Assembly: GCF_003522965.1 (NCBI RefSeq)
Contig: NZ_CP031513.1
Span: 62,001-126,000 of the forward strand
Reading direction: 5' to 3'
DNA from: Bombilactobacillus bombi
GTDB lineage: Bacteria; Bacillota; Bacilli; Lactobacillales; Lactobacillaceae
DNA length: 64,000 bases
Part shown: positions 1 through 64,000 of the stretch, piece by piece
How the letters are laid out: each line of letters begins with the position of its first letter
How positions within the stretch are numbered: position 1 is the first letter of the stretch
Translations under genes and position numbers: made by a program
Notes under the pieces: generated by a model
Database searches by the model: none
What the model was told of the DNA's origin: nothing
The model's input: only the letters and a program-made list of their open reading frames with translations

Positions 1-141
1 TATCCCTTTGCTGGTTTGATTCAATATCGCCAGCCCCAAGCACAGTTAATTGCTGTTAACAAAACACCATTATCAATGCCTAATAATGGGGAAATGATAT
101 TGGGTGATGCGGTTAAAGTTTTTGAGGAGGTACAAGTGTAA
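1..141 (+). CDS. Sir2-family NAD-dependent protein deacylase, C-terminal fragment
   Basis: Only the last 46 codons are in the window, read in frame 1 and ending with TAA at 139-141. The translation contains PFAGLIQY followed by a hydrophobic strand, QAQLIAVNKTP and a final ILGDAVKVF helix. This resembles the end of bacterial sirtuins, where a P-x-A-G-L motif precedes a strand and the NAD-contacting I-x-x-N segment, and the last helix follows a G-(D/K)-A turn. Sirtuins remove acyl groups from lysine using NAD. The catalytic His and zinc Cys residues lie outside the window, so the call rests on the tail alone. The next gene starts directly after the stop codon, and its ribosome binding site lies inside this gene, so the two are probably translationally coupled. 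Confidence 0.6.
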   Translation, partial: YPFAGLIQYRQPQAQLIAVNKTPLSMPNNGEMILGDAVKVFEEVQV

Positions 142-432
142 ATGGCTGAATTAATTGATTATGATGCTCAAATGATGAATTTGGACCAACAAATTCTCCA
201 ATTGTTTGTTAAAAAATTAGATTTGGCTCAAAAGTCAGTTCGACAAAAACAAATTCAAGGTGAATTATTATCTACTAGAGGACAAGATATTGAAGCTGAT
301 GCCACCCAATTAGACTTAATACAACGTCCAGAATATCGAGAATATTTAAAAGATTTACTACGAGATTTACGAATTGTCACTCGACAATATCAAGCTAATC
401 TTTATCGCCAACAGTCTACATCATCTAAGTAA
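142..432 (+). CDS. chorismate mutase-like small helical protein
   Basis: This 96-residue, all-helical protein looks like the AroQ chorismate mutase fold: an opening helix with LDQQILQLFVKKLDLAQ, then a long second helix. AroQ enzymes convert chorismate to prephenate. The family's Arg in the first long helix (L-x-x-R) is Lys-Lys here, and the usual R-E pair of the second helix reads DIEAD, so the catalytic set is not clearly conserved. It may be a non-catalytic relative or a different small helical protein. The start is an ATG immediately after the preceding stop, with GAGGAGG at 124-130. No other aromatic amino acid gene lies nearby, and the neighbours are the sirtuin end and metG, so the context does not suggest a pathway. 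Confidence 0.45.
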   Translation: MAELIDYDAQMMNLDQQILQLFVKKLDLAQKSVRQKQIQGELLSTRGQDIEADATQLDLIQRPEYREYLKDLLRDLRIVTRQYQANLYRQQSTSSK

Positions 433-474
433 GGTATACTAGGTAGATAAAGTCTTTTTTGTCTATATCGGTAA

Positions 475-483
475 TGCTATAAT
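475..483 (+). promoter_or_regulatory. extended -10 promoter for metG
   Basis: TGCTATAAT is a perfect extended -10 element 35 bases before the metG start. The matching -35 position is a T-run with no good TTGACA match, which is typical of promoters that depend on the TG extension. The intergenic gap is 85 bases and holds no T-box leader, so metG appears not to be tRNA-controlled. Confidence 0.55.
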
Positions 484-514
484 TTATAGCAATAATTAAG
501 GAAGTGAGCAGTGA

Positions 515-2521
<2,007 letters not shown>

Positions 2522-2542
2522 TAAAATTAAGCGAGGTTAACT

Positions 2543-3322
2543 GTGAAAATATTTGATGCGCATACGCATTTAAATGATGAACCATTTGCGGGTAAAACTG
2601 ATTATTACTTACAACGGGCTCAAGAATTAGATGTTTTAGAAATGGCAATCATTGGCTCGAATAAGTTGTTTAACCAAACCGCAATTGAATTAGCTCAAAA
2701 ATATCCCCAATTGCATGCGGTCATTGGCTGGCATCCTGAATTTGCCAATGAATATGATCTTACAACAGAACAAGAACTTATCGCACAATTGCAGTTAGAT
2801 GAAGTTATAGCGATTGGTGAAATTGGATTAGATTATCATTGGCCGCAAAATCCGCAACCAGCACAGCAAAAAGAGTTATTTGCTCGACAATTAGATTTAG
2901 CTGAACAATACCAGCTTCCAGTCAATATTCATACGCGGGATGCTTTTGCTGATACGTATGCAGTCTTAAAAGCTCATCAGCCACACTATGGTGTGATTAT
3001 GCACAGTTTTAATGGTCCATTAACGTGGTTGTCTAAATTCTTAGATTTGGATTGTTATATATCTTATAGTGGGGTAGTTTCTTTTAAAAATGCTCCAGAT
3101 GTGCGAGCAGCCGCCCAAAATACTCCAGCCAATCGACTATTAGTAGAAACAGATGCTCCTTATTTAACTCCAGAACCACATCGTGGTGAACAAAATGAGC
3201 CCGGATTTACACATTATGTAGCGGCTGCGGTTGCGCAATGTCGACAAGAAACTTTGGAACAAGTAGCTGCTAATACCTGGAAAAATGCACATGAGGTTTA
3301 TCGTTTGAATGAAAAAAATTAA
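2543..3322 (+). CDS. tatD: TatD-family metal-dependent hydrolase (YabD type)
   Basis: This 259-residue TIM-barrel hydrolase is of the TatD family, whose members act as metal-dependent 3'-5' DNases and D-aminoacyl-tRNA-related hydrolases in various hosts. The metal ligands are all visible: HTH at residues 7-9, the Glu of IGEIGLDYHW near 94, the His of NIHTRDA near 130, the His of MHSFNG near 155 and the Asp of ETDAPYL near 205. The start is GTG at 2543 after a weak GCGAGG. The gene overlaps rnmV by 14 bases, so metG-tatD-rnmV-ksgA is likely one transcript. This context, shared with Bacillus yabD, hints at a tie to RNA or translation quality control, but the true substrate cannot be told from sequence. 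Confidence 0.92.
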   Translation: MKIFDAHTHLNDEPFAGKTDYYLQRAQELDVLEMAIIGSNKLFNQTAIELAQKYPQLHAVIGWHPEFANEYDLTTEQELIAQLQLDEVIAIGEIGLDYHWPQNPQPAQQKELFARQLDLAEQYQLPVNIHTRDAFADTYAVLKAHQPHYGVIMHSFNGPLTWLSKFLDLDCYISYSGVVSFKNAPDVRAAAQNTPANRLLVETDAPYLTPEPHRGEQNEPGFTHYVAAAVAQCRQETLEQVAANTWKNAHEVYRLNEKN

Positions 3323-3878
3323 AGAAGTTATTGTGGTAGAAGGCCGTTCTGATACTGCTCGCTTACGTCAGGTTTTAGGCGATGTGGATACAATTGAAAC
3401 TAACGGTTCGGCCATTAATGAAGATACTTTAAGGCTAATTAAGCAGGCTCAACAAACGCGGGGGGTTATTGTCATTACTGATCCTGATTTCAATGGTCAA
3501 AAAATTCGTCAAAAAATTGTTGCAGCTATCCCCACAGTTAAACAAGCTTTTTTACGGCGTCAAGATAGTGTACCAACTAATCAACATGGCAGCTTAGGTC
3601 TAGAACACGCTAGTGCAGCTGTTATTAAACAAGCACTGCAAACAGTCTATACTCCCACTAGTCATATTAAGGCTTTGATTAGTAAAGAAGAATTAGTTGA
3701 ACTAGGACTTTTAGGAGGAGCTGATGCGCAAAAATTGCGTTCTTTGGTAGGCGATTTGCTGCACATTGGCTATGCGAATGCTAAACAGCTGCCTCGAAAA
3801 TTGGCCATGTTTGCTATTTCAAAACCGCAGTTAAGCGCTGCTGTAAAACAAGCAAAAGAGGAATTATATGGTAGTTGA
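3309..3878 (+). CDS. rnmV: ribonuclease M5
   Basis: RNase M5 makes the final cuts that mature 5S rRNA in low-GC Gram-positive bacteria, with ribosomal protein L18 as helper. The 189-residue product has a Toprim domain in its first half: VVEGRSD carries the catalytic Glu and TDPDFNGQK the D-x-D metal site. The C-terminal half is the family's DUF4093 part. The gene starts inside tatD and overlaps ksgA by 11 bases, so expression is likely coupled. Pairing with ksgA, another rRNA maturation enzyme, is the standard Bacillus arrangement. Confidence 0.95.
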   Translation: MKKIKEVIVVEGRSDTARLRQVLGDVDTIETNGSAINEDTLRLIKQAQQTRGVIVITDPDFNGQKIRQKIVAAIPTVKQAFLRRQDSVPTNQHGSLGLEHASAAVIKQALQTVYTPTSHIKALISKEELVELGLLGGADAQKLRSLVGDLLHIGYANAKQLPRKLAMFAISKPQLSAAVKQAKEELYGS

Positions 3879-4758
3879 AAAGTTTGATATAGCAGATCCT
3901 GTGCGGACACAGGCAATTTTAGATCGTTATCAAATACAAGCTCATAAATCTTTGGGCCAAAATTTTCTCCGTGATCCCCACGTGATTGATCAAATTGTTG
4001 CTAGTGCTCAGATTCACCCTCAAGATATTATTTTAGAAATCGGTCCTGGCATTGGGGGACTAACACAGCAATTGGCTAAAGAAGCTAAGCATGTTTATGC
4101 TTGGGAAATTGATCAGCATTTAATTCCTATTTTGCAAGAGAATTTGGCAGCAATGACCAATATCACTATTATGCAGGCAGATATTTTAAAAGTTGACCTA
4201 CCAAAATTCTTTGTAGAACATAATTTACAACAAAGTTCAGTTAAAGTCGTTGCCAATTTGCCGTATTATATTACGACGCCAATTTTATTACGCATATTGC
4301 AAGCTGATGTCCCTTTAAAACAATTAGTCTTAATGATGCAAAAAGAAGTAGCCGAGCGAATTTGTGCGCGTCCCAGACATAAAGAATACGGTGCTTTAAG
4401 CGTGGCAGTACAAACTAAGAGTGCAGTCGAAATCACTCAAATTGTGTCACATGAAGCTTTTGTTCCCCAACCTAAAGTTGATTCTGCAGTGGTTAGTTTT
4501 GATTTGTTAGCCGATTTACCGGTTAAAGTAACGGATTATGCTGCTTTGATGAAATTTGTTCAAGCAATTTTTCGCCAAAAACGCAAAACGCTCTGGAATA
4601 ACTTATTGGTATACGTTGGTAAAACAACTACGCACAAAGAACAATTACAATTAATTTATGATCAATTAGAATATCCAACGAATATCCGAGCGGAAGAACT
4701 GAGCTTAGAACAAATTGTACAGTTGCAACAGTTAGTTGCAGAGCAAATTACCCTTTAA
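3868..4758 (+). CDS. rsmA: 16S rRNA (adenine1518-N6/adenine1519-N6)-dimethyltransferase
   Basis: RsmA/KsgA dimethylates the two adjacent adenines in the helix 45 loop of 16S rRNA, a late step in 30S assembly. The 296-residue product shows the family opening KSLGQNFLRD, the SAM-binding loop ILEIGPGIGGLT and the catalytic NLPYYI motif, followed by the helical C-terminal domain with FRQKRKTL. Length is normal. The start ATG overlaps the end of rnmV, with AGAGGA upstream. It is the last gene of the metG operon; no strong terminator follows, only a short inverted repeat at 4772-4788 that lies just before the veg promoter. Confidence 0.96.
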   Translation: MVVEKFDIADPVRTQAILDRYQIQAHKSLGQNFLRDPHVIDQIVASAQIHPQDIILEIGPGIGGLTQQLAKEAKHVYAWEIDQHLIPILQENLAAMTNITIMQADILKVDLPKFFVEHNLQQSSVKVVANLPYYITTPILLRILQADVPLKQLVLMMQKEVAERICARPRHKEYGALSVAVQTKSAVEITQIVSHEAFVPQPKVDSAVVSFDLLADLPVKVTDYAALMKFVQAIFRQKRKTLWNNLLVYVGKTTTHKEQLQLIYDQLEYPTNIRAEELSLEQIVQLQQLVAEQITL

Positions 4759-4771
4759 TAAAAGTTATTTA

Positions 4772-4788
4772 AATGAGATTTTCTCATT
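4772..4788. repeat. short perfect inverted repeat before the veg promoter
   Basis: AATGAGA and TCTCATT form a 7-base perfect inverted repeat around TTT. It sits just after the ksgA stop and ends three bases before the -35 element of veg. There is no T-run after it, so it is a weak candidate for a terminator and could equally be an operator. Confidence 0.4.
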
Positions 4789-4791
4789 AGA

Positions 4792-4820
4792 TTGAAGTTT
4801 ATTAATTATTGTGTTATAAT
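4792..4820 (+). promoter_or_regulatory. strong promoter of veg
   Basis: TTGAAG and TATAAT are separated by 17 bases, and TG stands at the extended -10 position. This is the best-formed promoter in the first 10 kb. Bacillus veg is also known for a very strong sigma-A promoter. Confidence 0.8.
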
Positions 4821-4843
4821 ATCCCCGCGAAGGGGTTGAGTTT

Positions 4844-5077
4844 ATGCCAGCATCATTTGCTTCAATTAAGCGCGACTTAGATGGCCACATCGGTGATGGT
4901 ATCACTGTTGTGGCCCAAGCTGGTCGCAAACGTGTTACCCGCCGTCATGGGAAATTAGCCGAAACATTTCATTCTGTTTTTGTCGTGGACTTAGATCCGA
5001 CGGAAAATTCTTTTGAACGGGTTTCATATAGTTATGTTGATTTATTAACAAAGTCAATTGAGTTGACTTTTGATTAA
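4844..5077 (+). CDS. veg: Veg family protein
   Basis: This 77-residue protein matches the conserved Veg family (DUF1021), including LDGHIGDGITVVAQAGRKR in its first half and the pattern FVVDLDP in its second. In Bacillus subtilis Veg stimulates biofilm matrix genes by interfering with SinR, but lactobacilli lack that pathway, so the role here is unknown. The gene is monocistronic, between a strong promoter and a clear terminator. The start ATG follows AAGGGG. Confidence 0.93.
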   Translation: MPASFASIKRDLDGHIGDGITVVAQAGRKRVTRRHGKLAETFHSVFVVDLDPTENSFERVSYSYVDLLTKSIELTFD

Positions 5078-5100
5078 GATTGCTACGGCAATCTTTTTTT
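5076..5100 (+). terminator. intrinsic terminator of veg
   Basis: GATTGC and GCAATC form a stem with a TACG loop, directly followed by seven T. The stem begins at the veg stop codon. Confidence 0.8.
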
Positions 5101-5120
5101 GTGCAAAAATTCCTTCATAA

Positions 5121-5151
5121 TTGATAAAATGTTCGGATTATCGGTTATAAT
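5121..5151 (+). promoter_or_regulatory. purR promoter with PurBox in its spacer
   Basis: TTGATA (5121-5126) and TATAAT (5146-5151) lie 19 bases apart. Between them, AATGTTCGGATTA (5128-5140) read on the minus strand matches the PurBox consensus AWWWCCGAACWWT at 12 of 13 positions. An operator between -35 and -10 would block RNA polymerase, so PurR probably represses its own gene. Confidence 0.65.
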
Positions 5152-5184
5152 AAAACTAAATCGAAAATTAAGCAGGGACATTTT

Positions 5185-6027
5185 ATGAAAATACGAAGAA
5201 GTGAACGGTTAGTCGGAATGACACATTATCTAGAAAACCAACCGTATCGTTTAATTCCATTACCAATTTTTGCCAAAAAATATCATGCAGCCAAGTCTTC
5301 TATCAGTGAAGATATTACAATTTTAAAGCATGCTTTTTTGGTTAATAATATTGGTTATATTGAAACTTTGCCAGGTGCTGGGGGCGGAGTCATATTTACA
5401 CCAGGAATAAATCAAGAAACTGCGACCCATTATTTGACAGAATTACAGCAAAAGCTCTCTGATCCACAACGAATATTACCCGGAGGATATTTATATTCTT
5501 CTGATATCATTGGTGATGCCACATTACTTCGCAAAATTGGTTTACTAATTGCTACGCGCTATGCTGGTCAAAAAGCAGATGCAATTATGACGGTAGCAAC
5601 CAAAGGAATCCCTATTGCTCAAAGTGTGGCTTATTACTTGAATATTCCTTATGTGATTGTGCGTCGAGAATCTAAAGTCACTGAAGGTCCTACATTAAGT
5701 GTTAATTATGAATCGGGATCTTCTTCTAGAGTAGAAAAAATGGAACTTTCCAAGCGGAGCTTGCCACAAGGAGCTAAAGTTATTGCAGTGGATGACTTTA
5801 TGAAGGGTGGCGGAACTGTTAGTGGAATGCGGAATTTGGTGCAAGAATTTGCAGGCGAATTAGTCGGAATTAGTGTTTTAGTAGACTCTAGCACGCAACA
5901 ATCTAATAAGGATACCAACGTAACTACCTTACTAAATGTTCAACATTTAGATGCCAAAGTACCAGCATTAACTGTGGGCTTAGGTAATTATTTACAAGTG
6001 ACTGATTTTAGTCATTTTAATGGGTAA
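5185..6027 (+). CDS. purR: purine operon regulator PurR (PRPP-responsive)
   Basis: PurR of Gram-positive bacteria binds PurBox DNA and senses PRPP through a phosphoribosyltransferase-like domain that has lost enzyme activity. The 280-residue product has a winged helix at about residues 1-75 and the PRT fold after it, with the PRPP loop VIAVDDFMKGGGT near 205. Residues around YVIVRRESKVTEG also fit the family. The start ATG follows GCAGGGA. A PurBox in its own promoter suggests autoregulation. The genes downstream (glmU, prs) have their own promoter; prs makes the PRPP that PurR senses. Confidence 0.95.
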   Translation: MKIRRSERLVGMTHYLENQPYRLIPLPIFAKKYHAAKSSISEDITILKHAFLVNNIGYIETLPGAGGGVIFTPGINQETATHYLTELQQKLSDPQRILPGGYLYSSDIIGDATLLRKIGLLIATRYAGQKADAIMTVATKGIPIAQSVAYYLNIPYVIVRRESKVTEGPTLSVNYESGSSSRVEKMELSKRSLPQGAKVIAVDDFMKGGGTVSGMRNLVQEFAGELVGISVLVDSSTQQSNKDTNVTTLLNVQHLDAKVPALTVGLGNYLQVTDFSHFNG

Positions 6028-6060
6028 GTAAGACACAGTTTTTTCATTTTTAACAAAATA

Positions 6061-6089
6061 TTGAGCCAACTTCCAGATTAAGGTATGAT
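6061..6089 (+). promoter_or_regulatory. promoter of glmU-prs
   Basis: TTGAGC and TATGAT are separated by 17 bases, 35 bases before the glmU start. No PurBox is visible here. Confidence 0.6.
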
Positions 6090-6123
6090 ATCTATGGAAA
6101 ATTATCACGATTGAAGGGAATTT

Positions 6124-7515
6124 ATGATGGCAAATCGTTTTACCGTAATTTTAGCTGCAGGAAAAGGAACACGGATGAAATCCCATCTCTATAAAGTTTT
6201 GCATCCAGTCTGTGGCAAAGCAATGGTAGATCATGTTTTAACGCAAGTAGAACAACTGCATCCAGCTCAAATAATCACGGTAATTGCTACTCATGCTCAA
6301 GCTGTTCAAGACCTATTAGGCTCGCGGACGCAATACGTTGAGCAGACAGAACAGTTAGGCACAGCGCATGCTGTTTTGCAAACCGAAAAACTCTTAAGTC
6401 AACACTCAGGTACGACATTGATTATGAGTGGGGATACGCCGCTTTTTACAGCTGCAACTTTGGAGCAGTTATTTGCCTACCATGAACAGCAGCAAGCGCA
6501 GGCAACTATTTTAACCGCCAAAACGCAAAATCCTTTTGGCTATGGCCGGATCATTCGCGATGATCAAGGTCAAGTTAAGAAAATTGTGGAACAAAAAGAC
6601 GCCAGTGCTCAAGAACAATTAGTTCAGGAGATAAATACTGGAGTTTATTGTTTTGATAATCAAAAGCTGTTCCATTACTTACATCAAGTAAATAATGATA
6701 ATGCACAAGGAGAATATTATTTACCTGATGTGATTGAATTAATGCAAAAAGATCATGATCGCGTTAGTGCTTACTTAATGGATGATTTTGAAGAATCATT
6801 AGGCGTTAATGATCGAGTAGCTTTGGCACAGGCTACTAAAATAATGCAAGCACGTATTAATCGTCAACATATGCAAAATGGAGTCAGCTTAATTGATCCT
6901 GAGCATACCTTTATTGATGAAGGTGTGCAAATTGGTTCTGATACAGTAATTGAGTCGGGGGTAGTAATTAAGGCTGGTACTCAAATTGGGCATAACTGCT
7001 ATATTGGTGCTGGGTCTCGTTTAGATGCTGCCGTCTTAGAAGATAATGTGCACGTAATGAGTTCGACAATTGAGAAGTCTGTGATGCGGCATGATAGTAA
7101 TATTGGACCGAATTCACATTTACGTCCGCAATCTGACATTGGTCCAGAAGTTCATATCGGCAATTTCTGTGAAGTCAAAAATGCAACTCTTGGTGCACGT
7201 ACTAAAATGGGACATTTGAGTTATGTAGGTGATGCAACTTTAGGCAGTGATATTAATATTGGTTGTGGTGTAGTCTTTGTTAATTATGATGGTCAAAGAA
7301 AATGGCACACTGATATTGGCGACCATGCATTTATAGGAAGTAATGCTAATATCGTGGGACCTGTGAAGATTAGTGACCATTCCTTTGTGGCTGCTGGTTC
7401 CACAGTGACGGGTGATGTGCCGCAGCATGCAATGGCAATTGCTCGTGCACGACAAACAAACAAAGATAATTATTGGTCTAAATTACCTTTGTCTGATGAT
7501 CCTGATTGGCAATAA
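6124..7515 (+). CDS. glmU: bifunctional UDP-N-acetylglucosamine pyrophosphorylase / glucosamine-1-phosphate N-acetyltransferase
   Basis: GlmU acetylates glucosamine-1-phosphate and then couples it to UTP, giving UDP-GlcNAc for peptidoglycan and teichoic acid. The 463-residue product has the nucleotidyltransferase domain first ([11 protein letters not shown] at 10-20, GTAHA near 80) and a left-handed beta-helix acetyltransferase domain from about 250 (repeated hexapeptides such as IGSNAN and VAAGSTV). Two ATG codons stand in tandem; GAAGGGAA suits either the first (6124) or the second (6127). The prs gene follows after 44 bases with no terminator, as in Bacillus. Confidence 0.97.
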
Positions 7516-7559
7516 TTCTGTTGTAGTTGAATAATTAAATAAGGAAAGTTGAGAGAGTA

Positions 7560-8534
7560 ATGTCGATAAATAAATCTGAATGTGAAATGAAGCTTTTTGC
7601 GTTAAATTCTAACAAACCTTTGGCTCAAAAAATTTCTGAAGCAGTGGGGGTTCCTCTAGGTAAGTCGTCTGTTAAACGTTTTAGCGATGGTGAAATTCAA
7701 ATTAATATTGAAGAAAGTATTCGTGGCGCTGAAGTTTTTATTATTCAATCTACTTCAGCTCCAGTGAACGACAACTTAATGGAATTGTTAATTATGATTG
7801 ATGCCTTAAAACGGGCATCAGCTCAAATTGTTAATGTAGTTATGCCTTATTATGGTTATGCTCGTCAAGATCGCAAAGCACGTTCCAGAGAGCCAATTAC
7901 AGCTAAACTAGTTGCCAATATGTTAGAAAAAGCTGGTGCCGATCGAATTTTAGCTTTAGACTTGCATGCGGCTCAAATTCAAGGTTTCTTCGATATTCCA
8001 GTAGACCATCTTTTAGGGGCTCCTTTATTAGCTGATTATTTCCTAGAAAATCATTTAGATGAAGATGCTGTGGTAGTTTCACCAGATCATGGTGGAGTAG
8101 TTCGGGCTCGGAGGCTAGCAGAATTTTTAAAGGCTCCAATCGCAATTATCGACAAGCGCCGGCCTAAGCCAAATGTTTCTGAAGTAATGAATATCATTGG
8201 TGATGTTAAGAACAAACGTGCTATTATTATTGATGATATGATTGATACAGCTGGAACTATTACTTTAGCAGCACAGGCGTTAATGGATGCTGGAGCCAAA
8301 GAAGTTTATGCTAGTTGTACACATGGAGTTCTATCAGGTCCAGCAATGGAACGACTTGAACAATCTCCTATTAAAAAAGTGATTGTAACAGACTCTATTC
8401 AATTACCAGCTGCTAAAAAAATTGAAAAAATGGTAGAAATTTCAGTTGGACCTTTAATTGGCGACGCCATTAAGCGAATTTATAAGAATGAACCAGTCAG
8501 TCCGTTATTCAATAACAGATATAAAAGACATTAA
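7560..8534 (+). CDS. prs: ribose-phosphate pyrophosphokinase (PRPP synthetase)
   Basis: Prs makes PRPP from ribose-5-phosphate and ATP, feeding purine, pyrimidine, histidine and NAD synthesis. The 324-residue product has the family's opening [10 protein letters not shown], the flexible-loop region with [15 protein letters not shown], the metal-binding [11 protein letters not shown] and the PRPP-binding loop [12 protein letters not shown]. Length is typical. The start ATG is preceded by AAGGAAAG at a long distance; a later ATG would remove only nine residues. The gene shares a transcript with glmU and ends at a strong bidirectional terminator. Confidence 0.97.
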
Positions 8535-8554
8535 TAAAACAACTTTTACCAACT

Positions 8555-8602
8555 AAAAATCCAGAGTTACTAGTTATTCTAGCTAGCAACTCTGGATTTT
8601 TT
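8555..8602. terminator. bidirectional intrinsic terminator between prs and the amidohydrolase
   Basis: AAAAATCCAGAGTT and AACTCTGGATTTTT form a stem of 13 to 14 pairs around an internal CTAG...CTAG mini-stem. A- and T-runs on either side let it work for both converging genes. Confidence 0.85.
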
Positions 8603-8616
8603 AAGATAGAGATTAA

Positions 8617-9786
8617 TTATTGCAGAAAATTTAAAACGGTTGCGATATCGGTTTTAACGCCATTAATTAATGCCTTTTCATCAATTATAAATTGAGGACT
8701 ATGATTAGCGTATTTGTAACCTTCTGCTGCCAAACCGCCTCCCAAAATAAAGTAACAAAGAGGCGCTAATTTACCATAAGCCGAAAAATCTTCACTAGCT
8801 GATGTTTTGCCAGCGGTGGTAACTAGTTGTGGTCCGAGAACTTGTTGGGCACTTTGATAAACTAACTTACTTAAGGAAGAATCGTTAATAACGGCATCAT
8901 AGTAGAATTGATAGTCTAACTCTGGAGTGGCACCATATGTTTGACAGGTATTTTGGACAATCGCCTTAATTTTTTGAGCTATAATCTGACGAGTGGTTTG
9001 ATTAACAGAGCGAATCGAGGCACTCAAATAAGCTGTATCAGCTATTACATTCGGAGCACTTCCAGCCTTAAATTCTCCAATGTTAACAACGTTTAATTCA
9101 TCTGGCGCCGTCAAACGCGAAACTACAGTTTGAATTTGGTTAATAATTTCGTTGCCAACAATAATTGGATCAATGCTATTTTGAGGCATCGATCCATGAC
9201 CACCTTTGCCTTGAATTGTTAATTTCATAACGTCTGATGCTGTGGAAACTGGTCCACCTAAAACGACATTAATACTGCCGGTTGGTAAAAATGGAATAAT
9301 GTGCAGTCCAATAATAGCATCGATATTTTTTAAATAACCACTTTGAACAATTTCTTGGGCACCACCTGGCGGTGTTTCTTCGGCGTGCTGAAATAAAACC
9401 TGTACCGAACCGGAAAATTGATTTCGTAATTGGACTAAGACTTTTGCAGTTGCTAGTAAGATTGCCATATGAGTATCATGGCCACAAGCATGCATTACTG
9501 AAGGTGTTTGGGAAGCAAATTCTAATTTTGTTTCTTCTTGGACTGGAAGTGCATCGATATCAGCCCGGAGTAAAATTCTTTTGCCAGCACTTTTACCAGT
9601 AATAGTACCTAAGACACTTGTAGGCGTGGGTTGCTCAATTTTAATATCGCCAAAAGATTTTAATTGGTGAATTAAATAATGGCTAGTTTTTTCTTCGTGA
9701 AATGAAAGCTCAGGATTTTGATGTAAATAACGCCGCCACTTAATCATTTCAGATGTGGGTATTAAATCAAACCATGATTTTGTCAT
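8617..9786 (-). CDS. M20-family amidohydrolase (hippurate/N-acyl-amino-acid hydrolase type)
   Basis: This 389-residue enzyme belongs to peptidase family M20D, metal-dependent hydrolases that remove acyl groups from amino acids or amino acid conjugates. Metal ligands are visible in HACGHDTHMA near residue 100 and in the catalytic HAEETPPGGAQ near 135, followed by IGLHIIP; the lid domain runs from about 180 to 295. The closest named relatives are amidohydrolases such as hippurate hydrolase and N-acetyldiaminopimelate deacetylase, but no lysine-pathway gene lies nearby, so the substrate is open. It starts with ATG after AAAGGAAA and lies downstream of mscL on the same strand. Confidence 0.85.
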   Translation of the reverse strand: MTKSWFDLIPTSEMIKWRRYLHQNPELSFHEEKTSHYLIHQLKSFGDIKIEQPTPTSVLGTITGKSAGKRILLRADIDALPVQEETKLEFASQTPSVMHACGHDTHMAILLATAKVLVQLRNQFSGSVQVLFQHAEETPPGGAQEIVQSGYLKNIDAIIGLHIIPFLPTGSINVVLGGPVSTASDVMKLTIQGKGGHGSMPQNSIDPIIVGNEIINQIQTVVSRLTAPDELNVVNIGEFKAGSAPNVIADTAYLSASIRSVNQTTRQIIAQKIKAIVQNTCQTYGATPELDYQFYYDAVINDSSLSKLVYQSAQQVLGPQLVTTAGKTSASEDFSAYGKLAPLCYFILGGGLAAEGYKYANHSPQFIIDEKALINGVKTDIATVLNFLQ

Positions 9787-9873
9787 AATGTTTCCTTTCT
9801 AAAATAATACATAGATTATTTTGTACTTCAGAACTATCTCTTAACTAAGGTTAATTCTATTATACTTATTATT

Positions 9874-10254
9874 TTATTTTTGTGAGCTATTTTGGTTTTG
9901 CTTGAGCAAATCACGGATTTCTTCTAAGTATTGTTCAGACATTTGTTCAGGACTGGGTTGTGCAGGTGCTTCATTTTGGGGATGGTGTAGTTTATTAATA
10001 GCTTTAACAATCAGAAAAACGACAAAGGAAATAATTAAAAACTCAATTACTGCATTTAAGAAATCACCAATCTTAAACATACCAATTGTTAAAGATGATA
10101 AATTAATATGGCCTAAGAATAAGCCAATAAAAGGATTTAAAATATATTTAGTAAGGGCGCTGACAATTTTATTAAAAGCACCCCCAATAATAACACCAAC
10201 AGCCAAGTCGATGACATTGCCTCGAGAAATAAATTCTTTGAATTCTTTTAACAT
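9874..10254 (-). CDS. mscL: large-conductance mechanosensitive channel
   Basis: MscL opens under membrane tension and releases solutes during osmotic downshock. The 126-residue product has the family opening FKEFISRGNVIDLAVGV, the first membrane helix (about 15-45) with GGAFNKIV, a short outer loop, a second helix (about 68-90, IIEFLIIS-like with FVVFLIVKAIN) and a cytoplasmic C-terminal helix. It starts with ATG after AAAGGAG. The HD-phosphohydrolase gene stands 22 bases upstream on the same strand, so co-transcription is likely. Confidence 0.95.
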   Translation of the reverse strand: MLKEFKEFISRGNVIDLAVGVIIGGAFNKIVSALTKYILNPFIGLFLGHINLSSLTIGMFKIGDFLNAVIEFLIISFVVFLIVKAINKLHHPQNEAPAQPSPEQMSEQYLEEIRDLLKQNQNSSQK

Positions 10255-10276
10255 GATAAAACTCCTTTTGTAATTA

Positions 10277-11611
10277 TTATTTTAAAGCACCATTAATAAT
10301 TTGTGCTTGAAATTCTTGTAAATACGGTGCAAAAGTACTGCTTTCGGGATTGGCTAACATTTCTTTTGGAAAATAAAAGCGGTGATCACCACTTTCTCGT
10401 CCACTCAAAGCTTTTACTAGTGGACTAATAGTTGATAACTCTTGCAAAGTGCCATCCGGTTGTTGTAATTCAATCTGGGTTTTGGGTTCTTTAGATGATG
10501 GTCGATATAAGTCATAGGGCAAATCAAAACTATTATTAATTGCAGTATAAAAGTTTTGATCAAAACCGGAATTTTGTATTAATGCTTGTAGTTGCTTAAT
10601 TTCAACTTGTTGTGCGGGTGCAAAGGTAATAGATTTGAAGGGCCGGCGATCCAAAAAACGATGAACTAAATCACGTAAGATCGTATCCGGATGATCACGC
10701 CAAATATTAAAGTAAGTATTTAAGACATCATCATCTAAGCGTACATAATCACTAACTGTAATTTGGTTCTCAAAAAAAGGAATCAGCAGACTCGGCATTT
10801 CAAAGCTATCCATATCTCCGCGTTCGTATAAAAATTTGGCCCGATGCAATAATTGCATTAAAACCACTTCCATTCCGCGTGATACGGGATGAAAATAAAC
10901 CTGCTGATACATTTGAAATCTAGACACAATATAATCCTCAACCGCATGCATACCATCAATATTAAAGGCAATACCACCGGCGTAGGGGCGAATAACGCGC
11001 ATGATACGCGTTAAGTCAAACATACCATATTGAGTGCCAGTATAATAAGCATCCCGCAACAGATAATCCATTCGGTCAGCATCAATTTGGCTGGAAATCA
11101 TTTGCACAACTTGCATATTAGGATAGGTTTTAGCAATAACACTGGCCACTTTATCCGGAAAATCAAGACTAACTTGACGTAAAATTTGATTAACTTGGGT
11201 ACTAGAATCCGTAATAATTTTACGAGTCCAAGCTTCATGATCTGTCTTAAAAATATGTTCAAAAGTATGTGAATAAGGACCATGACCAATATCATGTAAT
11301 AAGGCTGCACATAATGCTACCAGACGTTCTTCGTCGTTCCAAAGACCATCTCCTGCATGTTTTGTCGGATAATTATGCTCAAAAGTATCACAAATCCGGC
11401 GAGTTACTTCATATACTCCTAAACAATGGCTAAAGCGTGAATGTTCTGCACCATGAAAGGTAAAAGAAGTGGTTCCTAGCTGCTTAATTCTGCGTAAGCG
11501 CTGAAACTCTGGTGTATTAATTAAATCTAAAATAACTTGGTGTTGAACGTGAATATAGTTGTGAACCGGGTCGCGAAAAACTTTTTCACGTGCTAAAAGG
11601 TCATTTTCCAT
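10277..11611 (-). CDS. HD-domain phosphohydrolase, YwfO / dNTP triphosphohydrolase-like
   Basis: This 444-residue protein has an N-terminal HD domain with HSRFSHCLGVYE (first His) and LLHDIGHGPYSHTFEH (the His-Asp pair and later His), the pattern of SAMHD1-like and dGTPase-like enzymes. The opening FRDPVHNYIHV and the helical second half match Bacillus YwfO and the Enterococcus dNTPase of the same group, so hydrolysis of dNTPs to deoxynucleosides is the best guess. Its ATG overlaps the last base of the upstream lipL-like stop codon, so translation is coupled. Bacillus also keeps ywfO and ywfL (lipL) at one locus. Confidence 0.88.
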   Translation of the reverse strand: MENDLLAREKVFRDPVHNYIHVQHQVILDLINTPEFQRLRRIKQLGTTSFTFHGAEHSRFSHCLGVYEVTRRICDTFEHNYPTKHAGDGLWNDEERLVALCAALLHDIGHGPYSHTFEHIFKTDHEAWTRKIITDSSTQVNQILRQVSLDFPDKVASVIAKTYPNMQVVQMISSQIDADRMDYLLRDAYYTGTQYGMFDLTRIMRVIRPYAGGIAFNIDGMHAVEDYIVSRFQMYQQVYFHPVSRGMEVVLMQLLHRAKFLYERGDMDSFEMPSLLIPFFENQITVSDYVRLDDDVLNTYFNIWRDHPDTILRDLVHRFLDRRPFKSITFAPAQQVEIKQLQALIQNSGFDQNFYTAINNSFDLPYDLYRPSSKEPKTQIELQQPDGTLQELSTISPLVKALSGRESGDHRFYFPKEMLANPESSTFAPYLQEFQAQIINGALK

Positions 11612-12426
11612 TAATTATTTTCCTCCAAAATAACCTTATTTAGACGTTGTTGTTTGGCGTGTTCTTTATTTATGATAGCTTGAAAGTCAGGCTGTTGTTT
11701 AAGTAGTTGTGGTGTTAATACTTGTAAATCTACTGGTGTAGCTTTATAAGCCGCCAGTAGTCGTTTTTTACAATCATTAACGGTAATTGGTGTTGATAAA
11801 AAATCTTGAATATTGGCCATAGTTTCGGGCCAAATTAGAGGGTAGGTATCATTATGAGTTGTATTAGCCGCTTGATAAAATTGTTGTAATAATTGACCAC
11901 GGGCTGGTTGATTGCCGTTAACGGATAAATAAATCATTACAACGACAGCTTCATGTTGGCGTCTTTGCGCAATCCCGCCAATTTTTTGTCCCTGAACAAC
12001 AATATCATAATCTCCTGGACAATAAGAATGTTCTACTTGATAATGTTCTAAATTAAGTTCACCAAAAGCTGCTTGTAAATAATCAAACGCTTGTTGGTAA
12101 GCTTGATCAATGGTGAGAGATGTTTTTTGGGGAATAAAAAAACTGATATTTAAAATTCCTGGTTCGCTAATAACGGCCAATCCACCTGAATTACGAATAA
12201 AGGCATGATAGTGAAAATCATGCAATAAACTAATACCTGCTGGTAAATCAGCTAAGTGTTTGTCTTGCAGTCCTAAAATAACTGTTGGCAATGTCTGCCA
12301 AAAATGTAAAATGGGTTGCTGCTTGTTACTGCATAACTGTAATAAATAATTAGTTTCCGGGAAGATGTTTGCTAATTCTATTTGATTTTGATAATTATAA
12401 TCATAAATCCAAGCTTTTTTTGTCAT
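11611..12426 (-). CDS. lipoate/octanoyl transferase, LipL (YwfL)-like
   Basis: This 271-residue protein has the biotin/lipoate ligase fold (BPL_LplA_LipB): RNSGGLAVISEPGILNISF near residue 75 and GQKIGGIAQRR near 150. The SYCPGDYDI motif holds a Cys at the place of the catalytic Cys in Bacillus LipL, which moves octanoyl or lipoyl groups from GcvH to the E2 subunits of dehydrogenase complexes. It lacks the long adenylation-type C-terminus of LplA ligases. Lipoate ligase remains an alternative. The start ATG follows GAGGATA. The pairing with a YwfO-like gene copies the Bacillus locus and supports LipL. Confidence 0.78.
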   Translation of the reverse strand: MTKKAWIYDYNYQNQIELANIFPETNYLLQLCSNKQQPILHFWQTLPTVILGLQDKHLADLPAGISLLHDFHYHAFIRNSGGLAVISEPGILNISFFIPQKTSLTIDQAYQQAFDYLQAAFGELNLEHYQVEHSYCPGDYDIVVQGQKIGGIAQRRQHEAVVVMIYLSVNGNQPARGQLLQQFYQAANTTHNDTYPLIWPETMANIQDFLSTPITVNDCKKRLLAAYKATPVDLQVLTPQLLKQQPDFQAIINKEHAKQQRLNKVILEENN

Positions 12427-12523
12427 ATCTTATCCTCATTTCACTAATCTATTTTTAGTTTAATTAAAATTGGGCATAATTACAATTAGATACTGGCAGA
12501 TATCCAAAAAATTCAGTGTTTAT

Positions 12524-12553
12524 TTGGCATTGTTAATTTTTAATAGTTATAAT
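12524..12553 (+). promoter_or_regulatory. promoter of the DUF1934 gene and rpoE
   Basis: TTGGCA and TATAAT are 18 bases apart, about 40 bases before the ATG at 12592. The gap to the divergent lipL-like gene is 165 bases. Confidence 0.65.
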
Positions 12554-12591
12554 AAAAGAGAATATTTATAATTAATGTAGAAGGTGAAACC

Positions 12592-13026
12592 ATGACGCAG
12601 CGGCAAACTCAAAATGTCCAAATACAGTTAGCCATTCAAACAACTCAAGATGGTCATACAGATAATTATGCGATTACAGAGGTTGGGCAAGCAGTTAAGA
12701 TTGGTTCGCAATTATATTTACGTTATCAAGAATCTAATTCTCATCAAAAAATTAAAGTACTTTTTAAAGTTTCAGAGGATAATTTATTGACAATCAAGCG
12801 TTCAGTTGATGCGCAAGTGCCTACCAAATTAGTTTTTAATCGTCAAAAAGATCAGCTTATTGATTATCCTACAGCTTATGGCAATTTATCTTTAGTTACA
12901 CATACTCATAAAATGCGGCTTTTAATTTCTCAAGCCCCAATTTCTGGTAAAATTGAATTAGATTATTCTTTAAGCAGCCAAAATAATTTAGTGGCAGATT
13001 ATAAGTTAAGATTGATTTTTAAGTGA
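12592..13026 (+). CDS. DUF1934 family beta-barrel protein (YwiB-like)
   Basis: The 144-residue product fits the DUF1934 family, related to Bacillus YwiB, a calycin-like beta barrel of unknown function. Visible hallmarks are the run of beta strands, the SQLYLRYQES segment, ITIKR-like LLTIKRS and the final LDYSLSSQNNLVADYKLRLIF strand pair. No catalytic motif is evident and there is no signal peptide. It stands 47 bases upstream of rpoE on the same strand, an arrangement common in lactobacilli. The start ATG follows GAAGGTG. Confidence 0.8.
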   Translation: MTQRQTQNVQIQLAIQTTQDGHTDNYAITEVGQAVKIGSQLYLRYQESNSHQKIKVLFKVSEDNLLTIKRSVDAQVPTKLVFNRQKDQLIDYPTAYGNLSLVTHTHKMRLLISQAPISGKIELDYSLSSQNNLVADYKLRLIFK

Positions 13027-13073
13027 TAAATCGTTAATATTAAAGACAGACTGTTGAAAGGACGTGGACGTAG

Positions 13074-13661
13074 TTGGCTTTAGAACTCAAGCAATTCGAC
13101 GGTGAAAATAAAAGTGATTTATCAATGATTGAGGTAGCACGGGCTATTTTGGAACAAAAAGGCGAAGCAATGACTTTTGCTGATATTGTAAATGATATTC
13201 AACAATACCTAGATAAGAGTGATCATGAGATTCGTGAACGCTTGCCGCAATTTTATACAGATCTAAATGGCGATGGTGGTTTTATTTCCTTAGGTGAGAA
13301 TGTTTGGGGACTACGGACTTGGTATCCTTATGATTCTGTGGATGAAGAGGTTAATCATCCAGAAGATGCAGAAGATGTTAAAACCCCACAAATTAAACGT
13401 GTCAATGCCTTTTTAGATGACGATGATGATGACGATGATGTCATCGACTATGATGATGATAGTACAGATGTTTTAGATGATGACAGTGATGACGATGATC
13501 AAATACCTGATTTATCCAAGTTTTCTAATGCAGAATTAGATTTTGACGATGAAGAAAATACTTTACCCGATGATGATGATTTAGATGACGGCATTGAAGG
13601 AGATTTGAGTGAATTTTCTGATGATGACGACGATGATGATGAAGATATTGATGATAAATAA
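13074..13661 (+). CDS. rpoE: DNA-directed RNA polymerase delta subunit
   Basis: The delta subunit of Gram-positive RNA polymerase speeds recycling and makes initiation more sensitive to the first nucleotide. The 195-residue product has the HARE-HTH winged-helix domain (about 15-90, with [19 protein letters not shown]) and a C-terminal half made almost only of Asp, Glu and short hydrophobic breaks, the disordered acidic tail that mimics nucleic acid. The start is TTG, chosen because GAAAGGA precedes it by 11 bases. The sequence encoding the tail is a GAT/GAC microsatellite. pyrG follows, as in Bacillus, and delta's effect on initiating nucleotides is relevant to its leader. Confidence 0.95.
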
Positions 13662-13682
13662 ACTGTTCTTTGATAAAAATGT

Positions 13683-13711
13683 TTGACGATTTTGCTAAAT
13701 CTTTATACAAT
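13683..13711 (+). promoter_or_regulatory. pyrG promoter with GGGC start site
   Basis: TTGACG and TACAAT are exactly 17 bases apart. Seven bases after the -10 element the sequence reads GGGCGC (13719-13724), the right distance for transcription to start on the G-run. A GGGC start is what allows polymerase slippage when CTP is low in Bacillus pyrG. Confidence 0.75.
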
Positions 13712-13740
13712 GTTATTTGGGCGCTTTATAGTGCGTTTGT

Positions 13741-13781
13741 AGGCTCTCTATTCTATGCTTGGTTGAATGGAGGCCTTTTTT
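13741..13781 (+). terminator. pyrG leader attenuator
   Basis: AGGC(T)CTCTATTC pairs with GAATGGAGGCCT in a 12-pair stem with one bulged T, and six T follow. The 5' arm is pyrimidine-rich (CTCTCT), so a transcript that starts with extra G residues could pair with it and stop the terminator forming. This is the architecture known from Bacillus pyrG. Confidence 0.75.
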
Positions 13782-13839
13782 AATTTATTCAAACTGACCT
13801 ACGAGTCCACCCAGTAATCTAATAAAAGGAGATATGCGC

Positions 13840-15453
13840 ATGACCAAATATATTTTTGTTACCGGTGGGGTTGTTTCTTCTTTAGGTAAAGGTATTGTAG
13901 CCGCTTGTTTGGGACGTTTATTGAAAAACCGCGGTTTAAAAGTTACTTTACAGAAATTTGATCCTTATATTAATGTTGATCCGGGAACAATGAGCCCATA
14001 CCAACATGGTGAAGTTTTTGTAACCAATGATGGTACAGAGACCGATTTAGATTTAGGGCATTACGAAAGATTTATTGATATTGACCTTAATAAATATTCT
14101 AATGTGACAACTGGAAAAATTTATTCGGAAGTTATTCAAAAAGAACGTAAAGGTGAATACAATGGAGCAACGGTCCAGGTAATTCCGCATATCACTAATA
14201 TGATTAAAGAAAAAATTATGCGTGCTGCAACAACAACTGACTCTGATGTCATTATTACTGAAGTTGGTGGAACTGTTGGCGATATTGAATCTTTGCCATA
14301 TTTAGAGGCTTTGCGGCAGATGAAAGCTGAAGTGGGAACGGAAAATGTTATCTATATCCATACAACTTTGATTCCGTATCTTAAAGCTGCAGGCGAAATG
14401 AAGACTAAGCCAACCCAACATAGTGTGAAAGAATTACGGGGAGTGGGAATTCAGCCTAATATCTTAGTTGTCCGGACGGAAAAGCCAATCTCTCAAAGTA
14501 TGCGTAATAAAATTGCTTCATTTTGTGACGTAGATCCTGAAGCAGTAATTGAATCTTTAGATGTACCAACGTTATATTCAATTCCACTAAATCTACAAAA
14601 GCAGGGTATGGACCAAATTGTTTGTGACTACCTGCATTTACAGACACCACCAGCTGATATGAAAGAATGGAAGCGGCTGGAACAACGGGTCTTAAATTTG
14701 AAACATCAAACGACAATTGCTTTGGTAGGTAAATACATTGAATTAAAAGATGCGTATATATCTGTCAATGAAGCTTTGAAGCATGCCGGTTACGCTTATG
14801 ATACTGATGTGCAAGTTAAACGCATTAGTGCTGAAGATATTACTGCTGATAATGTATCCGCCAAAATGCAAGGAATTGACGGAATTATCGTTCCTGGTGG
14901 CTTTGGCACTCGTGGCTTAGAAGGCATGATTCAAACTATCAAGTATGCTCGTGAAAACGACGTGCCATTTTTAGGTGTTTGCCTAGGAATGCAAATGACT
15001 TGCGTGGAATTTGCTCGTGATGTGGCTGGTATTAGTGATGCAATTAGTGGAGAAGTTAATCCAAACGCTGAACATAAGATTATTGATTTGATGGCAGATC
15101 AAAAGAATATTGAAAATCGTGGCGGTACATTACGTTTAGGTGCTTATCCATGTAAATTAAAAGCTGGTAGTGTTGCTGGTAATGCTTATGATAATCAAAG
15201 TGTAATTCAAGAGCGTCATCGCCATCGTTACGAATTCAATAATGAATTTCGCGATACTTTAGGACAGCATGGATTAGTATTTTCGGGAGTTTCTCCAGAT
15301 AATCGGTTAGTCGAAGTAGTAGAATTACCTCAGAATAAGTTTTTTGTGGGTGTACAGTATCATCCTGAATTCTTATCACGTCCAGATCGTCCAGAGCCGA
15401 TTTATAAAAAGTTTGTTGGTGCTGCTTGTGGATTAAGTGCTAGTGATATCTGA
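13840..15453 (+). CDS. pyrG: CTP synthase
   Basis: CTP synthase aminates UTP with glutamine nitrogen and ATP. The 537-residue product begins [18 protein letters not shown], with the synthetase domain up to about 270 ([20 protein letters not shown]) and a class I glutamine amidotransferase domain after it (GVCLGMQM with the catalytic Cys near 380, and YHPEF near 510). The ATG at 13840 is preferred to the in-frame ATG at 13834 because AAAAGGAG lies eight bases before it. A CTP-responsive leader precedes the gene. murA follows, separated by 74 bases, with no terminator. Confidence 0.98.
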
Positions 15454-15527
15454 TTTTAGTGTACTTTTACTAGTTTTTATATTATTATTTTAAGAGTAAT
15501 AGCAATTAAGAAGGGCTGAGAGAAAAT

Positions 15528-16796
15528 ATGGCAAAGATGGTTATTCACGGGGGAAAAAGACTTTCTGGATCCGTTACGATCGGCGGTGCGAAAAACAGTA
15601 CTGTTGCGATTATCCCCGCGGCCATTTTGTCGGATACTCCCGTCGTGCTTGATTCTGTGCCGCAGATTAAAGATGTATACAATTTAATGGATATGCTGGC
15701 AGATATGAATGTGAAGTCCAGCTTTCAAGATCATGTTTTAACAATTGATCCTACTAATATTAAGTTGGTGCCACTTCCACATGGTAAAGTAACCAGTTTA
15801 CGGGCCTCTTATTATTTTATGGGCTCGTTATTAGGACGTTTTGGCAAGGCAGTAGTCGGTTTTCCTGGTGGGGATGACATTGGACCGCGCCCCATTGATC
15901 AACATATTAAAGGGTTTAAAGCTTTAGGTGCACAAGTAAAACAGCATGATAATTCAATCGTTATTGAAGCACCAAATGGTTTGCATGGTGCACGCATCTT
16001 TTTAGATATGGTATCCGTAGGAGCAACAATAAATATTATTTTGGCAGCTGTTCGAGCCAAAGGGACTACAATTATTGAAAATGCAGCCAAAGAACCCGAA
16101 ATCATTGATTTGGCAACCTTTTTGAATAATATGGGGGCCAAAATTCGGGGTGTGGGAACTCAGACTATTAGAATTGTTGGTGTACCACATTTAAAATCAA
16201 CTAACTCACATATTATTATCCCAGATCGCATCGAAGCAGGAACTTATTTATCTTTAGCGGCTGCAGTAGGTGATGGGATTTTAGTTAAAAATATTATTGC
16301 AGAACATTTGGATGCTTTTTTAGCTAAATTACAAGAAATGGGTGTTAATCTAGATATTCGTGAAGATAGTATTTTTGTATATCCCAATAGTCAATTAACT
16401 GGCGTTAAAGTGAAAACAAGCCCTTATCCAGGGTTTGCTACGGACTTACAGCAACCCTTAACACCTTTGATGTTGTTGGCAGATCGGCAAAGTTTGATTA
16501 TTGATACAATTTATCCCAAACGTACTCGTCATATCCCGGAACTAATTAAAATGGGAGCGAAGATTCGAGTAATTGACGGACAGATTGTAATTGATCCGAC
16601 GGAACAGTTGATGGGCACTCAAGTTACTGCGGAAGAAATTCGCGGCGGTGCATCGTTAATGATTGCTGCTTTAATGGCACAAGGAACAACAGTGATTAAT
16701 CAAGCAGAAAATATTATGCGTGGTTATGATTGCATTATTGATAAATTACATGATTTGCAAGCAGAAGTCAGTTATTCAGGCACAGAATTATTTTAA
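15528..16796 (+). CDS. murA: UDP-N-acetylglucosamine 1-carboxyvinyltransferase, Asp-type active-site loop
   Basis: MurA transfers enolpyruvate from PEP to UDP-GlcNAc, the first committed step of peptidoglycan synthesis. The 422-residue product has the two-lobed EPSP-synthase fold, GGAKNS with the PEP-binding Lys22-Asn23, and DVVSVGAT-like LDMVSVGAT. The mobile loop reads FPGGDDIGPRP: Asp116 replaces the Cys found in most MurA enzymes, the residue that fosfomycin alkylates. Asp at this place keeps activity in Mycobacterium, Chlamydia and Borrelia and gives natural fosfomycin resistance. The overall pattern is closer to the MurZ/MurAB paralogue; whether a second copy exists cannot be seen. The ATG follows AAGGGCTG. 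Confidence 0.96.
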   Translation: MAKMVIHGGKRLSGSVTIGGAKNSTVAIIPAAILSDTPVVLDSVPQIKDVYNLMDMLADMNVKSSFQDHVLTIDPTNIKLVPLPHGKVTSLRASYYFMGSLLGRFGKAVVGFPGGDDIGPRPIDQHIKGFKALGAQVKQHDNSIVIEAPNGLHGARIFLDMVSVGATINIILAAVRAKGTTIIENAAKEPEIIDLATFLNNMGAKIRGVGTQTIRIVGVPHLKSTNSHIIIPDRIEAGTYLSLAAAVGDGILVKNIIAEHLDAFLAKLQEMGVNLDIREDSIFVYPNSQLTGVKVKTSPYPGFATDLQQPLTPLMLLADRQSLIIDTIYPKRTRHIPELIKMGAKIRVIDGQIVIDPTEQLMGTQVTAEEIRGGASLMIAALMAQGTTVINQAENIMRGYDCIIDKLHDLQAEVSYSGTELF

Positions 16797-16802
16797 AGTT
16801 AA

Positions 16803-16831
16803 TTGCAACTCATAGTATTTCGTGGTATCAT
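16803..16831 (+). promoter_or_regulatory. promoter of rpmE2
   Basis: TTGCAA and TATCAT are 17 bases apart with TG at the extended -10 position. Confidence 0.65.
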
Positions 16832-16896
16832 TTTGTAATGTCAGTAAATTTAATCTCTAGATCAGCAGATGATTTAGGGCAAGGAGTGTATATTAA

Positions 16897-17145
16897 ATGA
16901 AAAAAGGAATTCATCCAGATTATCACCAAGTTGTATTTATGGATTCTGCAACTGGTAAAAAGTTTTTGGCTGGATCTACTGCTAATTCAAGTGAAACTAC
17001 CGATTATGAAGGTCAAGAATATCCTTTAATTCGGGTGGAAATCACTTCTGATTCACATCCATTCTATACAGGTAAGCAAAAGTTTACTCAAGCAGATGGT
17101 CGAATCGATCGTTTCAACAAGAAGTATGGTTTAACCAACAAATAA
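16897..17145 (+). CDS. rpmE2: 50S ribosomal protein L31, type B
   Basis: L31 bridges the two ribosomal subunits. The 82-residue sequence begins [16 protein letters not shown] and ends with [12 protein letters not shown], the family signature. It has no cysteine, so it is the zinc-free type B form that in Bacillus replaces zinc-binding L31 when zinc is short. No Zur-box-like sequence is evident in its promoter. The start follows AAGGAG. The gene has its own promoter and terminator. Confidence 0.95.
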
Positions 17146-17154
17146 CTTTTAAAA

Positions 17155-17189
17155 AAGAACTCTTTGTTATCGACAAAGAGTTCTTTTTG
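17155..17189 (+). terminator. intrinsic terminator of rpmE2
   Basis: AAGAACTCTTTGT and ACAAAGAGTTCTT make a perfect 13-pair stem around TATCG, followed by a T-run. Confidence 0.9.
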
Positions 17190-17204
17190 TTTTGGCGAAA
17201 TATT

Positions 17205-17213
17205 TGTTATAAT
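17205..17213 (+). promoter_or_regulatory. extended -10 promoter of the L,D-transpeptidase gene
   Basis: TGTTATAAT is a perfect extended -10 element, with only a T-rich -35 region that overlaps the tail of the preceding terminator. Confidence 0.5.
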
Positions 17214-17271
17214 ATAGCCTGTTTTAAGCTAATAAGCAAAATTAGTTTTTTAGATTAAGGAAGGTAACTTA

Positions 17272-17931
17272 ATGAAGCCATTAGCTAAGTTATTGCATCA
17301 AAAGACCTTATTGATTTGTGGTTTAATCTTTATTATACTACTAACCATTCCGGTCATTTTAGGACGTAATCTTGATTATTTGGAAAGTGCTAAAACTAGC
17401 ATTGTTAAGAAAAAAGCGCCTAAAACTTTGGCATACCACAATCATCCTAAGCAACCAAATCAGCATACTTCATCTTTGCGTGTTCCCATGAATTATTTAA
17501 AATCATCAGAAACTAAACCCTATCCGAATTTACAGCAGCACCCCCAGCTTTGGATAAGAGTCTCTCTTAAAAAGCAACGTGTCTACTTAATAGATCAGAA
17601 TAAAATCTTATATACCATGTATGCTTCAACAGGGATTGAAGATGGCGAACGCAACACTCCTAAAGGGACATATCAAATTGAGTCCGAAAGAGCACCTTAT
17701 TTTTATAGCCCTGCGATGCATGAGGGCGCTTTTTATGCTGTTTCGTTTTTAAATCACGGCATTTACTTGTTTCATTCGACACCAACGAATCAACAGCAAC
17801 AATTTTTGCCTGATGTTGCAGCAGATCTTGGCAAAAGACCTTCGTCACATGGCTGTGTTCATCTAACAGTGGCTGATTCCAAATGGGTCTATGATAATAT
17901 TCCCTATAATACTAAAGTTGTTATTAAGTAA
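17272..17931 (+). CDS. L,D-transpeptidase (YkuD domain), membrane-anchored
   Basis: This 219-residue protein has one N-terminal membrane segment (about 13-30, LLICGLIFIILLTIPVIL) that could act as an anchor or signal, a linker of about 60 residues, and a YkuD domain from about 97. The catalytic pattern is complete: HGIYLFHST and, further on, SSHGCVHL with the nucleophilic Cys. Such enzymes form 3-3 peptidoglycan cross-links, anchor proteins or trim peptides outside the cell, and resist most penicillins. The start ATG follows AAGGTA-like sequence. Its stop codon lies directly against the stop codon of the converging MFS gene. Confidence 0.9.
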   Translation: MKPLAKLLHQKTLLICGLIFIILLTIPVILGRNLDYLESAKTSIVKKKAPKTLAYHNHPKQPNQHTSSLRVPMNYLKSSETKPYPNLQQHPQLWIRVSLKKQRVYLIDQNKILYTMYASTGIEDGERNTPKGTYQIESERAPYFYSPAMHEGAFYAVSFLNHGIYLFHSTPTNQQQQFLPDVAADLGKRPSSHGCVHLTVADSKWVYDNIPYNTKVVIK

Positions 17932-19128
17932 TTATCCTTGTTCTTGTTTGGTAACATGGTGCACCCAAATCAAATTAATAAATTCAAGACAAGCAGTAGA
18001 TAAAAAGACTGCTCCATAGCCCAAGCTACTTGAAATTGTTGAACCTAATAGGGGTCCAGCACAATTGCCTATATATTGAAAACTTTGGTTATAACCAAAA
18101 ATACGTCCAGAAACCTCATGAGGACTATCCTTAGCTAACAAGGTTTGGACTTGTGGCAGTAAAGCGGCGTCTGATATGCCTACAAAAAAGCGCAAAATAA
18201 TTAATTGCCAAACGTGGGTAACAGCAGCCTGAGGAATATAAATTAAAGTAGCCAAAATTAATCCAGCTATTAAAACTTTTTTGGTACCGTAACGATCGCC
18301 TAAGTCACCAAATTTGGATGATAATAAGGCGGATGGAATCCCTGGCATTGCGGTAACAATTCCACTGATTAAAGCCACTTGACCTGAGTTATGCATCAGT
18401 TGTTTAACATAGAGACTAATAATTGGATTAATAGAATTGTTGGCCGTTTGAATAATTAAGGTAGTAACAAACATACCGATTACGACTTGGGGCTGGGAAA
18501 GCTTTTGCATTACTTCCCGCAAGGAAGGCTGTTTTTCTTTTGCTACAGGAGTGAAATTTTCTTTAACAAAAAATAAACAAAGGAAAAAGGCTGATAATAA
18601 TAAACAACCTGTAATTAAAAACGGAATCCGATATCCCCAAATTTGAGCAATAACGCCACCAACTAAAGGACCTAACAACGATCCAGAAACAGTTCCGGTA
18701 GTCAATGTTCCTAATGCTTTACCCACGTGTTTATGAGGTGCAGAAGTGGCAATTAAAGTGTTAGAATTACCGATATATCCTGAAAAAATTCCTTGTAAGG
18801 CGCGCAAAAATACTAACTGATAAATATTAGTGACTAATGACATTGTGCCAATAACTAATGCCATTCCTAAAGAAGCACGTAAAATCATCAATTTGCGACC
18901 TTTGCGATCAGCCAGCTTACCCCAAAAAGGAGAAATAATGGCTGAAACAATAAAAGTAACTGAAAAAGTAATTCCTGACCAAAGTGATATTTGCTGATTA
19001 TTAAATTGACCGAGAGTATTAATATAAAGCGATAAGAAGGGGGTTACCATACTGAATCCAATTCCTGCGATAAAGTTACCGAATGTTAAAATGTACATAT
19101 TGCGACGCCAATAATTATCCGTTTGCAT
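17932..19128 (-). CDS. MFS multidrug efflux transporter (DHA1 type)
   Basis: This 398-residue protein has about 12 hydrophobic segments and the marks of drug:H+ antiporters: motif A GKLADRKGRKLMI after the second helix, and the motif C-like stretch SLLGPLVGGVIA in the fifth. The nearest named relatives are PmrA/NorA-like exporters of Gram-positive cocci, but the substrate cannot be read from sequence. The start ATG stands 105 bases from the divergent murF start. No terminator separates it from the converging L,D-transpeptidase gene, so the two transcripts may run into each other. Confidence 0.88.
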   Translation of the reverse strand: MQTDNYWRRNMYILTFGNFIAGIGFSMVTPFLSLYINTLGQFNNQQISLWSGITFSVTFIVSAIISPFWGKLADRKGRKLMILRASLGMALVIGTMSLVTNIYQLVFLRALQGIFSGYIGNSNTLIATSAPHKHVGKALGTLTTGTVSGSLLGPLVGGVIAQIWGYRIPFLITGCLLLSAFFLCLFFVKENFTPVAKEKQPSLREVMQKLSQPQVVIGMFVTTLIIQTANNSINPIISLYVKQLMHNSGQVALISGIVTAMPGIPSALLSSKFGDLGDRYGTKKVLIAGLILATLIYIPQAAVTHVWQLIILRFFVGISDAALLPQVQTLLAKDSPHEVSGRIFGYNQSFQYIGNCAGPLLGSTISSSLGYGAVFLSTACLEFINLIWVHHVTKQEQG

Positions 19129-19233
19129 GGAACTATCACCTGCTATTCAAAAGTCTTGAAAATAATTATAGCACTATCCATACTTGAAAAAATTTAGTAT
19201 GCTGAAATAAAAGTAATTTTAGGAGTAATAATT

Positions 19234-20598
19234 ATGCAGATGAATTTAACAGAAATTGCGCAAGCATTAGGGATAGATACTAAACTAATTGTTACTGATT
19301 CAATTATCACTAATGTTGTTTTTGATAGTCGTAAAGCAACAGCAGGTTCTTTATTTGTTCCCTTAATTGCTGCGCGTGATGGTCATGATTTTGTCCAGGC
19401 TGCTTTTGATAATGGAGCTAGTGCAACTTTATGGCAACAAGATCATCCTGTCCCTGAAACTGTGACTAACAATTACTTAGTAGTTAAAGATACATTAGCT
19501 GCCTTACAAAAATTAAGTTATTACTATTTGCATAAAATTAACCCGCAAGTAGTAGCTATTACTGGCAGCAATGGCAAAACAACAACTAAAGATATGACGG
19601 CAGCAGTTTTAGCACAAAAATATCAAGTCGTCAAAACTCAAGCTAATCACAATAATGAAATTGGTGTACCCATCACGATATTATCTATGACTGCTGATAC
19701 CCAAATTTTGGTAGTGGAAATGGGAATGGACCGCGCGGGGCAACTTGCAGCGTTGTCAGCATTGGTGCAACCAGATGTCGCGGTAATTACTATGATTGGG
19801 GAAGCTCATATCGAATTTTTTGGTACTCGTGATAAAATTGCTGACGCGAAAATGGAAATCACCCAATCATTAAAAACAACGGGAACTTTCATTTATAACG
19901 GCGATGAGCCACTTTTAAGACAGCGAGCTCGTAATATTACACAAAAGCAATTAACCTTTGGTCAATCAGCTCAAAATGATTTGACTATTGCTTCTATCAT
20001 GCCAGCTAAAAAGCAAACAACATTTAGTACTAATATTGATCCACAACAACAAATAGTGATACCAATGTTAGGAGATTATAATGTTGACAATGCACTAGCG
20101 GCTATCTTGGTGGGGCGTTGCTATCAAGTCGAATTTGCTCAAATTAAGACGGCTTTGGAACATTTTCAACCAACTAAAAATCGGACACAGTGGCTTCAAG
20201 CTACCAATGGAGCACAAATTTTAAGTGATGTTTACAATGCTAATCCAACAGCAATGATTGACGTAATTAATAACTTTAGCCAAGTACCGACTACTGGACG
20301 ACGAATTTTAGTTTTAGGAGATATGTTGGAATTAGGACAACAAGCAGCATATTTACATGCCCAAATTGGACAGGCTATTAGTGAAGAAAAAATTGCGGCC
20401 GTCTATTTGTATGGTGAATTAATGCAATCTTTAAAAAAGGCTTTAGCTGAACGCTTGCCAGTGTATTACTTTAAAAGTGGTCAAATGGAAGATTTAATAG
20501 AAAAATTACAAGAAGATCTGCAACCAACAGATTTAGTTTTACTCAAAGCCAGCAATGGTCTGCATTTGGATCGTGTTTTACAAGCGTTAGTTAAATAA
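19234..20598 (+). CDS. murF: UDP-N-acetylmuramoyl-tripeptide--D-alanyl-D-alanine ligase
   Basis: MurF adds the D-Ala-D-Ala (or depsipeptide) unit to the UDP-MurNAc-tripeptide, the last cytosolic step before lipid attachment. The 454-residue product shows the N-terminal UDP-binding domain (FDSRKATAGSLFVPL), the ATP loop AITGSNGKTTTKD near 110, the HNNEIGVP motif and the C-terminal domain with DVYNANPTAM. The start ATG follows TTAGGAG. It precedes cshA, as in many lactobacilli. Confidence 0.96.
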   Translation: MQMNLTEIAQALGIDTKLIVTDSIITNVVFDSRKATAGSLFVPLIAARDGHDFVQAAFDNGASATLWQQDHPVPETVTNNYLVVKDTLAALQKLSYYYLHKINPQVVAITGSNGKTTTKDMTAAVLAQKYQVVKTQANHNNEIGVPITILSMTADTQILVVEMGMDRAGQLAALSALVQPDVAVITMIGEAHIEFFGTRDKIADAKMEITQSLKTTGTFIYNGDEPLLRQRARNITQKQLTFGQSAQNDLTIASIMPAKKQTTFSTNIDPQQQIVIPMLGDYNVDNALAAILVGRCYQVEFAQIKTALEHFQPTKNRTQWLQATNGAQILSDVYNANPTAMIDVINNFSQVPTTGRRILVLGDMLELGQQAAYLHAQIGQAISEEKIAAVYLYGELMQSLKKALAERLPVYYFKSGQMEDLIEKLQEDLQPTDLVLLKASNGLHLDRVLQALVK

Positions 20599-20711
20599 TG
20601 CATGTTTTAGGATTTTAAAATCTCTAAAATTTGATGTAAAAATCATATTTGTTTAAAAAAACGTGTTTATTGCTTTATCTTAGGTGCAAAAAATGTTAAA
20701 GTTAATAACTA

Positions 20712-20799
20712 GTGAAAGTTTCTGAAAAATAAAAATTGAATTACAAGACGGTTATATTTGAAAGTATTTACACCGGTTTTGTGACAAACTTTCACAAAA
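20712..20799 (+). promoter_or_regulatory. cshA leader with competing hairpins
   Basis: GTGAAAGTTT (20712-20721) is the exact complement of AAACTTTCAC (20786-20795), a possible 10-pair long-range stem. The same downstream stretch is also in a local hairpin, TTTTGTGA (20777-20784) with TCACAAAA (20792-20799) around a 7-base loop. The two structures exclude each other and end just before the AGGAGGAT ribosome binding site. The 216-base intergenic region has no clear promoter that I can name. Confidence 0.5.
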
Positions 20800-20814
20800 T
20801 CTAGGAGGATATTT

Positions 20815-22326
20815 TTGAAATTTAACGAACTTAATTTAGATGATAGTCTGCTTTCAGCAGTAACTGACGCAGGCTTTAGTGAAGCAACACCAATTCAAGC
20901 CCAGACAATTCCGTTAGTATTGTCGGGTGTAGATGTGATTGGACAAGCCCAAACAGGTACAGGGAAAACTGCCTCATTTGGTTTACCGATATTACAAGAA
21001 ATTGATGTCCAAAATCCCAATATTCAAGCCTTAATTATTTCACCCACACGTGAATTAGCTGTACAAACACAAGAAGAATTACAGCGATTAGGTAAATATC
21101 GGCATTCAAAAGTTATTGCAGTTTATGGTGGTTCTGATATTCGCCGGCAGATTAAACAGTTGCATGCGCATCCGCAAGTGGTTGTGGGAACTCCCGGACG
21201 TTTATTAGATCATATTAAGCGCCATACTTTAAAATTGGAACATGTTCAAAAGGTAGTTTTGGATGAAGCTGATGAAATGTTGGATATGGGATTTGTAGAA
21301 GACATTGAAAGCATTCTAGAAAATGTGCCTTCAGAACATCAGACTTTACTTTATTCAGCAACAATGCCTAAGCCAATCATGCGGATTGCAGAGAAATTTA
21401 TGCATGAACCCAAGATTGTTAAAATAAAATCTAAAGAATTAACAGCTGATAAGATTGAACAGTATATGGTTCGTTCCAAAGAATATGAAAAGTTTAATAC
21501 CATGACACGGTTATTTGATGTTCAAAAGCCTGAATTAGCCTTGATTTTTGGCCGTACTAAGCGACGAGTTGATGAATTAACACGTGGTTTAAAGGCACGC
21601 GGATATAACGCTGAAGGCATTCATGGAGATTTGTCTCAGCAAAAACGGATGAGTGTTTTACATCAATTCAAAACAGGAAAATTAACCTATTTGGTTGCTA
21701 CTGATGTAGCTGCACGTGGTTTAGACATATCTGGGGTTAGTCATGTTTATAATTATGATATTCCTCAAGATCCTGATAGTTATGTTCATCGGATTGGGAG
21801 AACAGGACGTGCAGGCCATTCAGGTGTTTCTGTAACGTTTGTTTCACCTAATGAAATGAGTTATTTGCGGGGAATTGAACAACTAACTAATGTGCGGATG
21901 TTGCCACTAAAACCTCCAACTGATGCTGAGGCTTTAACTGGACAATTAGAAGCTGCTAAACAAGAAATTGCACAACAAGCTACTAATAACAAGCTAGATA
22001 AATTTGCCCCAGCAGCACAAGAATTATTGGAAGAATATGATCCTTTAGTGTTAGCACAATTGTTGTTAAAGAATTTAAGTAAGGATCCTGAGGCGATTCC
22101 AGTAAAAATTACTCCAGAACGTCCGTTGCCAAGTAGACATTCTCGGGGCGATAATCGTTCTAATCGCGGTCATGGTCGCGGTGGACATCACAATTATCGT
22201 TCAGATCGTCGTGGTGGCAACAATCGCAATAGCAATCATGGTGCTAGTCGAGATAATTCACATGGACGTGCAAATCATTCTACTCAACGTCGGCGTCGAA
22301 ATTATACTGTTCGAACCAAAGATTAA
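20815..22326 (+). CDS. cshA: DEAD-box RNA helicase CshA
   Basis: CshA is the main DEAD-box helicase of low-GC Gram-positive bacteria, acting in RNA decay and ribosome assembly, especially in the cold. The 503-residue product shows AQTGTGKT, PTRELA, TPGRLLDH, DEAD, SAT, ARGLDI and HRIGRTGRAG in order. After about residue 435 comes a basic tail rich in Arg, Gly, Asn and His (RSDRRGGNNRNSN) expected to bind RNA. The start is TTG at 20815, fixed by AGGAGGAT at 20803-20810 and by homology (FNELNL). An unusual leader lies upstream and a strong terminator downstream. Confidence 0.96.
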   Translation: MKFNELNLDDSLLSAVTDAGFSEATPIQAQTIPLVLSGVDVIGQAQTGTGKTASFGLPILQEIDVQNPNIQALIISPTRELAVQTQEELQRLGKYRHSKVIAVYGGSDIRRQIKQLHAHPQVVVGTPGRLLDHIKRHTLKLEHVQKVVLDEADEMLDMGFVEDIESILENVPSEHQTLLYSATMPKPIMRIAEKFMHEPKIVKIKSKELTADKIEQYMVRSKEYEKFNTMTRLFDVQKPELALIFGRTKRRVDELTRGLKARGYNAEGIHGDLSQQKRMSVLHQFKTGKLTYLVATDVAARGLDISGVSHVYNYDIPQDPDSYVHRIGRTGRAGHSGVSVTFVSPNEMSYLRGIEQLTNVRMLPLKPPTDAEALTGQLEAAKQEIAQQATNNKLDKFAPAAQELLEEYDPLVLAQLLLKNLSKDPEAIPVKITPERPLPSRHSRGDNRSNRGHGRGGHHNYRSDRRGGNNRNSNHGASRDNSHGRANHSTQRRRRNYTVRTKD

Positions 22327-22342
22327 GAATTTGTGATATTAT

Positions 22343-22381
22343 AAAACGTAGTTGGAGTTTCTAAACTTCAACGACGTTTTT
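22343..22381 (+). terminator. intrinsic terminator of cshA
   Basis: AAAACGT...GTTG.AGTTT pairs with AAACT.CAAC...ACGTTTT, about 17 pairs with one mismatch and one wobble, followed by T. The T-run merges with the acpS ribosome binding region. Confidence 0.8.
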
Positions 22382-22397
22382 GTTTGGAGCAAAAATC

Positions 22398-22757
22398 ATG
22401 ATTCAAGGATTAGGTATAGATATTACAGAAATTGAGCGGGTGTGGCAGGCTTCTTTGCGGACCAAAGGCTTTATTCAGCGAGTTTTAACGCCAGCTGAGA
22501 TAACAGTTTATAACCAATATACTGGTCAACGTCAAAAAGAATTTTTAGCAGGACGTTTTTCTGCCAAGGAAGCTTTTAGTAAAGCGATAGGAACCGGAAT
22601 TGGCAAAGTGAAATTCCAGGATTTGACTGTTTTAAATGATGAACAAGGTCAGCCATACATTGAACAACAGCTGTATTCGGGAAAAGTCTTAATTTCGATT
22701 TCACATACTGCTGATTACGTGTTGACAGAAGTTATTCTCGAGAAAAGAGCAGATTAG
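22398..22757 (+). CDS. acpS: holo-[acyl-carrier-protein] synthase
   Basis: AcpS moves the 4'-phosphopantetheine arm of CoA onto acyl carrier protein, which is needed for fatty acid synthesis. The 119-residue product opens MIQGLGIDITEIERV with the magnesium-binding Asp and has FLAGRFSAKEAFSKAIGTG, the family's central motif. ATG 22398 is preferred to a TTG at 22380 because GGAG lies nine bases before it and the family begins there. The alr gene follows two bases after the stop, the same acpS-alr-mazEF order as Bacillus. Confidence 0.95.
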   Translation: MIQGLGIDITEIERVWQASLRTKGFIQRVLTPAEITVYNQYTGQRQKEFLAGRFSAKEAFSKAIGTGIGKVKFQDLTVLNDEQGQPYIEQQLYSGKVLISISHTADYVLTEVILEKRAD

Positions 22758-22759
22758 TT

Positions 22760-23866
22760 ATGAAACCAGCAATTCATCGGCCAACGCAGATTATTGTTGA
22801 CCGGCAAGCCATTAAAAATAATTTTTTGCATGAACGTCAATTGCTCAATGATGAGACAGCTATTTTTGCAGTTGTAAAGGCTAATGCTTATGGTCATGGT
22901 GCAGTTGCAGTTGCTCAAACAGTTAGTGAAGTAGGCGTTGATGGGTTTTGTGTTGCCACTTTAGATGAAGCGCTCGAATTAAGACAGGCTGGTTTGCAAG
23001 AGACCATTTTGGTTTTGGGAGTTACTCCAGTGCAACAAGCTGAACTAGCTGCACAAATGAATATTTCATTGACAGTTGCGACTTTAGAGTGGTTACAACA
23101 AGCAATAGAATTGTTAACCCAGCCCTTAAAAATTCATTTAGCTTTGGATACGGGGATGGGACGGATTGGTTTTACTCAGCATGATGCGGTTGTTAGTGCT
23201 TGTGAATTTATCCAACAACAAGAGTTAATAATTCCAGAAGGGATTTTTACACATTTTGCAACTGCTGATGAAGCAGATACAAAGTATTTCCATCAGCAAG
23301 TACAAAAATTTAAGCAATTAACTACGAATTTGCCATTAAAATTTAAATATGTGCACTGTGCTAATTCTGCTACTTCCTTATGGCATTTAGATTGCCAGAG
23401 CAATATGATTCGTTTCGGTATTGCGCTTTATGGTTTAAATCCGTCAGGGACAGCTTTAACTGCTCCGTATGAACTACAACCAGCCTTAACTTTACAAACC
23501 GAAATTGTGCATATTAAAAAAGTTCCAGCTGGTCAAAGTATCAGTTATGGTGCAACTTATACTTCTTCTGAACCGGAAACTATCGCCACTTTACCAATTG
23601 GATATGCAGACGGATGGCTGAGGAGAATGAGTGGCAGTTCTGTGATTGTGGCGGGTCAATTATGCCCTATCGTTGGACGTGTTTGTATGGATCAGATGAT
23701 GATAAAAGTTCCCAAAATGTATCCGCTGGGAACTAAAGTGACTTTGATTGGTACAGACCAACAAACAAATTTAAGTGTGGAAACAGCTGCTGAGTTTTGT
23801 GATACTATCAACTATGAAATCATTTGCAATTTATCCGATCGAATTGTGCGAAAGTACGTGAATTAA
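22760..23866 (+). CDS. alr: alanine racemase
   Basis: Alanine racemase uses PLP to make D-alanine for peptidoglycan and teichoic acid. In the 368-residue product the PLP lysine is in AVVKANAYGHGA near residue 40, HLALDTGMGRIGF holds the barrel strand with the conserved Arg, and the C-terminal domain contains ISYGATYTS and the catalytic Tyr-bearing LPIGYADGW; VGRVCMDQMM is also typical. The ATG lies two bases after acpS; the pair is likely one transcript that continues into mazEF. Confidence 0.97.
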   Translation: MKPAIHRPTQIIVDRQAIKNNFLHERQLLNDETAIFAVVKANAYGHGAVAVAQTVSEVGVDGFCVATLDEALELRQAGLQETILVLGVTPVQQAELAAQMNISLTVATLEWLQQAIELLTQPLKIHLALDTGMGRIGFTQHDAVVSACEFIQQQELIIPEGIFTHFATADEADTKYFHQQVQKFKQLTTNLPLKFKYVHCANSATSLWHLDCQSNMIRFGIALYGLNPSGTALTAPYELQPALTLQTEIVHIKKVPAGQSISYGATYTSSEPETIATLPIGYADGWLRRMSGSSVIVAGQLCPIVGRVCMDQMMIKVPKMYPLGTKVTLIGTDQQTNLSVETAAEFCDTINYEIICNLSDRIVRKYVN

Positions 23867-23918
23867 TCCCTCATTGATGTTATATTAATGGTGAAACTAC
23901 CTGGAGGGGGAATTAACC

Positions 23919-24182
23919 ATGGCCGAAGCACAAAAAATGTTTTCAGTACGTTTAGATGCTGATGTTGTTGATCGGTTGCAAAAGTATAGTGATGAAAATG
24001 CTTGTGATGTTAATTGGGTAATTGATGAAGCATTGTTGAACTTTTTTCAACGTGAAGGTAACTTTGCTGCTCAATTAATCCATGGTTATTTGGATATGGC
24101 AGATATCAACGAAGAGTTGAGTGATGCTTTTTCAATTTGTGAACAGGAGGCTGACAGACGAAGTAGTGGTTACATTAATTAA
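23919..24182 (+). CDS. MazE-like antitoxin (ribbon-helix-helix)
   Basis: The 87-residue protein begins [23 protein letters not shown], a ribbon-helix-helix strand and helix, with a second helix [14 protein letters not shown], and an acidic tail that would bind the toxin. It corresponds in place and order to the Bacillus EndoAI antitoxin between alr and the toxin gene. Ribbon-helix-helix antitoxins repress their own promoter and neutralise the RNase partner. The start ATG follows GGAGGGGG. The end overlaps the toxin start by 17 bases. Confidence 0.83.
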
Positions 24183-24510
24183 ACGCGGCGATGTATTTTA
24201 TGCTGATTTATCACCAGTAGTTGGATCAGAGCAAGGTGGTATGCGTCCCGTGTTAGTCATACAAAATAATATTGGTAACAAATACAGTCCAACAACTATT
24301 GTTGCAGCTATTACTGGCCGCATTCAAAAACCTAAAATGCCAACGCATGTGGGAATTACTACTGCTGATGGATTTAGCAAGGATTCTGTTATTTTAACAG
24401 AACAAATTCGAACAATTGATAAGCAGCGTTTAAAGGAAAAAGTCACCACTTTGTCGGCAGCTAAAATGCATGATGTTGATAAAGCTTTAAAAGTAAGTAT
24501 CCATCTTTAA
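24166..24510 (+). CDS. mazF: MazF/EndoA-type endoribonuclease toxin
   Basis: MazF toxins cut single-stranded mRNA at short sequence sites. The 114-residue product matches the Bacillus EndoA pattern closely: [32 protein letters not shown], the catalytic Thr region ATTGR-like [15 protein letters not shown] and [11 protein letters not shown]. The start is uncertain. AGGAGG (24145-24150) is 15 bases before GTG 24166, longer than ideal; an upstream ATG at 24121 would add 15 residues that the family lacks. It overlaps the antitoxin gene, ensuring coupled synthesis, and is followed by a strong terminator. Confidence 0.93.
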
Positions 24511-24518
24511 TATATAAT

Positions 24519-24557
24519 AAAAGTGACCTAAAACAGTCTTTGTTTAGGTCACTTTTT
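24519..24557. terminator. bidirectional terminator between mazF and the CBS-ACT gene
   Basis: AAAAGTGACCTAAA and TTTAGGTCACTTTT form a perfect 14-pair stem around a 10-base loop, with A- and T-runs on both sides. Confidence 0.9.
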
Positions 24558-24569
24558 GGTTTAGAGATA

Positions 24570-25232
24570 TTATTCTGGAATTTGATCTAAGATAGTTTGT
24601 TTTTGTAAATCATCAATTTCTGATACGCGATAATTATTTTGTTCTAATTCTTTCACAATTAGCTGTAATTGCTCAGTAGTTACATTGGGCTGTAAAGTAA
24701 ACAAATTACGACGTACCAAAGCATTTTTACGGGCATCCAGCGTTAGGCAACCAGCAATGCTCACTTCTTTGCTAATAATATTGGACATTTCAGCTAGTTC
24801 GCCTTTTTGTCCCGAAGAAATAACCGTTAAAACATAGCTGCCAGTATGCACATTCCAAGCTTCTGAAAGCATATTTAACAATTTTGTATGAGTTAAAATA
24901 CCATAAAAATGACTATTTTCATCGAGCACAGCAATATAAGGAAGATCTTTAATATTAAAGAACACTTTAAAGAAGGGGGCGTTGATAGGAATAGTTTTAG
25001 TAGCATTTTTCAAAAGATAAGTTACCGGTAAATTTAAATCACCACCACGGGATTTATGGCGGTAAATATGCATTTTGTAAATATTTCCCCGAAAAATAGT
25101 TCCAGTTTCATCAAGTATTGGTACACAGCGAAAACCAGTTTCTTCAAGAATATCTAGCGCTTGTTGGAGGGTAACTGATTCTTTAACAGTAGTTAAAAAA
25201 CGTTTTTTCATTACTAAAGATTTAATTAGCAT
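24570..25232 (-). CDS. CBS-pair plus ACT-like domain protein (possible c-di-AMP receptor, CbpA-like)
   Basis: This 220-residue protein has two CBS motifs in its first 120 residues (TLQQALDILEETGFRCVPILDETG and YIAVLDENSHFYGILTHTKLL) and an ACT-like domain after about 130 (GSYVLTVISSGQKGELAEM onwards). CBS pairs bind adenylates, and a CBS-ACT layout is that of Listeria CbpA, a c-di-AMP-binding protein. Whether this one binds c-di-AMP cannot be told from sequence. It has no membrane or enzyme domain, so a regulatory role is likely. It lies between mazF (converging) and ldh (same strand), with an ldh terminator between them. Confidence 0.72.
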   Translation of the reverse strand: MLIKSLVMKKRFLTTVKESVTLQQALDILEETGFRCVPILDETGTIFRGNIYKMHIYRHKSRGGDLNLPVTYLLKNATKTIPINAPFFKVFFNIKDLPYIAVLDENSHFYGILTHTKLLNMLSEAWNVHTGSYVLTVISSGQKGELAEMSNIISKEVSIAGCLTLDARKNALVRRNLFTLQPNVTTEQLQLIVKELEQNNYRVSEIDDLQKQTILDQIPE

Positions 25233-25384
25233 TGGCTTTACCTCATTGTATATTCTTAGAAAATCATATCATAAATACTCTAGCTATGTGAAGTTTTAGT
25301 TTAAAATAATTAATTATTTTTAATTATTAGCTGTTTATTTAAAATGAAAAACTCAATTACTGGTAAAATTGCATAAATCTATTT

Positions 25385-25419
25385 AAAAAAGCTGAGACAA
25401 AATCTTGTCCCAGCTTTTT
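25385..25419 (-). terminator. intrinsic terminator of ldh
   Basis: AAAAAGCTG.GACAA and TTGTC.CAGCTTTTT form a 14-pair stem with one mismatch and an AATC loop; on the minus strand the A-run becomes the T-run. Confidence 0.85.
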
Positions 25420-25438
25420 AGATTAAACACAAGTAAAA

Positions 25439-26452
<1,014 letters not shown>

Positions 26453-26484
26453 TTATTTTATCATAAATTTCACTAATATAATAA

Positions 26485-26498
26485 TGAAAACGCTGTTA
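26485..26498. promoter_or_regulatory. candidate CcpA cre site upstream of ldh
   Basis: TGAAAACGCTGTTA matches TGWAANCGNTNWCA at 13 of 14 positions. It lies about 75 bases before the ldh ATG, near or just upstream of a weak -35 region on the minus strand, a position often linked to CcpA activation. Confidence 0.45.
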
Positions 26499-26578
26499 TT
26501 TTTTGCAAATTTAAATGCTGTTTGCAAAAGTCTTCACATTAAAAACCAGAGTTAGAAAATTTTATAACAATCAATATG

Positions 26579-26665
26579 TGTTATAATCGGTAAGCATCAA
26601 TTGGTGTTTTTAATTTGCTAGTTAGCTTTTATATCATAATGTAATGATATAAAAGTTGCTTTTTT
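26579..26665 (+). ncRNA. pth leader: extended -10 promoter followed by terminator-like hairpin
   Basis: TGTTATAAT (26579-26587) is a perfect extended -10 element. About 35 bases into the expected transcript, CTTTTATATCAT and ATGATATAAAAG (26626-26637, 26644-26655) make a perfect 12-pair stem, and after TTGC a T-run follows (26660-26665). This would yield a 70-base RNA or attenuate pth. The 326 bases between ldh and pth otherwise hold only the ldh control region and a second TATAAT at 26701. Confidence 0.45.
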
Positions 26666-26736
26666 GTGTTTTTAGATAGTTTTTTTAAAGTAAGAACAAG
26701 TATAATTACTGTATTTGATAAATTAGGATGATGAAA

Positions 26737-27294
26737 ATGAAAGCAATTTTTGGATTAGGTAATCCCGGTCAAAGTTATGATCAAACCAAGCATAATATGG
26801 GCTTTATGACAATTGATAAGTTGGCTGAATATTATCAAGTTAGTTTAACTAAAAATGAATTTTCAGCGATTGATGTACGCTTTAAATACCAAGGAGAAAC
26901 GATTTATTTAGTTAAACCGCTTACTTTTATGAATAATTCAGGTTATGCAGTAAAATTATTAATGGGCTATTATCAAATTTTGCCCGCGGAAATTTTGATT
27001 ATTCAAGATGATTTGGATTTACCAATTGGCAAAGTACGTTTACGTCAAAAGGGCTCAGCTGGTGGACACAATGGAATTAAAAGTATTATTGCTTCAACTG
27101 GTACTAATGAATTTAAACGAGTAAAAATTGGCATTGGTCATCCAGCACGCAAGCAGGTTGTTAACTGGGTGTTGACACCTTTTACTAAAGAAGAGCAGCC
27201 CTTGGCTTTAGCAGGCATTGATCAAGCAGCAGCAGCAATTGAAAATTGGGTTGAAAACAATAATTTTGAACAAACTATGAATCAATTCAATTAA
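26737..27294 (+). CDS. pth: peptidyl-tRNA hydrolase
   Basis: Pth frees tRNA from peptides dropped by stalled ribosomes. The 185-residue product shows FGLGNPGQSYDQTKHNMGF with the catalytic His, MNNSG, IQDDLDLPIGKVR and GSAGGHNGIKSI. Three ATG codons lie close together; the one at 26737 is preferred because AGGA stands eight bases before it and homologues begin there. mfd follows 13 bases later, so pth-mfd form the head of the long conserved cluster, as in Bacillus (spoVC-mfd). Confidence 0.96.
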   Translation: MKAIFGLGNPGQSYDQTKHNMGFMTIDKLAEYYQVSLTKNEFSAIDVRFKYQGETIYLVKPLTFMNNSGYAVKLLMGYYQILPAEILIIQDDLDLPIGKVRLRQKGSAGGHNGIKSIIASTGTNEFKRVKIGIGHPARKQVVNWVLTPFTKEEQPLALAGIDQAAAAIENWVENNNFEQTMNQFN

Positions 27295-27307
27295 TGAGGA
27301 GGACAAA

Positions 27308-30300
27308 TTGCAATTAATTGATTGTTTAAACCAAAATAAGCAAATACAAGATTTTATTAAGCAGTTAGCTCCCCAAACGCAGCAAATGCTCACTGGATTA
27401 ACTGGCTCTGCTAAAACTTTATTTTTAGTAAATTTAATAAATGAAAGGCAACAACCGCTTTTAGTTGTCGAACCTGATTCATATCATGCCAGTCAATTAG
27501 CAGATGATTTAGGGCAATTATTACCTAGTAATCAAGTGCAGTTATTTTTGTTAGAGGCTTCTATTGCTACACAAATTGCCATTAGTTCACCCGAATCACT
27601 AAGTCAAAGATTGAGTGCGCTGGATTTTTTGCGTGAACAAAAGCCAGGAGTTGTCATTACTTCTATTGCAGGTTTGGAGTATGTTTTGCCCCCTATGGAG
27701 ACTTTCACCAATAGTCACTTACACTTCAAGGTTGGTCAAGAAATGCAATTAGAGCAATTACCTGATCAGTTGATTTCGATGGGTTATCGGCGGGATTCAT
27801 TAGTTTCTAGTCCAGGAGAATTTGCAATTCGAGGAGATATCTTTGATATTTATCCTTTAACACGGGATCAACCATTGCGGATAGAATTTTTTGGCGATGA
27901 AATAGATGCCATTCATGAATTTGATTCAGAAACTCAACGAAGTCAAGCAACTATTGACGAAATAACTTTGAGTCCTGCTAGTGATCAAATTGTTAGCTCC
28001 GAGCGATTGCATCTAGTAGGACAACAAGTTCAGCAAGCACTAGCAGAGCACATAAAAAAAGTTAAAGATCAACAAATTATTAAGAATTTGCAAGAAAATT
28101 ATCAAGCTGATCTTGATAGTTTATTAGCCGGTCAACGAGTAGATAATTTAGGTGCCTATACGGATTTTTTGTATGAAAAACCCGCCAAATTAACTGATTA
28201 TTTGAGTAAGACAGGGTTTGTAATTTTTGATGACTACGATCGAATTCAAGAACAAGATCGAACTAATGATGAAGAAAATGCGGCCTGGTTTAGTGGCCAA
28301 TTTGAAGCAGGAAAGCTTTTGCCTAATTTGAGTTTTCGTTGGACATTTACGCAATCACTAGCAGCGATTGTTCAAGGTAAGGTATTCTTATCTTTATTCC
28401 AACGTAGTCGCGGACATTTACGTTTGGAACAGTTAGTTAATATCACCAGCCGTTCGGTACAGCAATTTTTTAGTAATTTACCGCTTTTAAAAACTGAAAT
28501 TGAACGTTGGCAAAAACAACAAACAACAGTCATTCTTTTAATTAGTGCTGCAGCACGCCTACAAAAAATGCAACAAACTTTAGCTGATTTTGGAATTGAA
28601 GCCCTGACTACTACACTAGATGATATTAAAATGGGACAGACACAATTAGTTGCGGGTGGCTTGCATACTGGCTTTGAATTAGCTGATGAGCGCGTAGTAG
28701 TAATTACGGAAAAAGAGCTATTTAATAAGCAACCTAAACGGCATCATCATCGAGCAAATATGAGTAATGCTGAGCGTCTCAAAAGTTATACCGATTTAAA
28801 ACCGGGCGATTATGTGGTTCATGTCAATCATGGGATTGGTAAGTTTTTAGGTATTCAAACGTTAGAAGTTGATGGCAAACATCAGGATTATATTACGATT
28901 GAATATCGCGACCAAGGGCAGCTTTTTATTCCAGTGACTCAGCTAAATATGGTGCAAAAATATGTCTCAGCGCAAGGCAAAGCTCCCAAATTAAATAAAC
29001 TAGGTGGTACTGAATGGCATAAAACCAAGCAACGTGTTCAAAAAAATATTGAAGATATTGCTGATGAATTAATTCAATTGTATGCAAAACGTGAATCTGA
29101 GGAAGGTTATGCTTTTTCAGCAGATGATGACTTACAAAATCAATTTGATGCTCAATTTCCTTATGTGGAAACACCGGATCAATTACGAAGTATTGCTGAA
29201 GTGAAGCGCGATATGGAAAGTCCCCACCCTATGGATAGATTGTTAGTAGGCGATGTTGGCTTTGGCAAGACGGAAGTAGCTTTAAGAGCAGCCTTTAAGG
29301 CCATTAATGATGGCAAACAAGTAGCTTTTTTAGTACCTACAACAATTTTGGCACAACAACATTTTCAAACGATGCAAGAACGTTTTGCTGATTTTCCAGT
29401 AGAAACAGCTATTTTAACTCGCTTTCAAACGCCAGCTCAGCAGCGAGAAATCAAAAAGAATTTAGCTGAAGGCAAAATCGATATAGTTGTTGGTACCCAT
29501 CGCTTGTTATCTAAAGATGTTAAATTTTTGGATTTAGGATTGTTAATTGTCGACGAAGAGCAGCGTTTTGGAGTAAAACACAAGGAGCGTTTAAAACAAT
29601 TAAAATCACAAATTGATGTACTGACACTGACAGCAACACCAATCCCAAGAACTTTAAATATGTCCATGATGGGTGTGCGTGATTTGTCAGTTATTGAAAC
29701 AGCTCCACCCAATCGTTATCCGATTCAAACATTTGTTATGGAGCAAAATTATGATGTAGTTCGCAGTGCGATTGAACGGGAATTAAATCGCGGTGGCCAA
29801 GTATTTTACTTGCATAATCGTGTTGAAGATATTGAACAAACTGCTAATTTATTAGCAACGTTAGCTCCTGATGCACATATTGCAGTAGCACACGGTAAAA
29901 TGACGCAAGCACAACTAGAAGGTGTAATGACGGACTTCTTAAATGGCGATTATGATGTATTGGTTACTACAACGATTATTGAAACGGGAGTGGATATCTC
30001 TAATGCTAATACTTTAATTATCGAGAATGCAGATCGCTACGGTTTATCACAGTTGTATCAATTGCGTGGCCGGGTTGGGCGTTCAAGTAGAGTAGCGTAC
30101 GCCTATTTTATGTATCAAAAAGACAAAACCTTAAGTGAAGTTGGAGAAAAACGCTTAGAAGCAGTCAAAAACTTTACAGAATTAGGTTCTGGCTTTAAGA
30201 TTGCTATGCGAGATTTAGCGATTCGTGGTGCTGGTAATCTTTTAGGCAAACAACAACACGGCTTTATCGATTCTGTGGGATATGATTTGTATACGCAGAT

Positions 30301-30823
30301 GCTTTCAGAAGCCGTTGCGAAAAAACGAGGACAAAATCAACAGGCGCAACAAACAGATGCTCAGCTTCAATTAGATTTAGAGGCATATATTCCAACTAAT
30401 TATATTGCTGATGAACGGCAAAAGATTGAAATGTACAAACGCATGCGACAAGCTAAATCGGTAGCTGAAGTAGCTGATTTAAAACAGGAGTTAATTGATC
30501 GCTTTGGTAAATATCCACTAGAAGTAGCTAATTTATTAAAAGTAACCCGCTTAAAATTATTAGCAGATGCTGCATTAATTGATAAAATTAAGCAGCAAGA
30601 TGAGCAAATTATACTGACCTTTAGTCAAGCGGCCAATCAATATTTAAGTGGTGAGCGTATTTTTAAGGATTTGGCTTTAACTTCGATGAAGGCTAAAGTA
30701 GCTAATGAGCATGATTATTTTGTGATTACTTTGGATATTGCCAAACATCCCGATTATTGGAAACAATTGGAACTATTATTACAACACTGGAATCAGACAC
30801 TTGAGCCTGTAACTGAAAAATAA
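27308..30823 (+). CDS. mfd: transcription-repair coupling factor
   Basis: Mfd removes stalled RNA polymerase from DNA lesions and recruits UvrA. The 1171-residue product carries a UvrB-like first part, a RNA polymerase-interacting domain (about 500-560, LKPGDYVVHVNHGIGKFLG), a RecG-like translocase (GDVGFGKTEVALRA, DEEQRFGVKHKE, TATPIPRTLNMSMMG, GRVGRSSR) and a C-terminal regulatory domain. Length is normal. The start is TTG at 27308, set by GAGGAGG at 27297-27303. It is followed after four bases by the flippase-like gene. Confidence 0.97.
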   Translation: MQLIDCLNQNKQIQDFIKQLAPQTQQMLTGLTGSAKTLFLVNLINERQQPLLVVEPDSYHASQLADDLGQLLPSNQVQLFLLEASIATQIAISSPESLSQRLSALDFLREQKPGVVITSIAGLEYVLPPMETFTNSHLHFKVGQEMQLEQLPDQLISMGYRRDSLVSSPGEFAIRGDIFDIYPLTRDQPLRIEFFGDEIDAIHEFDSETQRSQATIDEITLSPASDQIVSSERLHLVGQQVQQALAEHIKKVKDQQIIKNLQENYQADLDSLLAGQRVDNLGAYTDFLYEKPAKLTDYLSKTGFVIFDDYDRIQEQDRTNDEENAAWFSGQFEAGKLLPNLSFRWTFTQSLAAIVQGKVFLSLFQRSRGHLRLEQLVNITSRSVQQFFSNLPLLKTEIERWQKQQTTVILLISAAARLQKMQQTLADFGIEALTTTLDDIKMGQTQLVAGGLHTGFELADERVVVITEKELFNKQPKRHHHRANMSNAERLKSYTDLKPGDYVVHVNHGIGKFLGIQTLEVDGKHQDYITIEYRDQGQLFIPVTQLNMVQKYVSAQGKAPKLNKLGGTEWHKTKQRVQKNIEDIADELIQLYAKRESEEGYAFSADDDLQNQFDAQFPYVETPDQLRSIAEVKRDMESPHPMDRLLVGDVGFGKTEVALRAAFKAINDGKQVAFLVPTTILAQQHFQTMQERFADFPVETAILTRFQTPAQQREIKKNLAEGKIDIVVGTHRLLSKDVKFLDLGLLIVDEEQRFGVKHKERLKQLKSQIDVLTLTATPIPRTLNMSMMGVRDLSVIETAPPNRYPIQTFVMEQNYDVVRSAIERELNRGGQVFYLHNRVEDIEQTANLLATLAPDAHIAVAHGKMTQAQLEGVMTDFLNGDYDVLVTTTIIETGVDISNANTLIIENADRYGLSQLYQLRGRVGRSSRVAYAYFMYQKDKTLSEVGEKRLEAVKNFTELGSGFKIAMRDLAIRGAGNLLGKQQHGFIDSVGYDLYTQMLSEAVAKKRGQNQQAQQTDAQLQLDLEAYIPTNYIADERQKIEMYKRMRQAKSVAEVADLKQELIDRFGKYPLEVANLLKVTRLKLLADAALIDKIKQQDEQIILTFSQAANQYLSGERIFKDLALTSMKAKVANEHDYFVITLDIAKHPDYWKQLELLLQHWNQTLEPVTEK

Positions 30824-30827
30824 AATT

Positions 30828-32372
30828 ATGAAAAATAATAATGCACAAGTCTTGATTAAAGGAACCTGGATTTTATCAGTTTCGTCTTTGATTACCAAAA
30901 TTTTGAGTGCTTTTTATCGAGTGCCTTTGCAAAATTTAGTAGGGGATCGAGGATTTTACGTTTATCAACAGGTCTATCCATTGTATGGGCTATGTACTGC
31001 AGTTGCTTTAACGGGCATTCCAATGTTTGTTTCACAAGTATTAGCAGAAAGCTCAGAGCAAAGCAGCAACAACCGTCGTTATTTATTAATAGGGGCAATA
31101 ATTTTAGGAATATTAGGTGCTGTAGTCTTAAAAATCTTGGCATTTCCACTTGCCAGTTGGATGGGAGATAGCCGCTTAGCACCCTTGATCAAGGCCTTAT
31201 CTTGGTTTTATTTGTTAGCTCCTTTAGAAGCAGTTTATCGCGGTATTTATCAAGCAGATTTTCAAATGTTACCCACAGCTTTATCACAGGTAAGTGAACA
31301 AATAGTTCGAGTTATTATTATTATTGCTGCTGCTGTCACTTTACCTACAGAGTATTACCAAATGAGTACTTGGGCCCATGCAGGATCCGGAGTAGGAGCT
31401 TTAACGGCTTTAATTATTTTGGTTAGTTTTAAGTTGCCACAGACAAATGCTGCTCCTACAGTGAAGCCTAATTTAATTAACCTGGGTAAACGATTTATTA
31501 CAGAAGGTTTAATGTTTAGTTTATTTGGAAGTTTGTTAGTTTTATTTCAGACAATTGACTCGTTTACAATGTATAAATTATTATCGTCAAATAATTGGAC
31601 AAATCCGCAAGTTCTGAAAGGCATTTATGATCGCGGACAGCCGTTAGCTCAATTAGGCGTTGTAGTAGCGATATCATTTGCGACTGCGATTTTACCGCAA
31701 TTAAGCCGACGACCAGCAGCTAAGCAACAAACTATTATATCTAGTACTATACATGTGACCTTAACTTTAGCAGCTAGTAGTGCCGTAGGTATGGCAGTAC
31801 TTATGCCTCAGATTAATACCTTGTTATTCCAAAATAGTCGCCAAAGTCTAACATTAGCGATTTATGTGTTGTCAGTAGTGTTTGTGGCTTATGCTATGGT
31901 GCTTAACACTATCATGCAAGCGCAGCATTACCACCAACAAAATTTTAGGGAATTGTTTTTAGTTTTAGTATTGAAATGGGCTGCTAATCTGTGGTTAATT
32001 CCGCATTTAGGCCCATTGGGCGCTAGTATAGCTACATTATTAGCGAGTTTTTTATTGGCTGTCTTGTTATATTATAAAGCCAGCCGTAATTTACAAAAGA
32101 TTTTAATCCAAAGAGGTTTTTTGAAAAAATTAGTCTTAATAATGCTTTTTTTGGCTGGTTTTGTAGCAGTATTGTCCATGTTTTGGCGTTTGATTGAGCC
32201 ATTGACCCGTCTAACAGCTCTTTGGGAAGTCAGTTTAACTATTGTCTTAGCCGTGTTAATTGTGGTAATTTTAAGTTATCACTGGCAGCTATTGACTCTA
32301 GATGAGTGGGATTTAGTTCCGGGTGGCTCATGGATTTTAAAAATGTTAGGAGGAAAGCATGCGCTTAGATAA
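30828..32372 (+). CDS. polysaccharide/lipid flippase, YabM (SpoVB/MurJ-like)
   Basis: This 514-residue integral membrane protein has about 14 hydrophobic segments and fits the MATE/MOP superfamily branch of SpoVB and YabM, with the family opening GTWILSVSSLITKILSAFYRVPLQ. Such proteins are thought to flip lipid-linked cell-wall precursors. Bacillus yabM is in the same place between mfd and yabO. Whether it is the lipid II flippase of this organism, or a paralogue of a separate MurJ, cannot be judged. Its 3' end overlaps the start of rqcP by 14 bases. Confidence 0.88.
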   Translation: MKNNNAQVLIKGTWILSVSSLITKILSAFYRVPLQNLVGDRGFYVYQQVYPLYGLCTAVALTGIPMFVSQVLAESSEQSSNNRRYLLIGAIILGILGAVVLKILAFPLASWMGDSRLAPLIKALSWFYLLAPLEAVYRGIYQADFQMLPTALSQVSEQIVRVIIIIAAAVTLPTEYYQMSTWAHAGSGVGALTALIILVSFKLPQTNAAPTVKPNLINLGKRFITEGLMFSLFGSLLVLFQTIDSFTMYKLLSSNNWTNPQVLKGIYDRGQPLAQLGVVVAISFATAILPQLSRRPAAKQQTIISSTIHVTLTLAASSAVGMAVLMPQINTLLFQNSRQSLTLAIYVLSVVFVAYAMVLNTIMQAQHYHQQNFRELFLVLVLKWAANLWLIPHLGPLGASIATLLASFLLAVLLYYKASRNLQKILIQRGFLKKLVLIMLFLAGFVAVLSMFWRLIEPLTRLTALWEVSLTIVLAVLIVVILSYHWQLLTLDEWDLVPGGSWILKMLGGKHALR

Positions 32373-32601
32373 GTATTTAAAAATATCGCGTTTAGTTAAA
32401 AGACGAACATTAGCTAAAGAAATAGCTGATAAAGGCCGAATAGATATTAATGGCAGAACAGCAAAATCTTCAACTGATGTGCAAGTTGGTGATCAAATAA
32501 CTATTCACTATGGTGATAAAACAGTAGCTGTGGAGGTTTTACAAGTTTTGGAAAATGTCAAAAAAGATGCAGCAGCTGATTTATATAAAAATCTTGATTA
32601 A
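32359..32601 (+). CDS. rqcP: RqcP-like S4-domain RNA-binding protein
   Basis: The 80-residue protein is almost a bare S4 domain: MRLDKYLKISRLVKRRTLAKE at the start and DINGRTAKSSTDVQVGDQI in the middle. Bacillus RqcP (YabO) binds stalled 50S subunits and works with RqcH to add alanine tails to unfinished peptides. The start overlaps the flippase gene and follows TAGGAGG. Position between yabM and divIC agrees with Bacillus. Confidence 0.92.
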   Translation: MRLDKYLKISRLVKRRTLAKEIADKGRIDINGRTAKSSTDVQVGDQITIHYGDKTVAVEVLQVLENVKKDAAADLYKNLD

Positions 32602-32666
32602 CCCTCAAGAAACCCTAGACAGCCCATATTGTTGTTGTTATACTCAAACTAAGAACTTTTTGAGGG
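32602..32666 (+). promoter_or_regulatory. hairpin that can mask the divIC ribosome binding site
   Basis: CCCTCAAGAA (32602-32611, starting at the rqcP stop) can pair with TTTTTGAGGG (32657-32666) over 10 positions with one G-U pair. The right arm contains the divIC Shine-Dalgarno sequence. A promoter lies within the loop, so only read-through RNA would fold this way. Confidence 0.45.
32616..32644 (+). promoter_or_regulatory. internal promoter of divIC
   Basis: TAGACA and TATACT are 17 bases apart, with TG at the extended -10 position. The start site would be about 32651, after the left arm of the masking hairpin. Confidence 0.6.
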
Positions 32667-32675
32667 GGATTAATT

Positions 32676-33068
32676 TTGCCGCAGATACAACGTTCAAATA
32701 ATATTCGCCCGATAAATTTGAGTAATGACGATTTATCTGCCGAAAAAAAATTTAAACTGCGGGTACGTCAAGTACATCGACGACGTACGAGTATTCTTAT
32801 GCTTATATTTGGTGGAATTAGCTTAGCTTTTGGCGGACAATTATATCAAGCTCATCAAATTAAAGCTCAAACTCAAACTCAATTAGTTCAGCAACAGCAA
32901 AAATTACACAATGCACGTTCTCGGAGCAATGATTTACATGCTCAAGTGCGCCAGCTTCATGATCCGGAATATTTAGATAATTTAATTCGTTACCGCTTTA
33001 ATTATTCTCGTGATGGTGAGATTATATATAATATTCCCAGTGAAGCTAACAAAAATCTTAATTTTTAA
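32676..33068 (+). CDS. divIC: septum formation protein DivIC/FtsB family
   Basis: DivIC works with FtsL and DivIB in the divisome. The 130-residue product has a basic cytoplasmic N-terminus, one membrane helix (about 42-62, ILMLIFGGISLAFGG) and a coiled-coil outer part with heptads (QLVQQQQKLHNARSRSNDLHAQVRQL) ending in the family's LDNLIRYRFNYSRDGEIIY. The start is TTG at 32676, set by GAGGGGG at 32662-32668. Its place after rqcP matches Bacillus yabO-yabP-yabQ-divIC without the sporulation genes yabP and yabQ. Confidence 0.92.
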   Translation: MPQIQRSNNIRPINLSNDDLSAEKKFKLRVRQVHRRRTSILMLIFGGISLAFGGQLYQAHQIKAQTQTQLVQQQQKLHNARSRSNDLHAQVRQLHDPEYLDNLIRYRFNYSRDGEIIYNIPSEANKNLNF

Positions 33069-33085
33069 GGAGTAAGGTAAATAAT

Positions 33086-33499
33086 ATGACCGTATCAGTA
33101 GGAACAAAAGTAACAGGTAAAGTTACCGGAATAAAAGATTTCGGAGCTTTTGTTGATATTGGTAATGGTCAAAGTGGTCTGGTGCATATTAGCCAGATTT
33201 CTAATGACTATGTTAAAGATATCCACGATAAGCTGAGTGTGGGCGATATTGTGACTGCAGTTGTTGTTGGCGATAACCACGGAAAGATTGCACTTTCGAT
33301 TAAACAGGCACAAGAACCGAGTGCTAGTCATCATAATAAAAGTCAAAATCATTATCATAAACCAGTACCTAAAAAAGCCCCCAGCGAAGGTTTTGATGAT
33401 TTATTAGCTGATTTTATGAAGGAAAGTCAAGATCGCTTATCCAGCTTGAAAAAAAATACTGAAGGAAAACGTGGCGGCCGTGGTGGCCGTCGCGGTTAG
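33086..33499 (+). CDS. S1-domain RNA-binding protein (YabR-like)
   Basis: The 137-residue product has one S1 domain (about 1-72, GTKVTGKVTGIKDFGAFVDI and GLVHISQIS) and a short basic tail that ends in an Arg-Gly cluster (RGGRGGRRG). S1 domains bind RNA; Bacillus YabR, also encoded after divIC, is a general stress-related RNA-binding protein of unknown exact role. The ATG follows AAGGAG. A terminator hairpin comes directly after the stop codon, before tilS. Confidence 0.9.
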   Translation: MTVSVGTKVTGKVTGIKDFGAFVDIGNGQSGLVHISQISNDYVKDIHDKLSVGDIVTAVVVGDNHGKIALSIKQAQEPSASHHNKSQNHYHKPVPKKAPSEGFDDLLADFMKESQDRLSSLKKNTEGKRGGRGGRRG

Positions 33500-33526
33500 G
33501 TTCGAGATTCTCCTCGAACTTTTTTT
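33500..33526 (+). terminator. terminator between yabR-like gene and tilS
   Basis: GTTCGAG and CTCGAAC make a 7-pair stem around ATTCTC, followed by seven T. It ends 10 bases before the tilS ATG. Confidence 0.75.
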
Positions 33527-33536
33527 GTTAATTAAT

Positions 33537-34862
33537 ATGGATCAAACAGAAACAAAATTTATTCAACAAGTTAAAAATAATAATTTTTTTAATTCCCAAG
33601 ATTGCTTATTAGTAGCTGTTTCTGGCGGTAGTGACTCGATGGCTTTATTAAACTTGCTTTTATGCCTTCCACATTCTTTACGAGGAACAATCGAAGTGGC
33701 GACAGTAGATTTCGCTTTGCGTCCTCAAAGCAGTGACGAAGTGAATTTAGTGCGGCAATTTTGCCAGCAACACCAAATACCCTTCCATACTACACAGTGG
33801 CGGCATGATGATGATTTGGAAGCAATGGAAGTCAAAGCGCGTCATTTTAGATATAATTTTTTTGCTCACATTATGCAACAACGACATTTGAATAAGTTAG
33901 TAACTGCTCATCAAAGTGATGATCAGGTCGAAACAATTTTAATGAAATTGATTCGCAGTGGTAATATTTGGGAAAGTAAAGGCATTTTGCCGCAGCGATC
34001 TTTCACACAGGGAGAACTTATTCGTCCCTTGTTAATTTTTTCGAAAGTAGAATTAACAAATTATTTAAAGCGCCAGCATATTAAATTTGCAGTCGATGAG
34101 AGTAATTTTCAAAATATTACGATGCGCAATCGTTTGCGCAATCAGGTATTGCCATTATTACGTCATGAAAATCCGCAATTAAATCAGCATTTAGCTGTTT
34201 TTGCTGCACAAAATCAAACTTTACAACAAATAGTTTTAAATTATTTTCAACAATTAGCCACAATGGCAGTGCAGGCTAAAAGTAATGGCTGGCAAATAGA
34301 TTTAGTGACTTTAAAACAATTACAACCACCCGAAGTGGCACTTTTTGTTCAATTTGTTGTACACCAAAAACTTTCCTTTGATTTAAATAACCGCCAACTT
34401 CAGCAAGTGCAGTTTTTATTGCAACGTTCCCAAGCACATTTAGACTTAAAGGCTGGTTGGACAATTGATAAATCATATCAAAAATTGATTATTCAACCAG
34501 TCAAAATTAATAATTCTGCTCCTGATTTGATAAATTTGCCCTTAGATAAACCGGTCTTTGCAAATGGGCAACAAAAGATTACAATAAAACAAGTTACCAA
34601 AAAAAATTCGCGTACTTTTTATTTCGATAAAATTCCTCAGAATATTATCTTGCGCAGACGCCAAGCTGGTGACAATTTAAGACTGCTAAATGGACAGCAT
34701 CAAAAATTAAAAAAGCGTTTGATTGATTTAAAAATTCCTCAAATCCAGCGGGATCAATTAAAGATACTCGTATTTGATGATCAGATTGTTTGGATTCCGG
34801 GAATTTATCGCTATCAATGCAAACCAACACCATATTTATTCGAGGTTATAATAGGAGATTAA
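33537..34862 (+). CDS. tilS: tRNA(Ile)-lysidine synthase
   Basis: TilS adds lysine to C34 of the AUA-reading tRNA(Ile), changing both its codon and amino acid identity; it is essential. The 441-residue product has the PP-loop AVSGGSDSMALL near residue 28, LVTAHQSDDQVETILM and the C-terminal domains (LRRRQAGDNLRLL, LKKRLIDLKIP). The ATG at 33537 fits homologues, but no Shine-Dalgarno sequence precedes it: the T-run of a terminator does. The hpt gene starts one base after the stop, as in Bacillus. Confidence 0.95.
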   Translation: MDQTETKFIQQVKNNNFFNSQDCLLVAVSGGSDSMALLNLLLCLPHSLRGTIEVATVDFALRPQSSDEVNLVRQFCQQHQIPFHTTQWRHDDDLEAMEVKARHFRYNFFAHIMQQRHLNKLVTAHQSDDQVETILMKLIRSGNIWESKGILPQRSFTQGELIRPLLIFSKVELTNYLKRQHIKFAVDESNFQNITMRNRLRNQVLPLLRHENPQLNQHLAVFAAQNQTLQQIVLNYFQQLATMAVQAKSNGWQIDLVTLKQLQPPEVALFVQFVVHQKLSFDLNNRQLQQVQFLLQRSQAHLDLKAGWTIDKSYQKLIIQPVKINNSAPDLINLPLDKPVFANGQQKITIKQVTKKNSRTFYFDKIPQNIILRRRQAGDNLRLLNGQHQKLKKRLIDLKIPQIQRDQLKILVFDDQIVWIPGIYRYQCKPTPYLFEVIIGD

Positions 34863-34863
34863 A

Positions 34864-35406
34864 ATGAGCATGGATCAAGATATTCAAGAAATACTATTTA
34901 CACCTGCAGAAATTGCAGCTGCTAATCAAAAACTCGGCCAGCAATTGGCTCGTGATTATCATGGTAAAAATCCGCTGTTTGTCTGTGTATTGAAGGGGGC
35001 AATTTTGTTTTTGACAGATTTAGTACGTCAAATTCCCGAAAGCGTTGAAATTGACTTTATGGATGTTTCTAGTTATCATGGCAAAACTACTTCTTCTGGT
35101 GAAGTGAAAATTCTGAAAGACTTAGATGTTTCCGTAGCTGGTCGTGATGTAGTTTTTGTTGAAGATATTATTGATACAGGTAAAACTCTCAAAGCCTTAA
35201 TGGATTTGTTTGCCTCACGTAAGGCTAAGTCAGTAAAAATTGTGTCTCTAGTCGATAAGCCAGCTCATCGAGAACAAGTTGTGCAAGCTGATTATATTGG
35301 CTTAACATGTCCAGATAAGTTTATAGTTGGTTATGGAATGGATTATCAAGAAAATTATCGTAATCTTCCTTACATTGGTGTTTTAAAATCAGAAGTTTAT
35401 TTATAG
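34864..35406 (+). CDS. hpt: hypoxanthine-guanine phosphoribosyltransferase
   Basis: This enzyme salvages hypoxanthine and guanine with PRPP. The 180-residue product has the PRPP loop VFVEDIIDTGKTL near residue 105, the SSYHGKTTSSG flexible loop near 75 and DKFIVGYGMDY near 160, all typical. Two ATG codons lie two codons apart; AGGAGAT before 34864 supports the first. In Bacillus HprT binds FtsH and TilS gene products functionally cluster as tilS-hprT-ftsH, the same order as here. Confidence 0.96.
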   Translation: MSMDQDIQEILFTPAEIAAANQKLGQQLARDYHGKNPLFVCVLKGAILFLTDLVRQIPESVEIDFMDVSSYHGKTTSSGEVKILKDLDVSVAGRDVVFVEDIIDTGKTLKALMDLFASRKAKSVKIVSLVDKPAHREQVVQADYIGLTCPDKFIVGYGMDYQENYRNLPYIGVLKSEVYL

Positions 35407-35473
35407 AAGCCAATGAATTATTGTGGTAATGTGTTAACATAGAAATAAGTCATGTTCGTGGAGGAAAAATAGA

Positions 35474-37588
35474 TTGAAAAATAATCGAAATGGGCTACGA
35501 AATAACAGTCTATTTTATATAATTATTTTTGTATTATTAATTTTAGCAACCAGTTGGTTTGTTGGTGGACAAGGATCTTCTCCAGTTGAGAACTTTACGT
35601 CGAGTGAGTTCATTACTCATTTACGTGATAATAAAGTTAAGAATTTCTCAGTTCAACCATCAAACGGTGTTTACAAAATTAATGGTACTTTGAAAAATGC
35701 TGAAAAATCACAGGGTGCTAACGGTAATATGAACTTATTTGGTCGAGGAGTTAATCAAGCTAATAACTCCAAGCAGTTCACAGCAACTGTATTGCCTAAT
35801 GATGCTTCCCTGCAACAAATTAGTAAAGCGGCACAAAAGACCAAGACGCAAATGAATACTCATGAAGAGTCACAAAATGGAATGTGGTTGAATTTAGCAA
35901 TTACGATTGTGCCATTCTTGCTGTTTTTCTTCTTCCTGTATTCAATGATGAGCCAAGCTGGTCAAGGTGGCGGTGGTGGTGCCGGAAAAATTATGAGTTT
36001 TGGCAAAACCCAGACTAAACCAGTTGACCCTAAAAAGAACAAAGTACGTTTTTCCGACGTAGCTGGTGCTGAAGAAGAAAAACAAGAACTAGTTGAAGTG
36101 GTTGATTTCTTAAAAGATCCCCGTAAGTATTTGGCTTTAGGTGCAAGAATACCTTCGGGTGTGCTTTTAGAAGGACCTCCAGGAACTGGGAAGACTTTAT
36201 TAGCACGTGCTGTGGCTGGTGAAGCTAAAGTTCCATTTTACTCCATTTCTGGTTCTGACTTTGTAGAAATGTTTGTTGGTGTTGGTGCTTCACGGGTTCG
36301 GGACTTATTTACGAATGCTAAGAAAAATGCCCCTGCCATTATCTTTATTGATGAAATTGATGCCATTGGCCGCCAACGTGGTAACGGTAAAACTGGTGGC
36401 GGTAACGATGAACGTGAACAAACTTTGAATCAATTGTTAGTTGAAATGGATGGTTTTACTGGTAAAGAAGGTATTATTGTTATTGCAGCAACTAACCGCT
36501 CTGATGTCTTAGACCCTGCTTTGTTGCGGCCAGGACGTTTTGATCGAAAGATTCTAGTAGGACAGCCAGATGTTAAAGGACGTGAGGCTATTTTACGTGT
36601 TCATGCTAAAAACAAACCTTTAGCTGATGATGTCGATTTAAAAGTTATTGCTCAACAAACCCCAGGATTTGTTGGTGCAGACTTGGAAAATGTGCTCAAC
36701 GAAGGAGCTTTAGTAGCTGCTGAACGTAATAAAAAGCAAATCGATGCTGCGGATATTGATGAGGCCGAAGATCGTGTGATTGCTGGACCTGCTAAAAAAG
36801 ATCGAATTATTTCCCCAGAAGAAAAGAAAATGGTTGCTTATCATGAGGCAGGACATGCCATTATTGGGGTAGTTTTAAGTGATTCTCGAGTTGTTCGTAA
36901 AGTTACTATTATTCCACGTGGTCGTGCTGGCGGATACGCAATTATGCTGCCTAAAGAAGACCAGAATTTGTTAACTAAGAAAGATTTGATGGAACAAGTA
37001 GCTGGATTGATGGGTGGCCGAACCGCTGAAGAAATTATCTTTAATAGTCAATCCTCAGGTGCATCTAATGACTTTGAACAAGCAACACAAATTGCCCGCG
37101 CAATGGTTACTGAATATGGAATGTCAGATCGCTTAGGCATGGTCCAATTAGAAAAGGGCGGCGCTCCTGTCGGTGCATATGGACAGGCTAACTATTCTCA
37201 AGAAACTGCAACTGTAATTGATGATGAAATTCGGAAGATTTTAGATGAAGCTCACAAAACAGCTGTTGACATTATTCAAGGTCATCGTGAGCAACATAAG
37301 GCTATTGCTGAGGCATTATTAAAGTATGAAACTCTTGATGAAAAGCAAATTTTGAGTTTGTATAATACTGGAAAAATGCCAGCTACAAATCAAGAAGAGT
37401 TTCCTTCAGAAAAAGCTTCAACTTTTGAAGAAGCAAAGAAAATTGCTCAGCTACGTGATGAAAAGAAACAAGCTAAAGAAGGTCACAGTGCTGAGACAGC
37501 AACAACATCTGCGCAACCACTAGAAGAAAATCCAGATGGTCAACCAGATGATGTGAGTGATGATAATCATGTACAAGATGATGATTAA
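35474..37588 (+). CDS. ftsH: ATP-dependent zinc metalloprotease FtsH
   Basis: FtsH is a hexameric membrane protease that degrades misfolded or short-lived membrane and cytosolic proteins. The 704-residue product has a first membrane helix (about 14-32), an outer loop of about 100 residues, a second helix (about 139-158), Walker A GPPGTGKT at 234-241, the second-region-of-homology RPGRFDRK, and the zinc site HEAGH at 457-461. The last 60 residues are acidic and low in complexity. The start is TTG at 35474, set by GGAGG upstream. No CtsR or CIRCE box was seen before it. Confidence 0.97.
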
Positions 37589-37645
37589 AATAATTGTTAG
37601 TGAACTTGGTTATTTTTACCACTGCAATATTTTATAATTGATGGG

Positions 37646-37680
37646 GGTTGAGACTGAAAGTCTCAACCTTTTATTTTATT
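37646..37680 (+). terminator. intrinsic terminator of ftsH
   Basis: GGTTGAGACT and AGTCTCAACC form a perfect 10-pair stem with a GAA loop, followed by a T-rich tract. Confidence 0.85.
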
Positions 37681-37696
37681 GAAAGTAGGTAAAGTT

Positions 37697-38563
37697 TTGA
37701 AAGATTATTTGATTAAAGCTTTAGTTAATCAAAGTAAATTCCGCGTGTATGTAATAAAAGCTACCCGGCTAGTGAACGAGGCTCAAAAAAGCCATCAACT
37801 TACACCTTCAGCAACACAAATATTGGGTGAAAGTCTCATTGCAACTTTATTATTGAGTACTTCAATGTTAAAAAATGATGAAATGCTGACTACCCGCTTA
37901 ATTGGTAACGGACCTATTGGAGCTGTCATTGCTGACGCAAATGCACAAGGGCAAGTGAAGGGGTATTTACAAAATCTTCCTACTGATTTAACAAATTATA
38001 ATAAGCAGTCAGAGCTAATTGGTAATCAAGGCAGACTCAGCGTCACCAAAGATCAAAAATTAGCTCAACCCTTTACCGGAGAAGTGCCCTTAATAAGTGG
38101 CGATATAGCTCAAAATTATGCTTATTATTTAGCCAAATCAGAACAAATTCCTGCAGCTATCGGCTTAGTAGTAAATATAAATGCTAAACAAAAAGTTATT
38201 AGTGCTGGTGGATTTATGATTCAGGCTTTACCTAATACGCCAACTAGTGATAGTGAACAGATAATCCAACAAATCCGCCAATTGCCGTCATTAAAACGGA
38301 TTTTTACGATTAAATCTACACCAGAAATGATTTTAACTAAATTATTTAAGCAGACTGATACTAAAATTTTACAAAAAGCACCCGTAGAATTTCATTGTGA
38401 TTGCTCTAAAGCCCGTTTCGCACGTTCATTAGCGGGATTAGACAGTAAAGAATTGCAAGCTTTAATCACTGAACAACATGGTGCAGAAACAGTTTGCAGG
38501 TTCTGTGGTCAAGCATATCAATTTACATCAACTGATTTACAAAAAATTATTGCTGAGAAGTAA
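37697..38563 (+). CDS. hslO: Hsp33 redox-regulated chaperone
   Basis: Hsp33 holds unfolding proteins during oxidative stress; oxidation releases zinc from four Cys and activates it. The 288-residue product begins LKDYLIKAL in line with the family, has TSTM-like LLSTSMLKNDEMLTTRL and ends with the zinc site CDC (near 235) and CRFC (near 268), all four Cys kept. The TTG at 37697 is preferred to one at 37679 because AGTAGG lies eight bases before it and homologues start there. It lies between ftsH and dusB, as in Bacillus (yacC-yacF region). Confidence 0.95.
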   Translation: MKDYLIKALVNQSKFRVYVIKATRLVNEAQKSHQLTPSATQILGESLIATLLLSTSMLKNDEMLTTRLIGNGPIGAVIADANAQGQVKGYLQNLPTDLTNYNKQSELIGNQGRLSVTKDQKLAQPFTGEVPLISGDIAQNYAYYLAKSEQIPAAIGLVVNINAKQKVISAGGFMIQALPNTPTSDSEQIIQQIRQLPSLKRIFTIKSTPEMILTKLFKQTDTKILQKAPVEFHCDCSKARFARSLAGLDSKELQALITEQHGAETVCRFCGQAYQFTSTDLQKIIAEK

Positions 38564-38593
38564 TTGCAACCAGGGCTATGACTTTGCTATTAT
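38564..38593 (+). promoter_or_regulatory. promoter of dusB-lysS
   Basis: TTGCAA and TATTAT are 18 bases apart, with TG at the extended -10 position. Confidence 0.6.
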
Positions 38594-38628
38594 GTAAGTA
38601 ATTAGCTCCGTGAGAAAGGAAGAAGTTA

Positions 38629-39621
38629 ATGGAGTGGAAAATTGGTAATGTTACGATTCCTAATCAAGTAGTTGTTGCACCAATGGCAGGTATCTCCAAT
38701 TATTCTTTTCGTATGACTGCGAAAGAATTTGGTGCTGGTCTTGTGATTTGTGAAATGGTCAGTGATCGGGGTATTTTATATAATAATAAAAAAACTCTAT
38801 CAATGTTGTACGTTAATGAAAATGAACATCCTATTAGTATCCAAGTTTTTGGAGGTTCTAAAGAAACTTTAGTTCCGGCAATTAAATATGTAGCAGAGCA
38901 TACTGCCGCAGATATTATTGATATTAATATGGGATGTCCGGTTAAAAAGGTTGTTAAAACTGGTGCTGGCTCACAATGGTTATTAGATCCTGATAGCATT
39001 TATGACTTAGTAAAAGCAATTAAGTCTGTAATTGATAAGCCATTAACATTAAAGATGCGGACAGGCTGGGATCAAGATCATATTTTAGCAGTGGAAAATG
39101 CGCTGGCCGCTCAAGAAGGTGGGGCTGATGCGGTAGCAATGCATGGTCGAACTCGAGCGCAAATGTATACTGGTCACGCTGATTGGGAACTTTTGCATGA
39201 AGTAGCTCAACATTTGACAATTCCTTTTATCGGTAATGGTGATATCCGGACTCCCCAGGATGCTAAAAGAATGATTGATGAAGTGGGGGCCGATGCAGTG
39301 ATGGTAGCCAGAGGAGCTATTGGTAATCCTTGGGCACTCAAAGCAATGGCTCATTATTTAGACACTGGAGAATTATTGCCAGAGCCTACGCCGTTCCAAA
39401 AAATTCAGACGGCCAAAGAGCAATTAGATAAGTTAGTTCAACTAAAAGGAGAACGGATTGGTGTGCCTGAATTTAGACAACAATTAGCTTATTATCTCAA
39501 AGGAATCCCTCGTTCTGCTCGGACTAAAGCAGCAGTAAATGAAGTTATGACTCAACAAGAAGTCAATCATTTGTTAGATAATTTTGCGGAAAAATTAAGT
39601 ACCAAAACATTAAATAGATAA
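38629..39621 (+). CDS. dusB: tRNA dihydrouridine synthase
   Basis: Dus enzymes reduce uridine to dihydrouridine in tRNA D-loops with FMN and NADPH; the DusB type of Firmicutes can act on several positions. The 330-residue TIM-barrel product opens APMAGISNYSFR, has the catalytic Cys in DINMGCPVKKVVK near residue 104, LKMRTGW, MHGRTRAQMYTG and IGNGDI. The start ATG follows GAAAGGA. The gene stands 12 bases before lysS. Confidence 0.96.
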   Translation: MEWKIGNVTIPNQVVVAPMAGISNYSFRMTAKEFGAGLVICEMVSDRGILYNNKKTLSMLYVNENEHPISIQVFGGSKETLVPAIKYVAEHTAADIIDINMGCPVKKVVKTGAGSQWLLDPDSIYDLVKAIKSVIDKPLTLKMRTGWDQDHILAVENALAAQEGGADAVAMHGRTRAQMYTGHADWELLHEVAQHLTIPFIGNGDIRTPQDAKRMIDEVGADAVMVARGAIGNPWALKAMAHYLDTGELLPEPTPFQKIQTAKEQLDKLVQLKGERIGVPEFRQQLAYYLKGIPRSARTKAAVNEVMTQQEVNHLLDNFAEKLSTKTLNR

Positions 39622-39633
39622 GGAGAACTTTAA

Positions 39634-41130
<1,497 letters not shown>

Positions 41131-41171
41131 TGAGAATCTAACCAGTTTATTGAGAAACTTAAAATTTAGAG

Positions 41172-41200
41172 TTGAATTTTTATTTTTTAGTTGTTATAAT
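41172..41200 (+). promoter_or_regulatory. promoter of the tRNA cluster
   Basis: TTGAAT and TATAAT are exactly 17 bases apart with TG at the extended -10 position. The next 30 bases hold a small TTGG-TTAG-CCAA hairpin before the first tRNA. Confidence 0.8.
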
Positions 41201-41230
41201 AATACAGTCGTTGGTTAGCCAATGATTGTT

Positions 41231-41303
41231 GAGTCGCTAGCTCAGTTGGTAGAGCAACGGCCTTTTAAGCCGTGGGTCGTGGGTCCGAGCCCCACGCGAC
41301 TCA
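41231..41303 (+). tRNA. tRNA-Lys (anticodon TTT)
   Basis: The 73-base cloverleaf has acceptor arms GAGTCGC and GCGACTC, anticodon stem ACGGC/GCCGT with loop CTTTTAA, and T-arm GTGGG.CCCAC. Discriminator is A; CCA is not encoded. It is first in the cluster, close behind lysS. Confidence 0.95.
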
Positions 41304-41336
41304 TTAACTGCTAATAAGTGCAGTTACTTTAATATT

Positions 41337-41408
41337 GCGGAAGTAGTTCAGTGGTAGAACATCACCTTGCCATGGTGGGGGTCGCGGGTTCGAATCCCGT
41401 CTTCCGCT
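41337..41408 (+). tRNA. tRNA-Gly (anticodon GCC), copy 1
   Basis: The 72-base cloverleaf has acceptor arms GCGGAAG and CTTCCGC, anticodon loop TTGCCAT and a standard T-arm. Discriminator is T; CCA is not encoded. An identical copy lies at 41611. Confidence 0.95.
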
Positions 41409-41419
41409 TTTGTTACCTT

Positions 41420-41505
41420 GCCGGGGTGGCGGAACTGGCAGACGCACAGGACTTAAAATCCTGCGGTAAGTGATTACCGTACCGGTTCGATTCCGGTCCT
41501 CGGCA
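41420..41505 (+). tRNA. tRNA-Leu (anticodon TAA)
   Basis: The 86-base cloverleaf has acceptor arms GCCGGGG and CCTCGGC (one wobble), anticodon stem CAGGA/TCCTG with loop CTTAAAA and a long variable arm (GGTAAGTGATTACC), which marks a class II tRNA. Discriminator is A; CCA is not encoded. Confidence 0.95.
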
Positions 41506-41508
41506 TAT

Positions 41509-41582
41509 GCACCCATAGCGCAATTGGATAGAGTGTCTGACTACGAATCAGAAGGTTGTAGGTTCGACTCCTACTGGGTGCA
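41509..41582 (+). tRNA. tRNA-Arg (anticodon ACG)
   Basis: The 74-base cloverleaf has acceptor arms GCACCCA and TGGGTGC and anticodon stem CTGA/TCAG with loop containing ACG. A34 is expected to be edited to inosine by TadA so that CGU, CGC and CGA are read. CCA is not encoded. Confidence 0.94.
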
Positions 41583-41610
41583 TTATTACAATTTAATAGT
41601 TATCTTTTTT

Positions 41611-41682
41611 GCGGAAGTAGTTCAGTGGTAGAACATCACCTTGCCATGGTGGGGGTCGCGGGTTCGAATCCCGTCTTCCGCT
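41611..41682 (+). tRNA. tRNA-Gly (anticodon GCC), copy 2
   Basis: All 72 bases are the same as the copy at 41337-41408, and the flanks differ. Two gene copies probably raise the dose of the main glycine tRNA. Confidence 0.95.
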
Positions 41683-41691
41683 TTTTTATTT

Positions 41692-41765
41692 CGGGAAATA
41701 GCTCAGCTTGGTAGAGCGCTGCGTTCGGGACGCAGAGGTCGCAAGTTCGAATCTTGTTTTCCCGA
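41692..41765 (+). tRNA. tRNA-Pro (anticodon CGG)
   Basis: The 74-base cloverleaf has acceptor arms CGGGAAA and TTTCCCG and anticodon stem CTGCG/CGCAG with loop TTCGGGA, which gives anticodon CGG for the rare codon CCG. The discriminator is A and CCA is not encoded. A TGG-type proline tRNA must lie elsewhere. Confidence 0.9.
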
Positions 41766-41801
41766 TTTTTTAACGATAATAATCGGGAAATAAAGACTAG
41801 G

Positions 41802-41837
41802 CTCAACACATTAGAATTTTGATGTGTTGAGTTTTTT
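41802..41837 (+). terminator. intrinsic terminator of the tRNA cluster
   Basis: CTCAACACAT and ATGTGTTGAG form a perfect 10-pair stem around a 10-base loop, followed by six T. Confidence 0.9.
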
Positions 41838-41941
41838 AGTTGGAAGATTAACTACTATAAGATCAATATAATAGCGTTTCTTATTAAATTTTTATTGCCA
41901 TATTCCAGTTATTACCACTGTAATAGGCCTTCCTACAAAAT

Positions 41942-41971
41942 AAGAATTGATATCAGCTATTACCAATTCTT
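41942..41971. repeat. inverted repeat before the XRE/TPR regulator gene
   Basis: AAGAATTG and CAATTCTT are perfect complements separated by 14 bases. A promoter-like pair (TTGATA at 41972 and TATCAT at 41994, 16 apart) begins directly after it. It could be an operator for the downstream regulator. Confidence 0.4.
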
Positions 41972-42025
41972 TTGATATAATTAAAGTATACGGTATCATA
42001 TATTAGATTTTGGGGGATGAGATTT

Positions 42026-42925
42026 GTGGATATTGAAAAATTTATTGCACGCAGAAAACAATTAGGATATTCACAATTTTCTTTGAGTCAAGGTATTTGT
42101 ACGCAATCAACTTTAAGTAAATTTGAAAATCGGAAACAGACACCGGCTTTGCCGATTTTAGAGCGATTGTGTGATCGTTTAGATTTGACTATTGCAGAAT
42201 TAAATGAAGATGATCCGACATCGATCAATTTTGCCAGCCACAAACTTGATCAAATTGAAGAGAATCTAATGGTAGAAAATTATAATGACGCAATTATTAA
42301 TTTACAACAAATTGATTATCAAAAGTTAAGATCAAACCAGGGGCGTCTGCAATACTGTTATCTTAAAGGGATGTTTTTAGCTGTGAGTGATACAAACGAT
42401 GCTGAGGCAGAATTATATTTTCGACGAATTTTAAACGAGTTAGATCCTAAACAAAGTACAATGTTTACGCAATTATCATATTTAGGACTTGGCATTGTTG
42501 CAGATCACCAGCATGATGACGAAACAGCAACATTAATGTTCAACAAAGTTCAACTATATGTAGCAACTAGTTTAACCGAAGGAATAGCAGATTTTCGAAC
42601 CAAACAAATTTTTCGGTTATTAACTTTGATGTTTTATTTAGCTACATATTTAGCTGAACATGACCGGCTGGATCAGAGTAATAAATTATTAGATGAAGAA
42701 CTTGATGTCTCTTCGCAAAGACATGTTACTTACTATGTAACCCGTGCGAAATTTCTTCAAGCGCAAAACTCTTGGAAATTGAATCATGATATTGTGAAAT
42801 TGAAATCTTTATTGAGTGAAACACTTATTTTTGCTAAATTTAATCGCAACCAAGTAGTTCCTAAACAGGTAGCTAAATTGCTACGGAAACTTGAAAAAAA
42901 GAATAAAGTTAAGCAAAAATCTTAA
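42026..42925 (+). CDS. XRE-type helix-turn-helix regulator with TPR-like C-terminal domain (Rgg/PlcR-like)
   Basis: The 299-residue product has an N-terminal HTH (about 1-60: [18 protein letters not shown], then [10 protein letters not shown] and [11 protein letters not shown]) and an all-helical remainder of the kind seen in Rgg and PlcR family peptide-responsive regulators. GTG 42026 is preferred to an in-frame ATG at 42017 because the GGGGG motif (42010-42014) sits too close to the ATG and because relatives begin MDI.KFIARRK. No peptide pheromone gene is evident in the flanks. It occupies the place where ctsR usually precedes clpC in related genomes, so control of clpC is an attractive but untested idea. 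A perfect inverted repeat lies upstream. Confidence 0.8.
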
Positions 42926-42941
42926 TTAAAAAAGGCATCAT

Positions 42942-42971
42942 TTATCATAATTGTAACAATTGTGGTATACT
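42942..42971 (+). promoter_or_regulatory. clpC promoter with central palindrome
   Basis: TTATCA and TATACT are 18 bases apart, with TG at the extended -10 position. The spacer contains AATTGTAACAATT (42949-42961), a perfect 6-1-6 palindrome. No CtsR heptad repeats (GTCAAA) or CIRCE element are present. Confidence 0.6.
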
Positions 42972-43002
42972 TTCAAAACAGTATGAGAAAGAAGGGCTGT
43001 TA

Positions 43003-45480
43003 ATGAATGAAATATTTACTGCAAGTGCCAAAGAGTCACTGCGTTTGGCCCAGCAGGCAGCTAAAAAATTTCACCACCACGCCGTGGGTAGTGAACATAT
43101 ATTATATGGTTTGGTTAAAGAAGGTTCTGGCGTAGCTGCTAAAACCATTATTGATTTATCAATATCTGCAGAAGATATCAAAGATGAAATTGAAGCTATG
43201 ACTGGATATGGAACTGAAGATACTAAAGCAAATAACGTTATGTATTTACCTTATTCACCACGTGCTGGTCAAATTCTAGAAGCAGCTGGTCAACAAGCTA
43301 AGCTATTAGAAGCGCCTCAGATTGGTACCAGCCACATTTTATTAGTTTTATTACGAGATCAAACAATATTAGCTTCTCGTATTCTGGCCAATTTGGGAAT
43401 TAGTGTGGTCAAAACTCGTAAATTATTATTACAAAAGATGGGGATTTCAACTAAGGGTGATAGTAAAAAGCGCGCTACACAGCAGCAAACACTCAGTGGT
43501 AAAAGCAGTACTCCTACCTTAGATTCGTTAGCAAGAGATTTAACACAATATGCACAGGAAAAACAATTAGACCCAGTAATTGGGCGTGATTCAGAAATTG
43601 AACGTACAATTCAAATTTTAAGTCGCCGCACTAAGAATAATCCAGTTTTATTAGGTGAGCCAGGTGTGGGCAAAACTGCGATTGTTGAAGGTTTAGCACA
43701 AAAAATTATTGCTGGTGAAGTCCCTGTGGAAATGACCAACAAGCGTTTAATGCTTTTAGATATGGGTTCATTAGTAGCTGGTACTAAATATCGGGGTGAA
43801 TTTGAAGATCGCTTAAAAAAGATTATTAATGAGATTTATCATGATGGCAATGTTATATTGTTTGTGGATGAATTACACACGATGATTGGTGCTGGTGGAG
43901 CTGAAGGGGCAATCGATGCTTCTAATATCTTAAAGCCTGCGCTCTCGCGCGGTGAGTTGCAAATGATTGGGGCAACAACTTTAGATGAATATCAAAAATA
44001 TATTGAAAAAGATGCAGCCTTTGCGCGAAGATTTGCTAAAGTGCAAGTTGAAGAACCTTCAGTTGCTGATAGCTTTTTGATTTTACAAGGTTTGCGACCA
44101 GAATATGAAGAACATCATCAATTAAAGATTACTGACGAAGCCTTAAAAGCAGCCGTAAAGTTATCTCAACGATATTTGCCTAATCGCTTTTTGCCAGATA
44201 AGGCGATTGATTTAATTGATGAAGCTAGTGCTAGTGTTCATATCAAAGCCAGTTCTACACGAGCAATTGATAAAATAGAACAGCTTGAACACCGACTTAA
44301 TACTGCTTCACAAGCTAAGGAGCAGGCTATTACTGACCAAAATTTTGAAGAAGCTGCTCGTTATCGGCAAGAAGAGATGACTTTTAAACATAAGTTGGAG
44401 AAACAAGAACAAAAATCTGATAAACGTAATCGAAAGTCATTACCACATGTGCAAGAACAAGATATTGCTCAAGTAGTTTCACAATGGACAGGAATTCCCG
44501 TTTCCAAAATGACTAACCACCAATCACGGCAATTATTGAATCTTGAAAAAGAGTTGCACCAACGAGTGGTTGGACAAGAAGAAGCTATTAGTGCGGTAGC
44601 ACGTGCTATTAGACGTGCTCGTAGTGGCTTAAAAGATCCACAGCATCCAATTGGTTCATTTTTGTTTATGGGGCCAACCGGAGTTGGGAAGACGGAATTA
44701 GCTAAGGCACTAGCAGCTAGTATGTTTGGCAAGGAAACAGATATTATTAGAATTGATATGTCGGAATACATGGAAAAATTCAGTACTTCACGACTAGTTG
44801 GTTCTGCACCAGGCTATGTTGGCTATGAAGAAGGTGGCCAATTAACCGAGCAGGTGCGAAATCATCCTTATTCAGTTATTTTGTTGGATGAAGTGGAAAA
44901 GGCTCATCGGGATGTCTTTAACTTATTGTTACAAGTATTAGATGATGGCTTTTTAACTGACTCTAAAGGCCGCAAAGTTGATTTTCGAAATACGGTTATT
45001 ATTATGACTTCCAACTTAGGAGCAACAACTTTACGGGATACACACACTGTTGGCTTTAACGAAACCACAATAACGAACCATTATGAAAGTATGAAACAAC
45101 AAATTCTTGCAGAAACAAAACAATTTTTCCGACCAGAGTTTTTGAATCGGATTGATGATATTTTAGTTTTCCATGAATTGACAAAAACTGACTTGCATCA
45201 GATTATTAAAATTATGTCTCAAGGTTTAATTAAACGTTTGAATGAACAACAAATTAAACTAAAATTAACCCCGAAAGCAATGGATTATTTAGTTGAAAAG
45301 GGTTATAACTCTGAACTAGGGGCCCGCCCACTACGGCGCACAATTCAAGTCGAAGTCGAAGATCAGATTAGTGACTTATTATTATCCAATCAATTGCGTG
45401 CTGGTGATCAATTATCAGTAGGAGCTGCCAAGCAGCAATTAAAATTTAATATACGACATCCAGAAACTATTCAAGCATAA
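43003..45480 (+). CDS. clpC: ATP-dependent Clp protease ATP-binding subunit ClpC
   Basis: ClpC is an AAA+ unfoldase that feeds ClpP and removes aggregated or regulatory proteins. The 825-residue product has the double Clp-N repeat (1-145), first ATPase with Walker [10 protein letters not shown] near 218, a UVR-type middle domain ([11 protein letters not shown] near 450), second ATPase with GPTGVGKTE near 557 and a ClpB-D2-small C-terminal domain. The ClpP-binding loop is expected near 680. The start ATG follows AGAAGGGC. ctsR, mcsA and mcsB are not adjacent, unlike Bacillus; many lactobacilli keep ctsR directly upstream. Confidence 0.97.
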
Positions 45481-45502
45481 TGAGTTGACTAATGAAGTGA
45501 TT

Positions 45503-45511
45503 TGTTATAAT
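45503..45511 (+). promoter_or_regulatory. extended -10 promoter of the rpoB leader
   Basis: TGTTATAAT is a perfect extended -10 element 23 bases after the clpC stop. TTGACT at 45485-45490 is only 15 bases upstream, so the -35 contribution is unclear. Transcription from here would make a leader of about 185 bases before rpoB. Confidence 0.6.
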
Positions 45512-45517
45512 ATTTAA

Positions 45518-45702
45518 ATTGACTAATTAGCGTGGTATGAGATGCGTATTTCTTGCCGAAATATTGTCCGGTAAGGAATTATAAAAAGGCAAAAATAGTG
45601 AATTACTATTTTTGGTTTTTTTTTGCTCAAAAAGTACCATTTGCTAAGTTGTAATCAAATTGTAACATTTGACGTTTAGATTTTATTGAAAGGGTGAACA
45701 GC
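45518..45702 (+). promoter_or_regulatory. rpoB leader (possible Lacto-rpoB-type RNA)
   Basis: The leader holds a hairpin TTCTTGCCG/CGGTAAGGAA (one bulge and one G-U, about 45550-45577) followed by a full intrinsic terminator at 45590-45624, then about 78 bases to rpoB. A structured RNA class named Lacto-rpoB is described upstream of rpoB in lactic acid bacteria; position and host fit, but I could not check its consensus. Attenuation of rpoBC transcription is the natural reading. Confidence 0.5.
45590..45624 (+). terminator. attenuator hairpin in the rpoB leader
   Basis: CAAAAATAGT and ACTATTTTTG pair perfectly around GAATT, followed by G and nine T. A-run and T-run can extend the stem. It stands 78 bases before rpoB, so some mechanism must let transcription pass or a second promoter (TTGCTA-16-TAACAT at 45641-45668) must serve rpoB. 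Confidence 0.8.
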
Positions 45703-48700
45703 TTGACGGAAGAAAAAGTTCGTTTCCACAATGTCAATTACGGAAAACATCGGACACGGCGTAGTTATGCGCGGATTAAGGAAGTTTTACCGTTACCTAA
45801 TTTAATTGACATTCAGACCAATTCTTATAATTGGTTCTTAGATGAAGGCTTAAAGGAAATGTTCCAAGATATTATGCCAATTGATGATTTTGCTGGCACT
45901 TTATCATTAGACTATGTTGACTATAAGCTTTTAAAACCAAAGTATACTGTCAATGAAGCACGGAATCACGATGCCAATTATTCAGCACCGTTACATGTAA
46001 CTTTAAGATTAACTAATCATGAAACTGGTGAAATTAAGACACAGGATGTCTTTTTCGGTGATTTTCCATTAATGACTGAGCAAGGTACCTTTATTATTAA
46101 TGGTGCAGAGCGAGTTATAGTTTCACAATTGGTTCGTTCTCCAGGCGTTTATTATACTGCAGAAGCTGATAAAAACGGCCGAATGATTTATGGTACTACT
46201 GTTATTCCTAATCGTGGTGCGTGGCTGGAATTTGATAACGATGCGAAAAATATTGTTTATGTTCGAATTGATCGGACTCGTAAGTTACCAATTACCGAAT
46301 TAGTTCGGGCCTTAGGTTTTGGAACTGACAGTGAAATTCTTGATATTTTTGGTAATAATAGCGACTTTTTAAATCTAACTTTAGAAAAAGACGTTCACAA
46401 GGATCCTTCAGATTCACGTGTAGCGGAATCTTTAAAAGATATCTATGAACGTTTACGTCCGGGTGAACCTAAAACGGCTGAAAGTTCCCGTTCATTACTG
46501 TATGCCCGTTTCTTTGATCCTAAACGTTATGATACTGCCTCTGTAGGGCGTTACAAAGTAAATAAAAAGCTTAATCTGAAAACTCGTTTGCAAGGATTGA
46601 CCTTAGCTGAAACCTTGGCTGATCCAGATACGGGTGAGATTATTTTGAAGAAAGATACTAAGCTTGATCGTGAAGCTTTAAATAAGCTCTCTCCTTATTT
46701 AAAGAATCCTGATTTTAAGGCTGTTACTTTCCAACCTTCAGATGAAGGAATCTTAGGCGACCCTGTTAAGTTGCAAATTATTAAAGTTTATTCTCTTGCA
46801 GATGAAGATAAGATAGTTAACGTTATCGGCAATGATAATATTGACGAAAAAGTAAAGCATATTACGCCGGCTGATATCTTGGCTGAAATTAATTATTTCT
46901 TTAATTTACAAGAAGGCATTGGTAGTGTTGATGACATCGACCATTTAGGTAATCGTCGGATTCGTTCTGTTGGTGAATTATTACAAAACCAATTCCGTTT
47001 AGGCTTATCAAGAATGGAACGGGTAGTCCGTGAACGGATGTCAATTCAAGATACTGCGACAGTTACACCACAACAATTAATTAATATTCGTCCCGTAGTA
47101 GCTGCCATTAAAGAATTTTTTGGTTCATCACAGCTATCACAATTTATGGATCAGAATAATCCGTTAGGTGAATTAACTCATAAGCGTCGTTTATCAGCCT
47201 TGGGACCTGGTGGTTTGACACGGGATCGGGCCGGTTATGCTGTCCGGGATGTGCATTATACGCATTATGGCCGGATGTGCCCGATTGAAACTCCTGAAGG
47301 ACCTAACATTGGTTTGATTAATAACTTAGCTACTTATGGAGTAGTTAATAAGTATGGTTTCATTGAAACTCCTTATCGTCGTGTTTCTTGGGATACTCAT
47401 AAAGTTACTGATAAAATTGATTATTTAACAGCAGATGAAGAAGATAACTACGTTGTAGCTCAGGCTAACACACCTTTGAATGATGATGGATCTTTTGCAG
47501 TAGAACGAATCTTGGCTCGTCATCAAGATGATAATATTGAAACTACTGCTGACAAGATTGACTACATGGACGTTTCACCTAAGCAAGTAGTTTCAGTAGC
47601 TACTGCCTGTATTCCTTTCTTGGAAAATGATGATTCTAACCGTGCTTTGATGGGTGCTAACATGCAACGTCAGGCTGTACCATTAGTAAAACCTCATTCT
47701 CCATTAGTTGGTACTAGCATGGAATATGTTGCCGCCCACGATTCTGGAACTGCTTTATTAGCTCATGATGCAGGTATTGTTAATTACGTTGATGCGCGCA
47801 CTATTAAAATTCAACGTGATGATGGCACAATGGATATTTATGACTTAATGAAATTCCGGCGTTCTAATGCGGGTAAATGTTATAACCAACGCCCAATCGT
47901 CGAAAAGGGTAATCATGTTGATAAAGGCGAAATTATCGCTGATGGCCCAGCTATGCAAGAAGGGGAACTGGCTTTAGGTCAAAACCCACTAATTGCTTTC
48001 ATGACTTGGAATATGTATAACTATGAAGATGCCATTGTTTTATCTGAGCGTTTAGTACGTGATGATGTCTATACTTCCATCCACATTGAAGAATATGAAT
48101 CTGAAGCACGTGATACCAAGTTAGGACCTGAGGAAATAACACGTGAAATTCCTAACGTTGGTGAAGATGCGTTGAAAGATTTAGATGAAAGCGGAATTGT
48201 TCGGATTGGTGCGGAAGTACGCGATGGTGATATTTTAGTAGGTAAAGTTACTCCAAAAGGTGTAACTGAATTAAGTGCTGAAGAAAGATTATTGCATGCT
48301 ATCTTTGGTGAAAAAGCTCGTGAAGTCCGTGATACTTCCCTACGTGTACCTCATGGTGGCGGTGGAATCATTCAAGATGTAAAGATTTTCACTCGGGAAG
48401 CTGGCGATGAACTTAGCCCAGGTGTAAATACTATGGTTCGAGTTTACATTGCACAAAAGCGGAAGATTCAAGTTGGGGATAAAATGGCTGGTCGCCACGG
48501 TAATAAAGGTACTGTTTCTATTGTTGTTCCAGAAGAAGATATGCCTTATATGCCTGATGGTACTCCAATTGACATTTTGTTAAATCCAATGGGTGTGCCT
48601 TCACGTATGAATATTGGGCAAGTTTTGGAATTACACTTGGGAATGGCTGCTAGAACCTTAGGTATTCACATTGCTTCACCTGTTTTTGATGGTGCAACTG

Positions 48701-49371
48701 ATGATGACTTATGGGCTGCCGTTAAAGAAGCCAACATGGCTTCTGATGCAAAGACCATCCTATATGATGGCCGTACTGGTGAACCCTTCCATAATCGTGT
48801 AGCTGTTGGTGTTATGTATTATATGAAATTAGCTCATATGGTGGATGACAAAATCCATGCTCGTTCTATTGGACCTTACTCTTTAGTTACTCAACAACCA
48901 CTTGGTGGTAAAGCTCAATTCGGTGGTCAGCGTTTTGGTGAAATGGAAGTTTGGGCTTTGGAAGCTTACGGGGCAGCTTATACCTTACAAGAAATTTTAA
49001 CGTATAAGTCAGATGATGTTACTGGGCGTGTTAATACCTATGAAGCAATTGTCAAAGGTCAAACCATCCCTAAACCAGGTGTTCCAGAATCATTTAGAGT
49101 TTTGATCAAGGAATTAGAATCATTAGGTTTAGATATGAAGATTCTAGATCATGAACATCATGAATTAGAATTACGCGATATGGATGAAGATGCTACTAGT
49201 AACAGCGTTGATGCCTTATCACGTTTAGCTGAACAACAAGAACAAAAACGTGCACAAGAACAAGCTCAAGTAGAAGAAAAGAAGAAGCAAGAACAGCAAC
49301 CTAATTTAGACAGTTTAATGGATAAAATTAATAGTCTGAGTTCAGATAATAATGATGATAGCAACAATTAA
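45703..49371 (+). CDS. rpoB: DNA-directed RNA polymerase beta subunit
   Basis: The 1222-residue beta subunit forms one side of the catalytic cleft. Visible marks include RSPGVYYT, the rifampicin region [21 protein letters not shown], the downstream [16 protein letters not shown] and [12 protein letters not shown]. The rifampicin region looks like a sensitive type. TTG 45703 is preferred to GTG 45694 since the AAAGGG motif is eight to nine bases before the TTG and none before the GTG. The C-terminus has a Gln-, Glu- and Lys-rich tail. rpoC follows after 14 bases. Confidence 0.98.
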
Positions 49372-49385
49372 GAGGAGGTTGCCAA

Positions 49386-52300
49386 TTGATAGACGTCAAT
49401 AAGTTTGAAAGTATGCAAATTGGACTGGCATCGCCAGATAAAATTCGCAGCTGGTCTTATGGTGAAGTCAAAAAGCCCGAAACGATTAACTATCGAACCT
49501 TAAAACCAGAACGGGATGGACTTTTCGATGAGCGTATCTTTGGTCCGACTAAGGATTGGGAATGCGCTTGTGGTAAATACAAACGAATTCGCTATAAAGG
49601 TATTGTTTGTGATCGTTGTGGAGTTGAAGTTACCAAGTCCAAAGTACGCCGTGAGCGTATGGGACATATCGAATTAGCTGCACCTGTAACTCATATCTGG
49701 TACTTTAAGGGAATCCCTAGTCGTATGGGCTTAGTCTTAGACATGAGTCCAAGAGCTTTAGAAGAAATTATTTATTTTGCAGCCTATGTAGTTATTAAAG
49801 CTGGAAATACTGACTTAGAAAATAAGCAGTTATTAACAGAAACAGAATATCGGCAAAAACGTCAAGAATATGGTAATGCTTTTATTGCTAAAATGGGTGC
49901 TGAAGGTATCAAAGAATTACTCCAAGCTGTTGATTTAAATAAAGAAGTTGAACATTTAAAAGAAGTTTTAAAATCAGCAACTGGTCAAAAGCGGACGCGA
50001 GCAATTAGACGATTAGATATTTTAAATGCTTTTAAAAAGTCAGGTAACCGCCCTGAATGGATGGTTATGGACTGTATCCCAATTATTCCACCAGACTTAC
50101 GGCCAATGGTTCAGTTGGAAGGTGGACGTTTTGCCACTTCTGACTTAAATGACTTATATCGCCGTGTTATTAATCGTAATAACCGGTTGAAACGATTATT
50201 AGATTTGAATGCACCTAATATCATTGTGCAAAATGAAAAACGGATGTTACAAGAAGCAGTTGATGCTTTGATTGATAACGGTCGTCGTGGACGTCCGGTA
50301 ACGGGTCCTGGTAATCGTCCTTTGAAATCTCTGTCACATATGCTGAAAGGTAAACAAGGACGTTTCCGTCAGAATTTGTTGGGTAAACGTGTTGATTATT
50401 CTGGCCGTTCTGTTATTGATGTGGGACCAACGTTGAAGTTTTATCAATGTGGTTTGCCCCGGGAAATGGCACTGGAATTATTTAAGCCATTTGTTATGCA
50501 TGAATTAGTGAAACGGGAATTAGCTTCTAATATTAAAAATGCTAAGCGAAAAATTGAGCGTCAAGATGATGCTGTTTGGGATGTATTAGAGGATGTCATT
50601 AAAGAGCGCCCAGTTCTTTTAAACCGGGCACCAACGTTGCACCGTTTGGGTATTCAAGCTTTTGAACCTGTATTAGTTGATGGGAAATCTATTCGATTAC
50701 ATCCTTTAGCTTGTGAAGCTTACAATGCTGACTTTGATGGTGATCAGATGGCTGTCCATGTACCGTTATCTGATGAGGCACAAGCAGAAGCAAGAATGTT
50801 AATGTTAGCTGCGCATCATATCTTAGCTCCTAAAGATGGTAAACCAATTGTTACACCATCGCAGGACGTTGTTTTAGGTAATTATTATTTAACCTTAGAA
50901 GAACGTGGTCGTGAAGGCGAAGGTATGATTTTTAAAGATATGAACGAAGTTGAAATGGCCTTTCAAAATGGTGATGTCCATTGGCATACTAGAATTGGTT
51001 TGGCTACTGACTCCTTAAAGGATTTTGACTTTAAAGATACTGATCGCCATCGCATTATGTTGACTAGTGTTGGTAAAGTGATTTTTAATCGGATTTTACC
51101 GCAAGGGATGCCGTTTTTAAATGAACCAACACAAGAGAATTTAATTAATGGTGTGCCAGAAAAGTATTTCTTAAATGAAGGTGAAGATATTCATCAACGT
51201 TTACAAGATATGCCTTTAAATGATCCTTTTAAAAAGGGTTATCTTAGTGATATCATTGCCCAAGTCTTTAAGGTTTATAAAGTTCAACGTACATCTGAAT
51301 TGTTAGATGACATGAAGGAATTAGGCTATACTGCATGTACCTTGTCTGGATTGACTGTTGGTGTTGCTGATGTTCCACAATTAGATGATAAACAATCAAT
51401 TGTTGATGCTGCCCACAAACAAGTAGCTACTGTTTCTAAACAGTTCCGTCGTGGTTTAATCACTGATGAAGAGCGACATAATCGTGTTGTCAGCATTTGG
51501 AATGATGCTAAAGATGAAATTCAGCAACAGTTGGTTGACAGTTTTGATCCTAAAAATCCTATTTCAATGATGTCTGATTCTGGAGCTCGTGGTAATATTT
51601 CTAACTTTACTCAGTTAGCTGGGATGCGGGGCTTAATGGCTGCTCCTAACGGCGGAATGATGGAAGTTCCAGTTACATCTAACTTCCGTGAAGGTCTCTC
51701 GGTTTTGGAAATGTTCATGTCAACTCACGGTGCCCGTAAAGGTATGACAGATACGGCTTTGAAGACAGCGAACTCAGGTTATTTGACAAGACGTTTAGTT
51801 GATGTTGCCCAAGACGTGATTGTTCGTGAAGAAGATTGTGGTACTGATCGGGGAATCGAAGTTTCAGCTATTAGTGATGGTAACGAAATTATTGAACCAC
51901 TATATGATCGTTTAGTTGGCCGTTATACACAAAAAGCGGTATTTGATCCTCAAACTCATGCAGTTATGATTGATAAAAATGCCATGATTGATGAAGATAT
52001 GGCACAAAAAATTATTGATGCTGGTGTCACTACAGTGACAATTAGAAGTGCTTTTACCTGCAATACGCGCCACGGCGTTTGTCAAAAATGTTACGGTCGT
52101 AATTTGGCAACAGGTGAAGAAGTTGAAGTTGGAGAAGCAGTCGGTGTTGTAGCTGCACAATCGATTGGTGAACCGGGTACCCAGTTAACTATGCGTAACT
52201 TCCATACTGGTGGTGTTGCTGGTGGCGAAGATATTACTCAAGGACTTCCTCGTGTCGAAGAAATTTTTGAAGCTCGTAATCCAAAAGGTTTAGCTACAAT

Positions 52301-53045
52301 TTCTGAAGTTGATGGTACTATAACAGCAATTGATGAAAACCCTGCTGAGCATTCTCGTGAAATTACTGTTGAAGGTAAAACTGATACTAGAACCTATAGT
52401 GTGCCTTATACTGCTAGTGTGGCAGTTTCTGAAGGTGACGAAATTGCTCGTGGTGGTAAATTAACTGCTGGGTCTGTTGATCCCAAGCAATTAATTAAAG
52501 TTACTAATGTACAAACAACGGAAAACTATCTTCTATCTGAAGTTCAAAAAGTATATCGCATGCAAGGTGTTGATATCAGCGATAAGCATATTGAAGTAAT
52601 GGTTCGCAAGATGTTGCGTAAGATTAGAATTTTAGATCCTGGCGATACTGAAATTTTACCGGGTTCATTGGTTGATATTGGACAATTTACAGATGATAAT
52701 AAAGAAGCCTTAGTAAGTGGAAAGTTACCCGCTACTGGTTCTCCAGTATTGTTAGGTATTACCAAAGCTTCATTGGAAACTAACAGTTTCTTATCAGCTG
52801 CTTCCTTCCAAGAAACCACCCGTGTCTTAACTGATGCTTCAATTCGTGGAAAGAGCGATCCATTAGTTGGACTTAAAGAAAATGTGATGATTGGAAAGAT
52901 TATTCCTGCTGGAACAGGGATGGCAAAATATCGTCATATGGAACCTGAAAAAGTTGGTCCTAGTGTTCAAAAAGAAACAGATAATCAAATAAGCATTGCT
53001 GATGTTGAAGAAAAGCTAAAAGCTTACCAAGAAAAGCAACGTTAA
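49386..53045 (+). CDS. rpoC: DNA-directed RNA polymerase beta' subunit
   Basis: The 1219-residue subunit holds the active-site magnesium in [13 protein letters not shown] near residue 450. The N-terminal zinc site CACGKYK...CDRCGVEV is near 60 and a second Cys group is [13 protein letters not shown] near 890. The bridge helix and trigger loop region runs through RNFHTGG. The start is TTG at 49386, set by GAGGAGG at 49372-49378. It ends the rpoBC operon at a strong terminator. Confidence 0.98.
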
Positions 53046-53052
53046 TGAGTCT

Positions 53053-53092
53053 AAAAAGCCTATCTACCTCAAAAGGTGGATAGGCTTTTTTT
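53053..53092. terminator. bidirectional terminator between rpoC and the PVA-like gene
   Basis: AAAAAGCCTATCTACCT pairs with AGGTGGATAGGCTTTTT, 17 pairs with one wobble, around a CAAA loop and with T- and A-runs on either side. Confidence 0.9.
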
Positions 53093-54101
53093 ATTCATTA
53101 ACTTTAAAAGTATGACTAATAGGTTGAGTGATTTTCTCGGTTATATTTTCTGATAAAGAAAATTTAGTCATTGTGGGACAATCTTCTGGTTGTATATAAA
53201 TAGTTCGCTGGTCCACATCATAACCAGACCAATATCCTGTGTAATCACAAGTTTCACTATGATCATTGACATGTTCAATTCCTTGTGGAATCATAACAGA
53301 TTTAAAAACATTATATAATTGTGTAATTCCTTGTTGACGCTCAAAAGGAGCCAAAAATTTAGAAAGAAAAGTACTCCGAATGAATCTGGAAGGAGCAGTA
53401 TAATCACCAGGTAAGCCTAATAAACCGGAACCACTTTCAATTTGTTTAATATCTAAATTAGCAGTTAATTGATGATGGCCGCGATTATGATTAGTTAAAT
53501 ATAAATAGTTACGCAAATTATCTAAATGCCAAGAATATTGAGGACTATTGGTCATTACACCAATACTATCATAGATTTTGAAAGCACCTTTATCTACGGG
53601 CTCTAAAACAATGCTATTGCCAAAATTATCACTAAAAGTATAATGCATGGGAATTGGAGTGGGAATACCAGTATCGGCATGATCCCAATCGGGATAATTA
53701 GTTTTAATTTGACCAAAATTAGAAAAAGCTTTTTTTATTTCGGCAATGCTGCCAAAGTTACTTAAAACGTAGGCAATCACTTCTTCACCAATAATAGGTT
53801 TTAAAGAACGCTTTTTTAAATCTTCTAATGTTGTCCAAGACGCTTCTTCTAAATACTGCGCATCACCAACAATCCCAGCACTATTAATGCCATCATTAAA
53901 AAATAAAGAATTATTAACGTTAATTCCCGCAAAAGCAAACTTGGTTTGCCAAGACTGATGTAGTCCTTTTAACTTATAACCCTTGGGATAAGCGGTAATC
54001 TTACTATCGACACTAGCTTTGAACGGATCGAAAGTAAAATCCATAGTACGTCCCCAAAAGACATCTTGATTAGTAGCTTGAATTGAAATACTTGTGCACA
54101 T
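53091..54101 (-). CDS. choloylglycine hydrolase family protein, penicillin V acylase-like
   Basis: This 336-residue Ntn hydrolase uses Cys2 as nucleophile after loss of the first Met. It has GRTMDF with the conserved Arg and Asp near residue 18-21, VMTNSP with the oxyanion Asn and SRFIR with the later Arg. The GRTMDF opening, HYTFSDNFGNSIVLEP and GLLGLPGDYTAPSRF match penicillin V acylase closely; bile-salt hydrolases of lactobacilli usually show GRNLD or GRNYD. It may cleave acyl homoserine lactones, bile salts or other amides. No signal peptide is seen. It is monocistronic, flanked by terminators and starts after AGGAGG. Confidence 0.88.
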   Translation of the reverse strand: MCTSISIQATNQDVFWGRTMDFTFDPFKASVDSKITAYPKGYKLKGLHQSWQTKFAFAGINVNNSLFFNDGINSAGIVGDAQYLEEASWTTLEDLKKRSLKPIIGEEVIAYVLSNFGSIAEIKKAFSNFGQIKTNYPDWDHADTGIPTPIPMHYTFSDNFGNSIVLEPVDKGAFKIYDSIGVMTNSPQYSWHLDNLRNYLYLTNHNRGHHQLTANLDIKQIESGSGLLGLPGDYTAPSRFIRSTFLSKFLAPFERQQGITQLYNVFKSVMIPQGIEHVNDHSETCDYTGYWSGYDVDQRTIYIQPEDCPTMTKFSLSENITEKITQPISHTFKVNE

Positions 54102-54221
54102 AATGTAACCTCCTATTGCTAATTATCTGCATTGTATCATAAAATAATTTTCAATTTTAAGCGTGTAATTTTATTTTTGTTAAAATGAGCTTATAATATA
54201 AGACAATTAGGAGGAATGACA

Positions 54222-54758
54222 ATGAGTAATCAAGAAGAAACGGCAATTTTTGCAGGTGGTTGTTTTTGGTGTATGGTAAAGCCATTTGATACACTTGCAG
54301 GCATTAAAAAAGTTATTTCCGGTTATACTGGCGGCTTTGTTCCTAATCCCACTTATGAACAGGTATCACGTCATGAAACTGGACATACAGAAGCGGTTAA
54401 AATAATTTTTGATCCAGAAATTATTTCTTATAAACAATTAGTAGAAATTTATTGGCAGCAAACAGATCCTACTGATGCTATGGGACAATTTCAAGATCGT
54501 GGTGATAATTATCGACCAGTTATTTTTGTTAAAGATGATACTCAACGTCAAATTGCTGAAGCTTCTAAACAAGAATTAGAAAATAGTGGTCGCTTTTCAG
54601 ATCCAATCGTGACACAAATTGAAGCTGCCCAACCATTTTATCCTGCAGAAGAAGAACATCAACAATTTTATCGTAAAGATCCACATCGGATGCAACTAGA
54701 AGAAGCTGGCGGCCGGCAAGACTTTATTGCAACTCATTGGCAAAATCCTAAGCAATAA
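54222..54758 (+). CDS. msrA: peptide methionine (S)-S-oxide reductase
   Basis: MsrA repairs oxidised methionine in proteins. The 178-residue product has the catalytic motif GGCFWCM near residue 11, GYTGG and QDRGDNYRP, all standard. TTAGGAGGA is next to an upstream ATG at 54216 but six to seven bases from the ATG at 54222, which is therefore preferred. The 3' end overlaps by 25 bases with the converging prepilin peptidase gene; no terminator lies between them. Confidence 0.95.
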
Positions 54759-55432
54759 GCTCCCAAACGGATTAACAATGCTAGCAATAAAAAGGGGACA
54801 AATGCAACTGCAGTTAATTTATGATTGTTGAACTGATAGATAGCGTAATAAATCATAATAAAAATAGTTGCCAGTAACACTATTTCTAATGTCGGATTAA
54901 TTCCTAATACTAAGGCAAGCAAGAGCATAACTTCAATATCACCAAAGCCGATTTTGCCGTGCAAAACTATAAATAACAGTATTAAGATAATCGCCCATAC
55001 TAGCCAATATTTCCAAGCAATAAGAGTTAGAGGCTGCCAAATTACAGTGCTAATAATTGTAGGTAATAATATAATTGGCCAAATGTGTAAGAATAAAACA
55101 TCAGTCATTGCAGCAACAGCAACTGTTATTATTAAGAATATTAGAATGTAAGGATTATAAAGATGTTGGAAACTAGCTTCCAAACCCGCGATTAATCCAA
55201 TAATTTCAATAATAAAAATGGTAGGCTGGATTCTGTGCTGACAATAGGCACATTTTCCTTGTAGATATAGATAACTAATAATTGGAATTATCTGATACCA
55301 AGTTAATTGGTGGTAGCAATAATCGCAATGAGAACGCCCCTTCACAAAGGACTCATTAGCAGGTAATCTGAGAGCTATTACGCCACCAAAAGACGCTAAG
55401 CAAATACTTAGTAGAATATTAAATATTAACAA
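54734..55432 (-). CDS. prepilin peptidase (A24 family, ComC-like)
   Basis: The 232-residue membrane protein cuts type IV prepilin-like leaders in DNA uptake (Com) pili. An N-terminal domain has paired CDYC and CAYC, likely a zinc site, and the aspartyl protease part has MTDVLF (first Asp) and GFGDIEVM (G-x-G-D Asp), both kept, within about six or seven membrane helices. The start TTG at 55432 is preferred to 55468 since CAGGGATG lies about eight bases before it and since the family begins with a short LPANES segment. No comG genes lie nearby; its substrates must be elsewhere. Confidence 0.85.
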
Positions 55433-55497
55433 ATTATCATCCCTGCTATATAAATACCCGCAAATCAAAAATTATTTTTTATTTGTAATAGATAATA

Positions 55498-55526
55498 TTG
55501 ACAAGCTAGCTTGTTGATGTTAGTCT
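55498..55526 (+). promoter_or_regulatory. promoter of the rpsL-rpsG-fusA operon
   Basis: A perfect TTGACA is 17 bases from TAGTCT, with TG at the extended -10 position. The leader is about 120 bases and contains ACCAC/GTGGT small hairpins (55574-55587) and a second GAACCAC copy at 55608. Confidence 0.65.
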
Positions 55527-55652
55527 ATTAGTTGTGCTTTTTAGAGGTATTTTGCTGCCGTAATGAGCGAAGAACCACATCAGTGGTATTTTTATTTCCC
55601 AAAAAATGAACCACCTGGATGTGTGTACTTAAAATTTAAGGAGGAACTTTGA

Positions 55653-56066
55653 ATGCCAACAATTAATCAATTGGTACGTAAAGGTCGTAAAACAAGAACC
55701 ACAAAGTCGGATTCACCAGCTTTGAACTTTGGCTATAACAGTATGAAAAAAATTACTACTGATAATCCTGCACCACAAAAACGGGGTGTTGCTACTCGTG
55801 TCGGAACTATGACACCAAAAAAGCCAAACTCTGCTTTGCGTAAATACGCTCGTGTTCGTTTATCTAACTTAATCGAAGTTACTGCATATATTCCTGGTAT
55901 TGGACACAACCTTCAGGAACATAGTGTTGTTTTAATTCGTGGTGGTCGTGTAAAAGATTTACCTGGTGTTCGTTATCATATTATTCGTGGCGCTTTAGAT
56001 ACTGCCGGTGTTGATGGTCGGATGCAAGGTCGCTCGAAGTATGGCGCTAAGAAACCTAAAAAATAA
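55653..56066 (+). CDS. rpsL: 30S ribosomal protein S12
   Basis: S12 sits at the decoding centre. The 137-residue product opens [16 protein letters not shown] and includes [13 protein letters not shown] and [24 protein letters not shown]. Residues where streptomycin resistance usually arises look wild type (PKKPNS and RVKDLPG). AAGGAGG precedes the start. First gene of the str operon. Confidence 0.98.
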
Positions 56067-56103
56067 TCTAAAATAATTAAAACAACTCTAGAGGAGGATA
56101 TCC

Positions 56104-56574
56104 ATGCCAAGAAAAGGTAGTGTCACAAAACGTGATGTTTTGCCAGATCCAATTTATAATTCCAAACTTGTTACTCGTTTAATCAATCATTTGATGGTTG
56201 ATGGAAAGCGGGGCAAAGCTTCAACAATTTTATATAATGCTTTTGATATTATTAAAGAAAAAACCGGTAACGATCCAGTAGACGTTTTTGATGAAGCAAT
56301 GAAAAACGTTATGCCTGTCTTAGAGGTTAAAGCTCGTCGGATTGGTGGCTCCAACTATCAAGTGCCAATCGAAGTTCGCCCAGAACGTCGGACAACTTTA
56401 GGTTTACGTTGGATTGTTAGTTATGCTCGTTTACGGGGTGAACATACAATGGATCAACGTCTAGCTGCTGAAATTATGGATGCTGCTAATAATACCGGTG
56501 CTGCCGTTAAAAAGCGTGAAGACACTCATAAGATGGCTGATGCTAACCGTGCTTTTGCACATTATCGGTGGTAA
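56104..56574 (+). CDS. rpsG: 30S ribosomal protein S7
   Basis: S7 starts assembly of the 30S head and contacts tRNA in the E site. The 156-residue product shows [32 protein letters not shown] and the final [26 protein letters not shown] precedes the ATG; it is 37 bases after rpsL. Confidence 0.98.
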
Positions 56575-56610
56575 TTTAGGGTTGATTATTGAGAGGAGTA
56601 CTATTATCTA

Positions 56611-58704
56611 ATGGCTAATAAACGTGAATTTCCCTTAGAAAAAACACGTAATATCGGAATCATGGCCCATATTGATGCCGGTAAAACAACAACAACTGAA
56701 CGTATTCTTTACTATACTGGTAAAATTCATAAAATTGGTGAAACTCATGATGGAGCTTCCCAAATGGATTGGATGGCTCAAGAACAAGAGCGTGGTATTA
56801 CCATTACATCAGCTGCAACAACAGCTCAATGGAAAGATCATCGAATCAACATTATCGATACTCCAGGACACGTGGACTTTACTATTGAAGTTGAACGTTC
56901 ATTACGTGTTTTAGATGGTGCAATTACTGTCTTAGACGGTCAATCTGGTGTTGAACCTCAAACTGAAAATGTTTGGCGTCAAGCTACAACATATAATGTT
57001 CCTCGTATTGTTTTCGTTAATAAAATGGATAAAATTGGTGCTGACTTTGATTATTCTGTACAGACCATTAAAGATCGTCTAGATGCATTACCATTACCAA
57101 TTCAAATGCCAATTGGTGCTGAAGATGCATTTGAAGGTGTTATTGATTTAATTGAAATGAAAGCCGATTTGTACGACGAAGATGAATTGGGTTCTAAATG
57201 GGATACTGTTGAAGTACCTGAAGAATATAAAGAAGAAGCTGAAAAGCGTCGTGCACAAATGGTTGAAACCTTAGCAGATGTCGATGATAATATCATGGAT
57301 AAATATCTCGAAGGCGAAGAAATTTCTAATGATGAAATTCGGGATGCAATCCGGAAAGCAACAATTGAATTAAAATTATTCCCTGTTTTGGCTGGTTCTG
57401 CCTTTAAGAATAAGGGTGTTCAAATGTTGATGGATGCTGTTGTTTACTATTTACCTTCACCTTTAGATGTTCGTCCATATAATGCTACTGATCCAGAATC
57501 TGGTGAGGAAGTTGAATTAAAAGCTGACGACAATAAGCCATTTGCTGGTTTAGCATTTAAGATTGCTACTGATCCATTTGTTGGTCGTTTAACTTATTTG
57601 CGGGTTTATACCGGAACATTGGAATCAGGTTCTTATGTTTTGAATGCAACTAAAGACAAGCGTGAACGTGTTGGTCGTTTGCTACAAATGCATTCTAACC
57701 ACCGAAAAGAAATTCCAGAAGTATTCTCTGGTGATATTGCAGCTGCAATTGGTCTCAAGAATACAACTACTGGTGACTCTTTAACCGATCCTGATCATCC
57801 TTTGATTTTGGAATCTATGGAAATACCTGATCCAGTTATCCAAGTATCTATTGAACCTAAGTCCAAAGAAGATCGTGATAAGTTAGATGTTGCTTTGCAA
57901 AAGTTAGCTGAAGAAGATCCTACTTTCCAAGCTGAAACTAATCCAGAAACTGGGGAAACTTTGATTGCTGGTATGGGTGAATTGCATTTGGATATCATGG
58001 TTGATCGGATGCGGCGTGAATTCAAGGTTGACGCTCGTGTAGGTGAACCTCAAGTTGCTTATCGGGAAACCTTTACTAAGAAAGCTTCTGCTGAAGGTAA
58101 ATTTGTTCGTCAGTCAGGTGGTAAAGGTCAATACGGTGATGTTTGGATTGAATTTGAACCTAATGAAGAAGGTAAAGGGTTTGAATTCGAAGATGCCATT
58201 GTTGGTGGTGTTGTTCCGCGTGAATATATTCCATCAGTTGAAGCTGGATTAAAAGATGCAATGGCTAATGGTGTTTTAGCAGGTTATCCTTTAATTGATA
58301 TTAAAGCTAAACTTTATGATGGTTCTTATCATGAAGTCGATTCTTCAGAAGCTGCCTTCAAAGTTGCTGCTTCTATGGCTTTGCATAATGCAGTTAAAGA
58401 TGCTGGTGCGGTTATCTTGGAACCAATCATGAAGGTTGAAGTTGTTACTCCGGAAGATTACTTAGGTGATGTTATGGGTCAAGTAACAGCTCGTCGTGGT
58501 CGAATTGAAGGTATGGAAGAACGTGGTAATGCACAGTTAATTAATTCCTTCGTACCGCTTGCTGAAATGTTTGGTTATGCTACTACTTTGCGTTCTGCAA
58601 CGCAAGGACGTGGTACTTTCACAATGACTTTTGATCATTATGAAAAGACACCTAAGAGCGTCCAAGAAGAAATTATTAAGAAAAATGGCGGTAACGCTAA
58701 ATAA
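56611..58704 (+). CDS. fusA: elongation factor G
   Basis: EF-G drives translocation with GTP. The 697-residue product has the P-loop [32 protein letters not shown] and NKMDKIGAD, then domains II-V with GMGELHLDI near 460. The start ATG follows GAGAGGAG. The tuf gene does not follow, as usual in lactobacilli; a strong terminator ends the operon. Confidence 0.98.
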
Positions 58705-58710
58705 GAAAAG

Positions 58711-58738
58711 CTGGATGTCTTTTGACATCCAGTTTTTT
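58711..58738 (+). terminator. intrinsic terminator of the str operon
   Basis: CTGGATGTC and GACATCCAG form a perfect 9-pair stem with a TTTT loop, followed by six T. Confidence 0.9.
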
Positions 58739-58883
58739 AGTTGAATGATAGTTTACATACAAAATTTACGGTTCATTTTTAAATGCTAAATAAGATAATT
58801 TTTCATTAGCAAGTAATAATAAGTTTCACATCAGTTAATGGGTTCAAAGCATAAATTATTTAACAAAAATATTGCCAAAAGCC

Positions 58884-58912
58884 TTGAAATTAAGAGCTTG
58901 GCCGTGTATTAT
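58884..58912 (+). promoter_or_regulatory. promoter of the S10 ribosomal protein operon
   Basis: TTGAAA and TATTAT are exactly 17 bases apart. The 145 bases between the fusA terminator and this promoter are A+T-rich with no gene that I can see. Confidence 0.65.
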
Positions 58913-58918
58913 TGTAAG

Positions 58919-59078
58919 AGTGCTGAATTTCTAAGGGATAACTTTACCCTCAGAATGAAAGTTATTAACGGCGTTGAAGCGAGAGGTTGCGACACGCCCG
59001 GGCGCTTTGCCACGACAGGACGGTCGGTAATTTTCGCAGAGCCCGTATCTTAAAAAGATGCAAGAAGGAGGGAATTCC
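58919..59078 (+). promoter_or_regulatory. structured leader RNA of the S10 operon
   Basis: The leader is about 160 bases. ATAACTTT and AAAGTTAT (about 58938-58945 and 58958-58965) pair; a GC-rich section follows (GCGAGAGGTTGCGACACGCC and CCACGACAGGACGG), and GTATCTT/AAGATGC pairs just before the AAGGAGGG ribosome binding site. I recognise the GAGAGGTTGCGACACGCCCG stretch as recurring upstream of rpsJ in lactic acid bacteria, but cannot give an Rfam name. In several bacteria L4 binding to such leaders regulates the operon. Confidence 0.6.
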
Positions 59079-59387
59079 ATGGCAAGTCAAAAGATTCGTA
59101 TTCGGCTTAAAGCTTACGAACACCGGATTATTGATCAATCAGCTGACAAGATTGTTGAAACCGCAAAGAGAACTGGGGCAGAAATTTCTGGACCAATTCC
59201 TTTACCAACAGAACGTGCATTATATACAGTGATTAGTTCACCACATAAACATAAAGACGCACGTGAACAATTTGAGATTCGTACGCATAAGCGCTTGATT
59301 GATATCGTTAATCCATCACCAAAGACAGTTGATTCTTTGATGAAGCTTGATCTTCCAAGTGGTGTTGATATCGAAATCAAATTATAA
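59079..59387 (+). CDS. rpsJ: 30S ribosomal protein S10
   Basis: S10 is part of the 30S head and, as NusE, of antitermination complexes. The 102-residue product begins [23 protein letters not shown] 59079 is preferred to an in-frame ATG at 59058, since AAGGAGGG (59065-59072) lies just before it. It heads the S10 operon. Confidence 0.98.
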
Positions 59388-59429
59388 TTTAACTTTTAAT
59401 ATTTAAAATCAATTAATGGAGGTGTACTC

Positions 59430-60131
59430 ATGACCAGAAAAGGAATTCTTGGTAAAAAAGTTGGAATGACTCAGCTGTTCACAGATAAAGGTGAATTAAT
59501 TCCCGTAACTGTTATTCAAGCAACACCTAACGTTGTTATGCAACTTAAAACCAAAGAAAACGATGGTTATGAAGCTGTACAATTAGGCTTTGAAGATCGT
59601 CGCGAAATCTTAACAAACAAGCCTCAACAAGGTCATGCAAAAAAAGCCGACACAACTCCCAAACATTATCTTCGCGAATTTCGTGATGTTAATTTGGAAG
59701 ATTATAAGGTCGGCAGTGAAGTGAAAGTTGATACATTTACAAGTGGCGATGTTGTTGATGTCACAGGTATCACTAAGGGACATGGTTTCCAAGGTAATAT
59801 TAAACGCTTTGGTCAATCTCGTGGTCCTGAAACTCACGGTTCCCGTTATCACCGAATTCCTGGTTCAATGGGTTCAATTATTAACCGGGTATTTAAAGGA
59901 AAAATGTTACCAGGACGTATGGGTGGCGACCAAGTTACTACTCAAAATCTTGTAATTGTTAAAGTTGATACCGAAAACAACTTATTAATGATTCGTGGTA
60001 ATGTTCCAGGTGCTAACAAGACTTTAGTAAAGATTCAAACAACCGTTAAGGGTATCAAAGGTAAGAAGAATATCGGTACTTTAATTTCAGATAACAAAGC
60101 TTCTGAAGAAGCTGAATCTGCAGAAAAATAA
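59430..60131 (+). CDS. rplC: 50S ribosomal protein L3
   Basis: L3 helps start 50S assembly and reaches toward the peptidyl transferase centre. The 233-residue product has [31 protein letters not shown] and GRMGGDQVT. It is about 20 residues longer than usual because of an acidic C-terminal tail ([12 protein letters not shown]), a feature I recall from other lactobacilli. The ATG follows GGAGG. Confidence 0.98.
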
Positions 60132-60149
60132 GAAAGGAGGTAATAATCA

Positions 60150-60773
60150 ATGGCACAATTAGATGTATATCAACAATCAGGTACAAAAAATGGTTCAACA
60201 GAAGTTAAAGACGAAATTTTTGGCATTGAACCAAATAATTATGTGATTACTGATGCTGTAATTATGCAACAAGCATCTTTACGTCGTGGAACTCACGCTG
60301 TTAAAAATCGTTCTGCTGTTCGTGGTGGTGGTCGTAAACCATGGCGTCAAAAAGGAACTGGACGTGCTCGTCAAGGTTCTATTCGTTCTCCACAATGGCG
60401 TGGTGGTGGTATTGTTTTTGGACCAACGCCAAGATCATATGCTTATAAGTTGCCACGCAAAGTTGCACGCTTAGCATTGAAGTCAGTTTTATCACAAAAA
60501 GTGGCTGACAAAGAAATGATCGTTATTGATGATTTGAACTTTGATAAGCCAAGTACAAAGACATTTAAACAATTATTGGAAAAATTAGAAGCTCATGGTC
60601 GTACTTTAGTAGTTGTAGAAGCTGGCAATGACAATGCAATTTTATCAGCTCGCAATATTGACAAAGTTAAGGCTATCACAGCTGAAAATGTTAATGTTTT
60701 GGATGTAATTAATAATCAACAAATGATTATCACCCAAAAGGCATTGGCAAAAATTGAGGAGGCGCTTGGATAA
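60150..60773 (+). CDS. rplD: 50S ribosomal protein L4
   Basis: L4 lines the peptide exit tunnel and in some bacteria represses its own operon. The 207-residue product has the extended loop with [20 protein letters not shown], the classic signature. The ATG follows AAAGGAGG. Its stop codon overlaps the rplW start. Confidence 0.98.
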
Positions 60774-61060
60774 TGGCAGCACAAGATATCATTTTACGTC
60801 CTGTAATTACTGAAGCTTCCATGGCTGACATGGATGACAAAAAGTACGTTTTTGATGTTGCAGTTAATGCTAATAAGATTCAAGTTCGCCAAGCCATCGA
60901 AGAATTATTTGATGTTAAGGTTGCTAAAGTCAACATCATGAACGTTAAACCAAAGAAAAAACGTGTTGGACGCTACATTGGTAAAACTAATAAAAGACGC
61001 AAAGCAATTATTAAATTAACCGAAGATTCTAACGAAATTAAGATTTTCGATAAAGAATAA
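60773..61060 (+). CDS. rplW: 50S ribosomal protein L23
   Basis: L23 lies at the tunnel exit and docks trigger factor and SRP. The 95-residue product has [30 protein letters not shown] and [15 protein letters not shown]. The ATG overlaps the rplD stop by one base; GAGGAGG is inside rplD. Confidence 0.97.
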
Positions 61061-61078
61061 AATAGGAGGTAAAAGAGC

Positions 61079-61918
61079 GTGGGTATTATTAAATACAAAC
61101 CGACTACTAACGGACGCCGGAATATGACCGCTTCGGATTTTGCCGAGATTACAAAGACAAAACCTGAAAAAACGTTACTTGAATCCCAAAATAGAATTGC
61201 GGGTCGTAATTCTTACGGACATATTACTGTACGTCATCGTGGTGGCGGTCATAAGCAAAAATATCGTGTTATTGACTTTAAACGTAATAAAGACGATGTT
61301 GTTGCTACTGTTAAATCAATCGAATATGATCCTAATCGTTCTGCTAATATTGCATTATTGCATTACGATGATGGGGTTAAAGCATACATTTTAGCTCCTA
61401 AAGGCTTAGAAGTTGGACAAAAGGTTCAATCAGGTGTACATGCAGATATTAAGGTTGGAAATGCTTTACCATTAGAAAACATTCCTGTTGGTACAGTTAT
61501 TCATAATATTGAAATGAAACCTGGTAAAGGTGGTCAGTTAGTTCGTTCTGCTGGAACTTCTGCACAAGTTTTGGGTCGTGATGGCAAGTATACTTTGATT
61601 CGTTTGGCTTCTGGTGAAGTACGGATGATCTTATCTGCTGCAAGAGCAACTATTGGTGCAGTTGGTAATGAACAACATGAACTTATCAACATTGGTAAAG
61701 CCGGTCGCAAGCGCTGGATGGGCATTCGTCCTACTGTTCGTGGTTCCGTAATGAACCCTAACGATCACCCACACGGTGGTGGTGAAGGTAAAGCACCAGT
61801 CGGACATCCATCTCCACTTTCACCTTGGGGTAAGAAAACTCTTGGTAAGAAGACACGTTCAAAACGTGCTCAATCTGAGAAGTTTATCGTACGTCATCGT
61901 AAGAATAAGAGAAAATAA
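61079..61918 (+). CDS. rplB: 50S ribosomal protein L2
   Basis: L2 supports the peptidyl transferase centre and subunit joining. The 279-residue product has [11 protein letters not shown] near the start, [19 protein letters not shown], and [13 protein letters not shown] near 225 with the conserved His. The start is GTG at 61079 after ATAGGAGG. Confidence 0.98.
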
Positions 61919-61954
61919 TTTTTGTAAGAGATAACAAAAAAGGGAGGTTGTCTG

Positions 61955-62233
61955 ATGAGTCGTAGTTTGAAAAAGGGACCATTTGCTGATGCTCATTTGA
62001 TGAAAAAGATTGAAGCACAAGCAGATCGGGAAAAAAAGTCAGTTATTAAAACTTGGTCACGTCGTTCTACTATTTTTCCAAGCTTTGTAGGTTACACGAT
62101 TGCTGTTTATAACGGAAGAAAGCACGTCCCTGTTTATATTCAAGAAGACATGGTCGGCCATAAATTGGGTGAATTCGTTCCTACAAGAACATTTCATGGC
62201 CATGGAAAAGATGATAAGAAGACTGGAGCATAG
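61955..62233 (+). CDS. rpsS: 30S ribosomal protein S19
   Basis: S19 is a 30S head protein near the A site. The 92-residue product opens [12 protein letters not shown] and includes [20 protein letters not shown] and [16 protein letters not shown] precedes the ATG. Confidence 0.98.
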
Positions 62234-62250
62234 AAAGGAGAGGTTAAACG

Positions 62251-62601
62251 ATGGCAGAACAAATCACCAGTGCAACAGCTACTGCTAAGACAGTTCGTAT
62301 TGCGCCTCGTAAGGCTCGCCTTGTGCTAGAGCTTATTAAAGGCAAGAGTGCTGCTGAAGCTATGGCAATTTTACAATTTACACCACGAGCTGGCTCACCA
62401 ATCGTTGCTAAAGTATTAAAGTCAGCAATTGCTAATGCTGAGCATAATTATGATTTAGATGCTCAAAGTTTAGTAGTTAGTGAAGCATACGTCAATGAAG
62501 GACCAACTTTGAAACGTTTTCGTCCACGGGCTAAAGGTTCAGCATCACCAATCAATAAGCGGACCAGCCATATTACGGTTGTCGTATCAGAAGAAGAATA
62601 A
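62251..62601 (+). CDS. rplV: 50S ribosomal protein L22
   Basis: L22 lines the exit tunnel; its loop is a macrolide resistance site. The 116-residue product has [17 protein letters not shown] and ends with [18 protein letters not shown]. The loop region shows no obvious deletion. AAAGGAGAGG precedes the ATG. Confidence 0.98.
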
Positions 62602-62622
62602 ACTTAATAAGGAGGGAAAAAC

Positions 62623-63306
62623 GTGGGTCAAAAAATTAATCCTATCGGATTTCGTCTTGGAATCGTCCGTGATTGGGATTCTAAATGGTATGCTGACAAG
62701 AAAGATTTTTCTAAATTTTTACTTGAAGATATCAAAATCCGTCGTTTTATTGAAAAAAGATTAGATAACGCCTCAGTTTCTCGCATTGAAATTGAACGTG
62801 CTGCTAAAAAAATCAACGTTTCGATTCATACTGCTAAGCCAGGAATGGTTATTGGTAAAGGTGGATCTGAAGTTGAAAAATTACGTAAAGAAATTAATGC
62901 CTTAACTGGTAAAAACATTCATATTAATATTGTTGAAATTAAAAAGCCTGATTTAGATGCTAAATTAGTTGGTGAAAGCATGGCTCGGCAATTGGAAGCT
63001 CGTATTGCCTTTCGTCGTGTTCAACGTCAAGCAACACAGCGTTCAATGCGTGCAGGTGCTAAAGGAATTAAAACTCAAATTTCTGGTCGTTTAAATGGTG
63101 CAGATATGGCCCGTGTTGAATGGCATACTGAAGGTACAGTTCCTTTGCATACATTGCGTGCTGATATTGACTATGCTTGGGTAGAAGCAGCTACAACTTA
63201 TGGTAATTTAGGTGTAAAAACTTGGATTTATCGAGGCGAAGTATTACCTGACAAGCCAAAGACAAATAATCATCACAACAATAATGGAGCGAAAGGAGGA
63301 AACTAA
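62623..63306 (+). CDS. rpsC: 30S ribosomal protein S3
   Basis: S3 is part of the mRNA entry helicase. The 227-residue product begins [13 protein letters not shown] and has a KH domain with [14 protein letters not shown] near 70 and [16 protein letters not shown] near 170. The tail is Asn- and His-rich. The start is GTG at 62623 after AGGAGGG. Confidence 0.98.
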
Positions 63307-63309
63307 TCG

Positions 63310-63744
63310 ATGTTAGTACCTAAGCGTGTAAAACACCGTCGTGAATTTCGTGGTAAAATGCGTGGTGCAGCTAAGGGTGGACGTGAAGTTACATTTGGAG
63401 AATATGGTTTGCAAGCCGTAGAGTCCCATTGGATTTCTAACCGTCAAATTGAAGCTGCCCGTGTTGCTATGACACGTTATATGAAACGTGGCGGTAAAGT
63501 TTGGATCAAGATTTTTCCTCACAAATCCTATACTGCTAAAGGTGTTGGGGTCCGGATGGGTTCTGGTAAAGGTGCACCTGCTGGATGGGTTGCTGCTGTT
63601 AAACGTGAAAAAGTTATGTTTGAAGTCGGTGGCGTTTCCGAAGAAGTTGCTCGTGAGGCATTAAGACTTGCATCCAACAAACTACCAATTAAAACTAAGT
63701 TTGTTAAGCGTGAGGAAGTAGGTGGCGAATCTGATGAAAACTAG
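63310..63744 (+). CDS. rplP: 50S ribosomal protein L16
   Basis: L16 positions tRNA in the A site. The 144-residue product opens [15 protein letters not shown] and includes [21 protein letters not shown], with Arg present at the position hydroxylated in other bacteria. AAAGGAGG is in rpsC; the ATG is three bases after the rpsC stop. Confidence 0.98.
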
Positions 63745-63931
63745 TGAAATTAGACAATTAACCACTGCTCAAATGCATGATAAAGAAAAGCAATACAAAG
63801 AAGAACTCTTTAATCTTCATTTTCAACAAGCTACTGGCCAATTGGAAAATACAGCAAGAATTAAAAAAGTTCGGAAAAATATTGCCCGCATTAAGACAGT
63901 ATTGCATCAGCAGGAATTAGAGAGTAAATAA
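63734..63931 (+). CDS. rpmC: 50S ribosomal protein L29
   Basis: L29 is near the exit tunnel with L23. The 65-residue product begins [14 protein letters not shown] and has [18 protein letters not shown], both family patterns. ATG 63734 is preferred to a GTG at 63722 because AGGTGG lies eight bases before it. It overlaps rplP by 11 bases. Confidence 0.97.
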
Positions 63932-63949
63932 CGAAAGGAGCGAAATTAA

Positions 63950-64000
63950 TTGAGCGAAACAGGTAGTACTCGTAACCATCGTAAGGTATATCAAGGACGT
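63950..64000 (+). CDS. rpsQ: 30S ribosomal protein S17, N-terminal fragment
   Basis: Only 17 codons lie inside the window. They read RNHRKVYQGR near the end, the S17 opening. The start is TTG at 63950 after GAAAGGAG. The gene runs past the window end, as expected after rpmC. Confidence 0.85.
   Translation, partial: MSETGSTRNHRKVYQGR

Follow-up and report, generated by a model that had tools for sequence, protein, structure and literature searches.

What stands in the place of ctsR upstream of clpC, and what controls the class III stress genes where CtsR is missing, are the questions raised by this locus, which lies in a 64,000-nucleotide stretch of DNA from Bombilactobacillus bombi (the window; all positions below are those of the window unless a locus is named). 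In the five ctsR-bearing regions that we read, the gene order is tRNA-Pro, ctsR, clpC. In the window an open reading frame for an XRE-type regulator occupies the corresponding place between tRNA-Pro and clpC (Table 1), just as the original prediction had it, and lysS, the tRNA genes, the regulator gene, clpC and the rpoB and rpoC genes that follow it (the latter two named by reading) are all on the forward strand. The products ClpE, GroES/EL, GrpE, DnaK, LysS, RpoB and RpoC, and the inserted genes of the sister genome G002 described below, were named by reading unless a domain match is given.

Table 1. Features of the lysS-clpC region, in window coordinates.
Feature	Positions	Strand	Basis
lysS	39634-41130	+	named by reading
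six-tRNA cluster (Lys, Gly, Leu, Arg, Gly, Pro), 5' of the regulator gene	41230..41766	+	ARAGORN
tRNA-Pro, last of the cluster	41691-41766	+	ARAGORN
intrinsic-terminator-like hairpin closing the tRNA cluster	41799..41834	+	consensus scan
candidate regulator promoter, TTGATA-N16-TATCAT	41972..41999	+	consensus scan only, 10/12
XRE helix-turn-helix regulator, C-terminal part helical, 302 aa	42017..42925	+	ORF, Pfam, relatives
clpC promoter region, extended -10 TGTGGTATACT	42936..43001	+	conserved in sister species that lack the regulator
clpC, 825 aa	43003..45480	+	ClpC name from synteny (before rpoB) and reading

The consensus scan of the region returned two terminator-like sites, where 0.7 were expected from shuffles, and ten promoter-like sites (5.6 expected). 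The true start of the regulator may be the GTG at 42026, giving a protein of 299 aa, because GGGGG (42012-42016) lies 9 nt upstream of it and the relatives start at about the same place. We also considered whether the composition of the gene is foreign and set this aside: its GC content (0.326) is somewhat low compared with clpC (0.378) and lysS (0.370), its third-position GC is 0.238 (clpC, 0.251; lysS, 0.218), and a strong sign is absent.

The genome is a single closed contig of 1,842,084 bases rated 100% complete, and the CtsR model PF05848 has no match anywhere in it at E <= 0.001; the same model matches 218 of 301 family genomes as well as the Lactococcus lactis control. The absence of ctsR 5' of clpC thus held up, the gene found there matching HTH_3, and the suggestion that ctsR had moved elsewhere did not. 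Moreover, none of the seven genomes of the genus has CtsR, and within the family 13 of 40 genera lack it and 27 keep it. ClpC was detected in 295 of the 301 family genomes (E <= 1e-250), and therefore clpC stays while CtsR goes. In 13 regions from three other ctsR-less genera (g4, g12 and g21) tRNA genes are immediately 5' of clpC, with L246 as an exception in having one 86-codon frame on the opposite strand between the two, and in two genomes of g35 a transporter-like gene precedes clpC. Our family survey qualifies the view in the available part of PMC3842655, which describes lactic acid bacteria as quite consistently having CtsR. Model searches can miss diverged proteins, and a diverged CtsR invisible to the Pfam model, or another repressor acting on clpC, would also fit a genome with no match; however, the model scores CtsR in the family at E 1e-19 to 1e-36, this genus yields no match of intermediate strength, and clpE and clpP have lost their CtsR boxes too, which makes this explanation highly improbable.

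The clpC promoter itself carries neither of the expected operators. Within 600 bp 5' of clpC the best CIRCE candidate has 8 mismatches in 18 positions and the best CtsR box 4 in 15, and 400 shuffles of promoters from the survey mostly gave 7-8 and 4-5, respectively; the best sites are no better than shuffles, in agreement with the reported lack of CtsR heptads and CIRCE before clpC. Likewise, clpC is without CIRCE or CtsR box in the seven genomes of the genus and in 15 other ctsR-less genomes, and a CtsR box is present ahead of ctsR-clpC in four of the five ctsR-bearing regions. The promoter region is 97% identical to that of G002 over 34 bp, and matches that of G005 at 17/17 bp and then at 91% over 43 bp. 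This likeness begins approximately 10 bp past the stop codon of the regulator gene, and conservation is lower in the other four sister species. The promoter core is identical in sisters that lack the regulator, and clpC is probably driven constitutively.

As to where class III control went, HrcA (PF01628) scores over the cut-off in all seven genomes of the genus, and CIRCE-like sites in the genome studied here precede hrcA-grpE-dnaK (0 mismatches, plus a further site with 3), hsp20 (0; gene identified by Pfam), clpE (1), groESL (2) and clpP (3; gene identified by Pfam). At the three-mismatch level the reversed control pattern gives 0-2 hits per genome. A CIRCE with one mismatch is found before clpE in every one of the seven genomes. 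The three-mismatch clpP site recurs in G000, G001, G002 and G004, the four species in which clpP was located, and similar sites occur in G003 and G005 with none in G006; it is only this recurrence in four species that appears to set the clpP site of the genus apart from the noise of the control. The clpP operator of the genus (L150:1642-1668) has a perfect right CIRCE arm, but its left arm reads GAG in place of CTC, an arrangement also seen in g21, and is possibly a variant HrcA site.

The survey of other genera covered 600 bp upstream of clpE or clpP in 21 of the 27 ctsR-less genomes found among 91 searched and, with one genome per genus, in 19 (clpP) and 22 (clpE) of about 60 ctsR-bearing genomes, corresponding to 40 of 47 planned clpP regions and 40 of 44 planned clpE regions. 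Among the ctsR-less genomes, a CIRCE of no more than 3 mismatches precedes clpE in 18/18 (all with at most 2) and clpP in 18/21 (14/21 with at most 2), and a CtsR box with at most 2 mismatches is found in 0/18 and 0/21. For the ctsR-bearing genomes the CtsR box is present at clpE in 19/22 and at clpP in 18/19, with CIRCE as well in 9/22 and 6/19, respectively. The same thresholds applied to the 400 shuffles returned no CIRCE and four CtsR boxes. The ctsR-less genera g2, g7 and g39 (L181, L182, L183) are exceptions: their clpP is not preceded by a CIRCE, and ClpE gives no match at the cut-off. Taken with the sites in the genome studied here, we infer that HrcA represses clpE and hsp20 through CIRCE, and probably clpP as well. 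The idea that clpC control had been rewired is therefore supported only in part: class III control appears to have changed hands, with CIRCE at clpE, clpP and hsp20, but clpC itself has no CIRCE.

In a quick ClpE tree covering 46 genomes (G003 left out; G038, G041 and G043 included without promoter data) three changes of the CtsR state are needed, and two of these are forced by strongly supported branches. The ctsR-less genera fall into the groups {g1, g4, g27, g35, g37, g40}, {g12, g21} and {g8, g16}. We read the changes as losses because CtsR is widely spread in the family, and the tree then suggests that ctsR was lost in two or three lineages. Both operators are present at clpE or clpP in the ctsR-bearing genera g14, g11 and g10, which are near the first two ctsR-less groups, and also in g3, g6 and g19, near the third, suggesting that genera of this kind are the likely bridge and that the handover went via dual control. 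A contrast test of the handover had only 2-3 independent pairs and was not significant (median p 0.5), with the clpP of G005 entered as 3 mismatches though its clpP was not located and that of G006 entered as no site (none in the CIRCE scan). The apparent handover is thus well described but statistically unproven.

If class III control passed to HrcA, what is the regulator doing before clpC? It precedes clpC in one of the seven species of the genus and is absent from this place in the other six, five of which have an interval of 125-273 bp from the last tRNA gene to clpC. As a genus-wide substitute for CtsR, which is missing in 7/7, it was accordingly rejected. The six sisters, also without CtsR and none with the regulator before clpC, likewise count against the proposal that clpC control was rewired to this regulator, as does the comparison of gene order, where clpC stands without it and the promoter is conserved in two of them. 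Searched with the regulator protein, the six sister genomes gave best matches of E 5e-11 (G001) and 9e-9 (G002), and four were without a match at 1e-8. The best relatives (43% and 42% identity; E 1e-73 and 7e-72) are both in g6, a CtsR-bearing genus, and no relatives were found in viral contigs.

The tRNA-clpC slot of G002 (L135:5990-9785) contains, by reading, a peptidase gene, a transporter gene and a transposase-like HTH fragment. Since a peptidase and a transporter gene are found there, the slot accepts insertions, and this place beside tRNA genes looks to be an insertion hot spot. It could still be that the absence of the regulator in the sisters reflects loss rather than its late arrival; in that case the genus would ancestrally have had it before clpC as the successor of CtsR, and six species would have lost it. 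It occupies precisely the place where ctsR used to be, and in a tree of its relatives it forms a long branch without a supported place. On the other hand, a convincing remnant is absent from the sister intergenic stretches (the best match, E 0.023 over 38 residues, is in G006, and the stretch upstream of the regulator itself gives 0.041), clpC directly follows tRNA genes in the 13 regions of the three other ctsR-less genera, and several separate losses would be needed; we regard ancestral succession as very unlikely. The regulator is probably not a replacement of CtsR. With the regulator in 1/7 species, CtsR in 0/7 and the clpC promoter conserved in two sisters that lack the regulator, we infer that ctsR was lost first and that the regulator was inserted later.

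The relatives give some indication of what such an inserted gene might do. Residues 11-62 of the regulator match Pfam HTH_3 (E 6e-8), the remainder being without a Pfam domain. Matches to ComR_TPR are weak and limited to 6 of 24 relatives (best E 9e-4); of the fold originally proposed, the XRE helix-turn-helix is thereby borne out, and the TPR-like character of the helical C-terminal part is likely, only some relatives matching weakly. A structure model from the single sequence has a mean pLDDT of 40. The family profile compared with the PDB gave as its best matches, after one designed protein, Rgg-type, PrgX and PlcR chains (E 0.003-0.007, mostly over the HTH), which, like ComR, belong to the RRNPP type of regulator. 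No Rgg model is among the Pfam and NCBIfam matches of the regulator or among the families listed for 24 aligned members. A distant RRNPP relationship of the family is likely, the regulator being a candidate member only. The frames beside it are all short (20-57 codons), and by eye none is outstanding as a cognate peptide gene.

Among the 29 best-scoring relative loci (L012-L040; 8 genera, many close kin), a gene of the PF01883 (SufT) type for FeS assembly lies just before the regulator gene in 26, as judged by eye (with a gap of approximately 260 bp in L023) and confirmed by Pfam in five, and sufB often precedes sufT. This order, an XRE regulator gene directly after a sufT-type gene, is a conserved pairing that appears to lack a name and may have to do with iron-sulfur assembly; no name for the regulator family was found in the open-licence literature. 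Of these loci, 28/29 are in CtsR-keeping genera. The order in L035 is sufB, sufT, regulator, VIT1, and in the sisters G005 and G002 a VIT1-like gene directly follows sufT. The genome of the window has no PF01883 match, and the suf operon of the sisters G005 and G002 (L266:5446-11545) is absent from the matching place (L267); its regulator therefore appears to be an orphan within a sufT-linked family. At L267:9037-10678 the genome of the window has two adjoining frames that both correspond to a single 547-aa protein, intact in G005 and by reading of the peptide-binding type; they probably represent a broken gene.

The chief rival to a regulator with targets of its own is a direct takeover of clpC in this one species, either by binding to the clpC promoter or through co-transcription, with clpC following the regulator gene on one transcript; ClpC would then answer the regulator's own signal. 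The two genes are on the same strand, 77 bp apart, and the consensus scan found no terminator-like site in this gap. Furthermore, the clpC promoter contains the palindrome AATTGTAACAATT, not seen in the clpC promoters of G002 and G005, and AAGAATTG-N14-CAATTCTT, with a similar half-site, lies in the promoter of the regulator. As operators of the regulator and clpC promoters we rejected both palindromes, however, since they are within chance (113/300 and 40/300 shuffles), and the promoter core shared with regulator-less sisters also speaks against a takeover. There is a precedent of a kind: according to the available part of PMC3199253, clpC and other heat-shock genes of S. thermophilus need the regulator Rgg0182 to be fully expressed, but this protein did not bind the hrcA promoter and the authors propose that some effects are indirect. 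Overall, we consider direct takeover unlikely. The fuller version, that after ctsR loss one species put clpC under an inserted RRNPP-like, sufT-linked regulator through a shared transcript or direct binding, is quite doubtful; were it true, the ClpC level would follow a peptide, iron-sulfur or metabolic signal and not heat.

The explanation that we favour, and consider likely, is that HrcA represses clpE, hsp20 and probably clpP, that clpC is expressed constitutively from its own promoter, and that the regulator has its own targets. An ancestor of the genus would have lost the ctsR gene that usually lies between tRNA-Pro and clpC, with clpE, clpP and hsp20 coming under HrcA repression via CIRCE, probably through a bridge state like that of the ctsR-bearing relatives with both operators. 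In this scheme clpC gained no CIRCE and is probably transcribed constitutively from a predicted sigma-A promoter with an extended -10. Later, in one species of the seven sampled, an XRE regulator of the sufT-linked family would have been inserted between the tRNA terminator and the already existing clpC promoter, where its targets are most likely its own gene or distant ones. Its transcript may read through into clpC, given that a terminator was not found between the two.

If so, two or three lineages have lost one repressor, most of whose targets are held by a second, and the dual-operator genera are the visible intermediates, such that regulon handover becomes testable in cultured lactobacilli. 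CtsR control of the Clp proteases should not be assumed family-wide, and a gene in a former regulator's place need not be the replacement of that regulator. That CtsR and HrcA are mosaic in their presence, that some targets are under both and that the HrcA regulon is expanded in Lactobacillaceae is already published (PMC3616900); the part of that source available to us lists dual control for groSL and hrcA-grpE-dnaKJ, with clpE and clpP unmentioned there. A link between ctsR loss and CIRCE at clpE and clpP was not found in the parts of the open-licence literature accessible to us.

Finally, the locus can be set beside three known types of system. With RRNPP regulators (Rgg, PrgX, PlcR, ComR) the regulator has in common an XRE HTH and, after it, a helical part that is probably TPR-like, but the matches are weak, a clear adjoining cognate peptide gene was not seen, and 26 of 29 close relatives adjoin a sufT-type gene. 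With the CtsR class III regulon and its ctsR-clpC arrangement, as described for L. plantarum in the available part of PMC3842655, it shares the slot, that is, tRNA-Pro, a gene for a DNA-binding regulator and clpC; here, in contrast, the protein is of the XRE type and not CtsR, the CtsR boxes are gone and the slot is without a regulator in six sisters. With the HrcA/CIRCE class I regulon of the Lactobacillales, as far as it is covered by the accessible part of PMC3616900, the genome studied here shares HrcA and CIRCE at hrcA-grpE-dnaK and groESL, and it differs from the systems described there in that CtsR is gone and CIRCE is found before clpE, hsp20 and, in weaker form, clpP.
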